IMG/VR virus record: IMGVR_UViG_3300023115_000010
Coordinates: 23,752 to 87,751 of that record
Direction: 5' to 3' (one strand)
Source of the DNA: a virus
DNA: 64,000 nucleotides
Shown: in pieces, positions 1 through 64,000 of the stretch
How the letters are laid out: the number at the start of each line of letters is the position of its first letter
Position numbering within the stretch: the first letter of the stretch is position 1
Notes under the pieces: model-generated
What the model saw: the letters and a program-made list of their open reading frames with translations, nothing else
Database searches by the model: none
What the model was told of the DNA's origin: nothing
Made by a program: the position numbers and the translations under genes

Positions 1-3000
1 GACAGCGGAGTAAATATTACTTCAAAAGGTGTAAGTAGTGAAATTATTGATAACTACTTCTTACGTAGCAGTAACAGTAGCCAGTATTTAATACTTGATA
101 GCGACGATACTTATACATTTACTATTGCAACTATTACAGATGTAAGTAGAAGTGGAAATATTGCGACTATAACAACTAGCGGAGCACATAATATTAATGT
201 GGACAACAACGTAAAAGTTGCAGTTGATGGCGATTCTACCTATAACCAAAACGGTTTGGTTTTAAGTGTTCCTACTACAACAACATTTACTATTGCAAAC
301 ACAGGCGACGACGAAGCTTCAAAATCAGTAACTGGTACTGCAAATACTATTGTAACAAGTGCTGATGGTAACGCCCAAGGTGCTGTTACAGAGTTACGTG
401 AAGGTATTGCAGCAAGTGTAGATAACGCTAACATTACAACTGGTAGCTTGTACACTCCTACAACTGGATCGGTAATATACGAAAATGTAAGTATGACAAG
501 CGTTACTGGATCTGGTACAGGTGCAAAAGCCAACATCACAGTGCAGGCTGGTGCTGTTACCGATGTTGACTTAACAAGAGGTGGTACAGGATATGTGGCA
601 GGTGATTTGTTAGGTGCAAATGCTAGTGACATTGGCGGCACAGGAAGTGGATTCCAGATTGAAATATCTGCTATTGAAGATAGAGCGTATGTAGACATCT
701 TAGGAGGCGAACTATTTGTTGCTAGTGCATCGAGTATTGACTTTGTTGAAGATAATACAGCAGTGCAAAATTCTAATGATATTAACTTTGATGACACTAT
801 TAGTCATAACTTCCTAGCTGGTACAACAGGCGGCGGCGGTGCAGTAAACTATACAGATAGTAGAGTAAGTGTCACAGCTCACGGATTTTCAAATGGCGAT
901 CCAGTAACATATGATACATTAGGAAATGTTGCAATCGGCGGATTGTTAAACGGTAATGTTTATTATATTAAAGTTGTTGATGATGACACCTTTGAGGTAT
1001 ATGACGACTTTAGTTTAAATACTCAGATAACTTTCTTAAGTACACCTGCTAACAACAACCACAACTTTACTAGATACACTGTAAACTTAACTGATAACAG
1101 TGTTGTCGTAGTAGGTCATGGATTTACAACAGGTGATGCTATAAGACTTGTATCACTGGAAGATGGTTCAACTAGCAACGCATTGCCAACTGTGAATGGC
1201 ACAGAGATTGCAAGTGGTGCAAGATTCTTTGTAGGAAGTGTCACACTTAACTCATTTACTATTCATGCTCTACGTTCAGACGCACTAAGCAGTATCAATG
1301 GACTAGTTACAAACGCTAGAGATATTGGCACTAATGGTGTAGGTAGTGCAAGAGTTATTAGAAATAATGTTCAAGTAAATGCTATTGTTAACACCTCAAG
1401 TAGATTGATTGCAAACTGGAACACTCTTGCTGTTACAAACATTGACGCAGAAAATATTATTTCTGGAACAATATCTCCAAGTAGACTTGGTGCAAGTGGG
1501 GTTGCTAATACTGAGACAGCATTGTTTGGTAACAGTGAATACAAGGTTGTTGTTCAAACCTTGAAAAAAGCTAATACAACAGATAACCCTATTACTCTTA
1601 CTGGTTTAAACACAGCAGGTGAGTATTATGGTGATCCAGTAAATATTGGTATTGCAAATGCCGACTATGATGCTGGAGGTACATTTAGTACACTAGGTGT
1701 AAGTCGTTTCTTGCAAACACAGTTTGATGTTAACTCAAACGGTAGTGGTGAAGTATTCATTAAAGATGGTATTGTTGATGCTGGTACACTTGACGGACTT
1801 GATAGTGCATACTTCTTAAACCCTGCTAACTTAACAAGTGCAGTTCCTGTTGATAGAGGTGGCACAGCTATAACAACCTATGCACAAGGTGATATACTTT
1901 ATGCACAATCGTCAGGTACATTAAATACTTTGAACATCGGTCGTGCAAATACTTTCTTAAAGTCAAACGGTAGTACACCTGAGTGGGGTACAGCACTTGA
2001 CCTTGCTGAAGGACTAGACGTTGGTTCAGCTAAACTTAGCTCTTCAAGCGATGCTCTAGGTCAAGTTTATAATACTAATGTTACGACTTTAGAACTTGGA
2101 GGCGATGCACACAATGTAAAAATAGGTAAGTCTAGCGACACGAGAGATATTACAAGTTTTGCTCTAGATTATGAAGCAACAGCATCTCAAGACGTTGTTG
2201 TAAACCTAGCAAGTATTGCTTTAGATACTAGTGAAGCAACTGCTAATGCTGAAAAAACTTTGGTATTTACAGACACTACTGGTGTAAAATATGGTATGAC
2301 AGTAACAGGAAGCGGAAGTATTCCTGCTAACACAACTGTTACTGGTGTAACCGAAACTGAAGTATTTTTGAGTGCAGAAACCACAGGTACTGTATTAACA
2401 TCAACAGAAATAACATTTACTTATACACCTGAAACACTTGGTGTCCGTGCAGGCGATTCTATTATTATTTCTGGAAGTAATGTCACAAACTTAGATGGTA
2501 CATGGCCAGTAAGTGGCGCAACTATTGATGCAACATCATTTACAGTTAGAACTGCTGCAAATGTGACTGCTGCCAATGTAGTAGTGCAAGGTACTATTTC
2601 TAAAGATAATACAATGGTTATTAGAAATAGAGATGTTATCTTTGGTAGTGCAGAAGCTAGTGCAAGTACTTCGAGTGCAGTTATTAGAGGCGAAAACGGT
2701 CTAGGAACAAACATTGCCGGCGGCGATATCACTATACAAGGCGGATTAAGCACAGGTAATGCAACTGGAGGTAGTGTTATAATCAAAACTGGTCAAACAG
2801 GTACTAGTGGAGAAACATTACAAACATCAACAACAAGAATGACCATTGATACCGAAGGCGATGTTACAGTAACTGGATACACAAACTTTAGTGATACAAG
2901 TGCTGTAAAACTTCCAGTTGGTACAACTGCTGAAAGACCTACAGCAGCACAAGGTCAAGTTCGTTACAACTCAACAGACGGACAATTTGAAGGATATGAT

Positions 3001-6000
3001 GGAACAAACTGGAGTGGTTTAGGCGGTGTAATCGACGTTGACCAAGATACTTACATTGTGGCCGAAACAACATCAGGTACTGACAATGACGACTTAGACT
3101 TCTACACAGCCGGTACTCGACGTATGCAAGTTGATCAAGATGGTAACTTTAACTTTGGCGACGGCTTGAATAAAGTAACAATGGCGTATACTACAGGTAA
3201 TACAAACATTGCAGGTGACGTTGAAATAACAGGAAATCTTACAGTTAATGGTACAACAACCACAGTTGATAGTGCAACACTTATTGTTGAAGATAAAAAT
3301 ATCGAACTTGGCAATGTTGCAACACCAACTGATGTTACAGCAGACGGTGGTGGTATTACCTTAAAAGGAACAACTGATAAAACTATTAACTGGGTAGATG
3401 CTACTGATAGTTGGACAAGCAGTGAAAACTTTGAACTTGCAAGTGCAAAAGCATATCGTATAAATGGCAATAATGTTTTAACGTCAACAACACTTGGTAC
3501 TAATGTTGTAAATAGTAGTTTACAACAACTAGGTACTGTTAACACAGGTACATGGCAAGCTACAGTCATTAATCCAACTTACGGTGGTACAGGTGTAAAC
3601 AATGGTAGTAAAACTATCACACTAGGAGGTAGCTTTACACACACTGGTGCTCACACTCTTGGACTTACAACAACAGGTAATACAAGTGTAACACTTCCAA
3701 CAAGCGGTACATTAGCAAGAACTGAAACAGGATTGAATCAGTTCGCTGCAACAACTAGTGCGCAACTTGCAAGCGTGTTAAGTGACGAAACAGGAACAGG
3801 TGCAGCAGTTTTTGCTACATCTCCTGAGTTTACAACTGGCATTGAGGCAGCAAGCACCACAATGGCATTGTTTGATGACACAGCTACTACAATCAACTTT
3901 GGTGGTAGTGCAACTGCTATAGACATCGGTGCATCAACTGGCACTACAAGTATTAACAATAACTTAGATGTTGATCTTGATTTAAATGTCGACGGTGGCG
4001 ATATCACAACAAACCAAACAACATTTAACTTGTTGAATACAAATGCAACTACAGTGAATGCATTTGGTGCAGCTACAGCAGTTGACATTGGTGCTGCAAC
4101 AGGTACTACAAGTGTTAACAACGATCTTGATGTTGATGGCGATTTAAATGTTGACGGTGGCGATATTACAACAAACCAAACATCATTTAACTTACTAAAC
4201 ACAAATGCTACAACAGTAAACTTTGGAGGAGGCGCAGCTACAATCAATGTTGGCGCCGCAACAAGCACTGTTAGTTTTGCAGATGATATAAGTGTCGCAG
4301 GCAATGTTGGTATTTCAGGAACATTAACTATACCTGCTATCGACAATGTTCCAATCGGAGGAACAACACCTTCAACTGGTGCATTTACAACTCTTACAGC
4401 AAGTGGATTAACAACCGTTACAAATAACACTAGTGCTACTAGTACAAGCACAGGTGCGCTTGTCATAACAGGCGGACTAGGTGTAGGTGGTGCAGTACAT
4501 GGTGCCAGCTTTACAGGTAGCATTGCAGCATCTAATATTGATAGTGGTACACTAGCTGATGCTCGTATTGCTGTTAGTAACGTAACTCAACACCAAGCAA
4601 GTATTACAGGTACTGGTGCACTTAATAGCGGTAGTATCACAACTGGTTTTGGAAACATCAACATCGGTACAAGCACATTTACTGGTAATGGCAGCGGACT
4701 TACAGATTTAAATGCAAGTCAGCTAACATCAGGTACTGTACAAGGTACACGCCTAGGCGGTAACCAAACAATGGCAGGTGTAAAAACATTTAGTGATACT
4801 AGTGATGCAAGCAATAGTACTAGTGGTGCTGTGCGTGTTGGCGGCGGTTTAGGTGTTGCTAAAAAGATTTACACAGGATCAGGATTCTACGGTAATGGTG
4901 CAAATATTACAGCACTTAATGCAACTAACTTGTCAAGTGGAACTGTAAACGATGCTAGATTGCCAACTAGTCAAGCAGGTAAAACATTTACAAGCGATAT
5001 TACTGTAAATGGTCATAGGATTGGTAGAGGCAATCAAGGCGAAGCAACAAACTTGGTGTTTGGTGAAGGCGGCAGCATTGGTACGGGTGCACAGTTTAAC
5101 ACAGGTATTGGTGATGCTACATTTGCAGGAGGACTAACAGGTGACAGAAATACTGCACTAGGCTACAATGCATTAAACGCTGTAACAACTGTGAGCAACA
5201 ACACAGCAGTTGGTGCAAATGCAATGGAGCAAAGAACTAATGCAGGTGCAGGTAACACAGCAATAGGTAAAAGTTCGCAATCAAACAGTACTGCTGGTGA
5301 TTATAACACTAGTGTTGGTATTGAAGCACTTGAACTTGTAACTGGAGATAATAACGTTGCTATTGGTGCATTCACAGGCGATACATTAACAACTGGTAGT
5401 AATAACGTTCTTATTGGTTATAACGTTGAAACAGCAGCAAATACTACAAGTAATGCTATTATTATTGGTAATGCAAGCAACGATTTGTTTAGTGTACCTG
5501 GTGTAAACTTGAGCGTAAATACCACAACATTTACATTTAGTGGCACAACAGGCTTTAGTGGTGTTGGTACAAACTTGACTGCACTTAATGCAAGCCAACT
5601 TACAAGCGGTACTGTACCAGATGGCAGAATTGCTGCTACCAGTATTACACAACACCAATCAAGTATTACAGGAACTGGTGCACTTGGAAGCGGGTCTATA
5701 ACAAGCGGATTTGGAAATATTGATATAGGTACAAGTAACTTGACTGCAACCGGTAGTGTAAGTCTTGGTGCTACAAACTTGAATGGCAATGTGATTACAG
5801 GTGTTGAAGATATTGCACTTGCTGATAGAATCTACCACACAGGTGATAGCAACAACTATATTCAGTTCCATGCAACCGATCAATGGCGTGTTGTTACAGC
5901 AGGTGTAGAGAGACTAGAAGTAAACAATACTACAACTACCGTTTCTAATAACCTAAGTGTTACTGGAAGTATAACAGGTAGTGGTAGTGGTATTACATCT

Positions 6001-7455
6001 CTTAATGCAGATAATCTTGGATCAGGTACAGTGCCTAACGCAAGAATAAGTGGAAGTTACACAGGCATTACTGGTACAGGTGCATTAGATGCAGGTAGTA
6101 TTACCAGCAACTTTGGCGATGTTAATATTGGTACAAACACATTTACTGGTAATGGTAGTGGACTTACAAGCGTTGATGCTGATACTGTTGATGGTATTCA
6201 AGGTGCTAGTTTCTTACGTAGTGATGCAAATGACACTGCAACTGGACAGATAACTTTCCAAAGAGACGGAGAAGTATTTAAGATTGTTGCTCCTACAACA
6301 AACAACTCTCCTTATATTGGATGGTATCAAGGTACAACAAGACGTGCTTACATGCAATATGTAAACGGCGGCACATTAAGATTAGCATCAGATGCTACAG
6401 GCGAAAGACTTGATATTGGCAGCGGTATTAATGGTCTTAAGTTTTATGACAATGGCACTGCAACAGCACATACTGTTTGGCACTCTGGCAACGATGGATC
6501 AGGTTCAGGACTTGATGCTGACACTATAGATGGTATTGATAGTGGGTCGTTTATACGCAGTGATGCAAATGATACTGCAAGCGGAACTTATGATTATTCA
6601 AGCACAAGCGACGATATCATTGATTTTACTGGTAATAGCACAAGCGATAATAGAGGTATTGCGTTTAACAGTAGAACAGCATTGAGTGCAGATTTTGATG
6701 ACGGTTGGTTGCGTATGAATAATGCTAGTGAGTTTACAAACGGTATATACACACCAGGTAACTTACGTGCAGACGGTATTATTAGAGTTGATAGCACACG
6801 TGGTATTACCAATGTTACCGGTAGTTATGGTACTATACAAACAAGTGGTTCCGGCGTAAACGGCTGGGAAGGTTACAGCATTGACGGACGCATTGTGTTA
6901 ATGCACGATGGTAGCTCAAGCACATATCTATATAACGATGTTGATAACGAGGCACACTTCTTAGCTGTAAGAAACAGTTACTTTAGATTGTATTACAATG
7001 GTGGTACTCGACTAACTTGTAACAATACTACTGTTGATGTTTCGGCATCGTTTACAGCAACAGGCGAAGTAACAGCATATTCATCAGATGAAAGATTGAA
7101 AACAAATATTCGTCCTATTGAAAATGCAATTGATAAAGTTAAGCAACTACAAGGTGTGCATTATGATTGGATTGATGAAGTAGAAGAACTAGGATTTAAT
7201 CCAACTATAAAAGTCAACGATGCAGGTGTACTTGCACAACAAGTTCAAAAAGTATTACCACAAGCAGTTGATTATGCACCGTTTGATAGACTACGTGATG
7301 AACAGACTGGTGACGACATTGGAAGTAAATCAGGAGAAGATTACTTAACAGTTAAGTATGAAAAGATGGTTCCTCTTTTAATCGAAGCTATAAAAGAACA
7401 ACAGGAAGAAATAGATCAACTTAAAGAAATGGTCAAGAAGTTGATAGATAAATAG
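1..7455 (+). CDS. Giant tail fibre/spike protein with C-terminal S74 chaperone domain (5' partial)
   Basis: The frame is open from the first base, so the gene starts upstream of the window; the GTG at 199 is only an internal codon. At least 2484 residues are present. The protein is Gly/Thr/Ser/Asn-rich with few aromatics, typical of trimeric fibrous phage adhesins. Visible modules are HGFxxGD/YYI repeats early (about 860-1300), a 54-residue tandem repeat (3961-4284), GNGSGLTxLNAxxLxSGTV repeats (4680-6180), and a YadA-head-like stretch of NTAxGxxA motifs (about 5150-5460). From about 7080 the SSDERLKTNI signature opens an S74 intramolecular chaperone, a domain that drives trimerisation and then cleaves itself off at the Ser. 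The last residues form a coiled coil. Role inferred: long distal or side fibre that binds the host. It is followed by a hairpin and a new promoter. Confidence 0.9.
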   Translation, partial: DSGVNITSKGVSSEIIDNYFLRSSNSSQYLILDSDDTYTFTIATITDVSRSGNIATITTSGAHNINVDNNVKVAVDGDSTYNQNGLVLSVPTTTTFTIANTGDDEASKSVTGTANTIVTSADGNAQGAVTELREGIAASVDNANITTGSLYTPTTGSVIYENVSMTSVTGSGTGAKANITVQAGAVTDVDLTRGGTGYVAGDLLGANASDIGGTGSGFQIEISAIEDRAYVDILGGELFVASASSIDFVEDNTAVQNSNDINFDDTISHNFLAGTTGGGGAVNYTDSRVSVTAHGFSNGDPVTYDTLGNVAIGGLLNGNVYYIKVVDDDTFEVYDDFSLNTQITFLSTPANNNHNFTRYTVNLTDNSVVVVGHGFTTGDAIRLVSLEDGSTSNALPTVNGTEIASGARFFVGSVTLNSFTIHALRSDALSSINGLVTNARDIGTNGVGSARVIRNNVQVNAIVNTSSRLIANWNTLAVTNIDAENIISGTISPSRLGASGVANTETALFGNSEYKVVVQTLKKANTTDNPITLTGLNTAGEYYGDPVNIGIANADYDAGGTFSTLGVSRFLQTQFDVNSNGSGEVFIKDGIVDAGTLDGLDSAYFLNPANLTSAVPVDRGGTAITTYAQGDILYAQSSGTLNTLNIGRANTFLKSNGSTPEWGTALDLAEGLDVGSAKLSSSSDALGQVYNTNVTTLELGGDAHNVKIGKSSDTRDITSFALDYEATASQDVVVNLASIALDTSEATANAEKTLVFTDTTGVKYGMTVTGSGSIPANTTVTGVTETEVFLSAETTGTVLTSTEITFTYTPETLGVRAGDSIIISGSNVTNLDGTWPVSGATIDATSFTVRTAANVTAANVVVQGTISKDNTMVIRNRDVIFGSAEASASTSSAVIRGENGLGTNIAGGDITIQGGLSTGNATGGSVIIKTGQTGTSGETLQTSTTRMTIDTEGDVTVTGYTNFSDTSAVKLPVGTTAERPTAAQGQVRYNSTDGQFEGYDGTNWSGLGGVIDVDQDTYIVAETTSGTDNDDLDFYTAGTRRMQVDQDGNFNFGDGLNKVTMAYTTGNTNIAGDVEITGNLTVNGTTTTVDSATLIVEDKNIELGNVATPTDVTADGGGITLKGTTDKTINWVDATDSWTSSENFELASAKAYRINGNNVLTSTTLGTNVVNSSLQQLGTVNTGTWQATVINPTYGGTGVNNGSKTITLGGSFTHTGAHTLGLTTTGNTSVTLPTSGTLARTETGLNQFAATTSAQLASVLSDETGTGAAVFATSPEFTTGIEAASTTMALFDDTATTINFGGSATAIDIGASTGTTSINNNLDVDLDLNVDGGDITTNQTTFNLLNTNATTVNAFGAATAVDIGAATGTTSVNNDLDVDGDLNVDGGDITTNQTSFNLLNTNATTVNFGGGAATINVGAATSTVSFADDISVAGNVGISGTLTIPAIDNVPIGGTTPSTGAFTTLTASGLTTVTNNTSATSTSTGALVITGGLGVGGAVHGASFTGSIAASNIDSGTLADARIAVSNVTQHQASITGTGALNSGSITTGFGNINIGTSTFTGNGSGLTDLNASQLTSGTVQGTRLGGNQTMAGVKTFSDTSDASNSTSGAVRVGGGLGVAKKIYTGSGFYGNGANITALNATNLSSGTVNDARLPTSQAGKTFTSDITVNGHRIGRGNQGEATNLVFGEGGSIGTGAQFNTGIGDATFAGGLTGDRNTALGYNALNAVTTVSNNTAVGANAMEQRTNAGAGNTAIGKSSQSNSTAGDYNTSVGIEALELVTGDNNVAIGAFTGDTLTTGSNNVLIGYNVETAANTTSNAIIIGNASNDLFSVPGVNLSVNTTTFTFSGTTGFSGVGTNLTALNASQLTSGTVPDGRIAATSITQHQSSITGTGALGSGSITSGFGNIDIGTSNLTATGSVSLGATNLNGNVITGVEDIALADRIYHTGDSNNYIQFHATDQWRVVTAGVERLEVNNTTTTVSNNLSVTGSITGSGSGITSLNADNLGSGTVPNARISGSYTGITGTGALDAGSITSNFGDVNIGTNTFTGNGSGLTSVDADTVDGIQGASFLRSDANDTATGQITFQRDGEVFKIVAPTTNNSPYIGWYQGTTRRAYMQYVNGGTLRLASDATGERLDIGSGINGLKFYDNGTATAHTVWHSGNDGSGSGLDADTIDGIDSGSFIRSDANDTASGTYDYSSTSDDIIDFTGNSTSDNRGIAFNSRTALSADFDDGWLRMNNASEFTNGIYTPGNLRADGIIRVDSTRGITNVTGSYGTIQTSGSGVNGWEGYSIDGRIVLMHDGSSSTYLYNDVDNEAHFLAVRNSYFRLYYNGGTRLTCNNTTVDVSASFTATGEVTAYSSDERLKTNIRPIENAIDKVKQLQGVHYDWIDEVEELGFNPTIKVNDAGVLAQQVQKVLPQAVDYAPFDRLRDEQTGDDIGSKSGEDYLTVKYEKMVPLLIEAIKEQQEEIDQLKEMVKKLIDK
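3961..4284 (+). repeat. 54-residue (162 bp) tandem duplication inside the tail fibre gene
   Basis: Two adjacent 162-bp units (3961-4122 and 4123-4284) encode nearly the same 54 residues, sharing the core LNVDGGDITTNQT followed by FNLLNTNATTVN. A third, partial copy (TTINFGGSATAIDIGASTG) lies just before, around 3890-3950. Third-position differences dominate, so the duplication is old enough to have drifted but is kept at the protein level. Confidence 0.85.
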
Positions 7456-7478
7456 AGTAAGGGCATCAAGCCCTTACT
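7456..7478 (+). terminator. Hairpin terminator candidate after the tail fibre
   Basis: A perfect 9-bp stem (AGTAAGGGC with GCCCTTACT) and an ATCAA loop begin right after the fibre stop codon. There is no real T-tract, so termination may be weak; the hairpin could instead protect the mRNA 3' end. Confidence 0.55.
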
Positions 7479-7480
7479 TG

Positions 7481-7509
7481 TTGACATCTTAGATTCTTTT
7501 TGTTAAAAT
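7481..7509 (+). promoter_or_regulatory. Sigma70-like promoter for the gene at 7533
   Basis: TTGACA at 7481-7486, a 17-nt spacer, then TAAAAT at 7504-7509. AGGA at 7519-7522 is the likely ribosome site for the ATG at 7533. Confidence 0.65.
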
Positions 7510-7532
7510 AAGTAAAATAGGACAATTTATAA

Positions 7533-9551
7533 ATGGCATTACCCCCTACCGGCTCTCAAATAACAATGACAGAAGTACGCAACTATTTTGGTGCAAGCGG
7601 TACACCTATTGTAATGAGCGTTTTAGGATCATATTTAGGTATTTCAGTTGGTTCAACTATATTTCTAAGTGCAACATTTGGCGGACTTACAACTAGTGGT
7701 AATAACTGGATTGTTTCTTCTTTGGTTCCGGGTGGAGGATTAACAAACAAACCAGTTCCTTATCTGTACACTGGTACAAGTGCTAGTTACAATGCTCAGT
7801 GGGTAGATGGAGGATCAAAACTTGCTGTTGCTTGGCAAAGCAGTTCTGGTAGCGAAATGACTGCTATTTGGAATATTCCAAATCCATACGATTTAACCAG
7901 TTTAGTAGGTGACGGTGTTCCAGACATTTATATAGACGAACCTACTAACAAAGGCGCAAATCAAATCGACTTTAACTCCGACGGTACAAAAGTTTTGACA
8001 CAACATAATACCACATTGGGCTTTGGCATCGAAGGTGCTATTATTAGAACTTGTACAACACCGTTTGATACTAGTACTGCTAGTGCAACACCGGATGAAA
8101 CATTTACAGACCAACAACGAAACTCAGGATATTCTGGAAGAAATGGTATTGCTTGGAGAGATGGTGGCTATATGTTCTGTTACATGGGTGAAAAATCTAC
8201 AGGAGAATGCTCCTGGGAAATCTATAGAACAATGCCAGGGGGAACACCTTATACATTTGCTGGATTATATGATGGAAGTTTTCCAAATCTAGTAGGATTA
8301 GTTGACAATACAAGCACAGCATTTTATAGAGGTGGCTTTGCTGACGATGGTTTTCATTTTTGGGCATATTACATTGCTGGTAAAACAATGGACATGAAAA
8401 CTCATAGTGGAACAGCTTGGTTTGACTGGAAACCCAGTACTACTACTACACAAACTGGAGGCCCAGATCTTCCAACATATGGAAGAATTGCACCAGTTGC
8501 ATTTGCCCCAAATGGAACACAGTTAGTTGCCGGAGGTCCTGGAACCTACAATGGATATATAACTGCATACGAACTTAGCACAGCATGGGACTTGTCAACA
8601 TGGAGTACTAAAACCACAAAACCAAATAGACACAGTGGTGCACATTTAAGTTTGTGGCATTTTGATGATCAAGCTGAGTTGCAATATACTGGTCTTAATG
8701 CTACCAATAACGGTCTTATGGAAGGTGGCGTATGTTGGAATCTAAACGGAACATCCTTTTTATCTATAATTAATCGTGAATATATTGAACAAGACATGCC
8801 TACTGCTTACGACTTTTCAAGTATTAACTCAAGTCAAGCTTCTGGATCTTGGGCACATACTGCTGCAATGCCTTTTTATTTTAGTTCAAGTACACCTCAA
8901 AATGTTATGAGCATGAAAATGCATCCGCAATCAAGTATAGGTATATCACAAGTTATTAACTATAATGGTACCTATGTTTTGATGTATAGAAGGTTAAACT
9001 CAGCAGGAACTATTGCTAATGGTGTAAGTAATAGTTATGCTAGTAGAACCATTGGTAGCACAGTAACTACAGATTTTCAAGTACAACATTTTCAAGCATA
9101 CAGCCCAACGTATCTACCAACGTATCCATATATCTATCATGCATATTTACAATGGAACACTACTGCACAAACACTAGTATTCAGCAGAGGAACAAGCAGC
9201 GTAATCAGTAGTCCTAGTGCTGCAAGTTTTTATAGTTCTTTAAACTTGTCAAATATAACAGGAAAGGCATCTGCGTCATACTTTGCAAGATGTTTTGCTA
9301 TGTCTCCTGAAGGAGATAAAGTTTGGGTGGCTTATAACGCAAGGTATACTCAAACACGTTTAGTTGATAGAGCTATTATTTACGAAATTTCACTTCCAAC
9401 TCCGTTTCGTAGTAACAGTGCATCAATAACCGGAACATTTACACTTCCATGGTACATTAGTGCTGTAACTGGAATGGATGTAAATTCAACAGGAACGGCT
9501 ATGATATTAAGAGATCAAGCTGGTTATGTTCATAGTTATGAAATACCATAA
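7533..9551 (+). CDS. Putative virion adhesin with beta-propeller-like body
   Basis: The product has 672 residues. The N-terminus (PPTGSQITMTEVRNYFG, followed by a Gly/Ser-rich segment with ATFGGL) resembles attachment regions of phage structural proteins. The body has irregular repeats of the type FAPNGTQLVAGG and MSPEGDKVWVAY, each followed by a strand and a YEL/YEI closure, plus clauses like PWDLST or PYDLTSL. This pattern suggests blades of a beta-propeller (inference). No catalytic motif or signal peptide is seen. It lies directly after the long tail fibre under its own promoter, which fits a second receptor-binding or fibre-tip component. A cargo or hydrolase role cannot be excluded from sequence alone. 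Confidence 0.6.
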   Translation: MALPPTGSQITMTEVRNYFGASGTPIVMSVLGSYLGISVGSTIFLSATFGGLTTSGNNWIVSSLVPGGGLTNKPVPYLYTGTSASYNAQWVDGGSKLAVAWQSSSGSEMTAIWNIPNPYDLTSLVGDGVPDIYIDEPTNKGANQIDFNSDGTKVLTQHNTTLGFGIEGAIIRTCTTPFDTSTASATPDETFTDQQRNSGYSGRNGIAWRDGGYMFCYMGEKSTGECSWEIYRTMPGGTPYTFAGLYDGSFPNLVGLVDNTSTAFYRGGFADDGFHFWAYYIAGKTMDMKTHSGTAWFDWKPSTTTTQTGGPDLPTYGRIAPVAFAPNGTQLVAGGPGTYNGYITAYELSTAWDLSTWSTKTTKPNRHSGAHLSLWHFDDQAELQYTGLNATNNGLMEGGVCWNLNGTSFLSIINREYIEQDMPTAYDFSSINSSQASGSWAHTAAMPFYFSSSTPQNVMSMKMHPQSSIGISQVINYNGTYVLMYRRLNSAGTIANGVSNSYASRTIGSTVTTDFQVQHFQAYSPTYLPTYPYIYHAYLQWNTTAQTLVFSRGTSSVISSPSAASFYSSLNLSNITGKASASYFARCFAMSPEGDKVWVAYNARYTQTRLVDRAIIYEISLPTPFRSNSASITGTFTLPWYISAVTGMDVNSTGTAMILRDQAGYVHSYEIP

Positions 9552-9558
9552 AAATCAC

Positions 9559-9587
9559 TTGACAAAACAAACTTAGTTATATATATT
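9559..9587 (+). promoter_or_regulatory. Sigma70-like promoter for the operon at 9610
   Basis: TTGACA at 9559-9564, exactly 17 nt, then TATATT at 9582-9587. The predicted transcript starts near 9594 and carries a GGAG ribosome site at 9600-9603 before the ATG at 9610. Confidence 0.7.
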
Positions 9588-9609
9588 ATAACAAATAATG
9601 GAGATATAC

Positions 9610-10017
9610 ATGTATTCAAAATACCAAATACTCAATGTTGAACTTTCTACGGAGTTTAGCAAATCTAGAAAGCTACTTAAACTAGATTCACTAAACCTAG
9701 AAGATGAAGACATTTATAATGAGATTGTAGAATCTATTTTAGGTGGCGAATCAGAAGCTGAGGTAAATCATCCTGATCGTGTAGAACAAGACGACAGAAC
9801 TCATTGGATTAACGTCATTGCACACAAAGCAGCAGCAGACTTATTAACTTTAGGTAAAGTTCAACCTGAAAATATGGTTGTAATGAGTTCTCTTCCTAGT
9901 GAAGATTTTAAAGAAGCAGTTAAGATTGCTGTAGGCAAAGCAAGAGATCTAAACGAAAGCACTATTGGTGCTGAAAAACAACTTAACTTGGATACTATTT
10001 CTGAAGAAATCGTCTAA
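9610..10017 (+). CDS. Small protein of unknown function
   Basis: The product has 135 residues and no family I recognise. It is acidic and probably helical, with a HPDRVEQDDRTHW segment near the middle and an acidic C-terminus (DTISEEIV). The ATG at 9610 is preferred to the in-frame ATG at 9598 because GGAG at 9600-9603 is spaced correctly only for the later one. It is the first gene of a three-gene transcript: its TAA overlaps the ATG of the glycosyltransferase at 10017. The position suggests a link with the sugar-transfer proteins downstream (inference only). Confidence 0.6.
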   Translation: MYSKYQILNVELSTEFSKSRKLLKLDSLNLEDEDIYNEIVESILGGESEAEVNHPDRVEQDDRTHWINVIAHKAAADLLTLGKVQPENMVVMSSLPSEDFKEAVKIAVGKARDLNESTIGAEKQLNLDTISEEIV

Positions 10018-10619
10018 TGAAAGTAGCAATATGTGTGCCTGCACGAGACTATGTTCATGCAGGATTTGCACTAAGTTTATCTAATATTTCTTCTTTGTTG
10101 ACAAAAAATAACATTGATTTTAAAATCTTTATTAACTTAGGTTCGGTTATACCTCAGCAAAGAAACACATTAGTAGATCAAGCCTTAGAGTATGATGCTA
10201 CACATATTATGTGGTTAGATAGTGACATGCATGTACCTTCTGCAACAATAAACACTTTATTAGAGCATGATAAAGATATTGTTGCAGCAGCATACAGCAC
10301 AAGAGTACCGCCATACAATATCACTGCTTGGCCCGATTCAAGCAATCTAAATGTAAGATTAGATGCACACCAAGGTTTACATAAAATTTGGGCAGTTGCT
10401 ATGGGCTGTATGTTGGTAAAAACACATGTATATAAATATATTTCTAAACCGTATCATCAGTATTTGTACAACGAAGATACAAAAGATTTAAGCGGCGAAG
10501 ATATTTTTTTCTGTAAAAACGCAAATGACGCTGGATTTGAAATCTATGTAGATGCAGCTCTAAGTCAAGAAATAGCACATTACGGAACAAAATCATTTAG
10601 GTTAAAAGATTTACAATGA
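10017..10619 (+). CDS. Small GT-A type glycosyltransferase
   Basis: The product has 200 residues. The N-terminal strand (MKVAICVPARDYVHAGFA), an early QQRNTLVDQAL segment and MWLDSDMHVP around residues 65-74 form the nucleotide-sugar half of a GT-A fold; DSD is the metal-binding DxD motif. The following AAAYSTRVPPYN and GCMLVKTHVY segments match the acceptor side seen in small family-2-like phage glycosyltransferases. The ATG overlaps the TAA of the gene before, and its own TGA overlaps the ATG of the 2008-residue repeat protein, so the two are translationally coupled. A shared role in glycosylating DNA, virion protein or host polysaccharide is plausible; the acceptor is unknown. Confidence 0.75.
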   Translation: MKVAICVPARDYVHAGFALSLSNISSLLTKNNIDFKIFINLGSVIPQQRNTLVDQALEYDATHIMWLDSDMHVPSATINTLLEHDKDIVAAAYSTRVPPYNITAWPDSSNLNVRLDAHQGLHKIWAVAMGCMLVKTHVYKYISKPYHQYLYNEDTKDLSGEDIFFCKNANDAGFEIYVDAALSQEIAHYGTKSFRLKDLQ

Positions 10620-13600
10620 GCACAGCATTTGATAAGTTTGAAAAATTTGGAAAAAAGGTATATAATGGTCAAGACGTTTTAAAAAATCATTTTTTAAACA
10701 CCTGGCCTATTCACAGGACAGATAATCCAGAAGACGAAACTCAAGCATTACAATACAAAGACCAAGCAGAGTGGGTATGGATTATACATGAAGATTTAGA
10801 CTTACTAGACACATTTCCTTTATATGTTCGGCCAACTGCAAAAGGAAAAGTACAAGTATTTCCTTATGTTTATAAATCTAGTCACAGAATAAAAACCTAT
10901 GAATGGTGTAAGTTGTGTCCTACTAGATTTACAACTGAACTTAGAGAAAAACACGATCATATTGCAGGAGTTTATGACGTTTATCAAGGAAAATCGCAGT
11001 TTGATTTGTTTTTTATTGGAGATGAAAACTCTACACAATATAAAAAACTGCTTGATAGATTTCCACATGCACAATGTGTAGATGCTATTGATACAGCACA
11101 AGCATTGAGTGAAACTGATATGTTATGGATCGTACCAGATGATATTGACGTGACTCCTATTTTCAAGTTTTCATATCAGCCAGACGACTGGAGTCAAAAA
11201 TATGCTCATATGTTTAGAAACGGAGACAGCCAAGATGGTATTGTTCTTTTACCAAAATTTTATGAACTAACCGATAAAGAAGTTGATCATAGATTTTACA
11301 TCAATAAAAAAGAAGTAAAAATACTTGCAAGTAATCCTGTACCTTATGATAAACCTATTATTAACAGTTATGATGATTATTTACATGCATTAGAAAATAG
11401 TAAAACTGAAATGTTTTGGTATGTTCCAAATGATGTAGAAGTAGACGACGACTTTGATTTTGGTTTATACTTTGATCATCATGTAAAGTTTGACCGCAAC
11501 ATCAATCATGTCTTTTTAAATGATCAAAGTTACGACGGTATTGCACTGTTTTCAAAAAACGCTAAAGTTTCTAAAAAAGAGTTTGAACATAGATTTTACA
11601 CTCATAAAAAAGAGCACGAGGTGGTAGCAAGCCGCCCAAAAAAGTTTGATCAGTTTGTAGTCAATAACTACGATGATTACAAACTAGCATTAGAGCGTAG
11701 TTCAACAGAGATGTTCTGGGCAGTGCCTGATGATGTTGTTGTTAAATCAGATTTTGAGTTTGATTTATACTTTAATTATCACAATCAATACGATAGAAAC
11801 ATCACGCATGTATTTTTGAACAATGACATGTATGACGGTATTGCCTTGCTTAGTAAAAATGTGTCATTAAGCGAAAAAGAAATAAACAATAGGTTTTTTG
11901 TAAAAAAGAAAGAGCACAATATTGTTGCAAGTTTTCCAAAATCTTATGATATTTTTGAAGTAGACAACTATCAAGATTACTTAGATGCAGTGGAAAATAC
12001 AACAACAGACTTGTTTTGGATGAGCAGTAAAAATCTCAATATCCTAGATTATGATGTTATTGAAAACTTTTATATCAGCTACCACAGTGTAATAGATAGA
12101 AATCAACATCATAGTTTTTTACATGCTGCAAATAATGATACTTTCCGCACAGGTTTATATCTTATAAACAAAAATAAAAAACTTACAAAAAAAGAAGTCG
12201 AACATAGATTTGTTGCTAAACGTAAAGAATGGGATGTTGTTTTAAGTACCGCAGTATCCTATGATATTTTTAATGTTGAAACATATGAAGATTATCTATA
12301 TGCTTTAGATAATACAAAAACAGAAATGTTTTATGCAACATCTCCTAATATTAGTATAGATTTTGATTTTAATCAGTATTTTGAACATAGTAACGAATAT
12401 GATCGTAAAACAAATCATGCATTTATACATCAAGTAAATGGCAAAGACTTGTATAATGGGTTGTGGTTAATGAGTATACACAATCCTGTTAGTCAAAAAG
12501 AGATTGAGCACAAACACTTACTAAAACGTAAAGAATGGAATATTATTGCAAGTAAGCCTGTGATATACGACGAGTTTGTTGTAGAAACATATCAAGATTA
12601 TTTAAATGCACTAGAAAATACAAAAACAGAAATGTTTTGGGGTGTAACAAACAACGTTGACTTTTATAGTGGCATGGTAAAAGATTTATACTTTTCTCAT
12701 GACAATACATATGATAGAAATATTAATCATGCATTTATTCACAGAGTAGACAATGAAGATTTTTACAATGGTATATTTTTATTTTCAAAGAACTGTATAG
12801 TTACTGAAAAAGAAATTGAGTACAGACATTTAATAAATGTAAAGCATTGGAATATTGTTGCAAGTGGTGCAAAACAATATGACAAGTTTATAATCGAAAC
12901 ATATGAAGATTATAAAATTGCACTTGAAAAAAGCACAACGGAGTTATTTTGGGCAGATAGTGAAAATATAGACACAAGTAGTTTTGATTTTTCTAGTATC
13001 TATTTTACTCATGATAATACATATGACAGAACACACAACCATGCATTTGCTCATGGCGTAGATGGTAATATTCTCTACAACGGATTATTCTTATTAAGTA
13101 AGCATTCTCCTATTACACCTAAAGAGTTAGAGTATAGACATATTATTAATGTCAAAGAATGGCTAACAATAGCAAGTAAGCCTATCACATATCCTTTGTA
13201 TATTGTGGATAGTTTTGAAGATTACGAAATGGCATTTTATAATAACGGTCCAGAAATGTTTTGGATGAGTAGTGCTAATATTGATACTAGTGATTTTGAT
13301 TTTTCAAGTGTTTATTTTAGTCATGACAATCAGTATGATAGAAAAATAAATCATGCATTTAAACATGTAGTTGATGGTAAAGAATATTATAACGGTTTAT
13401 TTTTAATCAGTAGACATTGTCCTATTAGTAAAAAAGAAGTAGAACACAGGTTTTTAGTAAATCGAAAAGAATGGGATATTGTTGCTAGTGGACCTAAAAA
13501 ATACGAAGTTTACACAGTTGATAGCTGGCAAGATTACAAGTTTGCAATGGATACATGCGAAACTGAAATGTTTTGGATGACAAGTAAAAATATCGATACA

Positions 13601-16600
13601 AGTGATTTTGACTTTGACATTTATTTTACACATGATAACGAATATGATAGAAATATTAATCATGCATTTATACATGAAGTAAAAGACGAACAACTATACA
13701 ATGGCTTGTTTTTGATGAGTATAAACAAGCCTGTAACAGAAAAAGAAATCCAGTATAGACACATTGCTGAATGTAAGTATTGGGATATTGTAGCAAGTAA
13801 ACCAAAAACTTATGATAAGTTTATTGTTGAAAGTTATGACGATTATCTTGAAGCATTAGATAACTCAACAACAGAAATGTTTTGGGCTACGTCTAGAAAC
13901 GTTGATGATTCTAACTTTGATTATAGTTTGTATTTTAGTCATGACAACGTATTTGATCGAAATATGAATCATGCCTTTTTGCATTGTGATGACAAGTATA
14001 ATGGTATTTTTCTTCTAAGTATTAACAAACCTATTACAAGTAAAGAAATCGAATATAGACATATCATAGATGTGAAACAATGGAAAAGTCCTTGCACAAA
14101 AGCAAAACAATACGATAGTTTTGTTATTGATACATACGATGATTATGTTGAAGCATTTAGTAAAACTCAAACAGAAATGTTCTGGGGTTTATCGAGTTAT
14201 ACAAAGTTATGTGCACCGTTAGATATTTATTTTACTCATGACAACGAGTATGACAGAAACACTAACCATCAGTTCTTACACAAAGGTAATCAAACAAGTT
14301 ATAATGGAGTAATACTTTACAGTAAACATTCTCCGGTTACAGAAAAAGAAGTTGAACATAAACATATTGTAAAAAGAAAAGAATGGGATATTATTTTAAG
14401 TGAATCTAAACAATACGATATATTCAATATTGATACATATGAAGATTATCTAGTTGCTGTAGATAACACAAAAACAGAACTATTTTGGGCAAAAACACAT
14501 AACATTAATACAGATAACTTTGATTTTAGTATAGTTTTTGATTGGAATAATGAATACGATCGTAAAACAAATCATGCATTTATTCATAATGTAGATGGCA
14601 AAAAAATGTATAATGGTTTGTTTTTACTCAGTAAACATACACCTGTTACTGAAAAAGAAATATTATATAGACATATAGTAAACGCTAAAGAATGGGATAT
14701 TGAAGCAAGTACAAAAGTTGTGTACGATAAGTTCAATATTGAAACTTACATGGATTATGTTAATGCATTAGAATCGTCTAATACTGAGATGTTTTGGGGA
14801 TGCAGTAATAACATAGATACAAGCGATTTTGACTTTAACATTTACTTCAGCCACGATAATGACTATGACAGAAAACAAAATCATAGTTTTATTCATCAAG
14901 TTGGTGATAAAAAACTACGTAATGGATTATTTTTGTTTAGCAAGCACAGACCAGTAACACAGCGTGAAGTTGAATATAGACACTTGCTCGCAGGCAAAGA
15001 ATGGAATACTGTTGCAAGTAAATCCGTAATGTATAACAAGTTTACTATCGATAGTTATGATGATTATTTAACTGCATTAGATACATGTAAAACTGAAATG
15101 TTCTGGGGTGTACCAAGCGATCTAGATATTTTAGACTTTGATTTTGACATTTATTTTTCTCATGATAATAGGTATGACAGAGAAACAAATCATGTATTTT
15201 TAAATGGGGAACATTATGACGGTGTTGTTTTGTTTACAAAACATAGTCCTGTTACTAGGAAAGAAGTAGAAAATAGATTTTACGCAAATAGTAAAAAATG
15301 GGAAACAGTAGTAAGTAAGCCTAAACCGTATGATATATTTAATATCGAAACATACGATGATTATCTTGAAGCTATAGAAGATTCGAGCACCGAAATGTTT
15401 TGGGCAACTACTCCTAATATTAAAATAAACAACGACTTTGATTTGACTATGTATTTTAGTCATCATAACAGTTATGATAGAAGTATTAATCATACATTTG
15501 TACACAAAGTAAATAACGAAGATTTACACAATGGCTTATTCTTGCTGACAAAACGTTCACCTTTAACACAAAAAGAGATTGAGCATAGACTAGTTGCTAA
15601 AAGAAAAGAATGGAATATTGTTGCTAGTGGCCCAATTAAATACGAAAAGTTTATAATCAACACCTACAGTGATTACGAACATGCTCTCAAAAAATCAAAA
15701 ACAGAAATGTTTTGGATGATTCCGCCTGAAGTAAATATTGCAGATAACTTTGATTTTGATATGTATTTTTCTCATAATCAATGGTTTGAAAGAAATACAA
15801 ATCATGTATTTAAAAACGGCGATGCGTGGGACGGCATTAGTCTTGTAAGCAAAAAAGTTCCGGTTACTGAGCGAGAAATAAACATGCGTTTCTTAACAAA
15901 TAAGAAACAACACGAAGTTATTGCAAGTTATCCAACTCTTTATGATATTGTGTTTATTAGTAAAGATGAAGAACATGCAAATGAAAACTTTGAAAACTTA
16001 TTACAAAAGTTTCCTGAAAGAACTATACATAGGGTGCATGGAGTTGAAGGTATACACCAAGCTCATATTATGGCAGCACAAACAGCTGAAACAGATATGA
16101 TTTGGATTGTAGACGCAGATGCTCAAATTGTTGACAACTTTAACTTTGATTACTATGTACCTGCATATGATCCTGACAGTAGAAAAACTGTGCATGTGTG
16201 GAAGTCACAAAATCCTATTAATGGATTAATATATGGTTATGGTGCTGTAAAACTATTACCAAGAGATCTTACTATTAACATGGACACAAGCAAGCCTGAT
16301 ATGACTACAAGCATTAGTCCGTTGTTTAAAACTGTTAATAGAGTATCCAATATTACCAAGTTTAATACAGACGAGTTTAGTACGTGGCGTAGTGCCTTCC
16401 GTGAATGTGTAAAATTAAGTGCAAGAGCAATTGACGGACAACTTGACGATGAAACCGAGTTTAGATTAAATGCTTGGTGTACAAGAGGTAAAGATAAGTT
16501 GTTTGGTGATGCAGCGATTAGTGGTGCTATTCACGGCAAAAAATACGGTGAAAATAATAGAGGCAATCTTGAAGCATTGCGCAAAATCAATGATTTTGAT

Positions 16601-16642
16601 TGGTTAAGACAACAGTTTGACAACTTCAAAAACAGTTTGTAG
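10616..16642 (+). CDS. Giant protein of about 15 tandem glycosyltransferase-like repeats with a C-terminal GT-A-like domain
   Basis: The product has 2008 residues. From about 11300 to 15950 it is a run of roughly 15 units of about 102 residues (about 307 bp). Each unit reads approximately: YDxFxxxTYxDYxxALxxxxTEMFW, then an N/D-rich segment with FDFDxYFSHDN, YDRxxNHAFxH, YNGLFLxSKxxPVTxKExExRH and KEWxIVAS. A diverged unit lies N-terminal (TDMLWIVPDDIDV near 11110). At the C-terminus TDMIWIVDADAQI (near 16090) has the same layout but with an intact DxD, followed by a region (TWRSAFRECVKLS, GRGKD-like stretch, GDAAISGAIHG) typical of phage GT-A proteins. The repeats therefore look like serially duplicated GT-A half-domains whose DxD has decayed to NID, DVEV and similar. 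No signal peptide or TM helix is seen. The start overlaps the stop of the upstream glycosyltransferase. A scaffold, lectin or polysaccharide-binding role for the repeats is inference. Confidence 0.85.
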   Translation: MSTAFDKFEKFGKKVYNGQDVLKNHFLNTWPIHRTDNPEDETQALQYKDQAEWVWIIHEDLDLLDTFPLYVRPTAKGKVQVFPYVYKSSHRIKTYEWCKLCPTRFTTELREKHDHIAGVYDVYQGKSQFDLFFIGDENSTQYKKLLDRFPHAQCVDAIDTAQALSETDMLWIVPDDIDVTPIFKFSYQPDDWSQKYAHMFRNGDSQDGIVLLPKFYELTDKEVDHRFYINKKEVKILASNPVPYDKPIINSYDDYLHALENSKTEMFWYVPNDVEVDDDFDFGLYFDHHVKFDRNINHVFLNDQSYDGIALFSKNAKVSKKEFEHRFYTHKKEHEVVASRPKKFDQFVVNNYDDYKLALERSSTEMFWAVPDDVVVKSDFEFDLYFNYHNQYDRNITHVFLNNDMYDGIALLSKNVSLSEKEINNRFFVKKKEHNIVASFPKSYDIFEVDNYQDYLDAVENTTTDLFWMSSKNLNILDYDVIENFYISYHSVIDRNQHHSFLHAANNDTFRTGLYLINKNKKLTKKEVEHRFVAKRKEWDVVLSTAVSYDIFNVETYEDYLYALDNTKTEMFYATSPNISIDFDFNQYFEHSNEYDRKTNHAFIHQVNGKDLYNGLWLMSIHNPVSQKEIEHKHLLKRKEWNIIASKPVIYDEFVVETYQDYLNALENTKTEMFWGVTNNVDFYSGMVKDLYFSHDNTYDRNINHAFIHRVDNEDFYNGIFLFSKNCIVTEKEIEYRHLINVKHWNIVASGAKQYDKFIIETYEDYKIALEKSTTELFWADSENIDTSSFDFSSIYFTHDNTYDRTHNHAFAHGVDGNILYNGLFLLSKHSPITPKELEYRHIINVKEWLTIASKPITYPLYIVDSFEDYEMAFYNNGPEMFWMSSANIDTSDFDFSSVYFSHDNQYDRKINHAFKHVVDGKEYYNGLFLISRHCPISKKEVEHRFLVNRKEWDIVASGPKKYEVYTVDSWQDYKFAMDTCETEMFWMTSKNIDTSDFDFDIYFTHDNEYDRNINHAFIHEVKDEQLYNGLFLMSINKPVTEKEIQYRHIAECKYWDIVASKPKTYDKFIVESYDDYLEALDNSTTEMFWATSRNVDDSNFDYSLYFSHDNVFDRNMNHAFLHCDDKYNGIFLLSINKPITSKEIEYRHIIDVKQWKSPCTKAKQYDSFVIDTYDDYVEAFSKTQTEMFWGLSSYTKLCAPLDIYFTHDNEYDRNTNHQFLHKGNQTSYNGVILYSKHSPVTEKEVEHKHIVKRKEWDIILSESKQYDIFNIDTYEDYLVAVDNTKTELFWAKTHNINTDNFDFSIVFDWNNEYDRKTNHAFIHNVDGKKMYNGLFLLSKHTPVTEKEILYRHIVNAKEWDIEASTKVVYDKFNIETYMDYVNALESSNTEMFWGCSNNIDTSDFDFNIYFSHDNDYDRKQNHSFIHQVGDKKLRNGLFLFSKHRPVTQREVEYRHLLAGKEWNTVASKSVMYNKFTIDSYDDYLTALDTCKTEMFWGVPSDLDILDFDFDIYFSHDNRYDRETNHVFLNGEHYDGVVLFTKHSPVTRKEVENRFYANSKKWETVVSKPKPYDIFNIETYDDYLEAIEDSSTEMFWATTPNIKINNDFDLTMYFSHHNSYDRSINHTFVHKVNNEDLHNGLFLLTKRSPLTQKEIEHRLVAKRKEWNIVASGPIKYEKFIINTYSDYEHALKKSKTEMFWMIPPEVNIADNFDFDMYFSHNQWFERNTNHVFKNGDAWDGISLVSKKVPVTEREINMRFLTNKKQHEVIASYPTLYDIVFISKDEEHANENFENLLQKFPERTIHRVHGVEGIHQAHIMAAQTAETDMIWIVDADAQIVDNFNFDYYVPAYDPDSRKTVHVWKSQNPINGLIYGYGAVKLLPRDLTINMDTSKPDMTTSISPLFKTVNRVSNITKFNTDEFSTWRSAFRECVKLSARAIDGQLDDETEFRLNAWCTRGKDKLFGDAAISGAIHGKKYGENNRGNLEALRKINDFDWLRQQFDNFKNSL
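11340..15950 (+). repeat. About 15 protein-level tandem repeats of about 307 bp
   Basis: The recurring TE(M/L)F(W/Y) codons fall at 11405, 11705, 12005 and onward to 15701, giving a mean period near 307 bp. DNA identity between units is low, and conservation is at the protein level (YFSHDN, YDRN, YNGLFL, VTEKEIEYRH). This is a coding repeat array, not a CRISPR or satellite. Confidence 0.85.
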
Positions 16643-17038
16643 TTTTCTTTGATTCGTTTTATTTCTAAGCGTGTTAGTCAGTCCTTGATGTAATGGTTTA
16701 GGCCATTTGCTAAAACTTACCCATGCATATCCATCATGTTCATTATTTAGATTTGGAATAAACTCTTTTTCTACAACGCACAAATATGTGTGAAAATGAA
16801 AATGATCATCTTTACTAATAAATGTTTCTAAAGGCATTGTCTTTTTTATTTCAGGAAGGAAGCCTATTTCTTCTTCTATTTCTCTAGTTAAACCTTCAAA
16901 TGGAGTTTCTTTTTCTTCGTTTGTACCGCCTACTAAACCCCAAACATTATTATGTTTACTGGCAGTTCTGTGTAAAAGTAAAAATCTACTAGTGTTGAGA
17001 GTATAGAATAGAGCTCCACTACATACTATCTTTTTCAT
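16604..17038 (-). CDS. NUDIX hydrolase
   Basis: The product has 144 residues. A full Nudix box lies at residues 38-60: G, five residues, E, seven residues, then REIEEEIGF. Family members hydrolyse nucleoside diphosphates linked to another group (damaged dNTPs, NDP-sugars, NADH, capped RNA). The substrate cannot be read here; the nearby glycosyltransferases make an NDP-sugar possible. It is the last gene of a minus-strand operon after gp14 and gp15, 8 bp below gp15. Its 3' end overlaps the end of the convergent 2008-residue gene by 39 bp. Confidence 0.88.
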   Translation of the reverse strand: MKKIVCSGALFYTLNTSRFLLLHRTASKHNNVWGLVGGTNEEKETPFEGLTREIEEEIGFLPEIKKTMPLETFISKDDHFHFHTYLCVVEKEFIPNLNNEHDGYAWVSFSKWPKPLHQGLTNTLRNKTNQRKLQTVFEVVKLLS

Positions 17039-17046
17039 ACAAATAG

Positions 17047-18534
17047 TTATCCACCGAGTTGGATATTCCAGTTACCATGTGAATATTCGCCTTCATATGC
17101 TTGTATCCATTCGCTGCCTGTCCATTTGTAGATAATATTAGTTGTAAGATTTTGTGTATTAGTAAATGTTGTTGTAGCACTAGCATCAAATACAACGTGC
17201 CATTTTGCACCATCCCATTCAATAATATCATTTTTTCCTGCAACAAAATCTGTACCGTCATCATTTTTCCATGCATCGGGCCCGTCATAAGCAAAGTTAT
17301 ATGGAGTATCTCCTACATTCTGTCCTACATTATCGCTAGGATTTATATCATCTAATATCAATACTCTAAATCCACTAGTTTTATCAGTTGCTGGATTATA
17401 GTTATATGGGTCTACTATTTTATCTATGCTTGTTAAACTATTTGAACTACGTGCAGGTCCTTCTATTACGTCTCCTGTTGGCAAAGTATCTGAATCCCAG
17501 TTTATAGTAAGTTTTGTCTCATTTACTGCATTTAATGTAAATGTACCAACTATTAAACTATCTGTATTATCTTTACGTAATGTTATTTTAGATACATCTG
17601 CAACATATTGCCCCGGATATGCTTCAATGACTTCTCTCCAGTTATGAGTGCCAACATCTCTTCCATCAACAAGTTGTGCAGTATTTCCTAAAATATAAAC
17701 ACCATAATCTCTAAATGTTGTTGAAGTTGTTACTCTATTATTTGTTACATCGTCTACCCTTGTTGTTGTATCAAGATTGCTATCTGCAACTTTTTCAATA
17801 GGATGCGGAGTTTCGCTATATGCACTAAGTACAGGCATACTTTGGCCTAAGTCAATATCTCCTGTTGCTTCATTAAATATGTTTGCAATAATATTTGTTA
17901 CAACGCCTAACTTTTTTACCTTTACTGGTAAGCTAATATATATAGGTGTACTAAACTCTAACGAACTTACATCTATTTCACTATCAACACCTACTGGTAT
18001 AGTTCTGTTACTAAAGTTTACTCTATCTAGATTTACTACACTTAAACTAGTCCAGTCAACATAGTTATCTGTTGTTTGTATTTCTAAACTAGGATTAAAT
18101 AACATCAGTATTTGTTCTAATATTTGTAACTTTTGATCAGTGTTACTTGTCCATATATCAACTGCTACTCCTAGTGTATATGGACTTGGCATAGGACGTT
18201 CAATAGTATAGTTTTTACCTTGAGTATTTAAATATTCATTATTATCACTATCGTATGCTCGTTCTCTAATATTCATTTTACTGACAAATGTTGCGTCACT
18301 TGAGCGACTTCTGTCCATTTCTAAATTTGTCACATAAACACTTATGCGTGGCACCGATGGAAGTTTATTTTCACTATTTTCTCTTATGATGTTGGCAACT
18401 TGTCTAGTGATATCTCCGTACATCACAGGAATACTTGATATAGTTCCATCGTTAGTTTTATAGGTAAATCCGCTCATCAATCTAACAATTTGAGTTATGT
18501 AACGTCTAATCTGTCCATCATAAAAATGTTGCAT
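17047..18534 (-). CDS. 15: Proximal tail sheath stabiliser, gp15-like, with C-terminal extension
   Basis: The product has 495 residues. Residues 1 to about 240 match the T4 gp15 plan: HFYDGQIRRYITQIVRLMSG at the start, a VPRISVYVTNLEMDRSR segment, and PSPYTLGVAVDIWTSNTD followed by QILEQILMLFNPS, which lines up with the PSP...EQILPYFQP region of T4 gp15. gp15 forms the ring that caps the tail tube and sheath and joins the tail to the neck. T4 gp15 has about 270 residues; the extra 250 here carry aromatic hairpin motifs (IIEWDGAKWHVV, IYKWTGSEWIQ) also seen in the sheath and gp14 proteins, so they are probably surface-exposed decoration. Its ATG overlaps the TAA of gp14 at 18534, indicating coupled translation. 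Confidence 0.8.
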   Translation of the reverse strand: MQHFYDGQIRRYITQIVRLMSGFTYKTNDGTISSIPVMYGDITRQVANIIRENSENKLPSVPRISVYVTNLEMDRSRSSDATFVSKMNIRERAYDSDNNEYLNTQGKNYTIERPMPSPYTLGVAVDIWTSNTDQKLQILEQILMLFNPSLEIQTTDNYVDWTSLSVVNLDRVNFSNRTIPVGVDSEIDVSSLEFSTPIYISLPVKVKKLGVVTNIIANIFNEATGDIDLGQSMPVLSAYSETPHPIEKVADSNLDTTTRVDDVTNNRVTTSTTFRDYGVYILGNTAQLVDGRDVGTHNWREVIEAYPGQYVADVSKITLRKDNTDSLIVGTFTLNAVNETKLTINWDSDTLPTGDVIEGPARSSNSLTSIDKIVDPYNYNPATDKTSGFRVLILDDINPSDNVGQNVGDTPYNFAYDGPDAWKNDDGTDFVAGKNDIIEWDGAKWHVVFDASATTTFTNTQNLTTNIIYKWTGSEWIQAYEGEYSHGNWNIQLGG

Positions 18535-19688
18535 TAGTTATCTGCCTTTGGTTTGAGTGCTTTACTCAAGCTCTGTCTTTCTTTTACAGTATCGCCTGCT
18601 ATATTACTTTCGTTAGTGTTATTAACAAATCCTGTGCGCTGTGTATTTCTTGTATCGCTGTTAGAAAGTGTATGTCTTACTGCATCTTCCATTTTTACCC
18701 ATCTACTTCCATCATATCTAAATAGTCTATTCGGCAAAAAGTCAGTGCGTAAAAAATAATCGCCAACATGCGTATTTGTAGGAAATGTTATACCACTACC
18801 AAATGCTTCGCCATTAGGAGGAATACCGTCGCCTAATAAGTAACCAGTATATCCTGTTCTTTCCGGTGCTTTGTTTATTCTATCAGCTTCTATACTACTA
18901 GATGCGTCTAAGTCTGTAACATCGACAGTGTTAAGTTCGGGCACTCCGTTTTCGTCAACTTGTAAAGTATACAAGTGTGTAGTATCGGCACCACTTTTAG
19001 CAGAATCTGCTTCTGCTTGTGCAACAACTGCATTGTTGATTTGCATTTCTTTTTCAAATGTACTTAACAAGTCTTTTAGTGTATTGTCTGCATCGTCATT
19101 TGCAGGAAGATCAAGTATGTCTTTAAACTCTTGACTATCTACCATTTGTTTAAGTTTTAATCTATACAAATGCGGATACCAAGTTTGTGAAAAACCTTCT
19201 GCTGCACGATTAACATCTTCTACAACGTAAAATCTTTTTAATGCAACACTGTAATCGTTTGCTGCATATTCATCAGCTAAATGGGGAAGTTCTATAACAT
19301 CTCCACTCATAATTTTTCTGCCTAAAGTTTTAACACTAGCATTTTGATGTATTGTTATAAACAATGTGTCATTTTGCAAAAATAAACCAAACTGACTTAG
19401 ATTAAAATCAGTGTCAGAAACATTATAGATACCCCTAATGGTATAAATGTCTTTATCATATTTTCTGTCACGATTTTCAAGGAATAACATATCTTGAATA
19501 TTTCTCTCACTTTGAGTACTATACTGTGGCTGGTCTGCTGTTGCATCTTCGTCAGTAGGATTTTCAGTTCCTATAAACTTGTGTACAAAAAGGTCAGTTC
19601 CGCCAATACTAAACTGTTCGTAGATAACTTTATCTAAAAACTCATAGTCGGCTGTTTTGTTTGGTCTATATAAGCTAAGTCTTGGCAT
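18534..19688 (-). CDS. 14: Neck protein, gp14-like, with C-terminal extension
   Basis: The product has 384 residues from the ATG at 19688. The N-terminal 190 residues follow T4 gp14: an early YRPNKTADYEFLDKVIYEQ segment, then FGLFLQNDTLFITIH, GRKIMSGDVIELPHLADEY and FYVVEDVNRAAEGFSQTWYP. gp14 forms the neck ring with gp13 that gates the head-tail junction. The C-terminal 190 residues are extra, include RLFRYDGSRWVKM, and may be exposed. An ATG at 19694 is in frame, but its A is the last base of the late-promoter core TAAATA. The ATG at 19688 lies 5 nt beyond that core, at the predicted transcript start, so a leaderless mRNA is likely. No Shine-Dalgarno is seen. Confidence 0.82.
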   Translation of the reverse strand: MPRLSLYRPNKTADYEFLDKVIYEQFSIGGTDLFVHKFIGTENPTDEDATADQPQYSTQSERNIQDMLFLENRDRKYDKDIYTIRGIYNVSDTDFNLSQFGLFLQNDTLFITIHQNASVKTLGRKIMSGDVIELPHLADEYAANDYSVALKRFYVVEDVNRAAEGFSQTWYPHLYRLKLKQMVDSQEFKDILDLPANDDADNTLKDLLSTFEKEMQINNAVVAQAEADSAKSGADTTHLYTLQVDENGVPELNTVDVTDLDASSSIEADRINKAPERTGYTGYLLGDGIPPNGEAFGSGITFPTNTHVGDYFLRTDFLPNRLFRYDGSRWVKMEDAVRHTLSNSDTRNTQRTGFVNNTNESNIAGDTVKERQSLSKALKPKADN

Positions 19689-19693
19689 ATACA

Positions 19694-19714
19694 TATTTAT
19701 CGATACGATAAATA
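19694..19714. promoter_or_regulatory. Palindromic bidirectional late promoter between gp14 and gp13
   Basis: A perfect inverted repeat, TATTTATCG / CGATAAATA with a 3-bp ATA centre, places one T4-late-like TAAATA core on each strand. Minus strand: ATG of gp14 5 nt downstream. Plus strand: CGATAAATACTATTGGAG leads to gp13, whose GGAG at 19720-19723 sits at about +1. Confidence 0.75.
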
Positions 19715-19730
19715 CTATTGGAGATAAAAA

Positions 19731-20495
19731 ATGGCCGATAGTAACCTAGTAACTCAGAAACAAGAAATATACGATTATGCACACACTTTTCTAGGTGGAG
19801 GCATGGTTGATGTTGAACTTGATCCAATACATTATGAAACTGCTTTAACAAAAGCGTTAACACGTTATAGAATGCGTAGCGATCATAGTGTAGAAGAAAG
19901 TTATGTAAGTTTAAAACTTGTTGAAGATCAAAACGATTATACATTACCAAACGAAATCACAGAAGTAAATAAAATTTTTCGTAGAAGTGTTGGTTCACGC
20001 AGCGGCGGCGGAGACGGAGGTACATTGTATGAACCGTTTAATCTTGCCTACACTAATACCTATTTGCTTGCAGGAAGCGGTATGGGCGGCTTAGCAACAT
20101 ACGAGTTGTTTGCACAACAACAAGAACTAGTAGGACGTATGTTTGGTAGTTTTATCGAGTTTACATGGAACTCCACAACAAAAAAGCTAACTATTTTACA
20201 GCGTCCAAGAGCAGGTGAAGAAGTTCTTATGGAGTGTTATAACTATAGACCAGACAGCGAAATACTCAAAGATTATCTTGCAAAACAATGGATCAAAGAT
20301 TATACACTAGCTGCTTGTAAATACATGTTAGGAGAAGCACGTGAAAAGTTCGCTACTATTGCAGGTCCTCAAGGCGGTACTAGCCTTAATGGAGCGAGTC
20401 TTAAAGCAGAAGCCCAGTCTGAAATGGAAAAACTAGAAGCAGAAGCAAGTTTAGCAGTTGCAGGCGGCACAGGATATGCATTTACTATTGGTTGA
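19731..20495 (+). CDS. 13: Neck protein, gp13-like
   Basis: The product has 254 residues. It matches T4 gp13 of T4-like marine phages in length and order: helical N-terminus (VTQKQEIYDYAHTFLGGGMV), ETALTKALTRYRMRSDHSVE, YTLPNEITEVNKIFRRS, EFTWNSTTKKLTILQRP and the C-terminal helix LAKQWIKDYTLAACKYMLG. gp13 with gp14 closes the filled head and forms the tail docking surface. GGAG at 19720-19723 gives an 11-nt leader from the late promoter. In T4 genes 13-14-15 run together; here gp13 is on the opposite strand to gp14-gp15. Confidence 0.85.
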   Translation: MADSNLVTQKQEIYDYAHTFLGGGMVDVELDPIHYETALTKALTRYRMRSDHSVEESYVSLKLVEDQNDYTLPNEITEVNKIFRRSVGSRSGGGDGGTLYEPFNLAYTNTYLLAGSGMGGLATYELFAQQQELVGRMFGSFIEFTWNSTTKKLTILQRPRAGEEVLMECYNYRPDSEILKDYLAKQWIKDYTLAACKYMLGEAREKFATIAGPQGGTSLNGASLKAEAQSEMEKLEAEASLAVAGGTGYAFTIG

Positions 20496-20520
20496 CAAAT
20501 ATATGCGATCAATGTAATAT
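20492..20520 (+). promoter_or_regulatory. Sigma70-like promoter placing the ATG at +1
   Basis: TTGACA at 20492-20497, 17 nt, TAATAT at 20515-20520, then only AACTT before the ATG at 20526. Transcription should begin at or next to the start codon, and there is no room for a ribosome site. Confidence 0.65.
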
Positions 20521-20525
20521 AACTT

Positions 20526-21035
20526 ATGCGAAAAAAGTTATTGATTGTCGGACACGGTAGACATGGTAAAGATACAGTCTGCGAAATATTAAGAGATAAA
20601 CACGGATATAGTTTTGAAAGTAGTAGTGCATTTTGTTCTAAACTGTTCATCTATGATATGTTAAAAAAGAAGTATAACTATACTTCGGAAGAAGAATGTT
20701 ATAAAGACAGACACAATCATAGAGCAGAATGGTATAATGCTATTTGTGATTATAACTATCCTGATGCTGCAAAACTTGGTAGAGAAATATTTAAAGCACA
20801 CGATATTTACTGTGGTTTGCGTAATAAACGTGAATTTTTTGCAATGAAAAATACTGGTGTTTTTGATTATGCTATCTGGGTGGATCGAGGTGATCATTTG
20901 CCACCAGAATCAAAAGACTCAATGAGTATTGAACCGTGGATGGCAGACTATCATATTGACAACAATGGAACAGTTGATGATCTAGAGTTTTGGGTAACAG
21001 ATTTAATATTTTTCTTACATAATAGACGTACTTAA
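20526..21035 (+). CDS. P-loop deoxynucleotide kinase-like protein
   Basis: The product has 169 residues. A Walker A motif (GHGRHGKDT, residues 9-17) opens the protein, followed by helices with YNYPDAAKLGREIFKAHDIY and a late DYAIWVDRGD strand. This matches the phage dNMP-kinase-like group (T4 gp1 fold class) that phosphorylates deoxynucleoside monophosphates for DNA synthesis, although the exact substrate is not readable. It is a lone gene between gp13 and the sheath operon, closed by a hairpin at 21039-21059. Its promoter is sigma70-like, unlike its late neighbours, so it is likely expressed early. A leaderless mRNA is predicted. Confidence 0.7.
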   Translation: MRKKLLIVGHGRHGKDTVCEILRDKHGYSFESSSAFCSKLFIYDMLKKKYNYTSEEECYKDRHNHRAEWYNAICDYNYPDAAKLGREIFKAHDIYCGLRNKREFFAMKNTGVFDYAIWVDRGDHLPPESKDSMSIEPWMADYHIDNNGTVDDLEFWVTDLIFFLHNRRT

Positions 21036-21038
21036 CCG

Positions 21039-21059
21039 CTAAAAACCGGTGGTTTTTAG
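21039..21059 (+). terminator. Hairpin after the kinase gene
   Basis: CTAAAAACC / GGTTTTTAG form a perfect 9-bp stem with a GGT loop just after the stop codon. The U-run lies in the stem itself; there is no extra T-tract, so efficiency is uncertain. Confidence 0.55.
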
Positions 21060-21068
21060 GATTACCTG

Positions 21069-21076
21069 CTAAATAT
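21069..21076 (+). promoter_or_regulatory. Late promoter core for the sheath gene
   Basis: CTAAATAT, 30 nt before the sheath ATG. The predicted leader of about 25 nt carries AAGGAG. Confidence 0.6.
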
Positions 21077-21105
21077 TACTATAAGCATCCTTAAGGAGAA
21101 TAATA

Positions 21106-24100
21106 ATGGCAGGATTGACATCACCAGGTGTTCAGGTCTCAGTAATAGACGAGAGTTTCTACACTCCGGCTGAACCAGGCACAACACCGCTTATCTTTGT
21201 AGCAACAAAGGAAAATAAATCAAATCCAGGCGGTACGGGTATAGCGCCTGGTACAACAAAAGCCAATGCAGGTAAAGTTTATGTGATGAGTTCACAAAGA
21301 GAGCTTGCAGAGACTTTTGGTGATCCACTATTTTATACCGACGAAAATAACAACAGTATTCACGGCGGCGAACAAAACGAATATGGTCTACAAGCTGCAT
21401 ACTCATATTTAGGTGTAGCAAACAGAGCATATATTGTTCGTGCAGATCTTGACTTAGATGGTGTTACAGCAAGTGCAACAGCAACAGCAGGAAAATCAGC
21501 AGACGGTGCATATTGGTTTGATACAAATGATTCAAACTATGGTATGTTTGAATGGAATGGCGAGGCAGCAACAACTACAGGCGGTCAAGCATTTACACTA
21601 ATCACTCCTATTGTAATCACAGATACAACAAAAGTTGTTGATTATACAGGCGAAGATTATACACCAAAAGGTTCTGTTGGTATCAACGGAGATTACGCAG
21701 TTGTTGCAGTAACAACAACAAATAAACTATGGTACAAAAATAGCACAGGTGTATGGGTTGAAGTAGGTTCAACTGAATGGAGAGCAAGTCATCCGTTCTT
21801 AAAAGGCGTAAATAATAACCCAACTGTAACAGCAGGTAAAACCATTACAGTTGATTTAGGTTCAGACTCAACTGGTATACAAACAGATATTGTAATGTCA
21901 GGTACAACACTTACTGACGTTGTAAGCGATATTAACGGTGCAGGCGTTGGCGGTTTAACAGCAAAAGCTGTAAACGGTTACTTGCATATTTTCTACACAG
22001 GTGCACAAGCAGATACTGTAGCAATATATGGTGATGACGCAACACTTGATGCACTAGGATTACCAGCAGATGGCGCAGAACGTGCACTTCCAAAACTAGC
22101 TATTGCTGCACACACAGCAGTACCAGAATGGAAATCAACTGATACAACACCAAGACCAACAGGTAGTGTTTGGTTCAAAACAACTACACCAAACAGTGGT
22201 GCAAATATCTTAGTTAAAACATACAATGCAACCGCAGACGAGTGGAGCGAAGTAGAGGCTCCTATCTATGCAAACAACCACACTGCATTAAAAGAACTTG
22301 ACAGCACAGGTGGCGGAGCAAATCTTGCAGTTGGCGCATTATATGTAATGTCAAATACATCAGAAGCAACAGATGCATTAGCAAACTTTAAAATCTTTAG
22401 AAGAGCAAATGCAGGTGCAACAACAATCACAAGTGCAGTTGTTGGCACAGGTACTTTTGGTGGAGCAACATACTCGTTTACATTACAAGAAACAAGAAAA
22501 AATAGTGCAGCATTAACAAACGCAACTGTATCTTGGACAGCAACAGGTGTAGCAGCCGACGCAGAAGCACTTGCATCAGCTATTAACGCATCAGGACTTA
22601 CAAATGTAAGAGCAAGTGTAACTTCAGATAATAGAGTTACAATTTCACACAATATAGGTGGTGATATCCGTATCACAGATACAGACGGTTCTATTGGAAC
22701 AATCTTTACACCATATGTTGCAACAAACACAGCAAGCACTAAAAACTTGTTCTATAAACCAGGTACTGATTCAAGTTCTAGCCCGCTAGAGTATCTTGCA
22801 AGTAACTGGGATGTATTAACATACACTGCAAAAGACGGTGAGCCAACAACTACACCAGCAGATGGCGCATTATGGTACAGCAGTGTTGTTGATGAAGTTG
22901 ATATCATGGTACACGATGGAACTAACTGGAAAGGATATAAGAACGAATATGCTGATATGAGTCCAGATGGTCCTATTGTTTCTGCATCGGAGCCAACTGA
23001 GCAATCAGATAAATCTGCATTAGTTGACGGAGATATCTGGGTAAGCACAGCCGATTTAGAAAACTATCCAATGATCTATAGATACAATGGAACAAGTAGC
23101 AAATGGGTTCTGCTAGATAAAACAGATCAAACTACAGAAAACGGTGTGCTATTTGATGATGCTCGTTACAATACAGCAGGCGCAAATAGCGACGAAGAAG
23201 GTACGATTGCAGATCTACTTACAAGCGATTACTTAGATCCAGATGCTCCAGATCCAGCACTATATCCAAAAGGCATGATTCTTTGGAATCTACGTAGAAG
23301 CGGATTTAATGTCAAACGCTTTGAGCGTAACTACATTGATGTAGATGGCGAAAATGCTCGTCAGAGTGATGAAAGCATGGCAGGATATCATCCACATCGT
23401 TGGGTAACTGAATCAGCAAACAACCTAGATGGTTCGGGTAGTTTTGGACGTAATGCACAACGTAAAGTTGTAGTACAAGCACTACAGGCAGCAGTCAACA
23501 ACAATGACGATATCCGTGATGATGAAAGAAATGTGTTTAACTTAATTGCATCGCCTGGTTATCCAGAACTAATCGGTGAAATGATTACACTGAATACTGA
23601 TAGAGGACTAACGGCATTTGTTGTAGGCGACTCACCAATGAGACTAGCAAGTGATACAACATCACTAAGCGAGTGGGCAACAAACAAAAATCTTTCGGCA
23701 GAAGATGATAAAAATGGCCTAGTAACTAGTGACGAATATTTGGGTGTTTACTATCCAAGTGGATTCACAAGTGACAATGCAGGTAATAATATTGTTGTTC
23801 CAGCATCGCACATTGCACTGCGTACTATTGCACTTAATGACCAAGTTGCTTATCCATGGTTTGCACCAGCAGGTACAAGACGTGGTGGCGTAACTAACGC
23901 TACTGCAACAGGTTACATTAATGGCGAAGGCGAGTTTGTAAGCATTGCACTAAATGAAGGACAAAGAAATATCCTTTATGAAAACAATGTTAACCCTATC
24001 ACTTTCCTAAATGGCGCAGGTTTAGTAGTTTACGGACAAAAAACTCGTGCAAGAAATGCAAGTGCATTAGACAGAGTTAACGTAGCAAGATTGGTTGTTT

Positions 24101-24387
24101 ACTTACGTGGACAACTTAAGAAACTTGCAAAACCTTACATCTTTGAACCAAATGATAAGTTTACAAGAGACGAGATTAAGGCAGCAGCAGAAAGTCTAAT
24201 GTTAGAACTACAAAGTTTAAGAGCTATACAAGACTTCTTGGTAGTTTGTGATACAACAAACAACACACCAGCAAGAATTGATAGAAACGAACTTTATGTA
24301 GACATTGCAATCGAACCAACAAAGGCAGTAGAGTTTATTTACATTCCGCTACGCCTTAAAAACACAGGAGAGATTTCAGGACTATAA
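21106..24387 (+). CDS. 18: Tail sheath protein, gp18-like, with a large inserted region
   Basis: The product has 1093 residues; T4 gp18 has 659. The N-terminus (SPGVQVSVIDES, then AYSYLGVANRAYIVRAD) and the C-terminal third (NNDDIRDDERNVFNLIASPG, PWFAPAGTRRGGV, VYGQKTRARNASALDRVNV, VEFIYIPLRLKNTGEISGL) are typical of contractile sheaths. Residues from about 125 to 660 are an insertion with roughly five aromatic hairpin modules such as GALWYSS...VHDGTNWKGY and GDIWVST...YRYNGTSSKW. Such insertions sit on the outer face of the tail. AAGGAG lies well spaced before the ATG, and a late promoter core lies 30 nt upstream. The protein contracts around the tube (gene at 24456) to drive it through the envelope. 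Confidence 0.92.
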   Translation: MAGLTSPGVQVSVIDESFYTPAEPGTTPLIFVATKENKSNPGGTGIAPGTTKANAGKVYVMSSQRELAETFGDPLFYTDENNNSIHGGEQNEYGLQAAYSYLGVANRAYIVRADLDLDGVTASATATAGKSADGAYWFDTNDSNYGMFEWNGEAATTTGGQAFTLITPIVITDTTKVVDYTGEDYTPKGSVGINGDYAVVAVTTTNKLWYKNSTGVWVEVGSTEWRASHPFLKGVNNNPTVTAGKTITVDLGSDSTGIQTDIVMSGTTLTDVVSDINGAGVGGLTAKAVNGYLHIFYTGAQADTVAIYGDDATLDALGLPADGAERALPKLAIAAHTAVPEWKSTDTTPRPTGSVWFKTTTPNSGANILVKTYNATADEWSEVEAPIYANNHTALKELDSTGGGANLAVGALYVMSNTSEATDALANFKIFRRANAGATTITSAVVGTGTFGGATYSFTLQETRKNSAALTNATVSWTATGVAADAEALASAINASGLTNVRASVTSDNRVTISHNIGGDIRITDTDGSIGTIFTPYVATNTASTKNLFYKPGTDSSSSPLEYLASNWDVLTYTAKDGEPTTTPADGALWYSSVVDEVDIMVHDGTNWKGYKNEYADMSPDGPIVSASEPTEQSDKSALVDGDIWVSTADLENYPMIYRYNGTSSKWVLLDKTDQTTENGVLFDDARYNTAGANSDEEGTIADLLTSDYLDPDAPDPALYPKGMILWNLRRSGFNVKRFERNYIDVDGENARQSDESMAGYHPHRWVTESANNLDGSGSFGRNAQRKVVVQALQAAVNNNDDIRDDERNVFNLIASPGYPELIGEMITLNTDRGLTAFVVGDSPMRLASDTTSLSEWATNKNLSAEDDKNGLVTSDEYLGVYYPSGFTSDNAGNNIVVPASHIALRTIALNDQVAYPWFAPAGTRRGGVTNATATGYINGEGEFVSIALNEGQRNILYENNVNPITFLNGAGLVVYGQKTRARNASALDRVNVARLVVYLRGQLKKLAKPYIFEPNDKFTRDEIKAAAESLMLELQSLRAIQDFLVVCDTTNNTPARIDRNELYVDIAIEPTKAVEFIYIPLRLKNTGEISGL

Positions 24388-24397
24388 TATCATTAAA

Positions 24398-24423
24398 TAG
24401 GGGGTTTATAAAAGAACCCCCTA
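24398..24423 (+). terminator. Hairpin terminator between sheath and tube genes
   Basis: TAGGGGGTT / AACCCCCTA, a 9-bp stem with an 8-nt loop, lies just after the sheath stop. No T-tract follows; it may lower read-through or stabilise the sheath mRNA. Confidence 0.55.
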
Positions 24424-24427
24424 ATAT

Positions 24428-24436
24428 GATAAATAC
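24428..24436 (+). promoter_or_regulatory. Late promoter core for the tail tube gene
   Basis: GATAAATAC lies just beyond the hairpin. The leader carries AGGAG at 24445-24449, seven nt before the ATG. Confidence 0.68.
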
Positions 24437-24455
24437 TTTTGAATAGGAGTAAAAT

Positions 24456-25064
24456 ATGTCAATAGGTTTAAACAAAATCACAGTACCTAATGCAGGAGCA
24501 AATAGTAACGAAGGTTTACTAATGCCAAAGCTACAATATCGCTTCCGTGTTAGACTCATTAACTTTGGTACAGGTACACCACCTAACTATGAACTTACAA
24601 AGCAAGTTATCGATGTAACTAGGCCAAACTTAACATTTGAAAACATGCCAATTGAAATATACAACTCAAAAGTTAACCTTGCAGGTAAGCACACATGGAG
24701 CCCTGTAACACTTAACTTGAGAGATGATGTTTCAAACAATGTGCAAGCTGCTGTGTCTGCACAGATACAGAAACAGTTTGACTTTGCAGAACAAGCTGCA
24801 CCAGTTTCAGGACAAGACTACAAGTTTAGAATGGACATTGACATTCTAGATGGCGGCAATGGTGCAATCGAAGAAAGAACACTAGATACATGGGCACTAT
24901 TTGGTTGCTACGTAACAGAAGTTAACTACAATACTTTAGCATACGCAAACAACGATCCAGTATCTATCACACTTAACATCCAGTATGATAACGCTATCCA
25001 AAATCCAGCAGATGTAACAATCGACGGACCTTTAACAAACAATACGACAGGGGTAGGCGGCTAA
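24456..25064 (+). CDS. 19: Tail tube protein, gp19-like
   Basis: The product has 202 residues, a little longer than the T4 tube protein (163). The motifs LQYRFRVRLINFG, VTRPNLTFENMPIEIYNSK, WSPVTLNLRDDVSNNVQAAV, KFRMDIDILDGGNG and WALFGCYVTEVNYNTLAYAN are those of T4-type tube subunits, which stack as hexameric rings to form the DNA conduit. It has its own late promoter and a strong ribosome site and is closed by a canonical terminator, which fits a high-copy structural protein. It follows the sheath gene, the usual T4 order. Confidence 0.92.
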   Translation: MSIGLNKITVPNAGANSNEGLLMPKLQYRFRVRLINFGTGTPPNYELTKQVIDVTRPNLTFENMPIEIYNSKVNLAGKHTWSPVTLNLRDDVSNNVQAAVSAQIQKQFDFAEQAAPVSGQDYKFRMDIDILDGGNGAIEERTLDTWALFGCYVTEVNYNTLAYANNDPVSITLNIQYDNAIQNPADVTIDGPLTNNTTGVGG

Positions 25065-25089
25065 AGTTTTACAAAACTATTGGCATTTT

Positions 25090-25118
25090 AAAAAGCAAGG
25101 ATTTTTCCTTGCTTTTTT
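25090..25118 (+). terminator. Rho-independent terminator after gp19
   Basis: AAAAAGCAAGG / CCTTGCTTTTT, an 11-bp stem with a 6-nt loop and a T-run continuing into it. Confidence 0.85.
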
Positions 25119-25142
25119 ATTTTATGGGTACTTTATTAATAA

Positions 25143-25151
25143 GATAAATAC
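25143..25151 (+). promoter_or_regulatory. Late promoter core abutting the ATG at 25155
   Basis: GATAAATAC; the TAAATA core ends at 25150 and the ATG starts 4 nt later. There is no ribosome site, so a leaderless transcript is predicted. Confidence 0.68.
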
Positions 25152-25154
25152 ATT

Positions 25155-26186
25155 ATGGGAATATTCGACGGTCTTTTTGCAAACAACGTAACAGGTAGTA
25201 CACTACGTGATTATCAACACGCTTCGAGAGTGTTTGTTGACAATAATATGCGTTTGGCTCCAAAACTAAAACATCTTTATCATGTAGTTTTAAACATAAA
25301 TCCTAATATTACTATTACAACAAACGGTCTTGATAATGTTGCAAAAAGAGAAATCAATCTCTTGGTTAAACAGTGTGACTTACCAGGTTACCAAATGCGA
25401 ACAGAAACACTTAACCAATATAATAGAAAAAAAGTTATACAAACAGGTGTACAATACGATCCTATTAATATGACATGGCATGACGATAGTGCAAATCTTA
25501 CAAACTTTTTGTGGCAAAAATATTTTGAATATTATTATTCAGATGCTTCTCATAACTACGATACTTCACCTGTTGTTACAGATCCAGCATATTTAAGAAC
25601 ATCGCAAGGTTTAAATACTGGATATAGTAATGGGGATGTGATGGCGTATAAGTTTGGTTTAGATAGACCTGGAAAAACAGACAACTTTTTTACTAGTATT
25701 CAAATATTCCAACTACACACTCAAACTTTGCAACCAACTTCTACAAGTTTTACTTTAATAAATCCACTTATTGATAGTTGGGATCACGACGAAGTAAATA
25801 GCGAAGGATCAGAGTTTAAAACAAATAGAATGCGTTTAAGCTATGAAGCTGTAGTAATGGATTCAAACATAACAGACCCGGGCAACATTCCTGCGGGTTT
25901 TGGAGATTTTAAGTACGACCAAACTCCAAGTCCTTTAGGACAAGCAACAACAACAAGTCCATTAAGTGGAAGAAATGCACCTCTAAAAGGATCGCAGCAG
26001 TTACAAACAAACTCAAACTTATTTGGTTCTAATGTTGTTGTAAATGCAGCAAATATTTTGCAAAATCCAGGTAGTATAGAAAATGCAGTTGAAAACGTTG
26101 TTAGCGGCACTATAGCAGATATTGTTTTTCCTAATAATCAAACTGCACAAAACATTACACAAGCTGTAATCAAAAGGTTTTTATAA
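25155..26186 (+). CDS. Tail-tube/baseplate tube-initiator-like virion protein
   Basis: The product has 343 residues. The central part (KREINLLVKQCDLPGYQMRT, VQYDPINMTWHDD, NLTNFLWQKYFEYYYSDA) has the layout of tube-fold proteins of T4-like phages, close in plan to gp54/gp48, the baseplate proteins that start tube assembly. It is longer and less regular than gp19, and its C-terminus is low-complexity and Asn-rich (SNLFGSNVVVNAANILQN). It lies between the tube gene and head-completion genes. Either tube initiator or another tail-end protein is possible; the gp54 assignment is tentative. Start choice: the ATG is 4 nt after a late-promoter core. Confidence 0.6.
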   Translation: MGIFDGLFANNVTGSTLRDYQHASRVFVDNNMRLAPKLKHLYHVVLNINPNITITTNGLDNVAKREINLLVKQCDLPGYQMRTETLNQYNRKKVIQTGVQYDPINMTWHDDSANLTNFLWQKYFEYYYSDASHNYDTSPVVTDPAYLRTSQGLNTGYSNGDVMAYKFGLDRPGKTDNFFTSIQIFQLHTQTLQPTSTSFTLINPLIDSWDHDEVNSEGSEFKTNRMRLSYEAVVMDSNITDPGNIPAGFGDFKYDQTPSPLGQATTTSPLSGRNAPLKGSQQLQTNSNLFGSNVVVNAANILQNPGSIENAVENVVSGTIADIVFPNNQTAQNITQAVIKRFL

Positions 26187-26552
26187 ATGAGCTACGAAAC
26201 TACGTTAACAAATAATGATAGTGCAAAGTCCACTAAAAGTTTTTTTACAAACTATGGAAAAGATAGTATCAACTTTGCAAGTAATGATGTAGATGCAGTT
26301 GTTTCTTTTTTTGTATCAAAAGGATTTGAAAAATCAGCAGCTATAAGTACAGGGACTTTGATTTTAAATCAAGCTAAAGCCGAAGGCAGACCTGTATTTG
26401 AAATCATAGAAACATTAAAAAATCTAGATAAAGTAAAACTAAACGAACTTGTTACAGCTATTTTAAATACAAATAGAAATAAAATCAGCATACTTGGATT
26501 TAGACAAACACCTTCTAATACTTCATTAGAAGAAAGGAATATCGTTGATTAA
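26187..26552 (+). CDS. Conserved small T4-like phage protein, unknown function
   Basis: The product has 121 residues. It has a helical middle (DVDAVVSFFVSKGFEKSAAI, IIETLKNLDKVKLNELV) and a C-terminal NRNKISILGFRQTPS segment that I associate with a family found near head-completion and tail genes of marine T4-like phages; its role is unknown. It starts immediately after the upstream stop (TAA then ATG) and its own TAA overlaps the ATG of the gp4-like gene, so it is in a coupled unit with virion genes. A virion-assembly role is inferred only from position. Confidence 0.65.
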   Translation: MSYETTLTNNDSAKSTKSFFTNYGKDSINFASNDVDAVVSFFVSKGFEKSAAISTGTLILNQAKAEGRPVFEIIETLKNLDKVKLNELVTAILNTNRNKISILGFRQTPSNTSLEERNIVD

Positions 26553-26989
26553 TGGCAAAGTATGCACAAGGCAAGTTTTCACCAAAAAATCCTGACAAAT
26601 ATATAGGTGGGCGAACTCCAACATATAGAAGTAGTTGGGAGTTTGCTTTTATGAAATTTTGTGACGAACATCCTAGTGTAACAAAATGGGCCAGTGAAGC
26701 AATAAAGATTCCATACAGAAACCCTTTTACAGGTAAACATACAATATATGTTCCTGATTTTTTTATTGCATATGTAAATGCAAATGGTGAACAAAGAGCT
26801 GAACTAATCGAAGTAAAGCCTAGTAATCAAATGACAATGGAAAATGCTGGACGTAGTAAAAAGAATCAAGCACATGTATTATTAAATCATGCTAAATGGT
26901 CAGCTGCTCAAGCATATTGTAAACAAAACAAAATTACATTTAGAGTTGTAACAGAACAAGATATTTTCCATACAGGTCGTAGAGGATAA
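26552..26989 (+). CDS. 4: Head completion protein, gp4-like nuclease fold
   Basis: The product has 145 residues. It shares with T4 gp4 (also called gp50/4) the segments KYIGGRTPTYRSSWEFAFMK, FCDEHPSVTKWASEAIKIPY and HAKWSAAQAYCKQNKITFRV. Between them VPDFFIAY and LIEVKP give a PD-(D/E)xK-type nuclease core (Asp, then Glu-x-Lys). In T4, gp4 acts with gp2 to finish and cap the DNA-filled head. The ATG overlaps the upstream stop. The following terminase small-subunit gene has its own late promoter core, which overlaps the stop codon of this gene. Confidence 0.85.
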   Translation: MAKYAQGKFSPKNPDKYIGGRTPTYRSSWEFAFMKFCDEHPSVTKWASEAIKIPYRNPFTGKHTIYVPDFFIAYVNANGEQRAELIEVKPSNQMTMENAGRSKKNQAHVLLNHAKWSAAQAYCKQNKITFRVVTEQDIFHTGRRG

Positions 26990-26993
26990 ATAA
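26985..26993 (+). promoter_or_regulatory. Late promoter core for the gp16 gene
   Basis: GATAAATAA at the end of the gp4-like gene, about 25 nt before the ATG at 27018. The leader TATAACGGATAATACT resembles that of the next gene. Confidence 0.55.
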
Positions 26994-27017
26994 TATTAGT
27001 ATATAACGGATAATACT

Positions 27018-27500
27018 ATGACAAAAAAACTAGAAAATCTATTTGATTTGCCTGAAAACAAAGAAATAATAGAAAAAGAAAAAGTTGCTCCACAAGCTCT
27101 TCCTGCTTCTGAAGAAACATTAAGAGATATAGAAGAACTTGACAAGATTGCTGCTGCATTACCACAAGTAAAAGGCTTAGGAGAACTTGCTGATAAAGAA
27201 CTTAATGAAGTAGCAGATAAAGCAATGCAAGCATATGACGATTTAATGGACTTAGGTATGAATGTTGAAAGTCGTTATAGTGGACGTGTGTTTGAAGTTG
27301 CAGGTAATATGTTAAAAACAAACTTAGATGCAAAAGTTGCTAAACTAGATAAAAAACTCAAAATGGTTGAGCTACAACTTAAGAAACAAAAACTAGATGC
27401 AGATTCTGGAGACACAGATGGATTTACAAGCGGCGAGGGTTTTGTAGTAACTGATAGAAACAGTTTATTAGAAAGATTAAAGGGTGTAAGTGATAAATAA
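27018..27500 (+). CDS. 16: Terminase small subunit, gp16-like
   Basis: The product has 160 residues; T4 gp16 has 164. It shows the same plan: an N-terminal LENLFDLPE segment, a short acidic linker, a central helical hairpin (ELNEVADKAMQAYDDLMDLG, then YSGRVFEVAGNMLKTNLDAK) and a coiled coil, ending in a disordered tail (DGFTSGEGFVVTDRNSLLER). Small terminase rings recognise DNA and regulate the packaging motor gp17, whose gene lies 1.2 kb downstream. Sequence similarity is limited to layout, so the call rests partly on context. Confidence 0.7.
   Translation: MTKKLENLFDLPENKEIIEKEKVAPQALPASEETLRDIEELDKIAAALPQVKGLGELADKELNEVADKAMQAYDDLMDLGMNVESRYSGRVFEVAGNMLKTNLDAKVAKLDKKLKMVELQLKKQKLDADSGDTDGFTSGEGFVVTDRNSLLERLKGVSDK
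27492..27500 (+). promoter_or_regulatory. Late promoter core for the gene at 27520
   Basis: GATAAATAA overlaps the gp16 stop codon. The leader TGTATAACGGGATAGTACA resembles the gp16 leader (TATAACGG then ATA and TAC). Confidence 0.55.
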
Positions 27501-27519
27501 TGTATAACGGGATAGTACA

Positions 27520-28059
27520 ATGAACAGTATCAAAGAAATATTAAACGAAAGTCACAGAACATATCCTTGGAAAATTGGCATTGCTGGCGATCTTCCTGAA
27601 GGTTGTGAACAACAAATAAAAACATGTATGGAAAAATGGGCAGTTGCAAGTTGGTCAAAAGTCAAAAAAACACCTATTCAAGAACGTCCACTTGATTTTC
27701 CGCAACTTGAAAATATTGACGTGCATTACTGGGACGCAGAAGTACGTTATCCGAGCACAAGAGAATCTGTTCAAGAATACATTGCAATGTGTTGCGATGT
27801 ACCAGCAAGTCACATTATTGTAAGACATCCTGACGAACCACAAGAACAATATCAAGAAGTAAAAGACGAAAAAGAATATGAACCAATGTTAACACAGGAA
27901 GACATGGGCGGCGAAAGTGGTCAAGCAGACGTAGGCTCTACACGAGTAATGGATTTGCTTAAAGAACTAGAAAAAGCCAAAAAAGAAAATGGCGATAAAG
28001 ATTACAAAGCAGAAACACCTGCTGATGATAAAATGAATGATAAAGCTGTATTAAGCTAG
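27520..28059 (+). CDS. Conserved T4-like phage protein between terminase genes, unknown function
   Basis: The product has 179 residues. The N-terminal two thirds form a compact domain (YPWKIGIAGDLPEGCEQQIK, KTPIQERPLDFPQLENIDV, DVPASHIIVRHPDEPQEQY), and the C-terminal third is acidic and then a charged coiled coil (RVMDLLKELEKAKKENGDKD). I recognise it as a conserved protein of marine T4-like phages without an assigned role. Position between gp16 and gp17 and expression from a late promoter suggest packaging or head assembly (inference). Ten bp separate it from the next gene. Confidence 0.65.
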   Translation: MNSIKEILNESHRTYPWKIGIAGDLPEGCEQQIKTCMEKWAVASWSKVKKTPIQERPLDFPQLENIDVHYWDAEVRYPSTRESVQEYIAMCCDVPASHIIVRHPDEPQEQYQEVKDEKEYEPMLTQEDMGGESGQADVGSTRVMDLLKELEKAKKENGDKDYKAETPADDKMNDKAVLS

Positions 28060-28068
28060 GAGATTATT

Positions 28069-28653
28069 ATGGATAATGCAATGTTAAACATTTTGAAAGG
28101 ATTCGACAATGTTGAAAAGAAAACATTGCAGGAATCGGCTATTGCAGAATGTCCTCCAATGGGAATGGACAACGGCATGGCAGCACCAGGCGGTGAAATC
28201 AGTATTAAACTAGATGACACTGCACAAATGGCAAAAGTTTTAATGGCACTACAGGCAGTTACAAGCGGCAGTGTAAATGATGTGCAAGACGAACCTTCAA
28301 TGATGCCAGCACCAGAAGAAGTAGAAATGGAAGATTATGACAACGAGCCAGAAGAAGAATATATGGACACTGTAGATATGCTTCCAAGTGGTGATGATTT
28401 ACATCGCCAAAAAGACATGAAAGCAATAAGAGTAAAAGATCCTGCTGTAGAAACAGCATCTATTAAAGATCGTTTATGGGCAGCATTAACCGAAAAAAAG
28501 TCAACATGCAGTGAGTGTGGAAAGCCTAGCTACACTACACTGCCTGAAGAAAAACAAAAAGGCGTAGACGGCAAAGTATGCTGGAAAGGCTACAAGCGCA
28601 TGGGCACTAAGAAAAAAGGCGGTAAAACCGTAGACAACTGCGTTAAAATGTAA
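28069..28653 (+). CDS. Conserved phage protein with C-terminal Cys motif (CWKGY...NCVK), unknown function
   Basis: The product has 194 residues. The N-terminus is helical, the middle is very acidic and Met/Pro-rich (residues about 75-125), and the C-terminus holds CSECGKPSYT, VCWKGYKRMGTKKKGG and DNCVKM. That Cys-containing basic tail recurs at the end of several virion or prohead proteins in marine T4-like phages; it may bind zinc or be a processing or packaging tag. The upstream neighbour is also acidic at its end. AGGAG precedes the ATG, and a strong terminator follows. Function unknown. Confidence 0.65.
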   Translation: MDNAMLNILKGFDNVEKKTLQESAIAECPPMGMDNGMAAPGGEISIKLDDTAQMAKVLMALQAVTSGSVNDVQDEPSMMPAPEEVEMEDYDNEPEEEYMDTVDMLPSGDDLHRQKDMKAIRVKDPAVETASIKDRLWAALTEKKSTCSECGKPSYTTLPEEKQKGVDGKVCWKGYKRMGTKKKGGKTVDNCVKM

Positions 28654-28670
28654 ATATCCCCCAGAACTCA

Positions 28671-28697
28671 ATAGCGCCTTTGGGCGCTATTTTTTTG
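28671..28697 (+). terminator. Rho-independent terminator before gp17
   Basis: ATAGCGCC / GGCGCTAT, an 8-bp stem with a TTTG loop followed by seven T. The strongest terminator seen in the window. Confidence 0.9.
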
Positions 28698-28698
28698 A

Positions 28699-28706
28699 CT
28701 AAATAT
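28699..28706 (+). promoter_or_regulatory. Late promoter core abutting the gp17 ATG
   Basis: CTAAATAT; the core ends at 28705, then TTTTT and the ATG at 28711. No Shine-Dalgarno is possible, so a leaderless transcript is predicted. Confidence 0.65.
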
Positions 28707-28710
28707 TTTT

Positions 28711-30291
28711 ATGTCAAAATCATTAGATGGCGTATTAGTAAAAAAAGCCAACAAACAAGAAACATATACAAATGCACAAGTTGAAGACTTATTAGCTTGT
28801 ATGGATCCTGACACAGGTTATTTGCATTTTGCAAAAAACTTTTCTCACATTCAGCATCCTGTAAGAGGCAAACTATTGTTTGATCCGTATGAATATCAGT
28901 TAGGACTAATGGATAGTTATCATAGGTTCAGATTTAACATAAACATGATGCCTAGACAAACAGGCAAAACCACTTGTGCTAGTATCTATCTAGCATGGTA
29001 TGCTATGTTTAATCCTGATCAAACTATTCTTATTGCTGCTCACAAATACACAGGTGCCCAAGAGATTATGCAGCGTATACGTTATGTATATGAAACTTGT
29101 CCTGATCATATTAGAGCAGGTGTAACCAGTTACAACAAAGGTTCAATAGAGTTTGAAAATGGTAGTAGAATAATCAGCCAAACAACAACAGGCAACACAG
29201 GACGTGGTTTGTCTATTTCGTTATTATACTGTGACGAGTTTGCGTTTGTGCAACCTAACATTGCGGAAGAGTTTTGGACTAGTATTTCACCTACACTAGC
29301 AACAGGTGGTCGTGCTATTCTTACCAGCACACCAAACAGCGACGAAGATACTTTTGCTACTATTTGGAAACAAGCAGAAGACAAGTTTGACGAATATGGA
29401 AATGAAAATGATGTAGGTCGCAATGGGTTCCATGCTTTCCGTGCAGATTGGTGGGAACATCCTGATAGAGACGAACAGTGGAAAAAAGAAGAAATCGGTC
29501 GTATTGGCGAAGAAAAGTTTCGTAGAGAATATGGTTGTGAGTTTTTAGTATTTGACGAAACTCTTATTAATAGTATAAAACTTGCAGTAATGGAAGGTAC
29601 AGAACCTACAATACGACATGGGCAAACACGTTGGTACAAAAAACCAAGCGGCAAATACAACTATGCTATTGCATTAGATCCTAGTATGGGCACAGGAGGC
29701 GATTATTCTGCAATACAAGTAATAGAGTTACCGACTTACGAGCAAGTTGCAGAATGGCAACATAATACCACAGGAATACCTGGACAAATAAGAGTATTAA
29801 AAGATATATGCCAATATTTGCGAGACGAACGTGGCAGTGATAACGGTATATACTGGAGTGTAGAAAATAACGGATTAGGAGAAGCAGCTTTGCTAGTTAT
29901 TCAAGATTTCGGCGAAGAAAATATACCTGGATTGTTTGTAAGTGAACCTATACGTAAAGGACATGTTAGAAAGTTTAGAAAGGGGTTTAACACAACACAT
30001 AGCAGTAAAGTGACTGCATGTGCTAGATTAAAAACTATGATTGAAAACGATAAAATGCTTATAAAAAGCAAACCTTTAGTATCTGAACTAAAGGCATATA
30101 TTGCAACAGGTAGTAGTTATCAAGCAAAACCTGGAGCAAATGACGACTTAGTTAGTGCGTTATTATTATCTTTGCGAATGATTGCAGTCATGAAAGATTG
30201 GGATCCTAAGATTTACAATACGTTTGTTCAAATCGAAGCTGAAGACGATTACGAAATGCCCATGCCTATCTTTATAAGTAGCAATATATGA
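28711..30291 (+). CDS. 17: Terminase large subunit, gp17-like
   Basis: The product has 526 residues. The N-terminal ATPase has an adenine-binding region (FDPYEYQLGLMDSYHRFRFN), Walker A NMMPRQTGKTT (about residues 75-85), Walker B LLYCDEFAFV and a coupling motif ILTSTPNS. The C-terminal RNase-H-like nuclease has ALDPSMGTGGDYSAIQV, VENNGLGEAALLVI and the late Asp of ANDDLVSALLLSL. This enzyme pumps DNA into the prohead and cuts it at the end. A terminator and a late-promoter core directly precede it; the ATG is 5 nt after the core, with no ribosome site. Its TGA overlaps the late core of the next gene. Confidence 0.95.
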   Translation: MSKSLDGVLVKKANKQETYTNAQVEDLLACMDPDTGYLHFAKNFSHIQHPVRGKLLFDPYEYQLGLMDSYHRFRFNINMMPRQTGKTTCASIYLAWYAMFNPDQTILIAAHKYTGAQEIMQRIRYVYETCPDHIRAGVTSYNKGSIEFENGSRIISQTTTGNTGRGLSISLLYCDEFAFVQPNIAEEFWTSISPTLATGGRAILTSTPNSDEDTFATIWKQAEDKFDEYGNENDVGRNGFHAFRADWWEHPDRDEQWKKEEIGRIGEEKFRREYGCEFLVFDETLINSIKLAVMEGTEPTIRHGQTRWYKKPSGKYNYAIALDPSMGTGGDYSAIQVIELPTYEQVAEWQHNTTGIPGQIRVLKDICQYLRDERGSDNGIYWSVENNGLGEAALLVIQDFGEENIPGLFVSEPIRKGHVRKFRKGFNTTHSSKVTACARLKTMIENDKMLIKSKPLVSELKAYIATGSSYQAKPGANDDLVSALLLSLRMIAVMKDWDPKIYNTFVQIEAEDDYEMPMPIFISSNI

Positions 30292-30298
30292 TAAATAA
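30290..30298 (+). promoter_or_regulatory. Late promoter core that fixes the start at 30303
   Basis: GATAAATAA overlaps the gp17 stop. The core ends at 30297 and the ATG at 30303 follows after 5 nt, at the expected transcript start. Confidence 0.66.
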
Positions 30299-30302
30299 CT
30301 AT

Positions 30303-32066
30303 ATGAATAAGTTTGACACAATATCAAAAGATCTTTTTGACAAAATTAGAGGACGCTTTGAAAACGTCACAATAGGTGATAAGAATGGGCAAGTTACTAA
30401 CGTGCCTGAAGAAGCGAGATATTTTGATTTTGAATATGTTTCTGAAAATGTTCCATTAGGAAAAGTAAGTGTTAGTATTGATCCAGTTGAAGGATTGACT
30501 GTTATTGTTTCTAGAGATTTTGTTGATAATCAGTTAGAAAGTACACAAGACGGTTGGTACAACTTTTTAAAAGAACTAAGAATGTTTTCTAAAAAAAGAA
30601 TGATGAAGTTTGATGTCAGAGATATTAATAAGGCAAACTTAACAAAAAAAGATTACAACTACTTGTCAACAAATCGTAACGAGGAAAATCCTATGGCCGA
30701 ATCTAAAATGTATGGTACAAATAAAACCAGTTTTCAAAAAATAGGCAATGCAAGACTTGCTATTAAACATTCAGCACCAATTGGCGAAGGTGAAAGTAGA
30801 TTAAAAAACATTTCATCTATTTTTATCGAAACACCAGAAGGTGAAAAGTTCAAATATCCTGTAAAACATTTGCAAGGTGCAAGAGCAATGGCTGTTCATG
30901 TTAGCGAAGGTGGTCATGCATTTGATGATTTTGGACAATATATTACAAGTTTAAGCGAAGAGTTAGCAAAGTTAGGCAAGTTCAAGACATACATGAGTCG
31001 CAAAAGTGTTATGGCCGAAACACTTAGCGAGTATATGGATATTGTTAACACAAGAGTAAAAAATGTAAAAAAAGAAATCTCAAACTTGCAAAAACCTGCA
31101 TATTATGCAGAAGCATTTGCAAACTTTGTAGCACCAGTAATGGAGCAAGTACCAACTGATGTAGAAGAAGCATGGATTGATCAACTTACAGTAAAACAGT
31201 TTAACGAAGAGTTAAAAGATGTGTTTCCATACATTTACAATCTAGTAGGTGAATCTATGGTAGAAGAACTAGGTCCAGAAGACCTAGACGAATCAGGCTT
31301 GCAGTATTACACAGGTGTAAAAAAGCACGGTAAAGAATATATGAAAAAGGCTGCACAAGCAGGTCGTGAAGGCGCAAGTCAAGAAGAACTAGGTCGTTTA
31401 AAAGACAAATATAGCAAGGCAGAAAAAACAAAAGAAGAACTAGAACTAGAAGCAGCATTTGAAGGATTAATGGGTCAGTTTGCTGAACAAAGCACAAACG
31501 AAAGCAATGTAAAAGCAATTATTGATATGATTGCCAACGCTGATAATCCATCACAAATGGTAATGGATTTAGTAAACAAAGGCGGACCAGTAGGCGATTT
31601 CTTATACAGTGAACTAGAACAGTTAGCAGTTGAGGCAGGCAAAACATTTAACAACGCTGAATCAGAACCAGAAGAGTTTGTAGATGAACTATTGGCTAAC
31701 ATGGGCATAGAAGAAGGCAATGCATATGCACACGCAGTGCGCCAAGCAAAAATGAATGGCAAGAAAAAAGGCGATAAGATAGATCACCCAGATTCAGACG
31801 AAGACGATATCACACTAGAAAAAGAAAAAACACCAATCGGAGAGTTCATTCTATCTTACTTTGATAGAGAAAACGGAACATTTCCTAAAGGCGAAACAGC
31901 AGTATTGACCATGGTAGAAAAAGATTACGGAGAGCAATATGTTGAACCGGCTGCTAGATTCATGCAAAAAGCAGAGGCAATGTGTGCAAGCCGCAGAAAA
32001 AAGAAAACAATGGATAGCAGATATCCTGAAACCGAAAGAGTAAAGGCATTAGCGGGCTTATCATAA
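30303..32066 (+). CDS. Conserved T4-like virion-associated protein, unknown function
   Basis: The product has 587 residues from the ATG at 30303. An earlier in-frame ATG (30288) lies inside the gp17 stop, before the late-promoter core, and would not be on the late transcript. The first 120 residues and the middle (ARLAIKHSAPIGEGESRLK, IFIETPEGEKFKYPVKHLQG, GHAFDDFGQYITSLSEEL) match a conserved protein of marine T4-like phages that is usually called structural. The C-terminal third is acidic and helical with TPIGEFILSYFDRENG and MVEKDYGEQYVEPAARFMQ. No enzyme motif is seen. A role in head assembly or as an injected protein is possible (inference). A hairpin overlaps its stop codon. Confidence 0.7.
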   Translation: MNKFDTISKDLFDKIRGRFENVTIGDKNGQVTNVPEEARYFDFEYVSENVPLGKVSVSIDPVEGLTVIVSRDFVDNQLESTQDGWYNFLKELRMFSKKRMMKFDVRDINKANLTKKDYNYLSTNRNEENPMAESKMYGTNKTSFQKIGNARLAIKHSAPIGEGESRLKNISSIFIETPEGEKFKYPVKHLQGARAMAVHVSEGGHAFDDFGQYITSLSEELAKLGKFKTYMSRKSVMAETLSEYMDIVNTRVKNVKKEISNLQKPAYYAEAFANFVAPVMEQVPTDVEEAWIDQLTVKQFNEELKDVFPYIYNLVGESMVEELGPEDLDESGLQYYTGVKKHGKEYMKKAAQAGREGASQEELGRLKDKYSKAEKTKEELELEAAFEGLMGQFAEQSTNESNVKAIIDMIANADNPSQMVMDLVNKGGPVGDFLYSELEQLAVEAGKTFNNAESEPEEFVDELLANMGIEEGNAYAHAVRQAKMNGKKKGDKIDHPDSDEDDITLEKEKTPIGEFILSYFDRENGTFPKGETAVLTMVEKDYGEQYVEPAARFMQKAEAMCASRRKKKTMDSRYPETERVKALAGLS

Positions 32067-32079
32067 TATAGGTAAGCCC
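32054..32079 (+). terminator. Weak hairpin at the end of the gene
   Basis: GGGCTTA / TAAGCCC, a 7-bp stem with a 12-nt loop spanning the stop codon, without a T-tract. Low confidence as a true terminator. Confidence 0.35.
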
Positions 32080-32090
32080 CACATTATTAA

Positions 32091-32813
32091 ATGTATGCAG
32101 GTTCTAAAGTTCCTTATTCATATGATACGTTAAAACAAGCATTAAAACGTAATGATCTTATATTATTCAAAATAAGAAAAAACGTTTTTTTAGAAAACAT
32201 ACCGTATCCTTGGACTCCAAAAAGACATCGTTTTGATTTAATACAAGCTCTAGTTGCACAAGTAGAATCAAAAATGCAAAATCATACCTACTATGAAGTG
32301 AGCATTGATAATAGATCCGGTGCCTGGTATGATGATGAGCCTATGTGGCATTTAACAAAGTTATATTATTTTTATAGTAATCAAGTTGATGAATATTTTT
32401 GTCCAATAACTATTGCACCTAATCATCCAATGTTAGATGTGCATCCTGGATTGTATAGAATGGCAATGCTAGATTATCAACCAGATCATACTTTGTTAAC
32501 ATTTATTATAGATTATAACAGATGTATGCATGATATGAAACTTTTTAATACTTTTTGTACTTTAACTAAAATGCATTACTTTTCTAAAACATCCAAAGAC
32601 AAATGGGAAAAACTGATTAACCTTGATAAACTTGGACCAGTTACAATCACACATACAGCTCCTGGTCTAAACTTTGTCACAGATAGACCTAAGCAATCTG
32701 AATACAAAAAGTTATGGAATATATCTTACAATAAAAATCGTAAACTATTGAAAATAAACAAAAAACCTTTCTTGATTTTTAACGAAAATGATCAAGATTG
32801 GAGATTTTTTTAG
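32091..32813 (+). CDS. Protein of unknown function
   Basis: The product has 240 residues, basic and aromatic-rich. I do not recognise a family. Visible segments are VPYSYDTLKQALKRNDLILF, NIPYPWTPKRHRFDLI, MWHLTKLYYFYSNQVDEYFC, LTFIIDYNRCMHDMKLF and a basic C-terminus (NRKLLKINKKPFLIFNEND). No signal peptide or membrane helix is obvious. It stands alone between the virion genes and the gp32 promoter region; no good ribosome site is visible before the ATG. Codon use matches the neighbours. Confidence 0.6.
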   Translation: MYAGSKVPYSYDTLKQALKRNDLILFKIRKNVFLENIPYPWTPKRHRFDLIQALVAQVESKMQNHTYYEVSIDNRSGAWYDDEPMWHLTKLYYFYSNQVDEYFCPITIAPNHPMLDVHPGLYRMAMLDYQPDHTLLTFIIDYNRCMHDMKLFNTFCTLTKMHYFSKTSKDKWEKLINLDKLGPVTITHTAPGLNFVTDRPKQSEYKKLWNISYNKNRKLLKINKKPFLIFNENDQDWRFF

Positions 32814-32842
32814 TTGACAAGATAAATACATTTGTGTAGTAT
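32814..32842 (+). promoter_or_regulatory. Sigma70-like promoter upstream of gp32
   Basis: TTGACA at 32814-32819 with a 17-nt spacer to TAGTAT, or 20 nt to TATAAG at 32840-32845. The -10 is less certain. A late core lies inside the spacer (32821-32829). Confidence 0.5.
32821..32829 (+). promoter_or_regulatory. Late promoter core upstream of gp32
   Basis: GATAAATAC inside the sigma70-like element, giving a possible second, late start with a leader of about 70 nt. This fits a gene needed throughout infection. Confidence 0.5.
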
Positions 32843-32901
32843 AAGACTTGTGCTACACATATTAGGCACATAGAACATAGGCAAAACAAGGAGGCATAAC
32901 T

Positions 32902-33909
32902 ATGGCATCATTAGCAGAAATTAGAGCAAAGCTCAAAGAACAAGAAAATCGTTCAAGCGGCAACACTAGCGGCGGTGGCGATAACGCAATTTACCCATTT
33001 TGGAATATGAAAGAAGGCGAGCAAGCAACGCTACGCTTTTTGCCTGATGGCGACGATTCAAACACTTTCTTTTGGAAAGAGCGTTTGATGATCAAACTTC
33101 CATTTGCTGGCGTAAAAGGTGAAACTGATTCACGTCCAGTACAAGTACAAGTTCCGTGTATGGAAATGTATGGCGAATCATGCCCAATCCTACAAGAGGT
33201 ACGTGGTTGGTTCAAAGATCCAAGTCTTGAGGATATGGGTCGTAAGTATTGGAAGAAGCGTTCATATATCTTCCAAGGTTTTGTTGTAGATGATCCATTG
33301 AAAGAAGATGCGCAACCAGAGAATCCTATTCGTAGATTCATTATTGGTCCACAAATCTTCCAACTAATCAAAGCAGCACTAATGGACCCAGATATGGAAG
33401 AACTACCAACAGATTACACTGCTGGTGTAGACTTCCGTTTGTCAAAGGGTACAAAAGGTGGCTATGCAGACTACGGCGCAAGTAATTGGGCACGTAGAGA
33501 GCGTCCACTAGGTGATGCAGAAATGGCTGCGATTAACAATCATGGATTGTTTAATCTCAACGACTTCCTTCCTAAAAAGCCAGGCGAAGTAGAACTTAAA
33601 GTTCTTACTGAAATGTTTGAAGCAAGTGTAGATGGCGAAGCATATGATCCAGATCGTTGGAGTCAATACTTCCGTCCAGCAGGTATGGCAGCACGTACAG
33701 GTGATCCAAACACAACACCTGCACCAACACCTGCTCCACAACCAGCAGCACCAGTACAAGAAACTGTAAATGATACTGGTTGGCAAGATCCAGCACCAGC
33801 AGCAACACCAGAGCCTGCACCTGCACCAGAAGCAGCGGCAGAACCAGCAGGTGATGCAGGTGGCGCACAAGACATTCTTGCAATGATCAGAGCACGTCAG
33901 AACCAATAA
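32902..33909 (+). CDS. 32: Single-stranded DNA-binding protein, gp32-like
   Basis: The product has 335 residues. The N-terminus (MASLAEIRAKLKEQENR) is the cooperativity helix of T4-like gp32. The core has NAIYPFWNMKEGEQATLRFL, PCMEMYGESCPILQEVRGWF, KYWKKRSYIFQGFVV and NPIRRFIIGPQIF, aromatic and basic residues of the OB fold; only two Cys of the T4 zinc site are evident. The tail (about residues 270-325) is Pro/Ala-rich and acidic, then ends in a helix (AQDILAMIRARQNQ); such tails contact replication partners. It coats ssDNA during replication and recombination. AGGAGG is a strong ribosome site. UvsX and UvsY follow. Confidence 0.92.
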   Translation: MASLAEIRAKLKEQENRSSGNTSGGGDNAIYPFWNMKEGEQATLRFLPDGDDSNTFFWKERLMIKLPFAGVKGETDSRPVQVQVPCMEMYGESCPILQEVRGWFKDPSLEDMGRKYWKKRSYIFQGFVVDDPLKEDAQPENPIRRFIIGPQIFQLIKAALMDPDMEELPTDYTAGVDFRLSKGTKGGYADYGASNWARRERPLGDAEMAAINNHGLFNLNDFLPKKPGEVELKVLTEMFEASVDGEAYDPDRWSQYFRPAGMAARTGDPNTTPAPTPAPQPAAPVQETVNDTGWQDPAPAATPEPAPAPEAAAEPAGDAGGAQDILAMIRARQNQ

Positions 33910-33911
33910 TA

Positions 33912-33931
33912 GAAAGGGCTTCGGCCCTTTC
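33912..33931 (+). terminator. UUCG-loop terminator after gp32
   Basis: GAAAGGGC / GCCCTTTC, an 8-bp stem closed by the very stable C(TTCG)G tetraloop; a broken T-rich stretch follows. Confidence 0.75.
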
Positions 33932-33958
33932 CTTTGCTTTTTAGAATAGGAGATACGT

Positions 33959-35050
33959 ATGGCTACAAAAGCATTCGATCCTTCCAAGTTTCGAAACTCA
34001 TTAACAAAATCTATTAAAGGTATGAGTGCAGGCTTTAATGATCCACAAGATTGGATCAGCACAGGCAACTTTGCACTTAACTATCTGCTCAGTGGTGATT
34101 TCCGTAGAGGTATTCCACTAGGCAAAGTAAGCGTATTTGCAGGCGAAAGTGGTGCAGGTAAATCGTATATTGTGTCTGGTAATATTGTCAAGTCAGCACA
34201 AGAACAAGGTATTTTTGTTGTACTGATTGACAGTGAAAATGCTCTTGATGAAAAGTGGCTACACGCCTTAGGTGTAGAAACAACAGAAGACAAAATCCTA
34301 AAACTCAATATGGCAATGATTGATGACGTTGCCAAAACTATTTCAACATTTATGGATGACTATCGTGCAATGGACGAAGCAGATCGTCCTAAAGTATTGT
34401 TTGTAGTTGATAGTTTGGGTATGCTTATGTCACCAACTGAAGTTAATCAGTTTGAAGCAGGTGATATGAAAGGTGATATGGGTCGTAAGGCCAAAGCACT
34501 AAAAGCATTGGTTACTAACTGTGTTAATATGTTTGGTTCATATAACGTAGGTATGGTTGTTACTAACCACACATACGCAAGTCAAGATATGTTTGATCCA
34601 GATGATAAGATCTCAGGCGGTAGCGGTTTTATCTATGCAAGCTCAATGGTTGTAGCAATGAAAAAACTAAAACTAAAAGAGGATGCAGATGGTAACAAAA
34701 CCAGCACAGTAAATGGTATTCGTGCAGCGTGTAAAGTTATGAAAACACGTTACGCAAAACCGTTTGAAGGTGTACAAGTTAAGATTCCATACGAAACAGG
34801 TATGGATCCATATTCAGGTATGTTTGATTTGCTTGAAGCAAAAGGCTTACTTGAGAAACAAGGTAATCGTTACAAATACATTGATAGTACAGGTGTTGAA
34901 ACACTAGAATATCGTAAGAATTGGACAGGTGACAAACTCGAAATGATCATGGCCGATTTACCGGCAAAAGAAGAACAAATGGTAAATATCGCTAACGCTG
35001 ACGAAGAAGCAGTGATTGATCATAACGAGGAGTTAGCCGAGAATGAATGA
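33959..35050 (+). CDS. uvsX: RecA-like recombinase UvsX
   Basis: The product has 363 residues. Walker A is GESGAGKS (residues 62-69), the catalytic Glu region follows in LIDSENALDEKW, Walker B is VLFVVDSLGML, and the loop-2 region is near GMVVTNHTYASQDMFDPDDK with SGGSGFIYASSMVVAMKK. These are standard features of T4-like UvsX, which forms filaments on ssDNA for strand exchange, recombination-dependent replication and repair. The C-terminus is acidic. AGGAG precedes the ATG. The end overlaps the next ORF by 8 bp. Neighbours gp32 and UvsY are its working partners. Confidence 0.95.
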   Translation: MATKAFDPSKFRNSLTKSIKGMSAGFNDPQDWISTGNFALNYLLSGDFRRGIPLGKVSVFAGESGAGKSYIVSGNIVKSAQEQGIFVVLIDSENALDEKWLHALGVETTEDKILKLNMAMIDDVAKTISTFMDDYRAMDEADRPKVLFVVDSLGMLMSPTEVNQFEAGDMKGDMGRKAKALKALVTNCVNMFGSYNVGMVVTNHTYASQDMFDPDDKISGGSGFIYASSMVVAMKKLKLKEDADGNKTSTVNGIRAACKVMKTRYAKPFEGVQVKIPYETGMDPYSGMFDLLEAKGLLEKQGNRYKYIDSTGVETLEYRKNWTGDKLEMIMADLPAKEEQMVNIANADEEAVIDHNEELAENE

Positions 35051-35264
35051 AGAACAGATTGTTGATATCTGGAACTTGTTTAAGCCAAACTTAGATAAAA
35101 AACAAGTAGAAATAACAGCAGAAAAGTTTGTTGATCTACTTGCAGACTATGGAGTTGATGATATCGTACTAAAAGAATCGCTAGGTAATGATAAAGATTT
35201 AGATAATGCTATTCAATATTACTTAGATGTAGACGACGATTACGACGAAGACGACTGGGATTAA
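35043..35264 (+). CDS. Small acidic protein coupled to uvsX, unknown function
   Basis: The product has 73 residues. It is very acidic, ending in YYLDVDDDYDEDDWD, with a helical body (IWNLFKPNLDKKQVEITAEK). It overlaps the end of uvsX and is followed one base later by the UvsY-like gene, an arrangement I recall in marine T4-like phages. No function is known. It could be a DNA-mimic-like or regulatory partner of the recombination proteins (inference). Confidence 0.65.
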   Translation: MNEEQIVDIWNLFKPNLDKKQVEITAEKFVDLLADYGVDDIVLKESLGNDKDLDNAIQYYLDVDDDYDEDDWD

Positions 35265-35265
35265 T

Positions 35266-35721
35266 ATGGGTTGGTATAGCCGTGTTAGCAGAGATATTAG
35301 TTTAATACCTGCAGCAATACAACATTTTGAAACTGAACTAGCAACAGCAAAAACTGAGGTAAAGTTAAAAGGCAATGTTGAAAAAGCAGCATCTGAAATG
35401 CCAGGTATTGTTGAACATCGTTTTAATCAGCTTCAAGAGATAGAAGCAATCCTTGAATATATGAATATTGAGCTGCGAAAACTACGCAGCTCATATTTTA
35501 AAAAATATCTTGAAAACTATCAACGTGCATTAAGCAGTCGCGATGTAGAAAAATATGTCGATGGAGAAAAAGATGTTTGCGACTATGAAAAAATTATAAA
35601 CGAGTTTGCATTAATGCGTAATAAATGGTTAGGTGTTCTAAAAGCTCTAGATCAAAAGCAATGGCAGATAACTAATATAGTAAAGTTAAGAGTAGCAGGC
35701 ATGGAAGATGCAACACTTTAG
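35266..35721 (+). CDS. uvsY: Recombination mediator, UvsY-like
   Basis: The product has 151 residues, close to T4 UvsY (137), all-helical and highly charged. The centre (LEYMNIELRKLRSSYFKKYL, ENYQRALSSRDVEKYVDGEK, VCDYEKIINEFALMRNKWLG) has the layout of UvsY from marine T4-like phages, and the C-terminus ends in a QWQITNIVKLRVAGMED helix like the T4 C-terminal multimer helix. UvsY loads UvsX onto gp32-coated ssDNA. Placement directly after uvsX supports the call; overall similarity to T4 itself is weak. Confidence 0.75.
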   Translation: MGWYSRVSRDISLIPAAIQHFETELATAKTEVKLKGNVEKAASEMPGIVEHRFNQLQEIEAILEYMNIELRKLRSSYFKKYLENYQRALSSRDVEKYVDGEKDVCDYEKIINEFALMRNKWLGVLKALDQKQWQITNIVKLRVAGMEDATL

Positions 35722-35729
35722 GAAGTTAA

Positions 35730-36284
35730 ATGTCATATTCAAAAGAGTATTTAGAAGAGTTAAAAACTCTACACAATAAAAAAACATTTGGGTTAAATAG
35801 AAATATTCCCGAAATAGTTCATAAGATTATTAAAGAAAATAATATAAAAAGTTTTTTAGATTTTGGCGCAGGTAAAGGACATACCAGTGCTACTATATCT
35901 CAAACATATCCTGAAATAGATTTACATACATTCGATCCTGCTACATTTCCTAATCCTTTACCTAAGGAAGTTGAGTTAACTTATAGCAGTGATGTTTTAG
36001 AACATGTTGAGCCTGATTTGATTGATGAAACACTTAATGATTTGTGTGCTAGATCTACAAGATATCAATATCATTTAATAGCATGTCATCCTGCAAAGAA
36101 AGCATTAAGTGACGGTCGTAATGCCCATTTAATTATTGAAAATCCTAAATGGTGGAAGAAAAAAATAGAATCATTAAATGGATGGAATATTATTCATGAA
36201 GAAATAACTGAAAGATATGCCAAAGTTAAAAAAGGACCTCCAAGACATGTTGTAAAATATATTGTTGTATTGGAAAAATCATGA
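35730..36284 (+). CDS. SAM-dependent methyltransferase (class I)
   Basis: The product has 184 residues. Motif I is FLDFGAGKGHTSATI (around residues 47-61), followed by the acidic ribose-binding end of strand 2 (LHTFDPA) and the motif ELTYSSDVLEHVEPDLID typical of methyltransferase type 11/12 families. The acceptor is not readable. It is the first gene of the long surface-sugar operon and is coupled to the FkbM methyltransferase by an ATGA overlap, which favours a sugar or polysaccharide O-methylation role (inference). AGGA precedes the start. Base composition is strongly AT-rich. Confidence 0.8.
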   Translation: MSYSKEYLEELKTLHNKKTFGLNRNIPEIVHKIIKENNIKSFLDFGAGKGHTSATISQTYPEIDLHTFDPATFPNPLPKEVELTYSSDVLEHVEPDLIDETLNDLCARSTRYQYHLIACHPAKKALSDGRNAHLIIENPKWWKKKIESLNGWNIIHEEITERYAKVKKGPPRHVVKYIVVLEKS

Positions 36285-36904
36285 AAAAAGTTTTTGAATA
36301 TTGGATGCCCGATACCGATGAGCATTTTGAACGTCTTATAGCAAAAAGAATAAAAAAAGGTGGGCCTCCACAATACCAAGACGATACTAGAGCAGAAGCA
36401 TACAAATATGTAAAAGACTTTGATATTGCAGTTGATGTGGGTGCAAACGTTGGATTATGGTCTAAACATTTAGTAGAAAAGTTTAATCGAGTTATTGCAT
36501 TTGAACCACTTGAACAAGTTTATAGTTGTTTAGAAATGAACTGTAAAGATTTACCTGTAGAGATTAATAAGTTTGCACTTGGATCTACCAATAGCAAAGT
36601 TACTATGACCTATGATAGTGAAAACACAGGCGGTAGTTTTGTAAGCAAAGTAGGACAAGGCACTATTGATATTAAGACATTAGATAGTTTAGATTTACCT
36701 AAGTTTGGAATGTTAAAAATTGACTGTGAAGGTCACGAACTAGAAGTAGTCAAAGGCGGTAAAGATACAATACTAAAATACAAACCTATTGTTATAGTAG
36801 AACAGCATCCTGAATCAAAATATCAAGCAGCAGACTATTTGCGAGAACTAGGTGCAGTGTCCTTAGGTAATGTCAGAAAAGATTACATATTCGGTTGGAA
36901 GTAG
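36281..36904 (+). CDS. FkbM-family methyltransferase
   Basis: The product has 207 residues. DIAVDVGANVGLWSKHL is motif I, then VIAFEPLEQVYSCLEMN, a variable strand with NKFALGS, and the FkbM hallmark IDIKTLDSLDLPKFGMLKID with CEGHELEVVKGG. These enzymes O-methylate sugars or polyketides and are frequent in polysaccharide loci of marine bacteria and phages. Overlaps the upstream gene by ATGA. The late core of the next gene overlaps its stop. Confidence 0.88.
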   Translation: MKKVFEYWMPDTDEHFERLIAKRIKKGGPPQYQDDTRAEAYKYVKDFDIAVDVGANVGLWSKHLVEKFNRVIAFEPLEQVYSCLEMNCKDLPVEINKFALGSTNSKVTMTYDSENTGGSFVSKVGQGTIDIKTLDSLDLPKFGMLKIDCEGHELEVVKGGKDTILKYKPIVIVEQHPESKYQAADYLRELGAVSLGNVRKDYIFGWK

Positions 36905-36911
36905 TAAATAC
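36904..36911 (+). promoter_or_regulatory. Late promoter core that fixes the start at 36915
   Basis: GTAAATAC; the core ends at 36910 and the ATG comes 4 nt later, with no ribosome site. Confidence 0.6.
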
Positions 36912-36914
36912 CGT

Positions 36915-37679
36915 ATGACCACAGTATTAGTTACAGGCGGATTTGATCCACTACATAGCGGACATATTGAATATTTCAAAGCAGCAAAGCAACTAGGAGA
37001 TAAACTGGTTGTTGGACTCAACAGTGACGAATGGCTTGTTAATAAAAAAGGCAAGCCATTTATGCCACTTGTTGAAAGAGCAAATATCGTTAAGCATCTA
37101 GATATGGTAGACGAGGTTATACTTGTTAAAGACGATGATACCGGAGGTACAACACAAGCCATTGGCTATTTGCTGGCTACAAACAGTGGTAAGTTGATTG
37201 TCGCTAACGGTGGAGATAGAGTTGACGGAGAAATACCTGAACAAAAAATATATGGCGATCACAAAGACGTAGATTTTGTATTTGGTGTTGGCGGAGAAGA
37301 TAAAAAGAACAGTTCGAGTTGGATATTAAAAAACTGGGAAAAGCCTGTAACCAAACGTGCTTGGGGCGAATATAAAATATTAGATCGCAACGGCGAATGG
37401 CAGGTTAAAGAACTTACATTTTATCAAGGAAAGGCACTAAGCGATCAGCGCCACTTCAAACGCAGTGAACATTGGCATGTAGTTGACGGTGTTATAAATA
37501 TGTTCCTTGAAGATAAAATAGGCAGAAGAACTAGCACACTACTAACACCAGGAGACAGTATTGATATTCCTGTTGGCTGGTGGCACAAGGCAGTTAACAT
37601 TGACAACAAAGATGCTAAAGTAGTTGAAGTTTGGATGGGAAAAGAACTAACGGAGAATGATATTGAGCGAAGAGATTGA
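36915..37679 (+). CDS. Sugar nucleotidyltransferase fused to a cupin domain
   Basis: The product has 254 residues from the ATG at 36915, which gives the usual family start MTTVLVTGGFDPLHSGH. An in-frame ATG at 36870 lies upstream of the late core and adds a non-family N-terminus, so it is rejected. Residues 1 to about 125 are a cytidylyltransferase-type domain (HSGH is the HxGH motif), as in the RfaE/HldE C-domain. Residues about 150-245 are a cupin with HFKRSEHWHVVDG and LTPGDSIDIPVGWWHKAVN, like the sugar isomerase part of mannose-6-phosphate isomerase type II proteins. The fusion could activate and isomerise one sugar. Its end overlaps the next start. Confidence 0.8.
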   Translation: MTTVLVTGGFDPLHSGHIEYFKAAKQLGDKLVVGLNSDEWLVNKKGKPFMPLVERANIVKHLDMVDEVILVKDDDTGGTTQAIGYLLATNSGKLIVANGGDRVDGEIPEQKIYGDHKDVDFVFGVGGEDKKNSSSWILKNWEKPVTKRAWGEYKILDRNGEWQVKELTFYQGKALSDQRHFKRSEHWHVVDGVINMFLEDKIGRRTSTLLTPGDSIDIPVGWWHKAVNIDNKDAKVVEVWMGKELTENDIERRD

Positions 37680-38397
37680 ACCACTTAGAATATATGTTGG
37701 ATGGGACAGTAGAGAAGATATTGCATTTCAAGCATGTAAAGCAAGTATTTTGAAACATGCATCTGTGCCTGTAAAAGTAATACCATTAAAACAACATAAC
37801 TTACGCAGAGATGGAATGTATACTCGTGCAGTAGATACACTTGCAAGCACAGAATTTACTTTTACAAGATTCTTAGTTCCTAGACTTGCAAACTTTGAGG
37901 GATGGGCTTTGTTTATCGATTGTGATTTTATTTTCCTAGATGATGTTGCAAAGTTGTTTGCCAAAACAAATGACAAGTTTGCAGTCATGTGTGCGCAACA
38001 CGATTACACTCCAAAAGCTGGCACAAAGATGGATGGAAAAGATCAGCACATTTATCCAAGAAAAAACTGGAGTAGTGCAGTTTTGTTTAACGCAGGCCAT
38101 CCTGACAATAGTATTCTTACACCCGAGTGTGTAAATGATGAACACAAAACTGGTGCATGGTTTCATAGATTTAGTTGGTTAGACGATGACAAGATTGGAG
38201 CAATCAGTCACGAGTGGAACTGGCTAGTTGGCTGGTACAAAGAGCCAGACGATGGTAAACCAAAAGCACTACATTACACAGAAGGTGGTCCTTGGTTTGA
38301 AGATTATCAAGACTGCGAATATGCAAATGAGTATTACAAAGCAGAACGCTTGTATCTCACCAAGGAACTAGAAGATCAAAAAAAAAGGTCAGACTAG
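37663..38397 (+). CDS. GT-A glycosyltransferase
   Basis: The product has 244 residues. RIYVGWDSREDIAFQACKAS, FTFTRFLVPRLANFEGWALF and IDCDFIFLDDV (DxD) mark a GT8-like GT-A glycosyltransferase common in marine phages; SSAVLFNAGHP and ISHEWNWLVGWYK match its acceptor half. Start: GGAG at 37652-37655 is seven nt before TTG 37663 but only one nt before ATG 37657, so the TTG is preferred (MSEEIEPLRIYV). Near its end lies a run of nine A (38378-38386); a -1 slip there would read on without a stop into the gene at 38535. The acceptor is unknown. Confidence 0.8.
   Translation: MSEEIEPLRIYVGWDSREDIAFQACKASILKHASVPVKVIPLKQHNLRRDGMYTRAVDTLASTEFTFTRFLVPRLANFEGWALFIDCDFIFLDDVAKLFAKTNDKFAVMCAQHDYTPKAGTKMDGKDQHIYPRKNWSSAVLFNAGHPDNSILTPECVNDEHKTGAWFHRFSWLDDDKIGAISHEWNWLVGWYKEPDDGKPKALHYTEGGPWFEDYQDCEYANEYYKAERLYLTKELEDQKKRSD
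38378..38386 (+). promoter_or_regulatory. Nine-A run, candidate -1 frameshift site
   Basis: CAAAAAAAAAGG near the end of the glycosyltransferase. In the -1 frame translation continues through 38398-38534 with no stop and joins the next gene. Slip site, sequencing or assembly indel, or chance are all possible. Confidence 0.4.
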
Positions 38398-38534
38398 AGA
38401 AAGAACGTCCTAGGTATATTAATAATACTACTTACTCTGATGTTATAAAAGCAAATCTAAATGCAAGTTTATATGATAAGATTGATCCACAAGAAAAATG
38501 GTTTACAAGTGAAGATAAAATAGAGGTAAAAAAC

Positions 38535-39347
38535 ATGGGTGTAAAAGTTGCAAGCATTATACCTGATCCAGGTGATTTTAACTACGATAAAAAAGGCGAC
38601 ATTTACGATCCGTATTGTAGAGATTTTATTTTAGGTGCTGGCGGAATCATTAGTGATTGGAAAACCGAAGAAAATACCGATAACGACTTAGTTATAAGAG
38701 GCTTAGGAGGCACTAGTCAAAAAGCTCTAAAACAATGTATGTCAATAGGCAGAACATTTTATGCGATAGATACAGGTTATATTCAACCTGGCAAGAAAAA
38801 AGAATATCATCGCATTACAAAAAATGCATTACAAAATCTAGGTCCAATAAAAGATAGATCAATGGACAGATTACGTAAACTAAATTGGAGTTATACAAAA
38901 CCAACAGGGGGTAGTTATATATTGGTTTGTCCTCCTAGTGAAAAGGTAATGAAGTTTTATGGTAGAGATTTAAATCAATGGATGGAAGAAACACTCGACC
39001 AGATTAAAACTTATACAAATATACCCATTAAGGTAAGGCTAAAACCTAGTAGAGAAGACAGAGTTAATAATGATACAATATGGCAAGCATTAGAAGATGC
39101 TGTTTGTTTAGTAACATTTAATAGTATTGCTGCAACAGAGGCATTATTAATGAGCAAACCTGCTATTGCATTAGCACCAAATGCAGCAACAGTTTTATGT
39201 AACACACATATATCCGATGTTAGAAGTTTACATATTCCTACAAAAGGAGAAGTACTAGCATTTGCAAAACATCTTTCCTATTGTCAGTTTACCGCAGCGG
39301 AAATGGTAAGTGGTTATGCATGGAATATAGTAAATGAAAGTAGTTAG
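38535..39347 (+). CDS. Capsule-synthase-like / GT-B-like sugar transferase
   Basis: The product has 270 residues from the ATG at 38535, which has AGAGG eight nt upstream. The frame is open further back to the previous gene, and the extra stretch reads as plausible protein (RPRYINNTTYSDVIK). The body is paralogous to the products of 39334 and 41107: LDQIKTYTNIPIKVRLKPS, AVCLVTFNSIAATEALLMSK, PAIALAPNAATVLCNT and an end with WNIVNE. The pattern (polar strand, Arg-x-(H/K)-P, then a Ser-rich loop and ALxxGxPA) resembles GT-B and capsule polysaccharide (KpsS/KpsC-like) transferases. The substrate is unknown. Confidence 0.65.
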   Translation: MGVKVASIIPDPGDFNYDKKGDIYDPYCRDFILGAGGIISDWKTEENTDNDLVIRGLGGTSQKALKQCMSIGRTFYAIDTGYIQPGKKKEYHRITKNALQNLGPIKDRSMDRLRKLNWSYTKPTGGSYILVCPPSEKVMKFYGRDLNQWMEETLDQIKTYTNIPIKVRLKPSREDRVNNDTIWQALEDAVCLVTFNSIAATEALLMSKPAIALAPNAATVLCNTHISDVRSLHIPTKGEVLAFAKHLSYCQFTAAEMVSGYAWNIVNESS

Positions 39348-40263
39348 TTATTATAATAGTGTTCCAGCTCGAAATAGTAATAAACAAAAAACAGAGCTGC
39401 TTATTAAGTTTGCACAAGGAGTAAATGCCGCAGGAGATCAAGGCATACTGCACACAGGAAATACTATAGAAGATTGCGATGTAGGAGTTATACAAGGATG
39501 GGTATACGACAACATTAGCTCTCCTCATTTAAGATTACGTAAAACTGTAATAGATACACAAATACAAAAACAAAAATTTGTTGCTTGTGCAGATGCAAGT
39601 TTGTTTAACTATAAAGATAAAACAAATCCTTTTGGTTATTTAAGGTATAGTTTTAATGGTGTATTTCCACAAACAGGATTGTACTGCGATGATAATATTA
39701 ATCCAAAACGTTGGAGACAAATAAGCAAGCATCTTGGCATAAAAATAGAAGATACAAAACAACAAGGTAAATGGATTATATTAATGCTTCAGCGTCAAGG
39801 CGGCTGGAGCATGAAAGGATATGACGTCGAACAATGGGCACTAGATACAATAAGCAAGATTAGACAACACAGCGATAGACCTATTTTAGTTAGACCACAT
39901 CCTGGAGATAAAAAAGCACCAATATATCTAAACGTAAACAAAACTAGACTTAAAAATCTACCTAATGTCAAAATAAGTTTACAAGGAAAATCTTTAGAAG
40001 AAGAACTTTCAAAAGCATGGGCAGTTGTAAATCATAATAGCAGCGCAGCAGTTGGACCTATTATACAAGGTTATCATTCGTTTGTAACAGATCCTGAAAG
40101 CAGCCAAAATAGAGAAGTAAGTAATACTGATTTTAGATTGATTGAAAATCCAAACTTGTATGATAGAGAACGTTGGTTACAACGTATTAGTATGTTCCAT
40201 TGGAACTTCGAGGAACTTGCAAACGGCTCTTGCTGGAAACATATGAGAAACTATTGCCAATAG
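39334..40263 (+). CDS. Capsule-synthase-like / GT-B-like sugar transferase, paralogue
   Basis: The product has 309 residues. It shares with the genes at 38535 and 41107 the core WIILMLQRQGGWSMKGYDVE, ISKIRQHSDRPILVRPHPGD, AWAVVNHNSSAAVGPIIQGY and a C-terminal WLQRISMFHWNFEELANG. The N-terminal part (VVSYYNSVPARNSNKQKTEL, IQGWVYDNISSPHLRLRKTV) is its own. RPHP and the Ser-rich NHNSSAA loop match capsule polysaccharide synthase-type transferases. It overlaps the end of 38535 by 14 bp and the end of the convergent gene 40251-41072 by 13 bp. Confidence 0.65.
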   Translation: MKVVSYYNSVPARNSNKQKTELLIKFAQGVNAAGDQGILHTGNTIEDCDVGVIQGWVYDNISSPHLRLRKTVIDTQIQKQKFVACADASLFNYKDKTNPFGYLRYSFNGVFPQTGLYCDDNINPKRWRQISKHLGIKIEDTKQQGKWIILMLQRQGGWSMKGYDVEQWALDTISKIRQHSDRPILVRPHPGDKKAPIYLNVNKTRLKNLPNVKISLQGKSLEEELSKAWAVVNHNSSAAVGPIIQGYHSFVTDPESSQNREVSNTDFRLIENPNLYDRERWLQRISMFHWNFEELANGSCWKHMRNYCQ

Positions 40264-41072
40264 GCTTCTTTGCGTTTTACAATAAGATCTTTTGGTTTAT
40301 TACTCTTGCCTATTTCTTTTCTATCGCCTTTTAAGTGATCAATGTATTTTCCTAAATCACTATTAATGATAGGGTGTCCTTCGCCGTTTATCAAGTTTCC
40401 ACTTATATTATTAATCAGTTCATTTGGATATTTGTTTTTAATCTTTTTTAAAACTTCATCAAAAACATAACTGTCATGCCATTCTTCCATTCTGAATATT
40501 CCATATTCAGCATGTTCGTATACATGTTCAAACTCTTTTAAAAACTCTTTTCCAACTTTTGTTTTTAAGTTGATACCATAGAAACCGCATTCTGGCCATT
40601 TTTTACCCCTGCCCATATAAGCAAGCCAAGTTTTTTCAGGTAAGAAATATTTAAAGTTTTCATATGACCAAGCTGAGTGTACAAATGTATCTGCATCCAT
40701 CCACACAATCCAATCTGTATCACAGCGTTCGGCAGCATCAAATACTGCATATACTTTATTAGCAAATCTTATAGCATCCCATTTAAACTCTTTGTGCCAA
40801 TCTCTTGGACGACGAGCTTTGATTTCTGGAGGACATTTGCCGTTTGCTTTTGGCACATCTTTCCAACGCTGTTTAAATGCTAAAAGTTTTGGTAAACTAG
40901 TTTTTTGGTCTAATATGGTAATACGAGAATCATTACTCCCAGGAACACAATCTTCCGCATACAACAGTAGTTTAATATTTTTATCTATGTTTTGGCTAAA
41001 ACTGTCAACAAATCTTTGTCCATATAAATCTAAAACCGGTTTATGAAATGTTGATACTACTGTAATTGACAT
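40251..41072 (-). CDS. GT-A glycosyltransferase, minus strand
   Basis: The product has 273 residues. ITVVSTFHKPVLDLYGQRFV starts a GT-A fold; FDAAERCDTDWIVWMDADTF carries the DxD, and PECGFYGINLKTKVGKEFL and RMEEWHDSYVFDEVLKK follow. It resembles the product of 45984 (VTTMNQDYYDLCGKRMMDTF and WIDSDIIFH), so the two are probably paralogues. It is a single minus-strand gene inserted in a plus-strand operon, with its own late-type promoter core and an AAGGA ribosome site. Convergent overlap at its 3' end. Confidence 0.82.
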   Translation of the reverse strand: MSITVVSTFHKPVLDLYGQRFVDSFSQNIDKNIKLLLYAEDCVPGSNDSRITILDQKTSLPKLLAFKQRWKDVPKANGKCPPEIKARRPRDWHKEFKWDAIRFANKVYAVFDAAERCDTDWIVWMDADTFVHSAWSYENFKYFLPEKTWLAYMGRGKKWPECGFYGINLKTKVGKEFLKEFEHVYEHAEYGIFRMEEWHDSYVFDEVLKKIKNKYPNELINNISGNLINGEGHPIINSDLGKYIDHLKGDRKEIGKSNKPKDLIVKRKEAYWQ

Positions 41073-41100
41073 TGACGTTCCTTTTAAAATATGTTATTAT
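41072..41100 (+). promoter_or_regulatory. Sigma70-like promoter placing the ATG of 41107 at +1
   Basis: TTGACG at 41072-41077, 17 nt, TATTAT at 41095-41100, then six nt to the ATG at 41107. A leaderless mRNA is predicted. Confidence 0.65.
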
Positions 41101-41104
41101 TTAC
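41096..41104 (-). promoter_or_regulatory. Minus-strand late promoter core for the gene 40251-41072
   Basis: On the minus strand GTAAATAAT, followed by a leader of about 20 nt with AAGGA before the ATG at 41072. It shares the 34-bp spacer with the opposite sigma70-like promoter. Confidence 0.55.
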
Positions 41105-41106
41105 TC

Positions 41107-41961
41107 ATGAAGTTTAGATTGTGGAGAGAATACGGTGCTTTAAATAGCAAGCCTATATTTGATGCATTTGAAAAAAGTCTTTTAAACAAAGGATTTACAT
41201 CTATTAAAGGTGGAATAGAAGATGCTGATGTACATGTAATATGGAGTGTGTTATTTCACGGACGTATGTTAAGAAACAAAGAAGTATGGGATGCATGTCA
41301 AAAACACGATAAGCCTGTGATTGTTTTAGAAGTAGGTGGCATAAAACGTGGCACAACTTGGAAGGTAGGATTAAATGGAATTAATCGTGATGCTTATTTC
41401 GGTCCTACTGGTATGGATAATAGTAGAGCTGAAAGTCAGGGGTTATTTTTAAGACCCTGGCGTAAACAAGGCGAATACTTACTAATCTGCGGACAACACG
41501 AAAAGAGTCTTCAGTGGAGAGACATGCCTCGAATGAGCAAATGGGTAATGGATACAATATGGGCACTCCAAACTGTTTCTGATTTGCCTATTATATTTCG
41601 TCCGCACCCTCGTTGCAGATTAGAAGCAATAGAACATCAATATAAAAATGTTATCAGACAAGAACCTAGACATATTGACAATACATATGATGATTTCGAT
41701 TTGAACTTTGAAAGAATACACGCTACTGTAAGTTATAGCAGTAACCCTGGTATACATAGCGTAATAAATGGAGTTCCTGCTCTTGTAGGACCAAGCAGTC
41801 TTGCATATCCAGTTGCTATGAATAATGTAAGACAGTTACAAAATATTCCTTATCCTGATAGACAACAATGGTTAAATGATTATGCTTGGACAGAGTATAC
41901 GGTTGAAGAAATATCAGCAGGATTACCTTTAGATAGACTTTTAGGACAAATAAATGTTTGA
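41107..41961 (+). CDS. Capsule-synthase-like / GT-B-like sugar transferase, third paralogue
   Basis: The product has 284 residues. The core IWALQTVSDLPIIFRPHPRC, ATVSYSSNPGIHSVINGVPA and LVGPSSLAYPVAMNNVRQ lines up with the genes at 38535 and 39334, as does the end (YPDRQQWLNDYAWTEYTVEE). The N-terminal half (DVHVIWSVLFHGRMLRNKEV, DKPVIVLEVGGIKRGTTWKV) is Rossmann-like. Such proteins are typical of phage-borne surface-polysaccharide clusters. It has its own sigma70-like promoter with the ATG at about +1, unlike its coupled neighbours, and it overlaps the next gene by 8 bp. Confidence 0.65.
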   Translation: MKFRLWREYGALNSKPIFDAFEKSLLNKGFTSIKGGIEDADVHVIWSVLFHGRMLRNKEVWDACQKHDKPVIVLEVGGIKRGTTWKVGLNGINRDAYFGPTGMDNSRAESQGLFLRPWRKQGEYLLICGQHEKSLQWRDMPRMSKWVMDTIWALQTVSDLPIIFRPHPRCRLEAIEHQYKNVIRQEPRHIDNTYDDFDLNFERIHATVSYSSNPGIHSVINGVPALVGPSSLAYPVAMNNVRQLQNIPYPDRQQWLNDYAWTEYTVEEISAGLPLDRLLGQINV

Positions 41962-43144
41962 ATATATAGAACAATATCTCACTCACTATGTAAGAGACAT
42001 TGGTGTTGAAGATAAAAACAAGCAAATATTAGAAAGCATAGAACGCCAATGTGCAAAAGGAACAGCACTTACAGATAGGCAATACAACTTGTGCAAAACC
42101 ATTCTGTCTAGTGTGTTTCCAGAAATGCCTACTGATATTTTATCCAAACAACCTTTGCGTACTATTGATCGTTCTAAATATATTAAAATAGTAGATACAG
42201 AAGATGTATATTCTAATATGGTATACGAATCTTCAAAATCTGACTGGAAATGGATTAAAGTAAGATTTCCTTTTAGCAAAAAAGATATAATGAAGATAAA
42301 CAGCATACAGTTCAAGCATAAAGAATATGTGCATAGAAAAGGATCGCATGAGCATTTTTATAGACTAAATGAAGATATGATTTTTCAAGTTATAAAACTG
42401 TTCAAAGACACATCGTTTGAAATAGATCAAGAACTATTAGATTATTACAACCAAATCTGTTATGTACTGTCAAACGAATTTGAGTACAAAACCTGCTATA
42501 ATAATCAACTTTTTTCAAATATCAAAGACGATAGTAAAAGTTTGATCGAAAAAGAACTTGGAAAAGAGTACACAGGATTACATTTACTAGATAGGAAAAG
42601 AAGATACGGATTAGACTTTGTAGAGTATAATATTAGTTCATCATTGCCTGCTGTTATTGCATCAAGAGAAGATATTAAATGTCTAGTAAAACCAAGTCAG
42701 TATACGATTCAAAATCTAGCAGAATCTATATTACATCTTAATAGATTTCCTATACTAGTTTTAATAGACGATAACGAAGAATACAATCAAGTATATAATG
42801 TATATAATGCATTTAAATACTTTATAAGTGATGAAAAACAAAGTGTTTTGTTTAGAACTGATAACAAAGACGATTCTGAAAATATTAATACCTTTGTAAA
42901 AGACAATAGATTAAACAACTGGGTTGACAACACCACTGAAATAGTGTATATTAAAAAGAATAAACTACCAAAGTTATTATTGAGAACAAAGTGGATGCCA
43001 ATGTGTGTGTTAAGTTTGAGTAGTATACCAACAACTAAACATGTAAAAAAGTATATAGTAAATAGTGATCTATTTATATATTATGACGAAGAGATTCCAC
43101 TAACTGAAAGATATGCTAGATGGCAACATGTAAACTTATCATAG
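41954..43144 (+). CDS. Protein of unknown function upstream of uvsW
   Basis: The product has 396 residues. I do not recognise it. The first 80 residues are helical with LTDRQYNLCKTILSSVFP; the middle has WKWIKVRFPFSKKDIMKINS and HEHFYRLNEDMIFQVIKLF; a late region (HLNRFPILVLIDDNEEYNQV, KLPKLLLRTKWMPMCVLSLS) looks like Rossmann-type strands without Walker motifs. It overlaps uvsW by 25 bp, so it is translated with it; a helicase-like degenerate or accessory role for UvsW is one possibility (inference). Confidence 0.6.
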   Translation: MFEYIEQYLTHYVRDIGVEDKNKQILESIERQCAKGTALTDRQYNLCKTILSSVFPEMPTDILSKQPLRTIDRSKYIKIVDTEDVYSNMVYESSKSDWKWIKVRFPFSKKDIMKINSIQFKHKEYVHRKGSHEHFYRLNEDMIFQVIKLFKDTSFEIDQELLDYYNQICYVLSNEFEYKTCYNNQLFSNIKDDSKSLIEKELGKEYTGLHLLDRKRRYGLDFVEYNISSSLPAVIASREDIKCLVKPSQYTIQNLAESILHLNRFPILVLIDDNEEYNQVYNVYNAFKYFISDEKQSVLFRTDNKDDSENINTFVKDNRLNNWVDNTTEIVYIKKNKLPKLLLRTKWMPMCVLSLSSIPTTKHVKKYIVNSDLFIYYDEEIPLTERYARWQHVNLS

Positions 43145-44583
43145 AAGATGAAGTAAACATCAAACTAGAAGGATTAGATGTAGATGTACGGCGAAAGTTA
43201 TCAAATGCTCTCAAGTTTGATGTGCCATACGCACGATATATGCCACAGTATAAACTTGGCAGGTGGGACGGCAAAGTTGCTTTTTTTGGTATTGGCGGTA
43301 CTGGCTATGTTAATCACTTGGATATTGTTACTGAAGTACTTGCTAAAAACAATGTTCAAATAGTTGATATTGAAGACAGACGTCATCCAATCGACTTGAG
43401 CTTTGCACCAGTAACAGAACGCTATTGGGCTGACCAAGGTGTATGCTGGCCTAAAGGACATCCTGCAGAAGGTGAAGAAATCATTCTGCGTGACTATCAA
43501 GTCGAAGCAATCAACAACTTTGCAAACAATCCACAAAGCCTGCAACAGATTGCAACAGGTGCAGGTAAAACTATTACAACTGCTACACTGTCACACATGA
43601 GTGAAAAGTACGGTCGTAGTCTTGTTATTGTTCCTAACAAAAGTCTAGTTGAACAAACTGAAGAAGACTATATTAACTGTGGACTAGATGTAGGTGTGTA
43701 TTTTGGCGATAGAAAGATGTTAAACAAAACACATACTATTTGTACATGGCAAAGTTTAAACATTTTAGACAAAAGACACAAGGATGGCGAAGCAGTTTTA
43801 AGTCTTGCAGAGTTTTTAGAAGGTGTAAGCACAGTTATTGTGGACGAAGTACACCAAGCAAAAGCAGAAGTTCTTAAAAACTTGTTAACACGTAACTTGC
43901 GTAATGCTCCGATACGTTGGGGACTAACAGGCACTGTACCTAAAGAAAAGTTTGAGTTTGAAAGTATACACGCAAGTTTAGGTCCAGTCATTGGCGAGAT
44001 TACTGCAAAAGAACTACAAGACAAAGGAGTGCTTTCAGCATGTCATGTTAATATTGTGCAACTTATTGACACAGTAGCACATACAAACTATCAAGAAGAA
44101 TTAAAATATTTAACAACAAATCAAGCAAGAATCGAATATATAGGCAAACTATTAAACAGTGTAAAACAATCAGGCAATACTCTAATACTTGTAGATAGGA
44201 TTAGTGCAGGCGAGATGCTACAAGAACTTATACCAGGATCAACATTCGTAAAAGGCGATGTAAAACTAAAGGATAGAAAAGATGCGTATGACGAAATCAA
44301 CACGGCAGATAATCAAGTGGTTATTGCCACTTATGGTGTCGCTGCTGTTGGTATTAATATCCCTCGTATTTTTAACCTTGTACTTATTGAACCTGGAAAA
44401 AGTTTTGTTAGAGTTATTCAATCTATAGGTAGAGGCGTTAGAAAGGCAAAGGACAAAGACTTCGTGCAAATATGGGATCTTACAAGCACTTGTAAGTTTG
44501 CGAAGCGGCACCTTACTCAACGTAAAAAGTTTTACAAAGAGGCGCAGTATCCATTTACAATAGAAAAAGTAGATTGGAAATAA
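43120..44583 (+). CDS. uvsW: SF2 helicase UvsW
   Basis: The product has 487 residues, near T4 UvsW (503). An N-terminal domain (residues 1-110, with YMPQYKLGRWDGKVAFF) precedes the helicase core: RDYQVEAINNF (Q-like motif), QIATGAGKT (motif I), VIVDEVHQAKAE (motif II, DEVH), WGLTGTVPK (motif III), NTLILVDRISAGEMLQELI (motif IV), VIATYGVAAVGINIPRI (motif V) and QSIGRGVRKAKDKD (motif VI). UvsW unwinds R-loops and branched DNA and helps switch from origin to recombination-dependent replication. The next gene starts at the following base. Confidence 0.95.
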   Translation: MATCKLIIEDEVNIKLEGLDVDVRRKLSNALKFDVPYARYMPQYKLGRWDGKVAFFGIGGTGYVNHLDIVTEVLAKNNVQIVDIEDRRHPIDLSFAPVTERYWADQGVCWPKGHPAEGEEIILRDYQVEAINNFANNPQSLQQIATGAGKTITTATLSHMSEKYGRSLVIVPNKSLVEQTEEDYINCGLDVGVYFGDRKMLNKTHTICTWQSLNILDKRHKDGEAVLSLAEFLEGVSTVIVDEVHQAKAEVLKNLLTRNLRNAPIRWGLTGTVPKEKFEFESIHASLGPVIGEITAKELQDKGVLSACHVNIVQLIDTVAHTNYQEELKYLTTNQARIEYIGKLLNSVKQSGNTLILVDRISAGEMLQELIPGSTFVKGDVKLKDRKDAYDEINTADNQVVIATYGVAAVGINIPRIFNLVLIEPGKSFVRVIQSIGRGVRKAKDKDFVQIWDLTSTCKFAKRHLTQRKKFYKEAQYPFTIEKVDWK

Positions 44584-45090
44584 ATGAGAATATTAACACT
44601 TGAAAACACATCGTTTTCTTTGAATAAAATACCCGAAACAATAGACGACGAAATAAGATTTTCTATATTAGATAACAGTAATCCTAAAGAACCAGATTTC
44701 TTTTTTAATCCTTTAATCTTTTTAGAGTCCTTTAACTCGCCTGCTGTAGTTTTAGAAATAAACGGTAATGAAATAACAATGCCGTTAGATTGGTGTTTAG
44801 CTGTTGGATGTAGTCAAGCAGGTAGTGATTTAGAAGTTTTACCTTTAACTAGTTTAAACGAAAGAGGATTTGAAGCGTTTTTATTTAATCCCTTAACTAG
44901 TACCCATCCTAAGTTTGGCACAGTTGAAATAACAAACTTTTACAACGATGTAAAATGGTTTTTTCCTAAAATGCGAAATGGACATTTACTAAGTATTCCT
45001 ATAGAAGAAAAAGAAAATAGTTTGTGTGCATTTTTTGTGAAAGATGTAAATAGACAAAGCGAAATAATTGATTTTGGAAAGCTACTATGA
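44584..45090 (+). CDS. Conserved T4-like phage protein, unknown function
   Basis: The product has 168 residues. FNPLIFLESFNSPAVVLEIN, MPLDWCLAVGCSQAGSDLEV, PLTSLNERGFEAFLFNPLTS and VKWFFPKMRNGHLLSIPI are segments I associate with a protein conserved in marine T4-like phages. Its role is unknown. It is beta-rich and acidic and begins directly after the uvsW stop codon, then overlaps the next ATG, so it is translated in one unit with uvsW. Confidence 0.65.
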   Translation: MRILTLENTSFSLNKIPETIDDEIRFSILDNSNPKEPDFFFNPLIFLESFNSPAVVLEINGNEITMPLDWCLAVGCSQAGSDLEVLPLTSLNERGFEAFLFNPLTSTHPKFGTVEITNFYNDVKWFFPKMRNGHLLSIPIEEKENSLCAFFVKDVNRQSEIIDFGKLL

Positions 45091-45656
45091 ATAACCTATA
45101 CAGATATTTAAAATTACCGTTTGAAATAAAACGACCTGATGCACTACTAGAAGTAACGTATTCACATCCTTTTAATGAAGAAAATATCACAGAAAAGTAT
45201 GGATATTTCGATGAACAAATGGAGGAGTTTGTCGCAATGTGCGGTGCTGGATTAGACGAGGTTGAAGCATTTTATACATCGCCAGGTCAAAGTATTCCTA
45301 TTCATCACGACGGTGATAGATTATGTAAAATCAACATTAGCTACGGAGTTGACGGTGGTGTTATTAGATGGTATGATGCAACTAAAAGTTTTAAAGAACA
45401 GCCTCATATTTCAGACGATCAGCGTATGTATGATGGTTTAGTTGAGTACGCAAATATTGAAGATTGTGTAAAAATTGGAGAGGCAAATACTAATAAACCT
45501 ACACTAGTAAACACTGGTGTTTGGCACGATACATACAATCCAGAAGATGCTCCAGGTAGATGGACAATATGTTTTAAACCACAAATAGGTAATAAGCCTA
45601 TTAGTTGGGAAACAGGCTTAAGATTGTTTGCTGATTTTTTTGAAGGAGAAGAATAA
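45087..45656 (+). CDS. Probable 2-oxoglutarate/Fe(II) oxygenase
   Basis: The product has 189 residues. SIPIHHDGDRLCKINISYG carries the HxD pair, VNTGVWHDTYNPEDAPGRW holds the distal His and the 2OG-binding Arg (RWTICF), in the order of the aspartyl/prolyl-hydroxylase-like double-stranded beta-helix enzymes. Such proteins are common in marine T4-like phages; targets are unknown (protein side chain, nucleic acid or sugar). It overlaps its neighbours at both ends, with a cupin gene directly after it. Confidence 0.7.
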   Translation: MNNLYRYLKLPFEIKRPDALLEVTYSHPFNEENITEKYGYFDEQMEEFVAMCGAGLDEVEAFYTSPGQSIPIHHDGDRLCKINISYGVDGGVIRWYDATKSFKEQPHISDDQRMYDGLVEYANIEDCVKIGEANTNKPTLVNTGVWHDTYNPEDAPGRWTICFKPQIGNKPISWETGLRLFADFFEGEE

Positions 45657-46000
45657 TGAAAGCAGGAAAGATTTGGGGACAGACTGAACTTATCCACGCT
45701 AACGGTGTACTAGAGTTTCATCGTATTGAATATAAAGCAGGTTATAAATGTAGCGAACACGAACATAGGTTCAAATGGAATGGCTTCTTTGTAGAGTCGG
45801 GTAAAATGCTTGTGCGTGTTTGGCAGAAAGATTATGATTTAGTTGATGAAACTATTTTAGGTCCAGGCGATTTTACACAAGTCAAGCCAGGTGTTATTCA
45901 TCAGTTTGAAGGACTTGAAGATGGTGTAGCGTTTGAACTATACTGGGCAGAGTTTAATCATAACGATATTGTAAGACGATCGGTTGGCACGGAAGTATAA
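45656..46000 (+). CDS. Small single-domain cupin
   Basis: The product has 114 residues. CSEHEHRFKWNGFFVESGKM is cupin motif 1 and LGPGDFTQVKPGVIHQFEG is motif 2 (PG...PG...H), with metal-binding His/Glu in place. Single-domain cupins act as sugar isomerases or epimerases, dioxygenases or binding proteins; the context of sugar enzymes favours an NDP-sugar isomerase-type role (inference). The start overlaps the previous stop codon by one base. Confidence 0.85.
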   Translation: MKAGKIWGQTELIHANGVLEFHRIEYKAGYKCSEHEHRFKWNGFFVESGKMLVRVWQKDYDLVDETILGPGDFTQVKPGVIHQFEGLEDGVAFELYWAEFNHNDIVRRSVGTEV

Positions 46001-46727
46001 AACACTAGGCACCAAGAAACGCAAGTACACATTCGTTACCACAATGAATCAAGATTATTATGATTTATGTGGTAAACGAATGATGGATACTTTTTATCAA
46101 TATGCTGATTCAAGTTTTGAACTTTGTGTTATTGCAGAAAATGTTGAATCAAACTTTGATAGCAGAATAAAAGTTTATGATTGGAACTATATTTGTAAAC
46201 CCGATTGGCAAAACTTTTGCACTAAAACCAACAACAGTAAAGAACAAAAGTTTGCTAAAAAAGGTTTTGCTTTTTTATATGCACTGAAACATATTATCGC
46301 AGATAGGTTGATTTGGATAGACAGTGACATAATATTTCATAACAAGTTTGATGGCAGCATCATTGACAATACTTTGAAAAAAGAAAAACTTGTTGGATTA
46401 TTTGATCACAGTTATTTAGGTGATACTGGCTATAGTGCAGAAAGTGGCTATGTAGTATTCAACAAAAAGCATCCGGAATACAACAACTTTGTTGACAAAT
46501 ACGAAATGTATTATACAATGAATAGTAAGCCAAAACAAATACAAAGATGGTATGATGGACAGGTGTGTATGTTAGCAGCAAGTCATTTTGAAAAATATGT
46601 TTTCAATCTGTCTAGCATGAAATACAAAAATGTAGATACTCACACTCCGCTAAATCATTGTCCACTTAACTACTATTTTACACACGACAAAGGCCCTGAA
46701 AAAAAGAAATGGTACAATAGAAAATGA
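45984..46727 (+). CDS. GT-A glycosyltransferase
   Basis: The product has 247 residues. YTFVTTMNQDYYDLCGKRMM is the first strand and helix, KHIIADRLIWIDSDIIFHN carries the DxD, and TGYSAESGYVVFNKKHPEYN and IQRWYDGQVCMLAASHFEK form the acceptor side. It resembles the minus-strand glycosyltransferase at 40251. The start is TTG 45984, overlapping the cupin; an internal ATG near 46044 would cut off the first strand, so it is less likely. It overlaps the epimerase start by ATGA. Confidence 0.8.
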   Translation: MARKYKTLGTKKRKYTFVTTMNQDYYDLCGKRMMDTFYQYADSSFELCVIAENVESNFDSRIKVYDWNYICKPDWQNFCTKTNNSKEQKFAKKGFAFLYALKHIIADRLIWIDSDIIFHNKFDGSIIDNTLKKEKLVGLFDHSYLGDTGYSAESGYVVFNKKHPEYNNFVDKYEMYYTMNSKPKQIQRWYDGQVCMLAASHFEKYVFNLSSMKYKNVDTHTPLNHCPLNYYFTHDKGPEKKKWYNRK

Positions 46728-47587
46728 AAATGTTACTTACAGGATCGCATGGTTTTATAGGCAGTCATTACTATAAGTTTTTGCAAGAACAGCAAAGACA
46801 TGTTGTTCCATATGATAAAAAGATTAGAGGCGAAGACTTAGCTGATTCAAATACAACAAAACTCATGCCCGATACTGATGTAATAGTGCATCTAGCTGCA
46901 ACTAATGGCACACGGTTGTTTTACGATCATCCTACAGATGTGTTAATCAACAACACATTGCCCACTGTAAATCTTATTGAACGCTACAGAAATACCAACA
47001 CAAAGTTTGTGTTTGCTAGTACTTGTGAAATATTCAACAGCACTATTGACAACGGATACTATCATGTGCCTACAGATGAAGCAGTGCCTATTATGTACAA
47101 CGATATTACCAATCCTCGTTGGAGTTACAGTATTCCAAAAGCACTAGGAGAGAATCTAGTTGCAAACAGTGGACTTGACTATTTGATTATTCGTTACTTT
47201 AATGTGTACGGTCCAGGACAAACTGATCATTTTGTAAACGAGTTTATTGAAAGATGCAAAAACGGATTGTACTATATCAACGGCAATGACACACGCAGTT
47301 TTTGTTATGTAAATGATGCTGTTACTATGACAGACATGCTTGTAAATAATGTCAGTAACAAAACCGTAAATGTCGGTAACGACAATGAAATAAGTATTTC
47401 AGTAGTTGCAAAAATGATAATGGGTTACATGGGCATTAACCCAGATAGATTAGAAATCTTGCCTGGACTTAAAGGTAGTGCTACTCGTAGATGTCCTGAT
47501 ACTACTCTTGTTCAAACACTAACAGGATTTACAGATTATACGCCTTTGGAAGAAGGATTAAAGAAAACAGTGGAAAGTTTATTATGA
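46724..47587 (+). CDS. NAD-dependent epimerase/dehydratase (SDR)
   Basis: The product has 287 residues. GSHGFIGSHYYKFL is the glycine-rich NAD motif near the start, DVIVHLAATNGTRLFYDHP and FVFASTCEIFNST hold the catalytic Ser region, and WSYSIPKALGENLV gives YxxxK-type catalysis. Extended SDRs of this type interconvert or dehydrate NDP-sugars. The product is not readable. Located before a UDP-sugar dehydrogenase and KDO genes, so it probably supplies a nucleotide sugar to the local glycosyltransferases. ATGA overlap with the next gene. Confidence 0.87.
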   Translation: MKMLLTGSHGFIGSHYYKFLQEQQRHVVPYDKKIRGEDLADSNTTKLMPDTDVIVHLAATNGTRLFYDHPTDVLINNTLPTVNLIERYRNTNTKFVFASTCEIFNSTIDNGYYHVPTDEAVPIMYNDITNPRWSYSIPKALGENLVANSGLDYLIIRYFNVYGPGQTDHFVNEFIERCKNGLYYINGNDTRSFCYVNDAVTMTDMLVNNVSNKTVNVGNDNEISISVVAKMIMGYMGINPDRLEILPGLKGSATRRCPDTTLVQTLTGFTDYTPLEEGLKKTVESLL

Positions 47588-48378
47588 AACTAGGAATCAT
47601 AGGAATGGGTGTTGTGGGCAGTGCAAACAGTGCTGGTTTTACGTTACTACAACATCAAGTTATCACGCACGATATTAAGTTTGATACAGAAATCAAAGAT
47701 GTATTAGATACAGAAATAGTTTTTGTTTGTGTACCAACACCAAATCTAGAAAATGATTGTGACACAGAAATTGTAGAACAAGTAGTTGACGATTTAAGCA
47801 GTCTTGATTATAAAGGAATTGTTTGCATTCGCAGCACAGTTAGTGTTGGATTTACAGAATCTATGATTGCAAGATATGCAGATTTGCGTATCTGTTTTGC
47901 TCCAGAGTTTTTACGTGAACGCTGTGCAGCCGACGACTTTATTAACAATCACGAACTATTGGCTGTGGGCACAAACGATCCGTATGTATACAAAAAGATT
48001 GTTGAAGCACATGGACACTTGCCAAAAAATACAAAACAACTATCACCTACAGAAGCTGAAATACTTAAATATTATAACAACACGTATGCTGCATTGCGTA
48101 TTGTTTTTGCAAATATTTTTTACGAAGTTGCAGAGCAGTTTGAATGTGATTACAGTAAAATAAAAGATGCATATGTAACAACAGGTAAGACTAACGATTT
48201 GTATTTAGATGTTAATAAACAGTTGCGTGGATACAGTGGCATGTGTTTGCCCAAAGATGTAAAGGCTTTTAACACACTGTTGAAAAACTTGGATTTACCA
48301 TACAACTTAATCGGTGATATTGATAACGATAATCAACAGTTTACAAAAACAGTGTTTAACGGAATGCGTGATGCTTAG
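47584..48378 (+). CDS. UDP-glucose/GDP-mannose 6-dehydrogenase-like, short form
   Basis: The product has 264 residues; the full family has about 390-440. GIIGMGVVGSANSAGF is the NAD motif, VFVCVPTPNLENDCDTE and APEFLRERCAADDF follow, KYYNNTYAALRIVFANIFYE is the central helix and GYSGMCLPKDVKAF carries the catalytic Cys. The C-terminal UDP-binding domain is mostly absent, so the sugar nucleotide may be bound differently or by a partner. It would make a uronic-acid nucleotide. The small gene at 48371 overlaps its end. Confidence 0.83.
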   Translation: MKLGIIGMGVVGSANSAGFTLLQHQVITHDIKFDTEIKDVLDTEIVFVCVPTPNLENDCDTEIVEQVVDDLSSLDYKGIVCIRSTVSVGFTESMIARYADLRICFAPEFLRERCAADDFINNHELLAVGTNDPYVYKKIVEAHGHLPKNTKQLSPTEAEILKYYNNTYAALRIVFANIFYEVAEQFECDYSKIKDAYVTTGKTNDLYLDVNKQLRGYSGMCLPKDVKAFNTLLKNLDLPYNLIGDIDNDNQQFTKTVFNGMRDA

Positions 48379-48649
48379 ACCAAAAAATGAAGACCTAGCA
48401 GGCGAAGCTCTTATATATGAGAGAGCTCAAGGTGTAGTTTATGCACGGTTTAGAGATGAGCCTAAAAAAAGCATTTATCCAGGAAGATGGATCATAGGTG
48501 GAGATGCAGAGGGCGTAGCAAAAGCACAAGGATATTTAGGATACGACAGTTGGCGAGAACTATTTGCATTGGCAGATACACATCCTACACTGCGGAAACA
48601 ACTTGACAAAACACTGGATCTCTATTATATTATAAGAGACGGAGACTAA
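48371..48649 (+). CDS. Small protein of unknown function in the sugar operon
   Basis: The product has 92 residues. The ATG at 48371 overlaps the dehydrogenase stop; an in-frame start 57 nt upstream is inside that gene and is not needed. The sequence has GRWIIGGDAEGVAKAQGYLG and TLRKQLDKTLDLYYIIRD, with no recognised motif. Tight coupling with kdsA one base downstream suggests a role in the same pathway (inference). Confidence 0.6.
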   Translation: MLRPKNEDLAGEALIYERAQGVVYARFRDEPKKSIYPGRWIIGGDAEGVAKAQGYLGYDSWRELFALADTHPTLRKQLDKTLDLYYIIRDGD

Positions 48650-48650
48650 C

Positions 48651-49448
48651 ATGAGAATTATTGCCGGACCGTGTCAGCACGAAAGTTTATCACATAGTTT
48701 TGATATTGCTAAAGAATGCAAACGTGTATGTGATTTATTTGATATTGAATATATCTTTAAAGCAAGTTTTGACAAAGCCAATCGCACAAGCATAACAGGC
48801 AAACGTGGCATTGGTTTAGAAGATACACTAAAACATTTTGATATAATCAAAAAAAGTTTAGAAATAAAAACACTAACTGATGTGCATGATGTGTCACAAG
48901 TGTATCAAATCAAAGACTGGAATAGAATGACCAGCAGTGTTGATGTGCTGCAAATACCTGCGTTTTTGTGCAGACAAACTGATCTAATCAAAGCAGCTTG
49001 TGATAGTGGCTGTATTATAAATGTTAAAAAAGGACAGTTCCTAGCACCTTGGGATGTCAAAGGAATACTAAGTAAAACAGCACACTATGGTGCAAAAGAA
49101 GTTTGGATAACAGAAAGAGGTACTAGTTTTGGATATAATACTTTGGTCACTGATTTTACTGGCATCCAGTATATGCGTGACAACTTTCCTGTTCCTGTGG
49201 TATTTGACGTCACACACTCAGTCCAGAAGCCAGGAGGCCAAGGTGACAGCAGTGGTGGTAATAGGGCTTATGTTCCAGCTCTTGCTAATGCTGCCGCTGG
49301 CATGGGTGTTGATAACTTCTTCTTAGAAGTACATCCTGATCCAGATAATGCACCAAGTGATGGGCCTAATATGCTACGCTTGGAAGACTTTGCAGAAACA
49401 GTGCGTCAACTATATCACATCAATCAAACTGTACGGAGTTTTCGTTGA
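48651..49448 (+). CDS. kdsA: 3-deoxy-manno-octulosonate 8-phosphate synthase (KdsA)
   Basis: The product has 265 residues, close to the bacterial enzyme (about 280). IIAGPCQHES, FKASFDKANRTSITGKRGIG, TDVHDVSQV, INVKKGQFLAPWDVKGIL, FDVTHSVQKPGGQ and FFLEVHPDPDNAPSDGPNML are the family motifs for PEP and arabinose-5-phosphate binding. It makes KDO-8-phosphate, the precursor of KDO in lipopolysaccharide inner core or capsule. kdsB lies two genes on. KdsC (phosphatase) is not seen in the window. Confidence 0.95.
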   Translation: MRIIAGPCQHESLSHSFDIAKECKRVCDLFDIEYIFKASFDKANRTSITGKRGIGLEDTLKHFDIIKKSLEIKTLTDVHDVSQVYQIKDWNRMTSSVDVLQIPAFLCRQTDLIKAACDSGCIINVKKGQFLAPWDVKGILSKTAHYGAKEVWITERGTSFGYNTLVTDFTGIQYMRDNFPVPVVFDVTHSVQKPGGQGDSSGGNRAYVPALANAAAGMGVDNFFLEVHPDPDNAPSDGPNMLRLEDFAETVRQLYHINQTVRSFR

Positions 49449-50095
49449 TACCAGGTGTACTATTTTTAGATGATATTTATAATGAACACTATCCAAGAAA
49501 TAAAAAAAACTTGGCATTTAGTATAAGTGGTGGTGCAGATTCTGCGTTATTGTTTTATTATACAGCAAAATATATTTTTGAAAATAGTATTAATCAAACA
49601 ATCTTTCCATTCACTATATTAGAATCTGAGGCACCTTTTCAAGAAATATTTTCAAAAAATATAATACAGTATACAATAGCAAGATATCCGATAAAGTTAG
49701 GAAAACACTTAGTACATAACTTTTCAGGAACAGGTTTTGAAAAACTTGATTTTATGAAAAAACAAAAACGTAGACATTACCAAGAAGGTATTGAAGGATT
49801 TATAACAGCAATAACTGCAAAACCTCAAGATCATAGTTTTAACAAACTTGCAAAAAAATACGACAAATTAGATGACGATAGGAGCAAAAAACATTCACAC
49901 GTAATAAATGGTAAACATTTTTCACCTATGAAAAATCATGATAAACGTGATGTTGCAACCGCATACCGTATTCTAGGCATAGAAGATTTATTTGATAAAA
50001 CAAGAAGTTGTACTACACCAACAACAACATTTGAATCTCATTGTGATAACTGTTGGTGGTGCGAAGAAAGAAAATGGGCATTTGGTAGATTATAG
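49445..50095 (+). CDS. PP-loop ATP pyrophosphatase-like enzyme with C-terminal Cys motif
   Basis: The product has 216 residues. FSISGGADSALLFYYT is the SGGxDS PP-loop that adenylates a substrate. The C-terminus has SCTTPTTTFESHCDNCWWCEERKWAFG: a Cys plus CxxCxxC, the zinc layout of QueC-type enzymes, though the rest is diverged and the middle is Lys-rich. Candidates are preQ0 synthase-like chemistry or an amidotransferase that adds nitrogen to a sugar (N-acetyl-sugar amidotransferase type); context between kdsA and kdsB favours the second (inference). Start: TTG overlapping the kdsA stop (TTGA). Confidence 0.65.
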   Translation: MIPGVLFLDDIYNEHYPRNKKNLAFSISGGADSALLFYYTAKYIFENSINQTIFPFTILESEAPFQEIFSKNIIQYTIARYPIKLGKHLVHNFSGTGFEKLDFMKKQKRRHYQEGIEGFITAITAKPQDHSFNKLAKKYDKLDDDRSKKHSHVINGKHFSPMKNHDKRDVATAYRILGIEDLFDKTRSCTTPTTTFESHCDNCWWCEERKWAFGRL

Positions 50096-50106
50096 AAAGG
50101 CAACAA

Positions 50107-50772
50107 ATGACAACGGCAATACTAATACCTGCACGATATGCAAGCACACGTTTTCCTGGTAAGATGATGACAATACTAAAAGGTGTGCCATTGGTGGAAC
50201 ACGTTTACAACAAGTGTGCTGCTACAGGCCTTGATACTTATGTGCTAACTGATCATCAAGACATTTACAACTATATGGGTGCCAATAGATGTCTCATGAC
50301 ACGTGAGGCAGAAAATGGCACAGAACGCTGTATGCAAGTTATTGACGAAGTGTTACAATATGATAGATATATAAATGTACAAGGCGATATGCCAGATATA
50401 ACAGAAAGTATTATACGTGCTGTAGAAGGCGAACTACAACGAAGTGATGTAGCAACAGCATATACACCGATGGATTTTAACTTGCGAAATGATCCAAACA
50501 GTGTTAAAATGATACACAGCAGAGGTAGAGCACATTGGTTCTTACGTGCAAGTCTCACATACGGTGATCACCACTTGGGTGTGTATGGCTACAACAGAGA
50601 AGCCAAAGCAATGTACACTACCAGTAGAAAGTTTGTAGAAGAGGATATTGAAAAACTAGAGCAACTACGTTGGATACAAAACGGTATCAAGATCGGTGTA
50701 GTAGAAGTTGAGTTTGACGGTATTGAGATTAACACGCCAGAGGATTTAGAAAAGTGGCAAACAAGGAACTAG
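50107..50772 (+). CDS. kdsB: 3-deoxy-manno-octulosonate cytidylyltransferase (KdsB)
   Basis: The product has 221 residues. ILIPARYASTRFPGKMMTIL is the CTP-binding signature at the N-terminus, then GVPLVEHVYNKC, YVLTDHQDI, GTERCMQVIDEVLQ, INVQGDMPDI and HHLGVYGYNREA, and EGIEINTPEDLE-like closure (FDGIEINTPEDLEKW). It makes CMP-KDO from KDO and CTP. With KdsA it gives the phage most of a KDO supply route. GTG/ATG overlap with the following gene. Confidence 0.93.
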   Translation: MTTAILIPARYASTRFPGKMMTILKGVPLVEHVYNKCAATGLDTYVLTDHQDIYNYMGANRCLMTREAENGTERCMQVIDEVLQYDRYINVQGDMPDITESIIRAVEGELQRSDVATAYTPMDFNLRNDPNSVKMIHSRGRAHWFLRASLTYGDHHLGVYGYNREAKAMYTTSRKFVEEDIEKLEQLRWIQNGIKIGVVEVEFDGIEINTPEDLEKWQTRN

Positions 50773-51224
50773 ACTTATTCAAGGAACTTATTCCAAGCAT
50801 AGACATGGGCTTCAAAGAGCTGTATGATGCTGCTGGTGAAGATGGTAAGAAAGATATCAAAGGAGACTTGTGGAATCTAAATCGATATATAAGCAGTGTC
50901 AAAGGCAGCTATGATAAACAAGCATTGGCTGTGTTTAAAGTTAATGAATACTATAACAAAAACTGGAATGTGTTAGGTGGTACTAATCACATAAAACTTC
51001 AATGGCAACTATTATGTGTTGCTGGCAACACAGGAAAAAAAGAATTTCATCCTTGGATTGGACTTAAAAAGAAAAAAGACGACAGCAGCAAAGCAGTAAA
51101 GTTATTGTCACAAATATATCCAAATATGAAAATGGACGAGGTCGAAACACTTGCTAGAATATCTACAAAAAAAGAAATCAAAGAACTGGCTAGAGAACAC
51201 GGTTACGAAAAAGTTGACATCTAA
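50754..51224 (+). CDS. Possible clamp-loader small subunit (gp62-like), tentative
   Basis: The product has 156 residues, helical and basic. The start is GTG 50754 overlapping kdsB. The order LWNLNRYISSVKGSYDKQAL, then VNEYYNKNWNVLGGTNHIKL, a tryptophan segment HPWIGLKKKK and the C-terminal LSQIYPNMKMDEVETLARIS with KKEIKELAREHG resembles gp62 of T4-like phages, which works with gp44 to load the sliding clamp. Direct similarity to T4 gp62 is slight, so the call is tentative; otherwise a conserved unknown. Confidence 0.45.
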   Translation: MANKELDLFKELIPSIDMGFKELYDAAGEDGKKDIKGDLWNLNRYISSVKGSYDKQALAVFKVNEYYNKNWNVLGGTNHIKLQWQLLCVAGNTGKKEFHPWIGLKKKKDDSSKAVKLLSQIYPNMKMDEVETLARISTKKEIKELAREHGYEKVDI

Positions 51225-51897
51225 AACACACACTTGCGAGTATTGCAGAAAAAGTTATGTAAAAGAAAGTACTTTACTTGCACATGTATGCGAGCCAAAA
51301 AGACGTTGGCTACAAAAAGATGACAAACCTGTACAAATTGGATTTTATGCATTTCAAAGATTTTACAAACTAAGTGCAGGGCATAAGAAAGAAAAAACAT
51401 ATGAAGATTTTGTCAAAAGCAGTTTCTATAATGCTTTTGTTAAGTTTGGAAGTTTTGTTAATAATGTTCGACCTTTATACCCTGACAAGTATATTGATTA
51501 TGTTGTTACTAGTAATGTAAAACTTGATCATTGGTGTAGAGAAGAAATGTATGAAAAATATGCCATTGAACTTATTCGCAAAGAAGGTGTTGAAACTGCA
51601 TTAGAGCGCAGTATAAATACCATGGTTAAATGGGCAAAAGAAAAAGACAGTGTATACAATCACTACTTTGCATATGTTAGCACAAACAAACTAGCTTGGG
51701 ATATCAAAGATGGCAAAATATCTCCATGGCTTGTGCTTAACTGTGAAACAGGAAAAGCAGCACTAAACACTCTAAATGAAGAACAGTTACAAATGATTAT
51801 GAATATATTAGATCCAAGTCATTGGGCATTGCGTTTTAAAAGACAACCTAGTGATGTTGAACTTGTAAAGTCGGTAGCAAAGGAAGCAAAGCTATGA
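51214..51897 (+). CDS. Conserved protein with N-terminal zinc finger, unknown function
   Basis: The product has about 227 residues from TTG 51214, which overlaps the previous stop; TTG 51151 is also in frame. Near the N-terminus CEYCRKSYVKESTLLAHVCE is a C2H2/C2HC-like zinc finger. The body is helical and basic (QIGFYAFQRFYKLSAGHKKE, LDHWCREEMYEKYAIELIRK, DPSHWALRFKRQPSDVELVK). I recall similar proteins in marine T4-like genomes, without function. A DNA- or RNA-binding role is suggested by the finger. The start is uncertain. Confidence 0.6.
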   Translation: MTSKTHTCEYCRKSYVKESTLLAHVCEPKRRWLQKDDKPVQIGFYAFQRFYKLSAGHKKEKTYEDFVKSSFYNAFVKFGSFVNNVRPLYPDKYIDYVVTSNVKLDHWCREEMYEKYAIELIRKEGVETALERSINTMVKWAKEKDSVYNHYFAYVSTNKLAWDIKDGKISPWLVLNCETGKAALNTLNEEQLQMIMNILDPSHWALRFKRQPSDVELVKSVAKEAKL

Positions 51898-52319
51898 AAG
51901 TATTAATCTTTGGTCTACCAGGTAGTGGCAAAACCACTTTGGCAAAACCATTTGCAGAACTGATTGGAGGTGTGCATTTAAATGCAGACGAAATCCGCGG
52001 ACATTATGCCGACTGGGACTTTTCATCAGAAGGACGTATGCGTCAAGCAGCACGTATGCGTTATCTAGCGGATGGTGTTGTACGTGCAGGCAAAGTTGCA
52101 GTTGCTGACTTTGTATGTCCTACAGAACAAGCACGTATGGAGTTTAACCCCGACTTTACTGTGTGGATGGATACAATCAAAGAAGGTAGATTTGAAGATA
52201 CAAATAAAATGTTTGTAGAGCCGCCGCATTGCGATTATCACGTAGAAGGCTGGTTTAGCGATACACACGAAGTACTTGTAAAAGTGGTTAAAACTTGGAT
52301 GGAAAGAAATAATGTTTGA
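51894..52319 (+). CDS. P-loop kinase, adenylylsulfate-kinase-like
   Basis: The product has 141 residues; CysC has about 200. VLIFGLPGSGKTTLAKPFAE is Walker A with the GLPGSGKTT of APS kinases, LNADEIRGHYADWDFSSEGR matches the ADxxR region, and VAVADFVCPTEQARMEF follows. APS kinases phosphorylate adenylylsulfate. The next gene is a nucleotidylyltransferase, so the pair could activate sulfate or another group for transfer to a polysaccharide (inference). It overlaps both neighbours. Confidence 0.75.
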   Translation: MKVLIFGLPGSGKTTLAKPFAELIGGVHLNADEIRGHYADWDFSSEGRMRQAARMRYLADGVVRAGKVAVADFVCPTEQARMEFNPDFTVWMDTIKEGRFEDTNKMFVEPPHCDYHVEGWFSDTHEVLVKVVKTWMERNNV

Positions 52320-52719
52320 TTGGAAAAAGCCTACAGCACAAATGCTAGGTAGGTGGCAACCTTGGCATGATGGACACACAGCACTATTTAAAAAAGCATT
52401 GCTTGAAACAGGACAAGTTATTATTATGGTGCGAAGTGTTTTTATGGCAGAAGGTGATGTAAGCGGTGGCCGTACAATGATTCAAGACGATAATCCTTTT
52501 GGCTTCGACGATGTTTTTAATAACATAGAACAAGCACTAGATAAAGAAGGCTTTACAAATGGACAAGAATATGTTATTATGCAAGTCCCAAACATTGTAG
52601 ATATTAGCTATGGTCGTGGCGTTGGGTATACTTTTACTGAGCATGACTTAGGTGAAGAAATACACAACATCAGTGCTACAAAGATCAGAGCACAAATGAG
52701 AGAAGAAGGTAAACTTTAA
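52312..52719 (+). CDS. Small nucleotidylyltransferase
   Basis: The product has 135 residues. MLGRWQPWHDGHTALFKKAL has the HxGH motif and EIHNISATKIRAQMRE the ISxTxxR motif of cytidylyl-/adenylyltransferases of the NMN-adenylyltransferase superfamily. It transfers an AMP or CMP group to a phosphate; the substrate is unknown. Paired with an APS-kinase-like enzyme immediately upstream (8-bp overlap), and overlapping the mini DnaE-like gene downstream by TAATG. Confidence 0.78.
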   Translation: MFDWKKPTAQMLGRWQPWHDGHTALFKKALLETGQVIIMVRSVFMAEGDVSGGRTMIQDDNPFGFDDVFNNIEQALDKEGFTNGQEYVIMQVPNIVDISYGRGVGYTFTEHDLGEEIHNISATKIRAQMREEGKL

Positions 52720-53285
52720 TGCCTGATATTGATATCGACTTTGCTGATCGTAGTGTTATCTTATCTAAGATACAACACCGTGTGGCAAAACTTGATACAG
52801 GAAAGAAGCACAACACTGGTGTGTATGTAACCGAGTGTCCACACAATCCTGTGGACAATCTTGCTACTATTGATTATAAAACAGCAGAAGATAGAGGTTA
52901 CTTCAAACTAGACTTTCTTAATGTTAACATCTATAATGATGTTCGAGATGAAGCACACTTACACACACTAATGGAAAGTGAACCACAATGGGACTTACTA
53001 TTACACAACGATTTCACAGATCTTATCTTTCATATCTCCGGTCACGGAGATATACTCCGCACAACAAAGCCTCAGAGTGTAGAGCAGTTAGCAGCAGTGT
53101 TAGCGATGATTCGGCCTGCCAAACGCCATCTTGTCAACGAAACTTGGCAAACGATATTAGAAAATGTGTGGGTCGCACCCACTGACGGAAGTTATTATTT
53201 TAAGAAAGCACACGCTATTGCATATGCTGTAAGTGTTGTAGTGCATATGAATCTAGTGTGTGAACAACTTAGCGAGGCTTCTTAA
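52719..53285 (+). CDS. Mini DnaE-like (C-family polymerase) protein, 188 aa
   Basis: The product has 188 residues and starts exactly at the polymerase motif: MPDIDIDFADR (D5 and D7 match the DnaE PDxDxDF catalytic pair). KKHNTGVYVTE parallels KHAGGVVI, RGYFKLDFLNVNIYNDV parallels KFDFLGLRT with the third Asp (D65), LIFHISGHGDILRTTKP parallels GVFQLESxGM, LAAVLAMIRPAKRHL follows, and YYFKKAHAIAYAVSVVVHM parallels FNKSHSAAYALVSY. All three catalytic Asp are present, but the PHP, thumb and much of the fingers are missing. I recall similar short proteins in cyanophages, unassigned. Activity is unproven. Overlaps the convergent gene 53269-53637. Confidence 0.7.
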   Translation: MPDIDIDFADRSVILSKIQHRVAKLDTGKKHNTGVYVTECPHNPVDNLATIDYKTAEDRGYFKLDFLNVNIYNDVRDEAHLHTLMESEPQWDLLLHNDFTDLIFHISGHGDILRTTKPQSVEQLAAVLAMIRPAKRHLVNETWQTILENVWVAPTDGSYYFKKAHAIAYAVSVVVHMNLVCEQLSEAS

Positions 53286-53637
53286 CAAGTTGAACACTTT
53301 TACGTTTTACTCTTTTTATACTTAGATTATTAATATTTACACAAGGACCAATAACTAACTTTACAGTTTTACTATTTAAAGTAGTCATACTATAAGATAA
53401 CGGTTCTATTTCTTTTTTTAAAAAAATGTTTATAGGAATCATTCTATTAGATTCCCACCACCATATTTCTCCAAGATCAATAAGTAGTTTTTTATGATCA
53501 TCAGTCTTTAATGCTGTATAAACATACATTGTTGTAACATATTGATCTTGATTTGTTATAATACCTACGTACTCATTGCCGCCGTATGCAACTACACTAA
53601 TATATGGATATTGTTGTTCTATTTCTTTTAATAACAT
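53269..53637 (-). CDS. Conserved T4-like phage protein, unknown function
   Basis: The product has 122 residues. ISVVAYGGNEYVGIITNQDQ, TTMYVYTALKTDDHKKLLID and LGEIWWWESNRMIPINIFLK are conserved in marine T4-like phages, with a basic C-terminal end (IKRVKRKSVQLVKKPR). Beta-rich, no catalytic motif. Single minus-strand gene; its 3' end overlaps the mini DnaE-like gene by 17 bp, and its start lies close to the late promoter of the gene 53672 on the other strand. Confidence 0.7.
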   Translation of the reverse strand: MLLKEIEQQYPYISVVAYGGNEYVGIITNQDQYVTTMYVYTALKTDDHKKLLIDLGEIWWWESNRMIPINIFLKKEIEPLSYSMTTLNSKTVKLVIGPCVNINNLSIKRVKRKSVQLVKKPR

Positions 53638-53640
53638 GCC

Positions 53641-53649
53641 GATAAATAC
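53641..53649 (+). promoter_or_regulatory. Late promoter core for the virion genes at 53672
   Basis: GATAAATAC; the predicted transcript starts near 53654 and carries AAGG before ATG 53672. Starts further upstream would not be on it. Confidence 0.62.
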
Positions 53650-53671
53650 TTATATAAAAAAAGGTTCCTGT

Positions 53672-54457
53672 ATGCTTATACCTAGATATTTAGTCGATAA
53701 CAAAATAGATATTCTTTTAAATGATACAGGATTCCTTGTGGAGTATAGACCAGTGTATAGTAGACAAATTAAAATGTATAGAGGTATTGATAACAAGTTT
53801 CAGTTTAGAATGCTAAACAGTGATCAAAAGCCCGTTACAATCACCGACACACCTGTGATTGTTATTTTTGACGAAAGCAACAGTAAGATTATTGAAAAAG
53901 AATGTACAGTAACAGATGACGGTTCTACTACATCTACAAAAGGTTTATTTAATGTTACTGTAACTGAAAATGATTTACTTAATGTTAGACAGCAATATCT
54001 ACATTATAACATCTATTTAAAATCAACATCAGGAAATACACTTACATATGCAGATAGAAACTTTGGTAGTGCAGGCACTATATTTGTTGATGGGCATGCC
54101 TATGCAGGACCAAAAGCTAGTATAGAAGTTACAAACTTTTATCAAGAAAGCGATTATTGGGTAGCTGGCTCTGATACTACAGATAGTATTACAGCAGATC
54201 CAGGATTAAACGGAAACGAAGCACTACATACAGTTGCAGTTTACACAAACTCTTATGTAGGCAATATTGAAATACAAGCTACATTAGATAACCAAATCAC
54301 TACAGATAACAACTGGACAACTGTATCTACTTTAACTTTTACAGGTTCAGAAACAGAACCAGTACCGGCTAACTTTAACGGAGTTTACAACTTCTTACGT
54401 TTTAAGCTAAGTGCCGACCCAGACGAAAAAGTTACAAAAATATTAATAAGAAACTAA
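53672..54457 (+). CDS. Virion structural protein (baseplate/tail, Ig- and discoidin-like)
   Basis: The product has 261 residues. Residues 1-130 (YSRQIKMYRGIDNKFQFRML, TDTPVIVIFDESNSKIIEKE, GLFNVTVTENDLLNVRQQYL) form a beta-sandwich like the N-terminal modules of phage baseplate upper proteins. The C-terminal part (AVYTNSYVGNIEIQATLDNQ, NWTTVSTLTFTGSE, NGVYNFLRFKLSAD) is a jelly-roll/discoidin-like module that is shared with the next gene. ATG 53672 is chosen because of the late core at 53641; the frame is open upstream to 53576. Probably part of the tail tip or a fibre connector (inference). Confidence 0.65.
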   Translation: MLIPRYLVDNKIDILLNDTGFLVEYRPVYSRQIKMYRGIDNKFQFRMLNSDQKPVTITDTPVIVIFDESNSKIIEKECTVTDDGSTTSTKGLFNVTVTENDLLNVRQQYLHYNIYLKSTSGNTLTYADRNFGSAGTIFVDGHAYAGPKASIEVTNFYQESDYWVAGSDTTDSITADPGLNGNEALHTVAVYTNSYVGNIEIQATLDNQITTDNNWTTVSTLTFTGSETEPVPANFNGVYNFLRFKLSADPDEKVTKILIRN

Positions 54458-54458
54458 G

Positions 54459-54466
54459 GTAAATAC
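54459..54466 (+). promoter_or_regulatory. Late promoter core abutting the ATG at 54470
   Basis: GTAAATAC; the core ends at 54465 and the ATG comes 4 nt later. Leaderless transcript predicted. Confidence 0.6.
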
Positions 54467-54469
54467 GTT

Positions 54470-54832
54470 ATGGCATCTACAAGCGAAACAATGTTATCAA
54501 ATCAAACGCACCCAGGAGACAGTAGTACTCAAACGGTAGAAGGCAATGCGTTTAAAGGCGACGGTTATTACAGTAGAACTGACGGGTTTCATACTGTGCA
54601 ATATAATGTGACTGGGTTTATTGGTAGCATTAATATACAAGCAAGTCTATCTACTAATCCAACAGCAACTGATTGGTTTACCTTATCTTCAGCCGAACTA
54701 GTAAGTTCAAACGACAGCAGTGCCTATAACACTGGATCTTTTTTATACAACTTTACAGGTAACTATGTATGGTTGAGAGCTGTTGTTGAGTACACAGACG
54801 GAACAGTCAATAGCATATCACTTAACCATTGA
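54470..54832 (+). CDS. Small virion protein, paralogue of the C-terminal module of 53672
   Basis: The product has 120 residues. TVQYNVTGFIGSINIQASLS, ATDWFTLSSAELVSS and GNYVWLRAVVEYTDGTVNS repeat the pattern of the upstream gene's last 100 residues, a discoidin-like beta fold that often binds carbohydrate or caps a fibre. A virion surface or baseplate position is inferred. Predicted leaderless late mRNA. The primase gene with its own promoter follows. Confidence 0.6.
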   Translation: MASTSETMLSNQTHPGDSSTQTVEGNAFKGDGYYSRTDGFHTVQYNVTGFIGSINIQASLSTNPTATDWFTLSSAELVSSNDSSAYNTGSFLYNFTGNYVWLRAVVEYTDGTVNSISLNH

Positions 54833-54857
54833 CAATCTAAATATACGATGCTAATAT
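54829..54857 (+). promoter_or_regulatory. Sigma70-like promoter placing the primase ATG at +1
   Basis: TTGACA at 54829-54834, 17 nt, TAATAT at 54852-54857, then six nt to the ATG at 54864. The same layout as at 20492 and 41072. Confidence 0.68.
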
Positions 54858-54863
54858 ACTTGT

Positions 54864-55856
54864 ATGAGCATCGTATCTGATCTTTTGAATGTATATCTAC
54901 CTGCAAAGCGCAAAACTACCCCTAGTGGGTGGACCAGTTTCAATGCGCCTTGTTGTGTTCACAATAATGAAAATGCAGATACAAGAGGCAGAGGCGGTGT
55001 GATTTATGAAGGCGAAGTTATCAGTTATCACTGTTTTAACTGCGGCTTCAAAGCAAGTTGGCAACCAGGACGTAATCTCAGTTATAAGTTCAAAAAACTT
55101 TTGGAGTGGTTAAACACTCCTGACAGTGATATTACAAAACTTGCACTAGATGTAATGCGTGAAAACGAAGGTGTAGAAGTTCAAAAATATTCTGTTGAAC
55201 TGCCTGAGTTTGCTACAACACAACTACCAGAAGGTGCAGAGCCATTGTCTAAACACATGTGGGCAGAGGCTGGTCATTTAGATGAAAGAATCACACGTTG
55301 CTTTCAATATATGTTAGAACGTGATTTAAGTATCGAGGACATAGATTATCACTGGTCGCCAACACTTGCTTATAGAGATAGACTTATTATACCTTTCTAC
55401 TACGAGGGGCGTATAGTTGGATATACAGCCCGTACAGTAGGGGATAACAAAGTAAAGTATCTAACTGACTCACAGCCGGGTTATGTGTTTAACTTGGATG
55501 CACAAAGACCGCACAAGGTATTTTGTATAGTATGCGAAGGACCTATTGATGCACTACATGTTGAAGGCTGTGCACTTACTGGAAGTGATATAAATGATGC
55601 ACAAGCACTGCTACTCAACAAACTTAACAAAGACATTTATGTTGTACCTGATAGAGACAAGGCAGGTAGTAAACTTGTAGAGCAGGCTATCGATAGAGGT
55701 TGGCATGTTAGCATGCCAGAGTGGGATCAGGATATCAATGACATAGGTGATGCTGTAGCTAAGTACGGTAGACTGTATACATTATACAGCATAGCAAGTG
55801 CTGCGGAAAGCAGCCCATTAAAAATTAGATTGAGAGCAAAGAAATGGTTTGGTTAA
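54864..55856 (+). CDS. 61: DNA primase, gp61-like
   Basis: The product has 330 residues, near T4 gp61 (342). The N-terminal zinc ribbon uses C30/C31-x-H33 and YHCFNCGF (C57, C60), with NADTRGRGG between. The TOPRIM domain has IVCEGPIDALHVEG (Glu) and VVPDRDKAGSKLVEQ (DxD). The middle (YRDRLIIPFYYEGRIVGYTA) is the usual RNA-polymerase basic region. It makes primers with helicase gp41, encoded 3 kb downstream. It is transcribed from a sigma70-like promoter with a predicted leaderless mRNA. The following small gene overlaps its end. Confidence 0.93.
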   Translation: MSIVSDLLNVYLPAKRKTTPSGWTSFNAPCCVHNNENADTRGRGGVIYEGEVISYHCFNCGFKASWQPGRNLSYKFKKLLEWLNTPDSDITKLALDVMRENEGVEVQKYSVELPEFATTQLPEGAEPLSKHMWAEAGHLDERITRCFQYMLERDLSIEDIDYHWSPTLAYRDRLIIPFYYEGRIVGYTARTVGDNKVKYLTDSQPGYVFNLDAQRPHKVFCIVCEGPIDALHVEGCALTGSDINDAQALLLNKLNKDIYVVPDRDKAGSKLVEQAIDRGWHVSMPEWDQDINDIGDAVAKYGRLYTLYSIASAAESSPLKIRLRAKKWFG

Positions 55857-55957
55857 AAAATATCATATTATGGCCTTATAGAAAAATCAAAGAAGAGCTT
55901 ACATTTAGAAAACGCATGAAAGAGTTACGGAAAAAGGATCCGTTTATCTACAAATGA
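55844..55957 (+). CDS. Tiny basic protein (37 aa), unknown function
   Basis: Starts at ATG 55844 inside the end of the primase gene and overlaps the next ATG (ATGA at 55954). The product is Lys/Arg-rich (KEELTFRKRMKELRKKD) after a short hydrophobic start with WPYRKIK. It lies in a string of overlapping tiny genes, which supports it; size alone makes it uncertain. Possibly membrane- or nucleic-acid-associated. Confidence 0.5.
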   Translation: MVWLKNIILWPYRKIKEELTFRKRMKELRKKDPFIYK

Positions 55958-56124
55958 AAAGAATCAAAGGCTTCCAAGAACGTATTGTGTATGTAGATGG
56001 CGACACTGCAAAGTGCAGTGGTGATAATAATGACCATCCTCTTACATACTATAAAGTTCCACATGATGGCTATGTAGTGTGTGGTTACTGTGATATTAAG
56101 TTTTATAGGAAAGAAAATGAGTGA
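55954..56124 (+). CDS. Small CHCC zinc-finger protein (zf-CHCC / NDUFS6-like)
   Basis: The product has 56 residues. AKCSGDNNDHPLTYYKV then GYVVCGYCDIKFY give Cys, HP, Cys-x2-Cys in the order of the zf-CHCC family, best known from a mitochondrial complex I subunit and its bacterial relatives. One zinc ion would be bound; function in phages is unknown. Its ATG overlaps the previous stop and its end overlaps the next gene, a DUF2061-type membrane protein. Missed by a 60-residue cut-off. Confidence 0.75.
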   Translation: MKRIKGFQERIVYVDGDTAKCSGDNNDHPLTYYKVPHDGYVVCGYCDIKFYRKENE

Positions 56125-56332
56125 GTTTACAAAATCATATCAAGCACTAAAAGGTACACTGTTACGCACTATGGTATACACAATAGGACACTTTCTTATT
56201 GCTGCAATGTGTGTGATGTATTTTACAGGTGCACCTTTTTACATTGCACTTACAGATGCTGTAGTAGAACCTTTGCTAAATGCTGTATGGTTTTTTGTAC
56301 TGGATAGGTTATGGATATCAAAAAATACATAA
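56117..56332 (+). CDS. DUF2061-like small membrane protein
   Basis: The product has 71 residues from ATG 56117 (AGGA at 56107-56110); the frame is open upstream to 56081 but that start has no ribosome site. It has two hydrophobic segments (MVYTIGHFLIAAMCVMYFTG and a second with LLNAVWFFVLDRLW). ALKGTLLRTMVYTIGHF and PLLNAVWFFVLDRLW match the KTxxYRxxxT...EPxxxxxxERxW plan of DUF2061. Role unknown. Could sit in the cell envelope and influence lysis timing or ion balance (speculation). Confidence 0.7.
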   Translation: MSEFTKSYQALKGTLLRTMVYTIGHFLIAAMCVMYFTGAPFYIALTDAVVEPLLNAVWFFVLDRLWISKNT

Positions 56333-56490
56333 TGAGTACAAAATTGTTTTGGAGACTGTACTTCTGGTGGGGCATAAGACAAGCCCGCAAGCGTAGATTA
56401 GCATGGGAAGCAGAACTAGCAAAGCGTCCTGCAATGGACAACGATGAGTATTGGGAGAAAGTGCACAATGATAGAAATCGTGATTTATAA
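56332..56490 (+). CDS. Tiny Trp/Arg-rich protein (52 aa), unknown function
   Basis: ATG 56332 overlaps the previous stop (TAATG). The N-terminus has LFWRLYFWWGIRQARKRR, an amphipathic or membrane-anchoring start, followed by an acidic helical tail (DNDEYWEKVHNDRN). In-frame ATG 56311 is upstream inside the previous gene. Part of the tiny-gene string; function unknown. Confidence 0.5.
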   Translation: MSTKLFWRLYFWWGIRQARKRRLAWEAELAKRPAMDNDEYWEKVHNDRNRDL

Positions 56491-56569
56491 TATCTTGTTT
56501 TGGGCAGTATACTATCAAGTATGCAAGTTGCCAGAACGCCTTGTACAGGCGGCTATTGACGCAGCATGA
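56468..56569 (+). CDS. Tiny ORF (33 aa), unknown function
   Basis: ATG 56468 overlaps the end of the previous tiny gene, and its TGA overlaps the carbamoyltransferase ATG (ATGA at 56566). Short hydrophobic N-terminus (IYNILFWAVYYQVCKL). Reported for the overlap pattern; it may act only to couple translation. Confidence 0.35.
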   Translation: MIEIVIYNILFWAVYYQVCKLPERLVQAAIDAA

Positions 56570-58071
56570 TTACTTGGGGTATAAGTGCTAACAGTCACGA
56601 TGCTGCATTAGCGGTGTTTACAGATGACGGATTAGAGTTTGCAAGTCACAGTGAACGCTTCAGTGGCGTAAAAAACGATGCACATTTAAATGATAAATTA
56701 ATAGAGTATGCAAAACAATGGGGAGAACCTGATGAAGTTATTTGGTATGAAAGACCCTTTATCAAAACTCTTAGACAACTTAGAGCAGGCCAAGGACTTC
56801 GGTTGGGTGAAAACAATATTCGTAAGTATCTTGGATCTTATGGGATACATGCTCCTATTAGGTATACTGATCATCATCTTGCCCATGCTGCTGCCGGCTT
56901 TTATACTAGTGATTTTACAGAAGCCAGCGTTATTGTTTGCGACAGCATTGGAGAATTTGATACACTCACTATCTGGAATGCGGACGAAGAAAAAGGGCTC
57001 AGGAGAATATATTCACAACAATACCCACACTCCGTGGGCCTATGGTACTCGGCAATCACGCAAAGAATAGGTCTTAAGCCACAAGAGGACGAATATATCC
57101 TCATGGGTATGGCTGCATATGGTGACCCTCACAGATTATTCAACGATATCCTCACTGACTTTTTCTATTTGCCGCCAGAAGACAACCTATTAAACACATT
57201 CAACGACAAGCCCTGTATCAAGTTAAAACACAATCTGCATAGGGGGTGCACGTGGTGGCGACCCGATCTTACCACCGAACAAGACTACTTTGACATTGCT
57301 GCTGCCACCCAGGCAGTTTATCAGTATATACTCAAGATAATCAGCAACTGGACCAAGTGGCAAGGTACGAGTTCTAATCTTGTGTTCATGGGAGGGTGTG
57401 CACTAAATTGTTCGGCCAACGGACTACTTACTAGTGATTGGGACAACGTACACATAATGCCTAACCCGGGAGATGCAGGGTCTAGTATAGGTGCTGTATT
57501 AGCCCATAAAAAACAGTTTATGCCCATGCAGCATATGTACACAGGGTATAACATTGAAGGAGATTATCCAGTTGAAGAAGCATTACAAGAACTACTTACT
57601 ACTGGTATTGTTGGTGTGGCCAACGGTAGGGCAGAATTCGGGCCCAGAGCTTTTGGACACCGCTCCTTACTTGCAGACCCCCGAGGCACAGACATCAAAG
57701 ACCGAGTCAATGAAATCAAGCGCAGACAAAAGTTTAGACCGTTTGCTCCAGCCGTACTTGAAGAGCACGCCTCCACTTATTTCTCCGGACCCACAGGACC
57801 CTTTATGCAATACACTTCAACTTGCACGGATCCTGGACTACCTGCAATCATCCACGGGGACGGCACCTCTAGGGTACAGACAGTTTCTGCAGATCAAAGC
57901 GTGGGCTTTAGAAAACTGTTAGAGCGTTGGTACGAAGAAACAGGCTGCCCTATACTGTTAAACACCAGTTTAAATATCAAAGGAAAACCGATAGTTAATA
58001 CAGTAGAAGATGCACAGGCATTTGAACAGCATTATGGAGTAAAAGTATGTACGGCTGCTGTAAAAACGTAA
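56566..58071 (+). CDS. Carbamoyltransferase (NodU/CmcH family)
   Basis: The product has 501 residues. GISANSHDAALAVF starts the N-terminal ASKHA-like fold; DHHLAHAAAGFY is the metal-binding HxxxH site; SVGLWYSAITQRIG and EDEYILMGMAAYGDP follow. The C-terminal YrdC-like domain has VANGRAEFGPRAFGHRSLLADP and CPILLNTSLNIKGKPIVN. It transfers a carbamoyl group from carbamoyl phosphate via carbamoyl-AMP to a sugar or antibiotic hydroxyl; known in marine phages near polysaccharide genes. Base composition is richer in G+C here (55% in 57241-57300, against 25% in 35761-35820), suggesting separate origin. ATGA overlap upstream; a Cys-rich small ORF overlaps its end. Confidence 0.92.
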   Translation: MITWGISANSHDAALAVFTDDGLEFASHSERFSGVKNDAHLNDKLIEYAKQWGEPDEVIWYERPFIKTLRQLRAGQGLRLGENNIRKYLGSYGIHAPIRYTDHHLAHAAAGFYTSDFTEASVIVCDSIGEFDTLTIWNADEEKGLRRIYSQQYPHSVGLWYSAITQRIGLKPQEDEYILMGMAAYGDPHRLFNDILTDFFYLPPEDNLLNTFNDKPCIKLKHNLHRGCTWWRPDLTTEQDYFDIAAATQAVYQYILKIISNWTKWQGTSSNLVFMGGCALNCSANGLLTSDWDNVHIMPNPGDAGSSIGAVLAHKKQFMPMQHMYTGYNIEGDYPVEEALQELLTTGIVGVANGRAEFGPRAFGHRSLLADPRGTDIKDRVNEIKRRQKFRPFAPAVLEEHASTYFSGPTGPFMQYTSTCTDPGLPAIIHGDGTSRVQTVSADQSVGFRKLLERWYEETGCPILLNTSLNIKGKPIVNTVEDAQAFEQHYGVKVCTAAVKT

Positions 58072-58211
58072 TACCCGAAAAACACACAGATTATATTAGT
58101 GTTGACACGCATACATATTGTGTTACAATACACTACTGTAAGAACTGTGGTAGTCTAAAGACAACAACAAACGTAAGGCACGTAAGAGATGGCAACAAGA
58201 CAGAACACTGA
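58047..58211 (+). CDS. Small Cys-rich ORF (54 aa) before gp41
   Basis: ATG 58047 has GGAG seven nt upstream. The product has CC, then YCVTIHYCKNCGS, a CxnCxxC zinc-ribbon-like pattern, and a basic end. It overlaps the carbamoyltransferase end by 25 bp and the helicase start by 23 bp. A sigma70-like promoter lies inside it. Plausible small zinc protein; weak without homologues. Confidence 0.45.
   Translation: MYGCCKNVIPEKHTDYISVDTHTYCVTIHYCKNCGSLKTTTNVRHVRDGNKTEH
58102..58129 (+). promoter_or_regulatory. Sigma70-like promoter for the gp41 helicase
   Basis: TTGACA at 58102-58107, 16 nt, TACAAT at 58124-58129, about 53 nt before the likely start region of the mRNA at gp41. Lies inside the small Cys-rich ORF. 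Confidence 0.6.
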
Positions 58212-59604
58212 TTATGGATATGATATCCAAAAAGTATATTTAGAAATGTTTATGACAGATGCTGAGAGCTTTGTACGCTGTCAGGGTGTGTTTGATCCAA
58301 ATACATTTGATAGACGTTTAGCAGATCCAGCAAAGTTTATTAAGGATTATGTGGAAGAACACAATGCACTTCCAACGTTTGATATGGTCAATGCTGCTAC
58401 TAACAGTGACTTGAAAGATCCAGGACAACTGCAAGAGAATCACTATGACTGGTTGTTGCAGGACTTTGAAACATTCAGCAAACACAAAGCACTAGAGGCA
58501 GCTATCTTAAAGAGTGCCGACTTGTTGGAAAGCGGGCAATATGGTGCATGTGAGGACTTGGTTAAGAACGCTGTACAGATTGGTTTGCAAAAAGACTTGG
58601 GTACAGACTACTTTGCAGATCCAAGAGCACGACTAGAAGGAATCAAAGACAAAAACGGACAAGTAAGCACAGGTTGGCCGGCACTGGATAAGAAACTGTT
58701 TGGAGGATTCAATAGAGGCGAACTAAACATCTTTGCAGGTGGTAGTGGATCTGGTAAGAGTTTGTTCTTGGCTAACTTGGGTGTGAACTGGTGTTTGCTG
58801 GGTATGAATGTATTGTATCTAACATTCGAACTTAGTGAAGCATTGGTTAGTATGCGTGTAGACAGTATGACAACTGATATTGCAAGTCGTGATATTTTTA
58901 AAAGCATCGACGATGTTGAAATGAAAGTTAAGATGATTGGCAAGAAGGCAGGCGCATTCCAAGTCAAGTACATGCCCACAGGTAAGAATGCAAATGATTT
59001 GAGAGCATATATCAAAGAATATGAAATCAAAACAGGACGCAAACTTGATGTTGTGCTAGTAGACTACTTGGACTTGATGCATCCAAATGCTGTTAAGATT
59101 TCAGCAGAAAACTTGTTTGTTAAGGACAAGTATGTGTCAGAAGAACTGCGCAACTTGGCTATGGAACTGAACACAGTGTTTGTTACAGCATCGCAGTTAA
59201 ACAGAAGTAGCGTTGAAGAGATTGAGTTTGACCACAGCCACATATCAGGTGGTATTTCAAAGATCAATACAGCAGACAACTTGATTGGTATCTTTACAAG
59301 TAGAGCAATGCGTGAACGTGGACGTTATCAAATACAGTTGATGAAAACACGTAGTAGTTCGGGTGTAGGACAAAAGATTGATTTGGAGTTCGACGTAGAT
59401 AGTTTGCGTATACGTGACTTGGGTGAGGACGAAGAATATCAAGAGTTCCAGAAGCGTAAGAGCACAGTGTTTGATCAAATCAAACGTGGTAATGGGTCTC
59501 CGGCAGTTGAGAAACAAGATCCAAGTGAGGGCGATACTGTAGGTAAAATCAAAGCAGAAGCAAGTACAACACAGTTAAAAAACTTTATCAATAATTTACA
59601 ATAG
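58189..59604 (+). CDS. 41: Replicative DNA helicase, gp41-like
   Basis: The product has 471 residues, near T4 gp41 (475). An N-terminal helical domain (residues 1-150) is followed by GGFNRGELNIFAGGSGSGKS (Walker A), LANLGVNWCLLGMNVLYLTF with the catalytic Glu, DVVLVDYLDLMHPN (Walker B), and VTASQLNRSS (sensor), then HISGGISKINTADNLIGIF and the arginine region LMKTRSSSGVGQKIDLEFD. It unwinds DNA ahead of the fork and binds primase gp61. It has its own promoter. Confidence 0.93.
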   Translation: MATRQNTDYGYDIQKVYLEMFMTDAESFVRCQGVFDPNTFDRRLADPAKFIKDYVEEHNALPTFDMVNAATNSDLKDPGQLQENHYDWLLQDFETFSKHKALEAAILKSADLLESGQYGACEDLVKNAVQIGLQKDLGTDYFADPRARLEGIKDKNGQVSTGWPALDKKLFGGFNRGELNIFAGGSGSGKSLFLANLGVNWCLLGMNVLYLTFELSEALVSMRVDSMTTDIASRDIFKSIDDVEMKVKMIGKKAGAFQVKYMPTGKNANDLRAYIKEYEIKTGRKLDVVLVDYLDLMHPNAVKISAENLFVKDKYVSEELRNLAMELNTVFVTASQLNRSSVEEIEFDHSHISGGISKINTADNLIGIFTSRAMRERGRYQIQLMKTRSSSGVGQKIDLEFDVDSLRIRDLGEDEEYQEFQKRKSTVFDQIKRGNGSPAVEKQDPSEGDTVGKIKAEASTTQLKNFINNLQ

Positions 59605-59619
59605 CAGTTGTAGTCAATG

Positions 59620-59627
59620 CTAAATAA
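59620..59627 (+). promoter_or_regulatory. Possible late promoter core before the DnaE-like gene
   Basis: CTAAATAA 48 nt before the ATG at 59675. The 70-bp spacer also holds short inverted repeats (GCGTT/AACGC; AATGC/GCATT) and AGAGG near the start. The -10 role is uncertain. Confidence 0.4.
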
Positions 59628-59674
59628 CTTGCGTTTAACGCATTAGGCATTATAAAAGACTACAAGAGGCTAAT

Positions 59675-61330
59675 ATGGAAACAGATTTAGAAAACATTGA
59701 AAGGCTATTAAAAAGATTTAAAAGGCCAGTTCCACAGGAACAGATATACCAAGAGAGACTTGCTGAAGAGTTTGAACTTATACTCAAACTTCGCTTCACA
59801 GATTACTTCATACAAATATGTGACATTATAGACCTTACCACCGATATCAAACACATGACACGTGGATCGGCGGGCAGTAGTCTAGTGTGTTACTTGTTGG
59901 GCATTACAGACGTGGATCCCATCAAGTGGAAGATACCTGTGGCGAGGTTTATGAACCCACTCCGTGACGACCTGCCGGATGTTGATATTGATTTTGAACA
60001 TTGGCGACAGACAGAAGTAATGAATCGCATATTCAAAAAGTGGCCCGGCATGACGGCAAGGTTGAGCAACTATGTCACGTACAAACCAAAGAGTGCTAGA
60101 CGTGAGGCAGCCAAACGTCTTGGTGCCACAGGTAGACTTCCTAGAAACTTTACATATGAAAGTGTAGGAGTAGATCCTACAGAAGCCAAACGCATTGAAC
60201 GCAAACTATTAGGCAAAAAAAGAGCAATATCAAAACACTGTGGAGGCATCGTAATGTTCACTAGAAAACTACCAAAATCACTTATATCAGAAGACAACCA
60301 AATATTATTAGACAAACACGAAGTTGAGGACTTAGAACACCTCAAAGTCGACATCCTAGCCAACAGAGGCTTGAGTCAACTACTAGAAATAGACCCGCAT
60401 ACTGCACTAGAAGACTATCCAGAAACAGATGAAGCAACAGCAGCATTGCTTGCTAGAGGCGATGTACTGGGTGTTACACAAGGGGAAAGCCCTGCAATGC
60501 GTAGACTGTTTAGAGCAATACAACCTACGTGTGTGCAGGACTGTGTGTTTGCTACAGCCCTTGTAAGACCCGTAGCAATGAGCGGAAGACAAAAAGCAGC
60601 AGTGTTCCAAGATTGGAGCCAAGAAGCTGTACAAGACAGCATTGTGTTTGAAGACGATGCTATTGAGATTATAAGTAGTATTATAGGAGTAGATGGATAT
60701 GAAGCAGACAGCTACAGACGAGCATTTGCTAAAAAGAATGACGAAAAGATTTTGGAGTTTGTGGAAAGAATGGGTAGCAATCCAAGAAGAGCACAGGCAA
60801 TGGCTGCACTACAGGAGTTATCCGGTTTCGGACTATGCCGCGCTCATGCTGTTAATCTCGGAAGACTCATCTGGGCACTTGCATACCAAAAAGCACACAA
60901 CCCAGAAGCATTCTGGAGAGCCAACCTCAAGCACTGCCAAGGAAGCTATAGAGGATGGGTCTACCAAACTGAAGCACATAGAAGAAATCTGCTCAGCGAG
61001 CCTGGTTGGTGGCATAGAGGATTTCCAACAGGACTAGGTGTACAGCAGCGTTTCTTAGAACGTGTGAACTTTGCAGGTGTTATTGCCAACGGTAGAACAT
61101 TCCGTGGTAAAAACGGACGCTACGTTACGTTCTTAACATTGGGTACCAACTATGGCGAATATGTGGATGTTACTATACAACGTCCATTTCAATACCGAGA
61201 CGGAGACATTGTTAGCGGCTCAGGTGTGATACGTCATCAAAACAACAGCGACTATATTAATTGTGTAGACGCTCGATTATGGACTTTCTCTCAATGGAAG
61301 CGACATCAGTTGGGTGAGACCATCTCCTAA
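59675..61330 (+). CDS. DnaE-like C-family DNA polymerase (PHP-less, 551 aa)
   Basis: The product has 551 residues; bacterial DnaE has about 1160. Palm: MTRGSAGSSLVCYLLGITDV (residues 61-80) matches RGSxAGSLVAY...ITDxDP, PDVDIDFEHW (101-110) has catalytic D104 and D106, KHCGGIVMFT (187-196) parallels KHAGGVVI, and EHLKVDILANRGL (221-233) has the third Asp, D226. Fingers: GVTQGESPAMRRLFRAIQPT, ALVRPVAMSGRQKAAVF and FGLCRAHAVNLGRLIWAL parallel the DnaE GVFQxES and SHS motifs. An OB-like end (FTLGTNYGEYVDVTIQR-type) follows. The N-terminal PHP domain is absent. All catalytic residues seen in bacterial DnaE are kept. Position after gp41 supports a role in DNA synthesis or repair. Confidence 0.82.
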   Translation: METDLENIERLLKRFKRPVPQEQIYQERLAEEFELILKLRFTDYFIQICDIIDLTTDIKHMTRGSAGSSLVCYLLGITDVDPIKWKIPVARFMNPLRDDLPDVDIDFEHWRQTEVMNRIFKKWPGMTARLSNYVTYKPKSARREAAKRLGATGRLPRNFTYESVGVDPTEAKRIERKLLGKKRAISKHCGGIVMFTRKLPKSLISEDNQILLDKHEVEDLEHLKVDILANRGLSQLLEIDPHTALEDYPETDEATAALLARGDVLGVTQGESPAMRRLFRAIQPTCVQDCVFATALVRPVAMSGRQKAAVFQDWSQEAVQDSIVFEDDAIEIISSIIGVDGYEADSYRRAFAKKNDEKILEFVERMGSNPRRAQAMAALQELSGFGLCRAHAVNLGRLIWALAYQKAHNPEAFWRANLKHCQGSYRGWVYQTEAHRRNLLSEPGWWHRGFPTGLGVQQRFLERVNFAGVIANGRTFRGKNGRYVTFLTLGTNYGEYVDVTIQRPFQYRDGDIVSGSGVIRHQNNSDYINCVDARLWTFSQWKRHQLGETIS

Positions 61331-61787
61331 TACCTATTGCACGGCGAGGATCAAACAAATCATAGCGCACTTGGTTTTCTTGATTCCCGCCTAGTATTAC
61401 CCAGTATTCTCGGTCGTTGTGTGTTTGTGTTTCCACATAGAAACCGACATGTCCTTGCCAGCCTTGTGTACCTCTTGGAAAAACAACAACATCTCCACGT
61501 TGTATATCAGCACGTTCTACATGTTCTCCCCAATAAAGAAAACTACGTGCCATTAATGGAGGATAGTTGCTTTGATCATTCAAGTTGGGTATGTCGTCTA
61601 GTTCTAACACGGCATTAACAAAAGCAGCACACCATTCAGTACGCACAGGATCAACACCCACAAACTCACGTATCTGTTTGCGATCAGCTCTTTCACTAAG
61701 ACCTATATAAGGCTGTGCAGTGACCACACTGTCATTTACACTTGGTCCGCAAGCCCCTAATATCAAAACCAAACCCATCCATCTCAT
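61257..61787 (-). CDS. Lipoprotein peptidoglycan hydrolase (CHAP/TIGR02594-like)
   Basis: The product has 176 residues. The N-terminus (MRWMGLVLILGACGPS) is a signal peptide with a lipobox LGAC, so the protein would be lipid-anchored after cleavage. The body has VRTEWCAAFVNAVLE (catalytic Cys), ADIQRGDVVVFPRGT and WQGHVGFYVET (catalytic His), then LGGNQENQVRY, the plan of CHAP-like amidases/endopeptidases. It may cut peptidoglycan during lysis from the outer or inner membrane. ATG 61787 is 6 nt after a minus-strand late core; TTG 61790 is alternative. Its 3' end overlaps the DnaE-like gene by 74 bp on the other strand. Confidence 0.82.
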   Translation of the reverse strand: MRWMGLVLILGACGPSVNDSVVTAQPYIGLSERADRKQIREFVGVDPVRTEWCAAFVNAVLELDDIPNLNDQSNYPPLMARSFLYWGEHVERADIQRGDVVVFPRGTQGWQGHVGFYVETQTHNDREYWVILGGNQENQVRYDLFDPRRAIGIRRWSHPTDVASIERKSIIERLHN

Positions 61788-61793
61788 CAAACT

Positions 61794-61806
61794 TATTTAT
61801 TAAATA
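61794..61806. promoter_or_regulatory. Palindromic bidirectional late promoter
   Basis: TATTTA-T-TAAATA: one core on each strand. Minus: ATG 61787 follows after 6 nt. Plus: ATG 61811 follows after 4 nt. The second such element in the window. Confidence 0.7.
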
Positions 61807-61810
61807 CTCC

Positions 61811-62947
61811 ATGCAAGACTATAGTGGTTACTTTGTGATTAGAAGAGAACTGTATTCTCCGTATCCGCATCCTAAATACAATCGTGAACTAGAAAATCAC
61901 ACTTGGTATACAATCACAGATTGTGTACACGAACTACGTGAAAAAAGACCCATCAGTGCAGCAGAGTTTGATGCTGAACCAAGATGCATGATACACTCAC
62001 AGTATTGGCCAGCACTACAAAAAACTGATGTCAGAATCATTATAAAAAATGATCTTGAACATCGTTATCGTAGACTCACAGAAGATGTGTACACGCACAT
62101 ACATCACACGTTAAACATGAGTGAAATCAATCCCAAACATGTGTTTTATATCACCAGTAATCTACATGAACATCGTGTGTATGCAGCATGGGCTGAAAAA
62201 AATCACATACCCGATTCTCAAAGAATACACGCACTTGGTGTGTTTGGATGGAGTGAGTTTAGTAGAGTTCGCTACACAGAGTTTGATCACAGTTGGCTCA
62301 CTAGACCTAAAACAAAAAAATATGTGTGCTTTAATCGCAGAATGCACCTAGCACCGCACCGTCACCTTGCACTGTATCACCTGCAAAGACTTGGCGAAAT
62401 AGATCAAGGTTTTGTGAGCAACCCTGTGACATACGAAAGAGAATACATCAACCAATATGCTTTGTGCGCCGACACTTACACAAACTCAGGTGTGCAAAGA
62501 ACACTAGATACCAAACGAGATTTAGGTGCAGGTGGTAGTGCAGATTTACGCCCCTGGAAACTGTACAGAGACAGCAACTTCAGCATAGTCACAGAAAGTG
62601 AATATTCCACAGAAAACTCAACCATGAGATTCTACACAGAAAAAACTGCACGAGCCATACTGTACGGACACCCATTTGTGATCATAGGCGAATGTGGTGC
62701 TAACACAGATCTAGCACAACTGGGTTGTGAACCATACACAGAACTGTTTGATATGAGCACAGATCTCATACCCAACATGCAACAAAGAATATGCAGTCAG
62801 TTTGACAGCATTCGTTTTGATTGGGAGCCTGGTGAGATTGTGCAACTACTGCGAGATAAAATTGCACACAACAGAAACAGCCTACTTGAAGATAGATACA
62901 ATCAACGAGCAGCAAAAAAAATCATAAGGTTAGCAAATGAAGTATGA
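61811..62947 (+). CDS. Glycosyltransferase-like protein of a marine viral family
   Basis: The product has 378 residues from ATG 61811; the frame is open to 61742 but that lies before the late core. KKYVCFNRRMHLAPHRHLAL, SNFSIVTESEYST and FYTEKTARAILYGHPFVIIG form the pattern NRxxxxHR...SIVTET...F(I/L)TEKxxxxIxxxxPF, known from fucosyltransferase-like sequences in viruses and bacteria. The N-terminal half (YITSNLHEHRVYAAWAEKNH) is Rossmann-like. It is paralogous to the next gene, and overlaps it by ATGA. The acceptor is unknown. Confidence 0.65.
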   Translation: MQDYSGYFVIRRELYSPYPHPKYNRELENHTWYTITDCVHELREKRPISAAEFDAEPRCMIHSQYWPALQKTDVRIIIKNDLEHRYRRLTEDVYTHIHHTLNMSEINPKHVFYITSNLHEHRVYAAWAEKNHIPDSQRIHALGVFGWSEFSRVRYTEFDHSWLTRPKTKKYVCFNRRMHLAPHRHLALYHLQRLGEIDQGFVSNPVTYEREYINQYALCADTYTNSGVQRTLDTKRDLGAGGSADLRPWKLYRDSNFSIVTESEYSTENSTMRFYTEKTARAILYGHPFVIIGECGANTDLAQLGCEPYTELFDMSTDLIPNMQQRICSQFDSIRFDWEPGEIVQLLRDKIAHNRNSLLEDRYNQRAAKKIIRLANEV

Positions 62948-64000
62948 TTATTGGTACAGTTTAGACGGAAACAGACCCACTCCCAGACTGTGGGGATTGG
63001 ATATACCAGAAACAGAAGATCCTGGTTTGCCCAACACCTTGTTTGAAATACACGGACTAGAACTGGAACGCTGGCATGTGGATCAACCTCAACAGGATTT
63101 GCCTCAAGCGGTAATACAAAATCTTGTGCAGCATCCAGGCAGCACGGTGTTGATAATGGCAGCCAGTGAATACACACGAGCATATGAATCCAGTTATGAA
63201 CACACATATAGAAAGTGGGTAAAACGTCACAGAATAAGACCCAATCAAATCACTGTGATTGTGTGCAGTGACAGTTTACGAGATCGTGGCAAACGACTGT
63301 TTCCTGATCTCACATGGGGCGTATACGACTATTGGGAACATCAACCTAGACTGTGGTTTGAAGAATGGCACTGTGCAGGAGATCTACCTGAGCCTGATCG
63401 ACGATTTACCTGTCTAAATAGACGTCCACATGAAATGCGAGCAGCACTGTACACAGATCTAATGACGGTAAGAGCATATAGACACACGGCATATCACACC
63501 ATGGGCAACAGAAACTATCACAACTTTGACACAGCAGAAATGGATTTAGAAGTGATACGTTCAGGCGGCAATGATCCAATCAACTATTTAGATTCAGATA
63601 TAGAACGCAGTGCAGCTGAGTTTTATCGCAATCCACAGACGCATGAAGCACCAGGTGAACCCATTAGCTTTCAAGATCGCAGTCTGTTTGACATCAGTGC
63701 TCAAGGTTGCCTAAACATAATCACAGAATCATATCCCAATCAACGACAGCACAGTCCCACAGAAAAAACCTACAGAGCTTATGCTGTTGCTAGACCACAC
63801 ATAACATTTGCACACTGTCATTGGGAAAGCGCAAATCTCCAACCAAGAGGTTATCACAGTTATCCTTGGGATACGGATGTGGATGCTTGTAGAGATCCTG
63901 CTAAACGCTATAGACTGTGTAGAGATCGAATACTGCGTTGGGCACAAATGAGCAAAGAAGACTTCCAGCAAGAAATGGCTTATCCACTACACATAGCACA
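62937..64000 (+). CDS. Glycosyltransferase-like paralogue of 61811 (3' partial)
   Basis: Begins at ATG 62937 and is open to the end of the window (354 residues seen). RRFTCLNRRPHEMRAALYTD, QGCLNIITESYPNQRQHSPT and EKTYRAYAVARPHITFAHCH repeat the motif order of the gene before (LNRR...IITES...TEKT...ARPH). The N-terminal part (VLIMAASEYTRAYESSYEHT) is different. The region is richer in CCC, CTG and GGC codons than the genes at 30-45 kb. Same family; function inferred only from the shared motifs. Confidence 0.7.
   Translation, partial: MKYDYWYSLDGNRPTPRLWGLDIPETEDPGLPNTLFEIHGLELERWHVDQPQQDLPQAVIQNLVQHPGSTVLIMAASEYTRAYESSYEHTYRKWVKRHRIRPNQITVIVCSDSLRDRGKRLFPDLTWGVYDYWEHQPRLWFEEWHCAGDLPEPDRRFTCLNRRPHEMRAALYTDLMTVRAYRHTAYHTMGNRNYHNFDTAEMDLEVIRSGGNDPINYLDSDIERSAAEFYRNPQTHEAPGEPISFQDRSLFDISAQGCLNIITESYPNQRQHSPTEKTYRAYAVARPHITFAHCHWESANLQPRGYHSYPWDTDVDACRDPAKRYRLCRDRILRWAQMSKEDFQQEMAYPLHIA

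Follow-up and report, generated by a model that had tools for sequence, protein, structure and literature searches.

A dnaE-like gene beside the gp41 helicase

The window, a 64,000-base stretch, comprises bases 23752-87751 of an 87,751-base IMG/VR record. Along this record we found the T4-type genes gp20, 21, 23, 15, 13, 18, 4, 17, uvsX, uvsW, 61 and 41 in that order; the record is a fragment (87.7 kb) of a T4-type jumbo phage, and the sequence-only reading had called the genome T4-like. The replication and recombination genes in the window lie on the plus strand and include a gp32-like single-strand binding protein with a weak match (32902-33909; PF08804, 2.6e-5, just under the curated cut-off), the recombinase uvsX (33959-35050), the helicase uvsW (43120-44583), a gp61-type primase (54864-55856; phrog_47, 1.3e-38) and the DnaB-type replicative helicase gp41 (58189-59604; phrog_19, 1.7e-69). 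Separated from gp41 by a 70-nt gap, and on the same strand, is a dnaE-like gene (59675-61330, ATG start) that encodes a single-chain C-family polymerase core of 551 aa; most members of the window's lineage also have gp41 next to it.

Several other genes share this region. A Nol-like carbamoyltransferase (56566-58071, plus strand) sits between the primase and the helicase and occupies the same place in a 330-kb relative, G054. A CHAP/NlpC-like peptidase of the tail lysozyme/endolysin type (61257-61790, minus strand, 177 aa) runs into dnaE at its 3' end from the opposite strand, and it is followed by two adjoining proteins of ~380-400 aa (61742-63998, plus strand) that match no family and are not conserved 3' of dnaE in relatives. 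Between 35730 and 52320, metabolic genes are found amid the replication genes: an FkbM methyltransferase (36281), a mannose-6-P isomerase fusion (36870), an NAD epimerase (46724), a UDP-sugar dehydrogenase (47584), a DAHP synthase (48651) and a cytidylyltransferase (50107).

Profile searches place the 551-aa protein inside the C-family. Pfam assigned DNA_pol3_alpha to residues 11-229 (E 1.2e-42) and the finger domain to residues 243-365 (5.5e-16), the top PHROG was phrog_405, DNA polymerase (6.5e-68), and the top NCBIfam model was an error-prone DNA polymerase subfamily (PRK05672, 3e-52, far under its cut-off). In the PDB the protein's relatives are DnaE from mycobacteria, E. coli and Thermus (2e-31). 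We then aligned the protein with E. coli DnaE and 24 others, which located RGSAGSS at residues 63-69 (59861-59881; E. coli R362-S368), PDVDIDF at 101-107 (59975-59995), KHCGG at 187-191 (60233-60247; K510-G514) and KVD at 224-226 (60344-60352; K553-D555), all on the plus strand. In this alignment R63, D102, D104, K187, H188, K224 and D226 correspond to R362, D401, D403, K510, H511, K553 and D555 of E. coli K-12 DnaE. Since D102, D104 and D226 align to D401, D403 and D555, the catalytic triad of E. coli DnaE, they constitute the triad here, and the catalytic residues are invariant across 31 diverse homologues. The four motifs are thus present as the sequence-only reading described them and its claim of a complete triad holds, but the aspartates it numbered D104 and D106 are one motif position off and should read D102 and D104, alongside D226. 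Together with the structural matches below, these results confirm, far beyond chance, that the protein is the DnaE-like C-family polymerase core that reading had supposed.

An AlphaFold model built from the 31 homologues reached a pLDDT of 81.9 and a pTM of 0.81, with residues 298-324 poorly modelled. Foldseek returned DnaE structures as the best matches (4.6e-24), with a TM-score of 0.67 by query length and a DnaE-type, Pol-beta-like palm in the model, followed by weak matches to SSB and RPA OB folds in the PDB. These matches and the modelled strands point to a beta-rich, OB-like fold at the C-terminus (residues 455-536; 61037-61282, plus strand). The architecture in the model is therefore palm, thumb, fingers and a C-terminal OB-like fold.

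Equally characteristic is what the protein omits. The absence of a PHP domain, also claimed from the sequence at the outset, is borne out: Pfam found none in the protein, the 87.7-kb record yielded none anywhere, E. coli DnaE residues 1-89 and 104-307 (PHP) have no counterpart in the alignment, and a phmmer search with the E. coli PHP as query detected no separate PHP gene among the collected contigs. E. coli residues 813-825, 828-857 and 860-963, most of the 813-963 helix-hairpin-helix and beta-binding region, are likewise without counterpart. Beyond E. coli residue ~1028 the alignment is patchy and yields no tau-binding C-terminal domain, and no clamp-binding motif is conserved in the 437-465 linker, with no conserved Q-x-x-L-F among the 31 aligned homologues. 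This pattern bears on whether the protein might be non-catalytic or directed against the host, for example as a decoy for host Pol III subunits. The retained parts could compete for DNA or nucleotides; however, the parts that bind the host clamp, tau and exonuclease are exactly those lost, and the catalytic residues do not vary among the 31 homologues, so that we consider such a function improbable.

gp43 and a second C-family gene in related phages

T4-type phages replicate with the B-family polymerase gp43. We searched for this polymerase (phrog_262, PF00136), with T4, HTVC008M and LR756508.1 as positive controls. No gp43 was found on the 87.7-kb record or on dozens of fragments, up to 183 kb in length, that carry dnaE and belong to the window's lineage. 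The T4-type clamp gp45 (phrog_223) was absent from 15 related records, fragments of limited coverage, and gp44 (phrog_168) gave no full-length match, only weak P-loop hits, in related fragments that are similarly limited. The absence of gp43, gp45 and full-length gp44 from the window-lineage fragments tested (up to 183 kb) would fit a scenario in which dnaE has replaced gp43 as the main replicase of this lineage. Yet the relative G054, whose gp20, gp17 and gp41 are 82%, 82% and 75% identical to those of the window record and whose gene order is the same, carries gp43 ~190 kb upstream of gp41. Because by this synteny the fragments stop well before the gp43 position, the missing gp43 is uninformative. 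Moreover, gp43 and gp44 are both found in G039, a close relative (its gp20 is 87% identical to that of the window record) whose contig stops at gp23, ahead of the dnaE site.

Co-occurrence was observed directly elsewhere. Five contigs of a sister subclade carry dnaE and gp43 together, divergently oriented and a few hundred to ~1,700 bases apart; gp43 is complete in four of them, and in the fifth (G095) the end of the contig truncates it. The 484-kb phage LR756508.1 likewise has both gp43 and a dnaE homologue, 36% identical to that of the window. Its gp43 (259363-267278) is spread over two open frames, of 1022 and 625 aa, and contains extra sequence, a layout suggesting an intein, an intron or a split gene. 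Collectively, these observations led us to reject the argument that a lack of gp43 means replacement by DnaE, and we regard replacement as very improbable.

Conversely, G054 has gp43, gp61 and gp41 and lacks dnaE, so the fork does not need dnaE. Because both polymerases co-occur in relatives and G054 has gp43 without dnaE, we view dnaE as an optional extra beside gp43. The sequence-only reading had likewise placed gp43 outside the window and suggested that the C-family polymerase could be an addition serving repair, lagging-strand or recombination synthesis. Its status as an addition is upheld for the relatives, through co-occurrence in the sister subclade and in LR756508.1 and through gp43 at its expected far position in the syntenic G039 and G054; for the window's own phage, of which the record is a fragment, we infer gp43 from these relatives.

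A second C-family gene, overlooked in the sequence-only reading, lies at 52719-53285 (plus strand; phrog_11778, 1.5e-60). Its 188-aa protein starts with MPDIDIDF, keeps KHNTG, KLDFL, IRPAK and KKAHA, and shares ~50% identity as well as its local context with a gene from the Pseudomonas phage PA5oct. Iyer et al. (2021, PMC7824862) described a split minimal Pol III alpha in jumbo phages of group 2.2, and by its motifs and family match the 188-aa protein is identified as the C-terminal half of that enzyme. The N-terminal partner (phrog_11127, with GVGRGSS) occurs on the relatives G060 and G068, where ~26 kb separate it from gp43; its coordinates are 1492-2025 (minus strand) at locus L450 and 238-795 (plus strand) at L451, both from relatives of the window phage. 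It was not found in G039 or G054, where it probably falls just beyond the contig ends. A 172-aa piece in phage CBB (PMC5259590) is probably the same N-terminal half. From sequence comparison, the unsplit 551-aa form represents a lineage separate from the split Pol III alpha.

Distribution, selection and origin of the unsplit form

Three scans, some overlapping, recovered ~240 viral locus records with dnaE homologues. Within 2.5 kb of dnaE, gp41 was present in 135 of 240 records (115 on the same strand and 20 on the opposite one), gp43 in 19, on the opposite strand, and uvsX in 7; none of these markers was present in 78, many of them short contigs. The records are related and partly duplicated, and the counts therefore describe several arrangements rather than independent events.

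These arrangements inform the idea that the enzyme acts in lagging-strand synthesis, working with the gp61-gp41 primosome to extend RNA primers before handing over to gp43. There is a bacterial precedent, as Bacillus DnaE extends primers and hands over to PolC. In most of the window's lineage dnaE lies directly 3' of gp41, on the same strand and near gp61, and this helicase adjacency fits a lagging-strand role equally well. In contrast, dnaE is on the strand opposite gp41 in G016- and G018-like relatives and beside gp43 or uvsX in another subclade, G054 has gp61, gp41 and gp43 without it, and the tau and clamp attachment regions are missing from the protein. By analogy with Bacillus a lagging-strand or primer-extension polymerase may be at work here, though we think it somewhat unlikely.

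Throughout the sister subclade a ~100-aa protein is encoded directly 3' of dnaE, usually overlapping its stop codon (L494 4667-4966, L518 4667-4984, L521 4671-4985 and ~70 more). It matches no family above cut-off (a weak Imm32 match lies below), has no counterpart in the window, and is a possible partner subunit.

The dN/dS of dnaE was 0.05-0.11 (NG86; eight comparisons with relatives computable, five saturated), and the gene is under strong purifying selection. Most of 161 homologues are 542-579 aa long. In the phylogenetic tree the unsplit phage proteins form one fully supported clade of their own (100/100), apart from DnaE1, DnaE2 and other phage DnaE, on a long stem of 1.3 changes per site. 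A reduced alignment grouped the clade with DnaE2 (93/88); this support is moderate, carries a long-branch warning and may be caused by long-branch attraction. By identity, the closest bacterial sequences are plasmid 'error-prone' polymerases of DnaE2 type, at ~30%, and no relative was confirmed when 84,980 genomes of bacteria and archaea were scanned at the sensitivity used. At half the bacterial DnaE length, the gene could be taken for a piece of a host dnaE that is decaying or was captured recently. Its selection, its near-constant length in most homologues, its fully supported clade on a long stem and the outcome of the genome scan all stand against such an origin, which we judge extremely unlikely. 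The papers and annotated phages that we searched contain no description of the unsplit form; the nearest phage record in the annotated collection is 36% identical and its homologue carries no annotation.

Proposed role and comparison with known polymerases

We favour, with about even confidence in the reading as a whole, an auxiliary, exonuclease-less C-family polymerase, predicted to be active, in a jumbo T4-type phage that uses gp43 as its main replicase. The loss of PHP and of the clamp region speaks against a processive replicase with proofreading, and the invariant catalytic residues and purifying selection argue for activity. Dispensability in G054 and co-existence with gp43 argue for an auxiliary role, and the location of the gene next to gp41, gp43 or uvsX favours a site of action at forks or recombination intermediates. 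In bacterial enzymes the PHP domain serves as a proofreading site or scaffold. The phage protein retains the palm that binds nucleotides, together with the catalytic triad, the fingers and an OB-like fold on the template side; it has shed PHP, the helix-hairpin-helix and clamp-binding part, and the C-terminus that binds tau. It would be expected to synthesize short stretches at low fidelity, with neither proofreading nor dependence on the host clamp; its recruitment to DNA would fall to proteins of the phage's replisome or recombination machinery. By analogy with bacterial DnaE2, it would most likely fill gaps and carry synthesis across lesions or at recombination intermediates, in the wake of the gp43/gp41/UvsX machinery or alongside it. 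We tentatively favour this gap-filling or translesion role over lagging-strand synthesis.

A more speculative extension, which we consider doubtful, is a fork with divided labour, in which gp43 and the minimal C-family polymerase each serve one strand or one of them extends primers. With the split Pol III alpha such a phage would deploy three polymerases of two unrelated folds, and the 551-aa enzyme would be free-standing, without PHP, clamp region or tau. Bacterial C-family polymerases carry PHP, and their proofreading, structural stability and clamp attachment are tied to domains that are missing here. A conserved, selected, PHP-less single chain would define the minimal working C-family polymerase. 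The split and unsplit forms also represent two separate lineages in which T4-type jumbo phages add a bacterial-type polymerase to a replisome of archaeo-eukaryotic type, and this makes division of labour at the phage fork testable.

Among known systems, the split Pol III alpha is similar in being a phage-specific, minimal C-family enzyme without PHP that co-exists with gp43, in the same phages. It consists of two distant genes of ~170-200 aa each and lacks the thumb (PMC7824862), whereas the 551-aa protein is a single chain with a thumb, full fingers and an OB-like fold, on a separate branch of the tree. DnaE2 shares the C-family core and is closest by identity and NCBIfam; like the 551-aa protein, it has no tau-binding C-terminus (PMC3919608). 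The DnaE2 proteins compared are 1049-1099 aa long and adjoin imuA and a Y-family gene, whereas the phage enzyme is half that size and lacks PHP, and no imuA/imuB or Y-family partner turned up in those window ORFs that were scanned with Pfam. E. coli Pol III alpha (DnaE1) has the same catalytic triad and motifs, palm, fingers and OB-like fold, but also the PHP, helix-hairpin-helix/beta-binding region and C-terminal domain that the 551-aa protein lacks. Full-length DnaE of Streptomyces, Rhizobium and other phages, and of group 3.2 jumbo phages, is likewise a C-family polymerase in a phage; the proteins compared measure 931-1238 aa and fall with DnaE1, not with the 551-aa clade, and that of group 3.2 jumbo phages has a PHP domain and is their defining replicase (Iyer et al., PMC7824862). 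T4 gp43, finally, shares genome and replisome context with dnaE in relatives of the window phage, but its B-family fold is unrelated.
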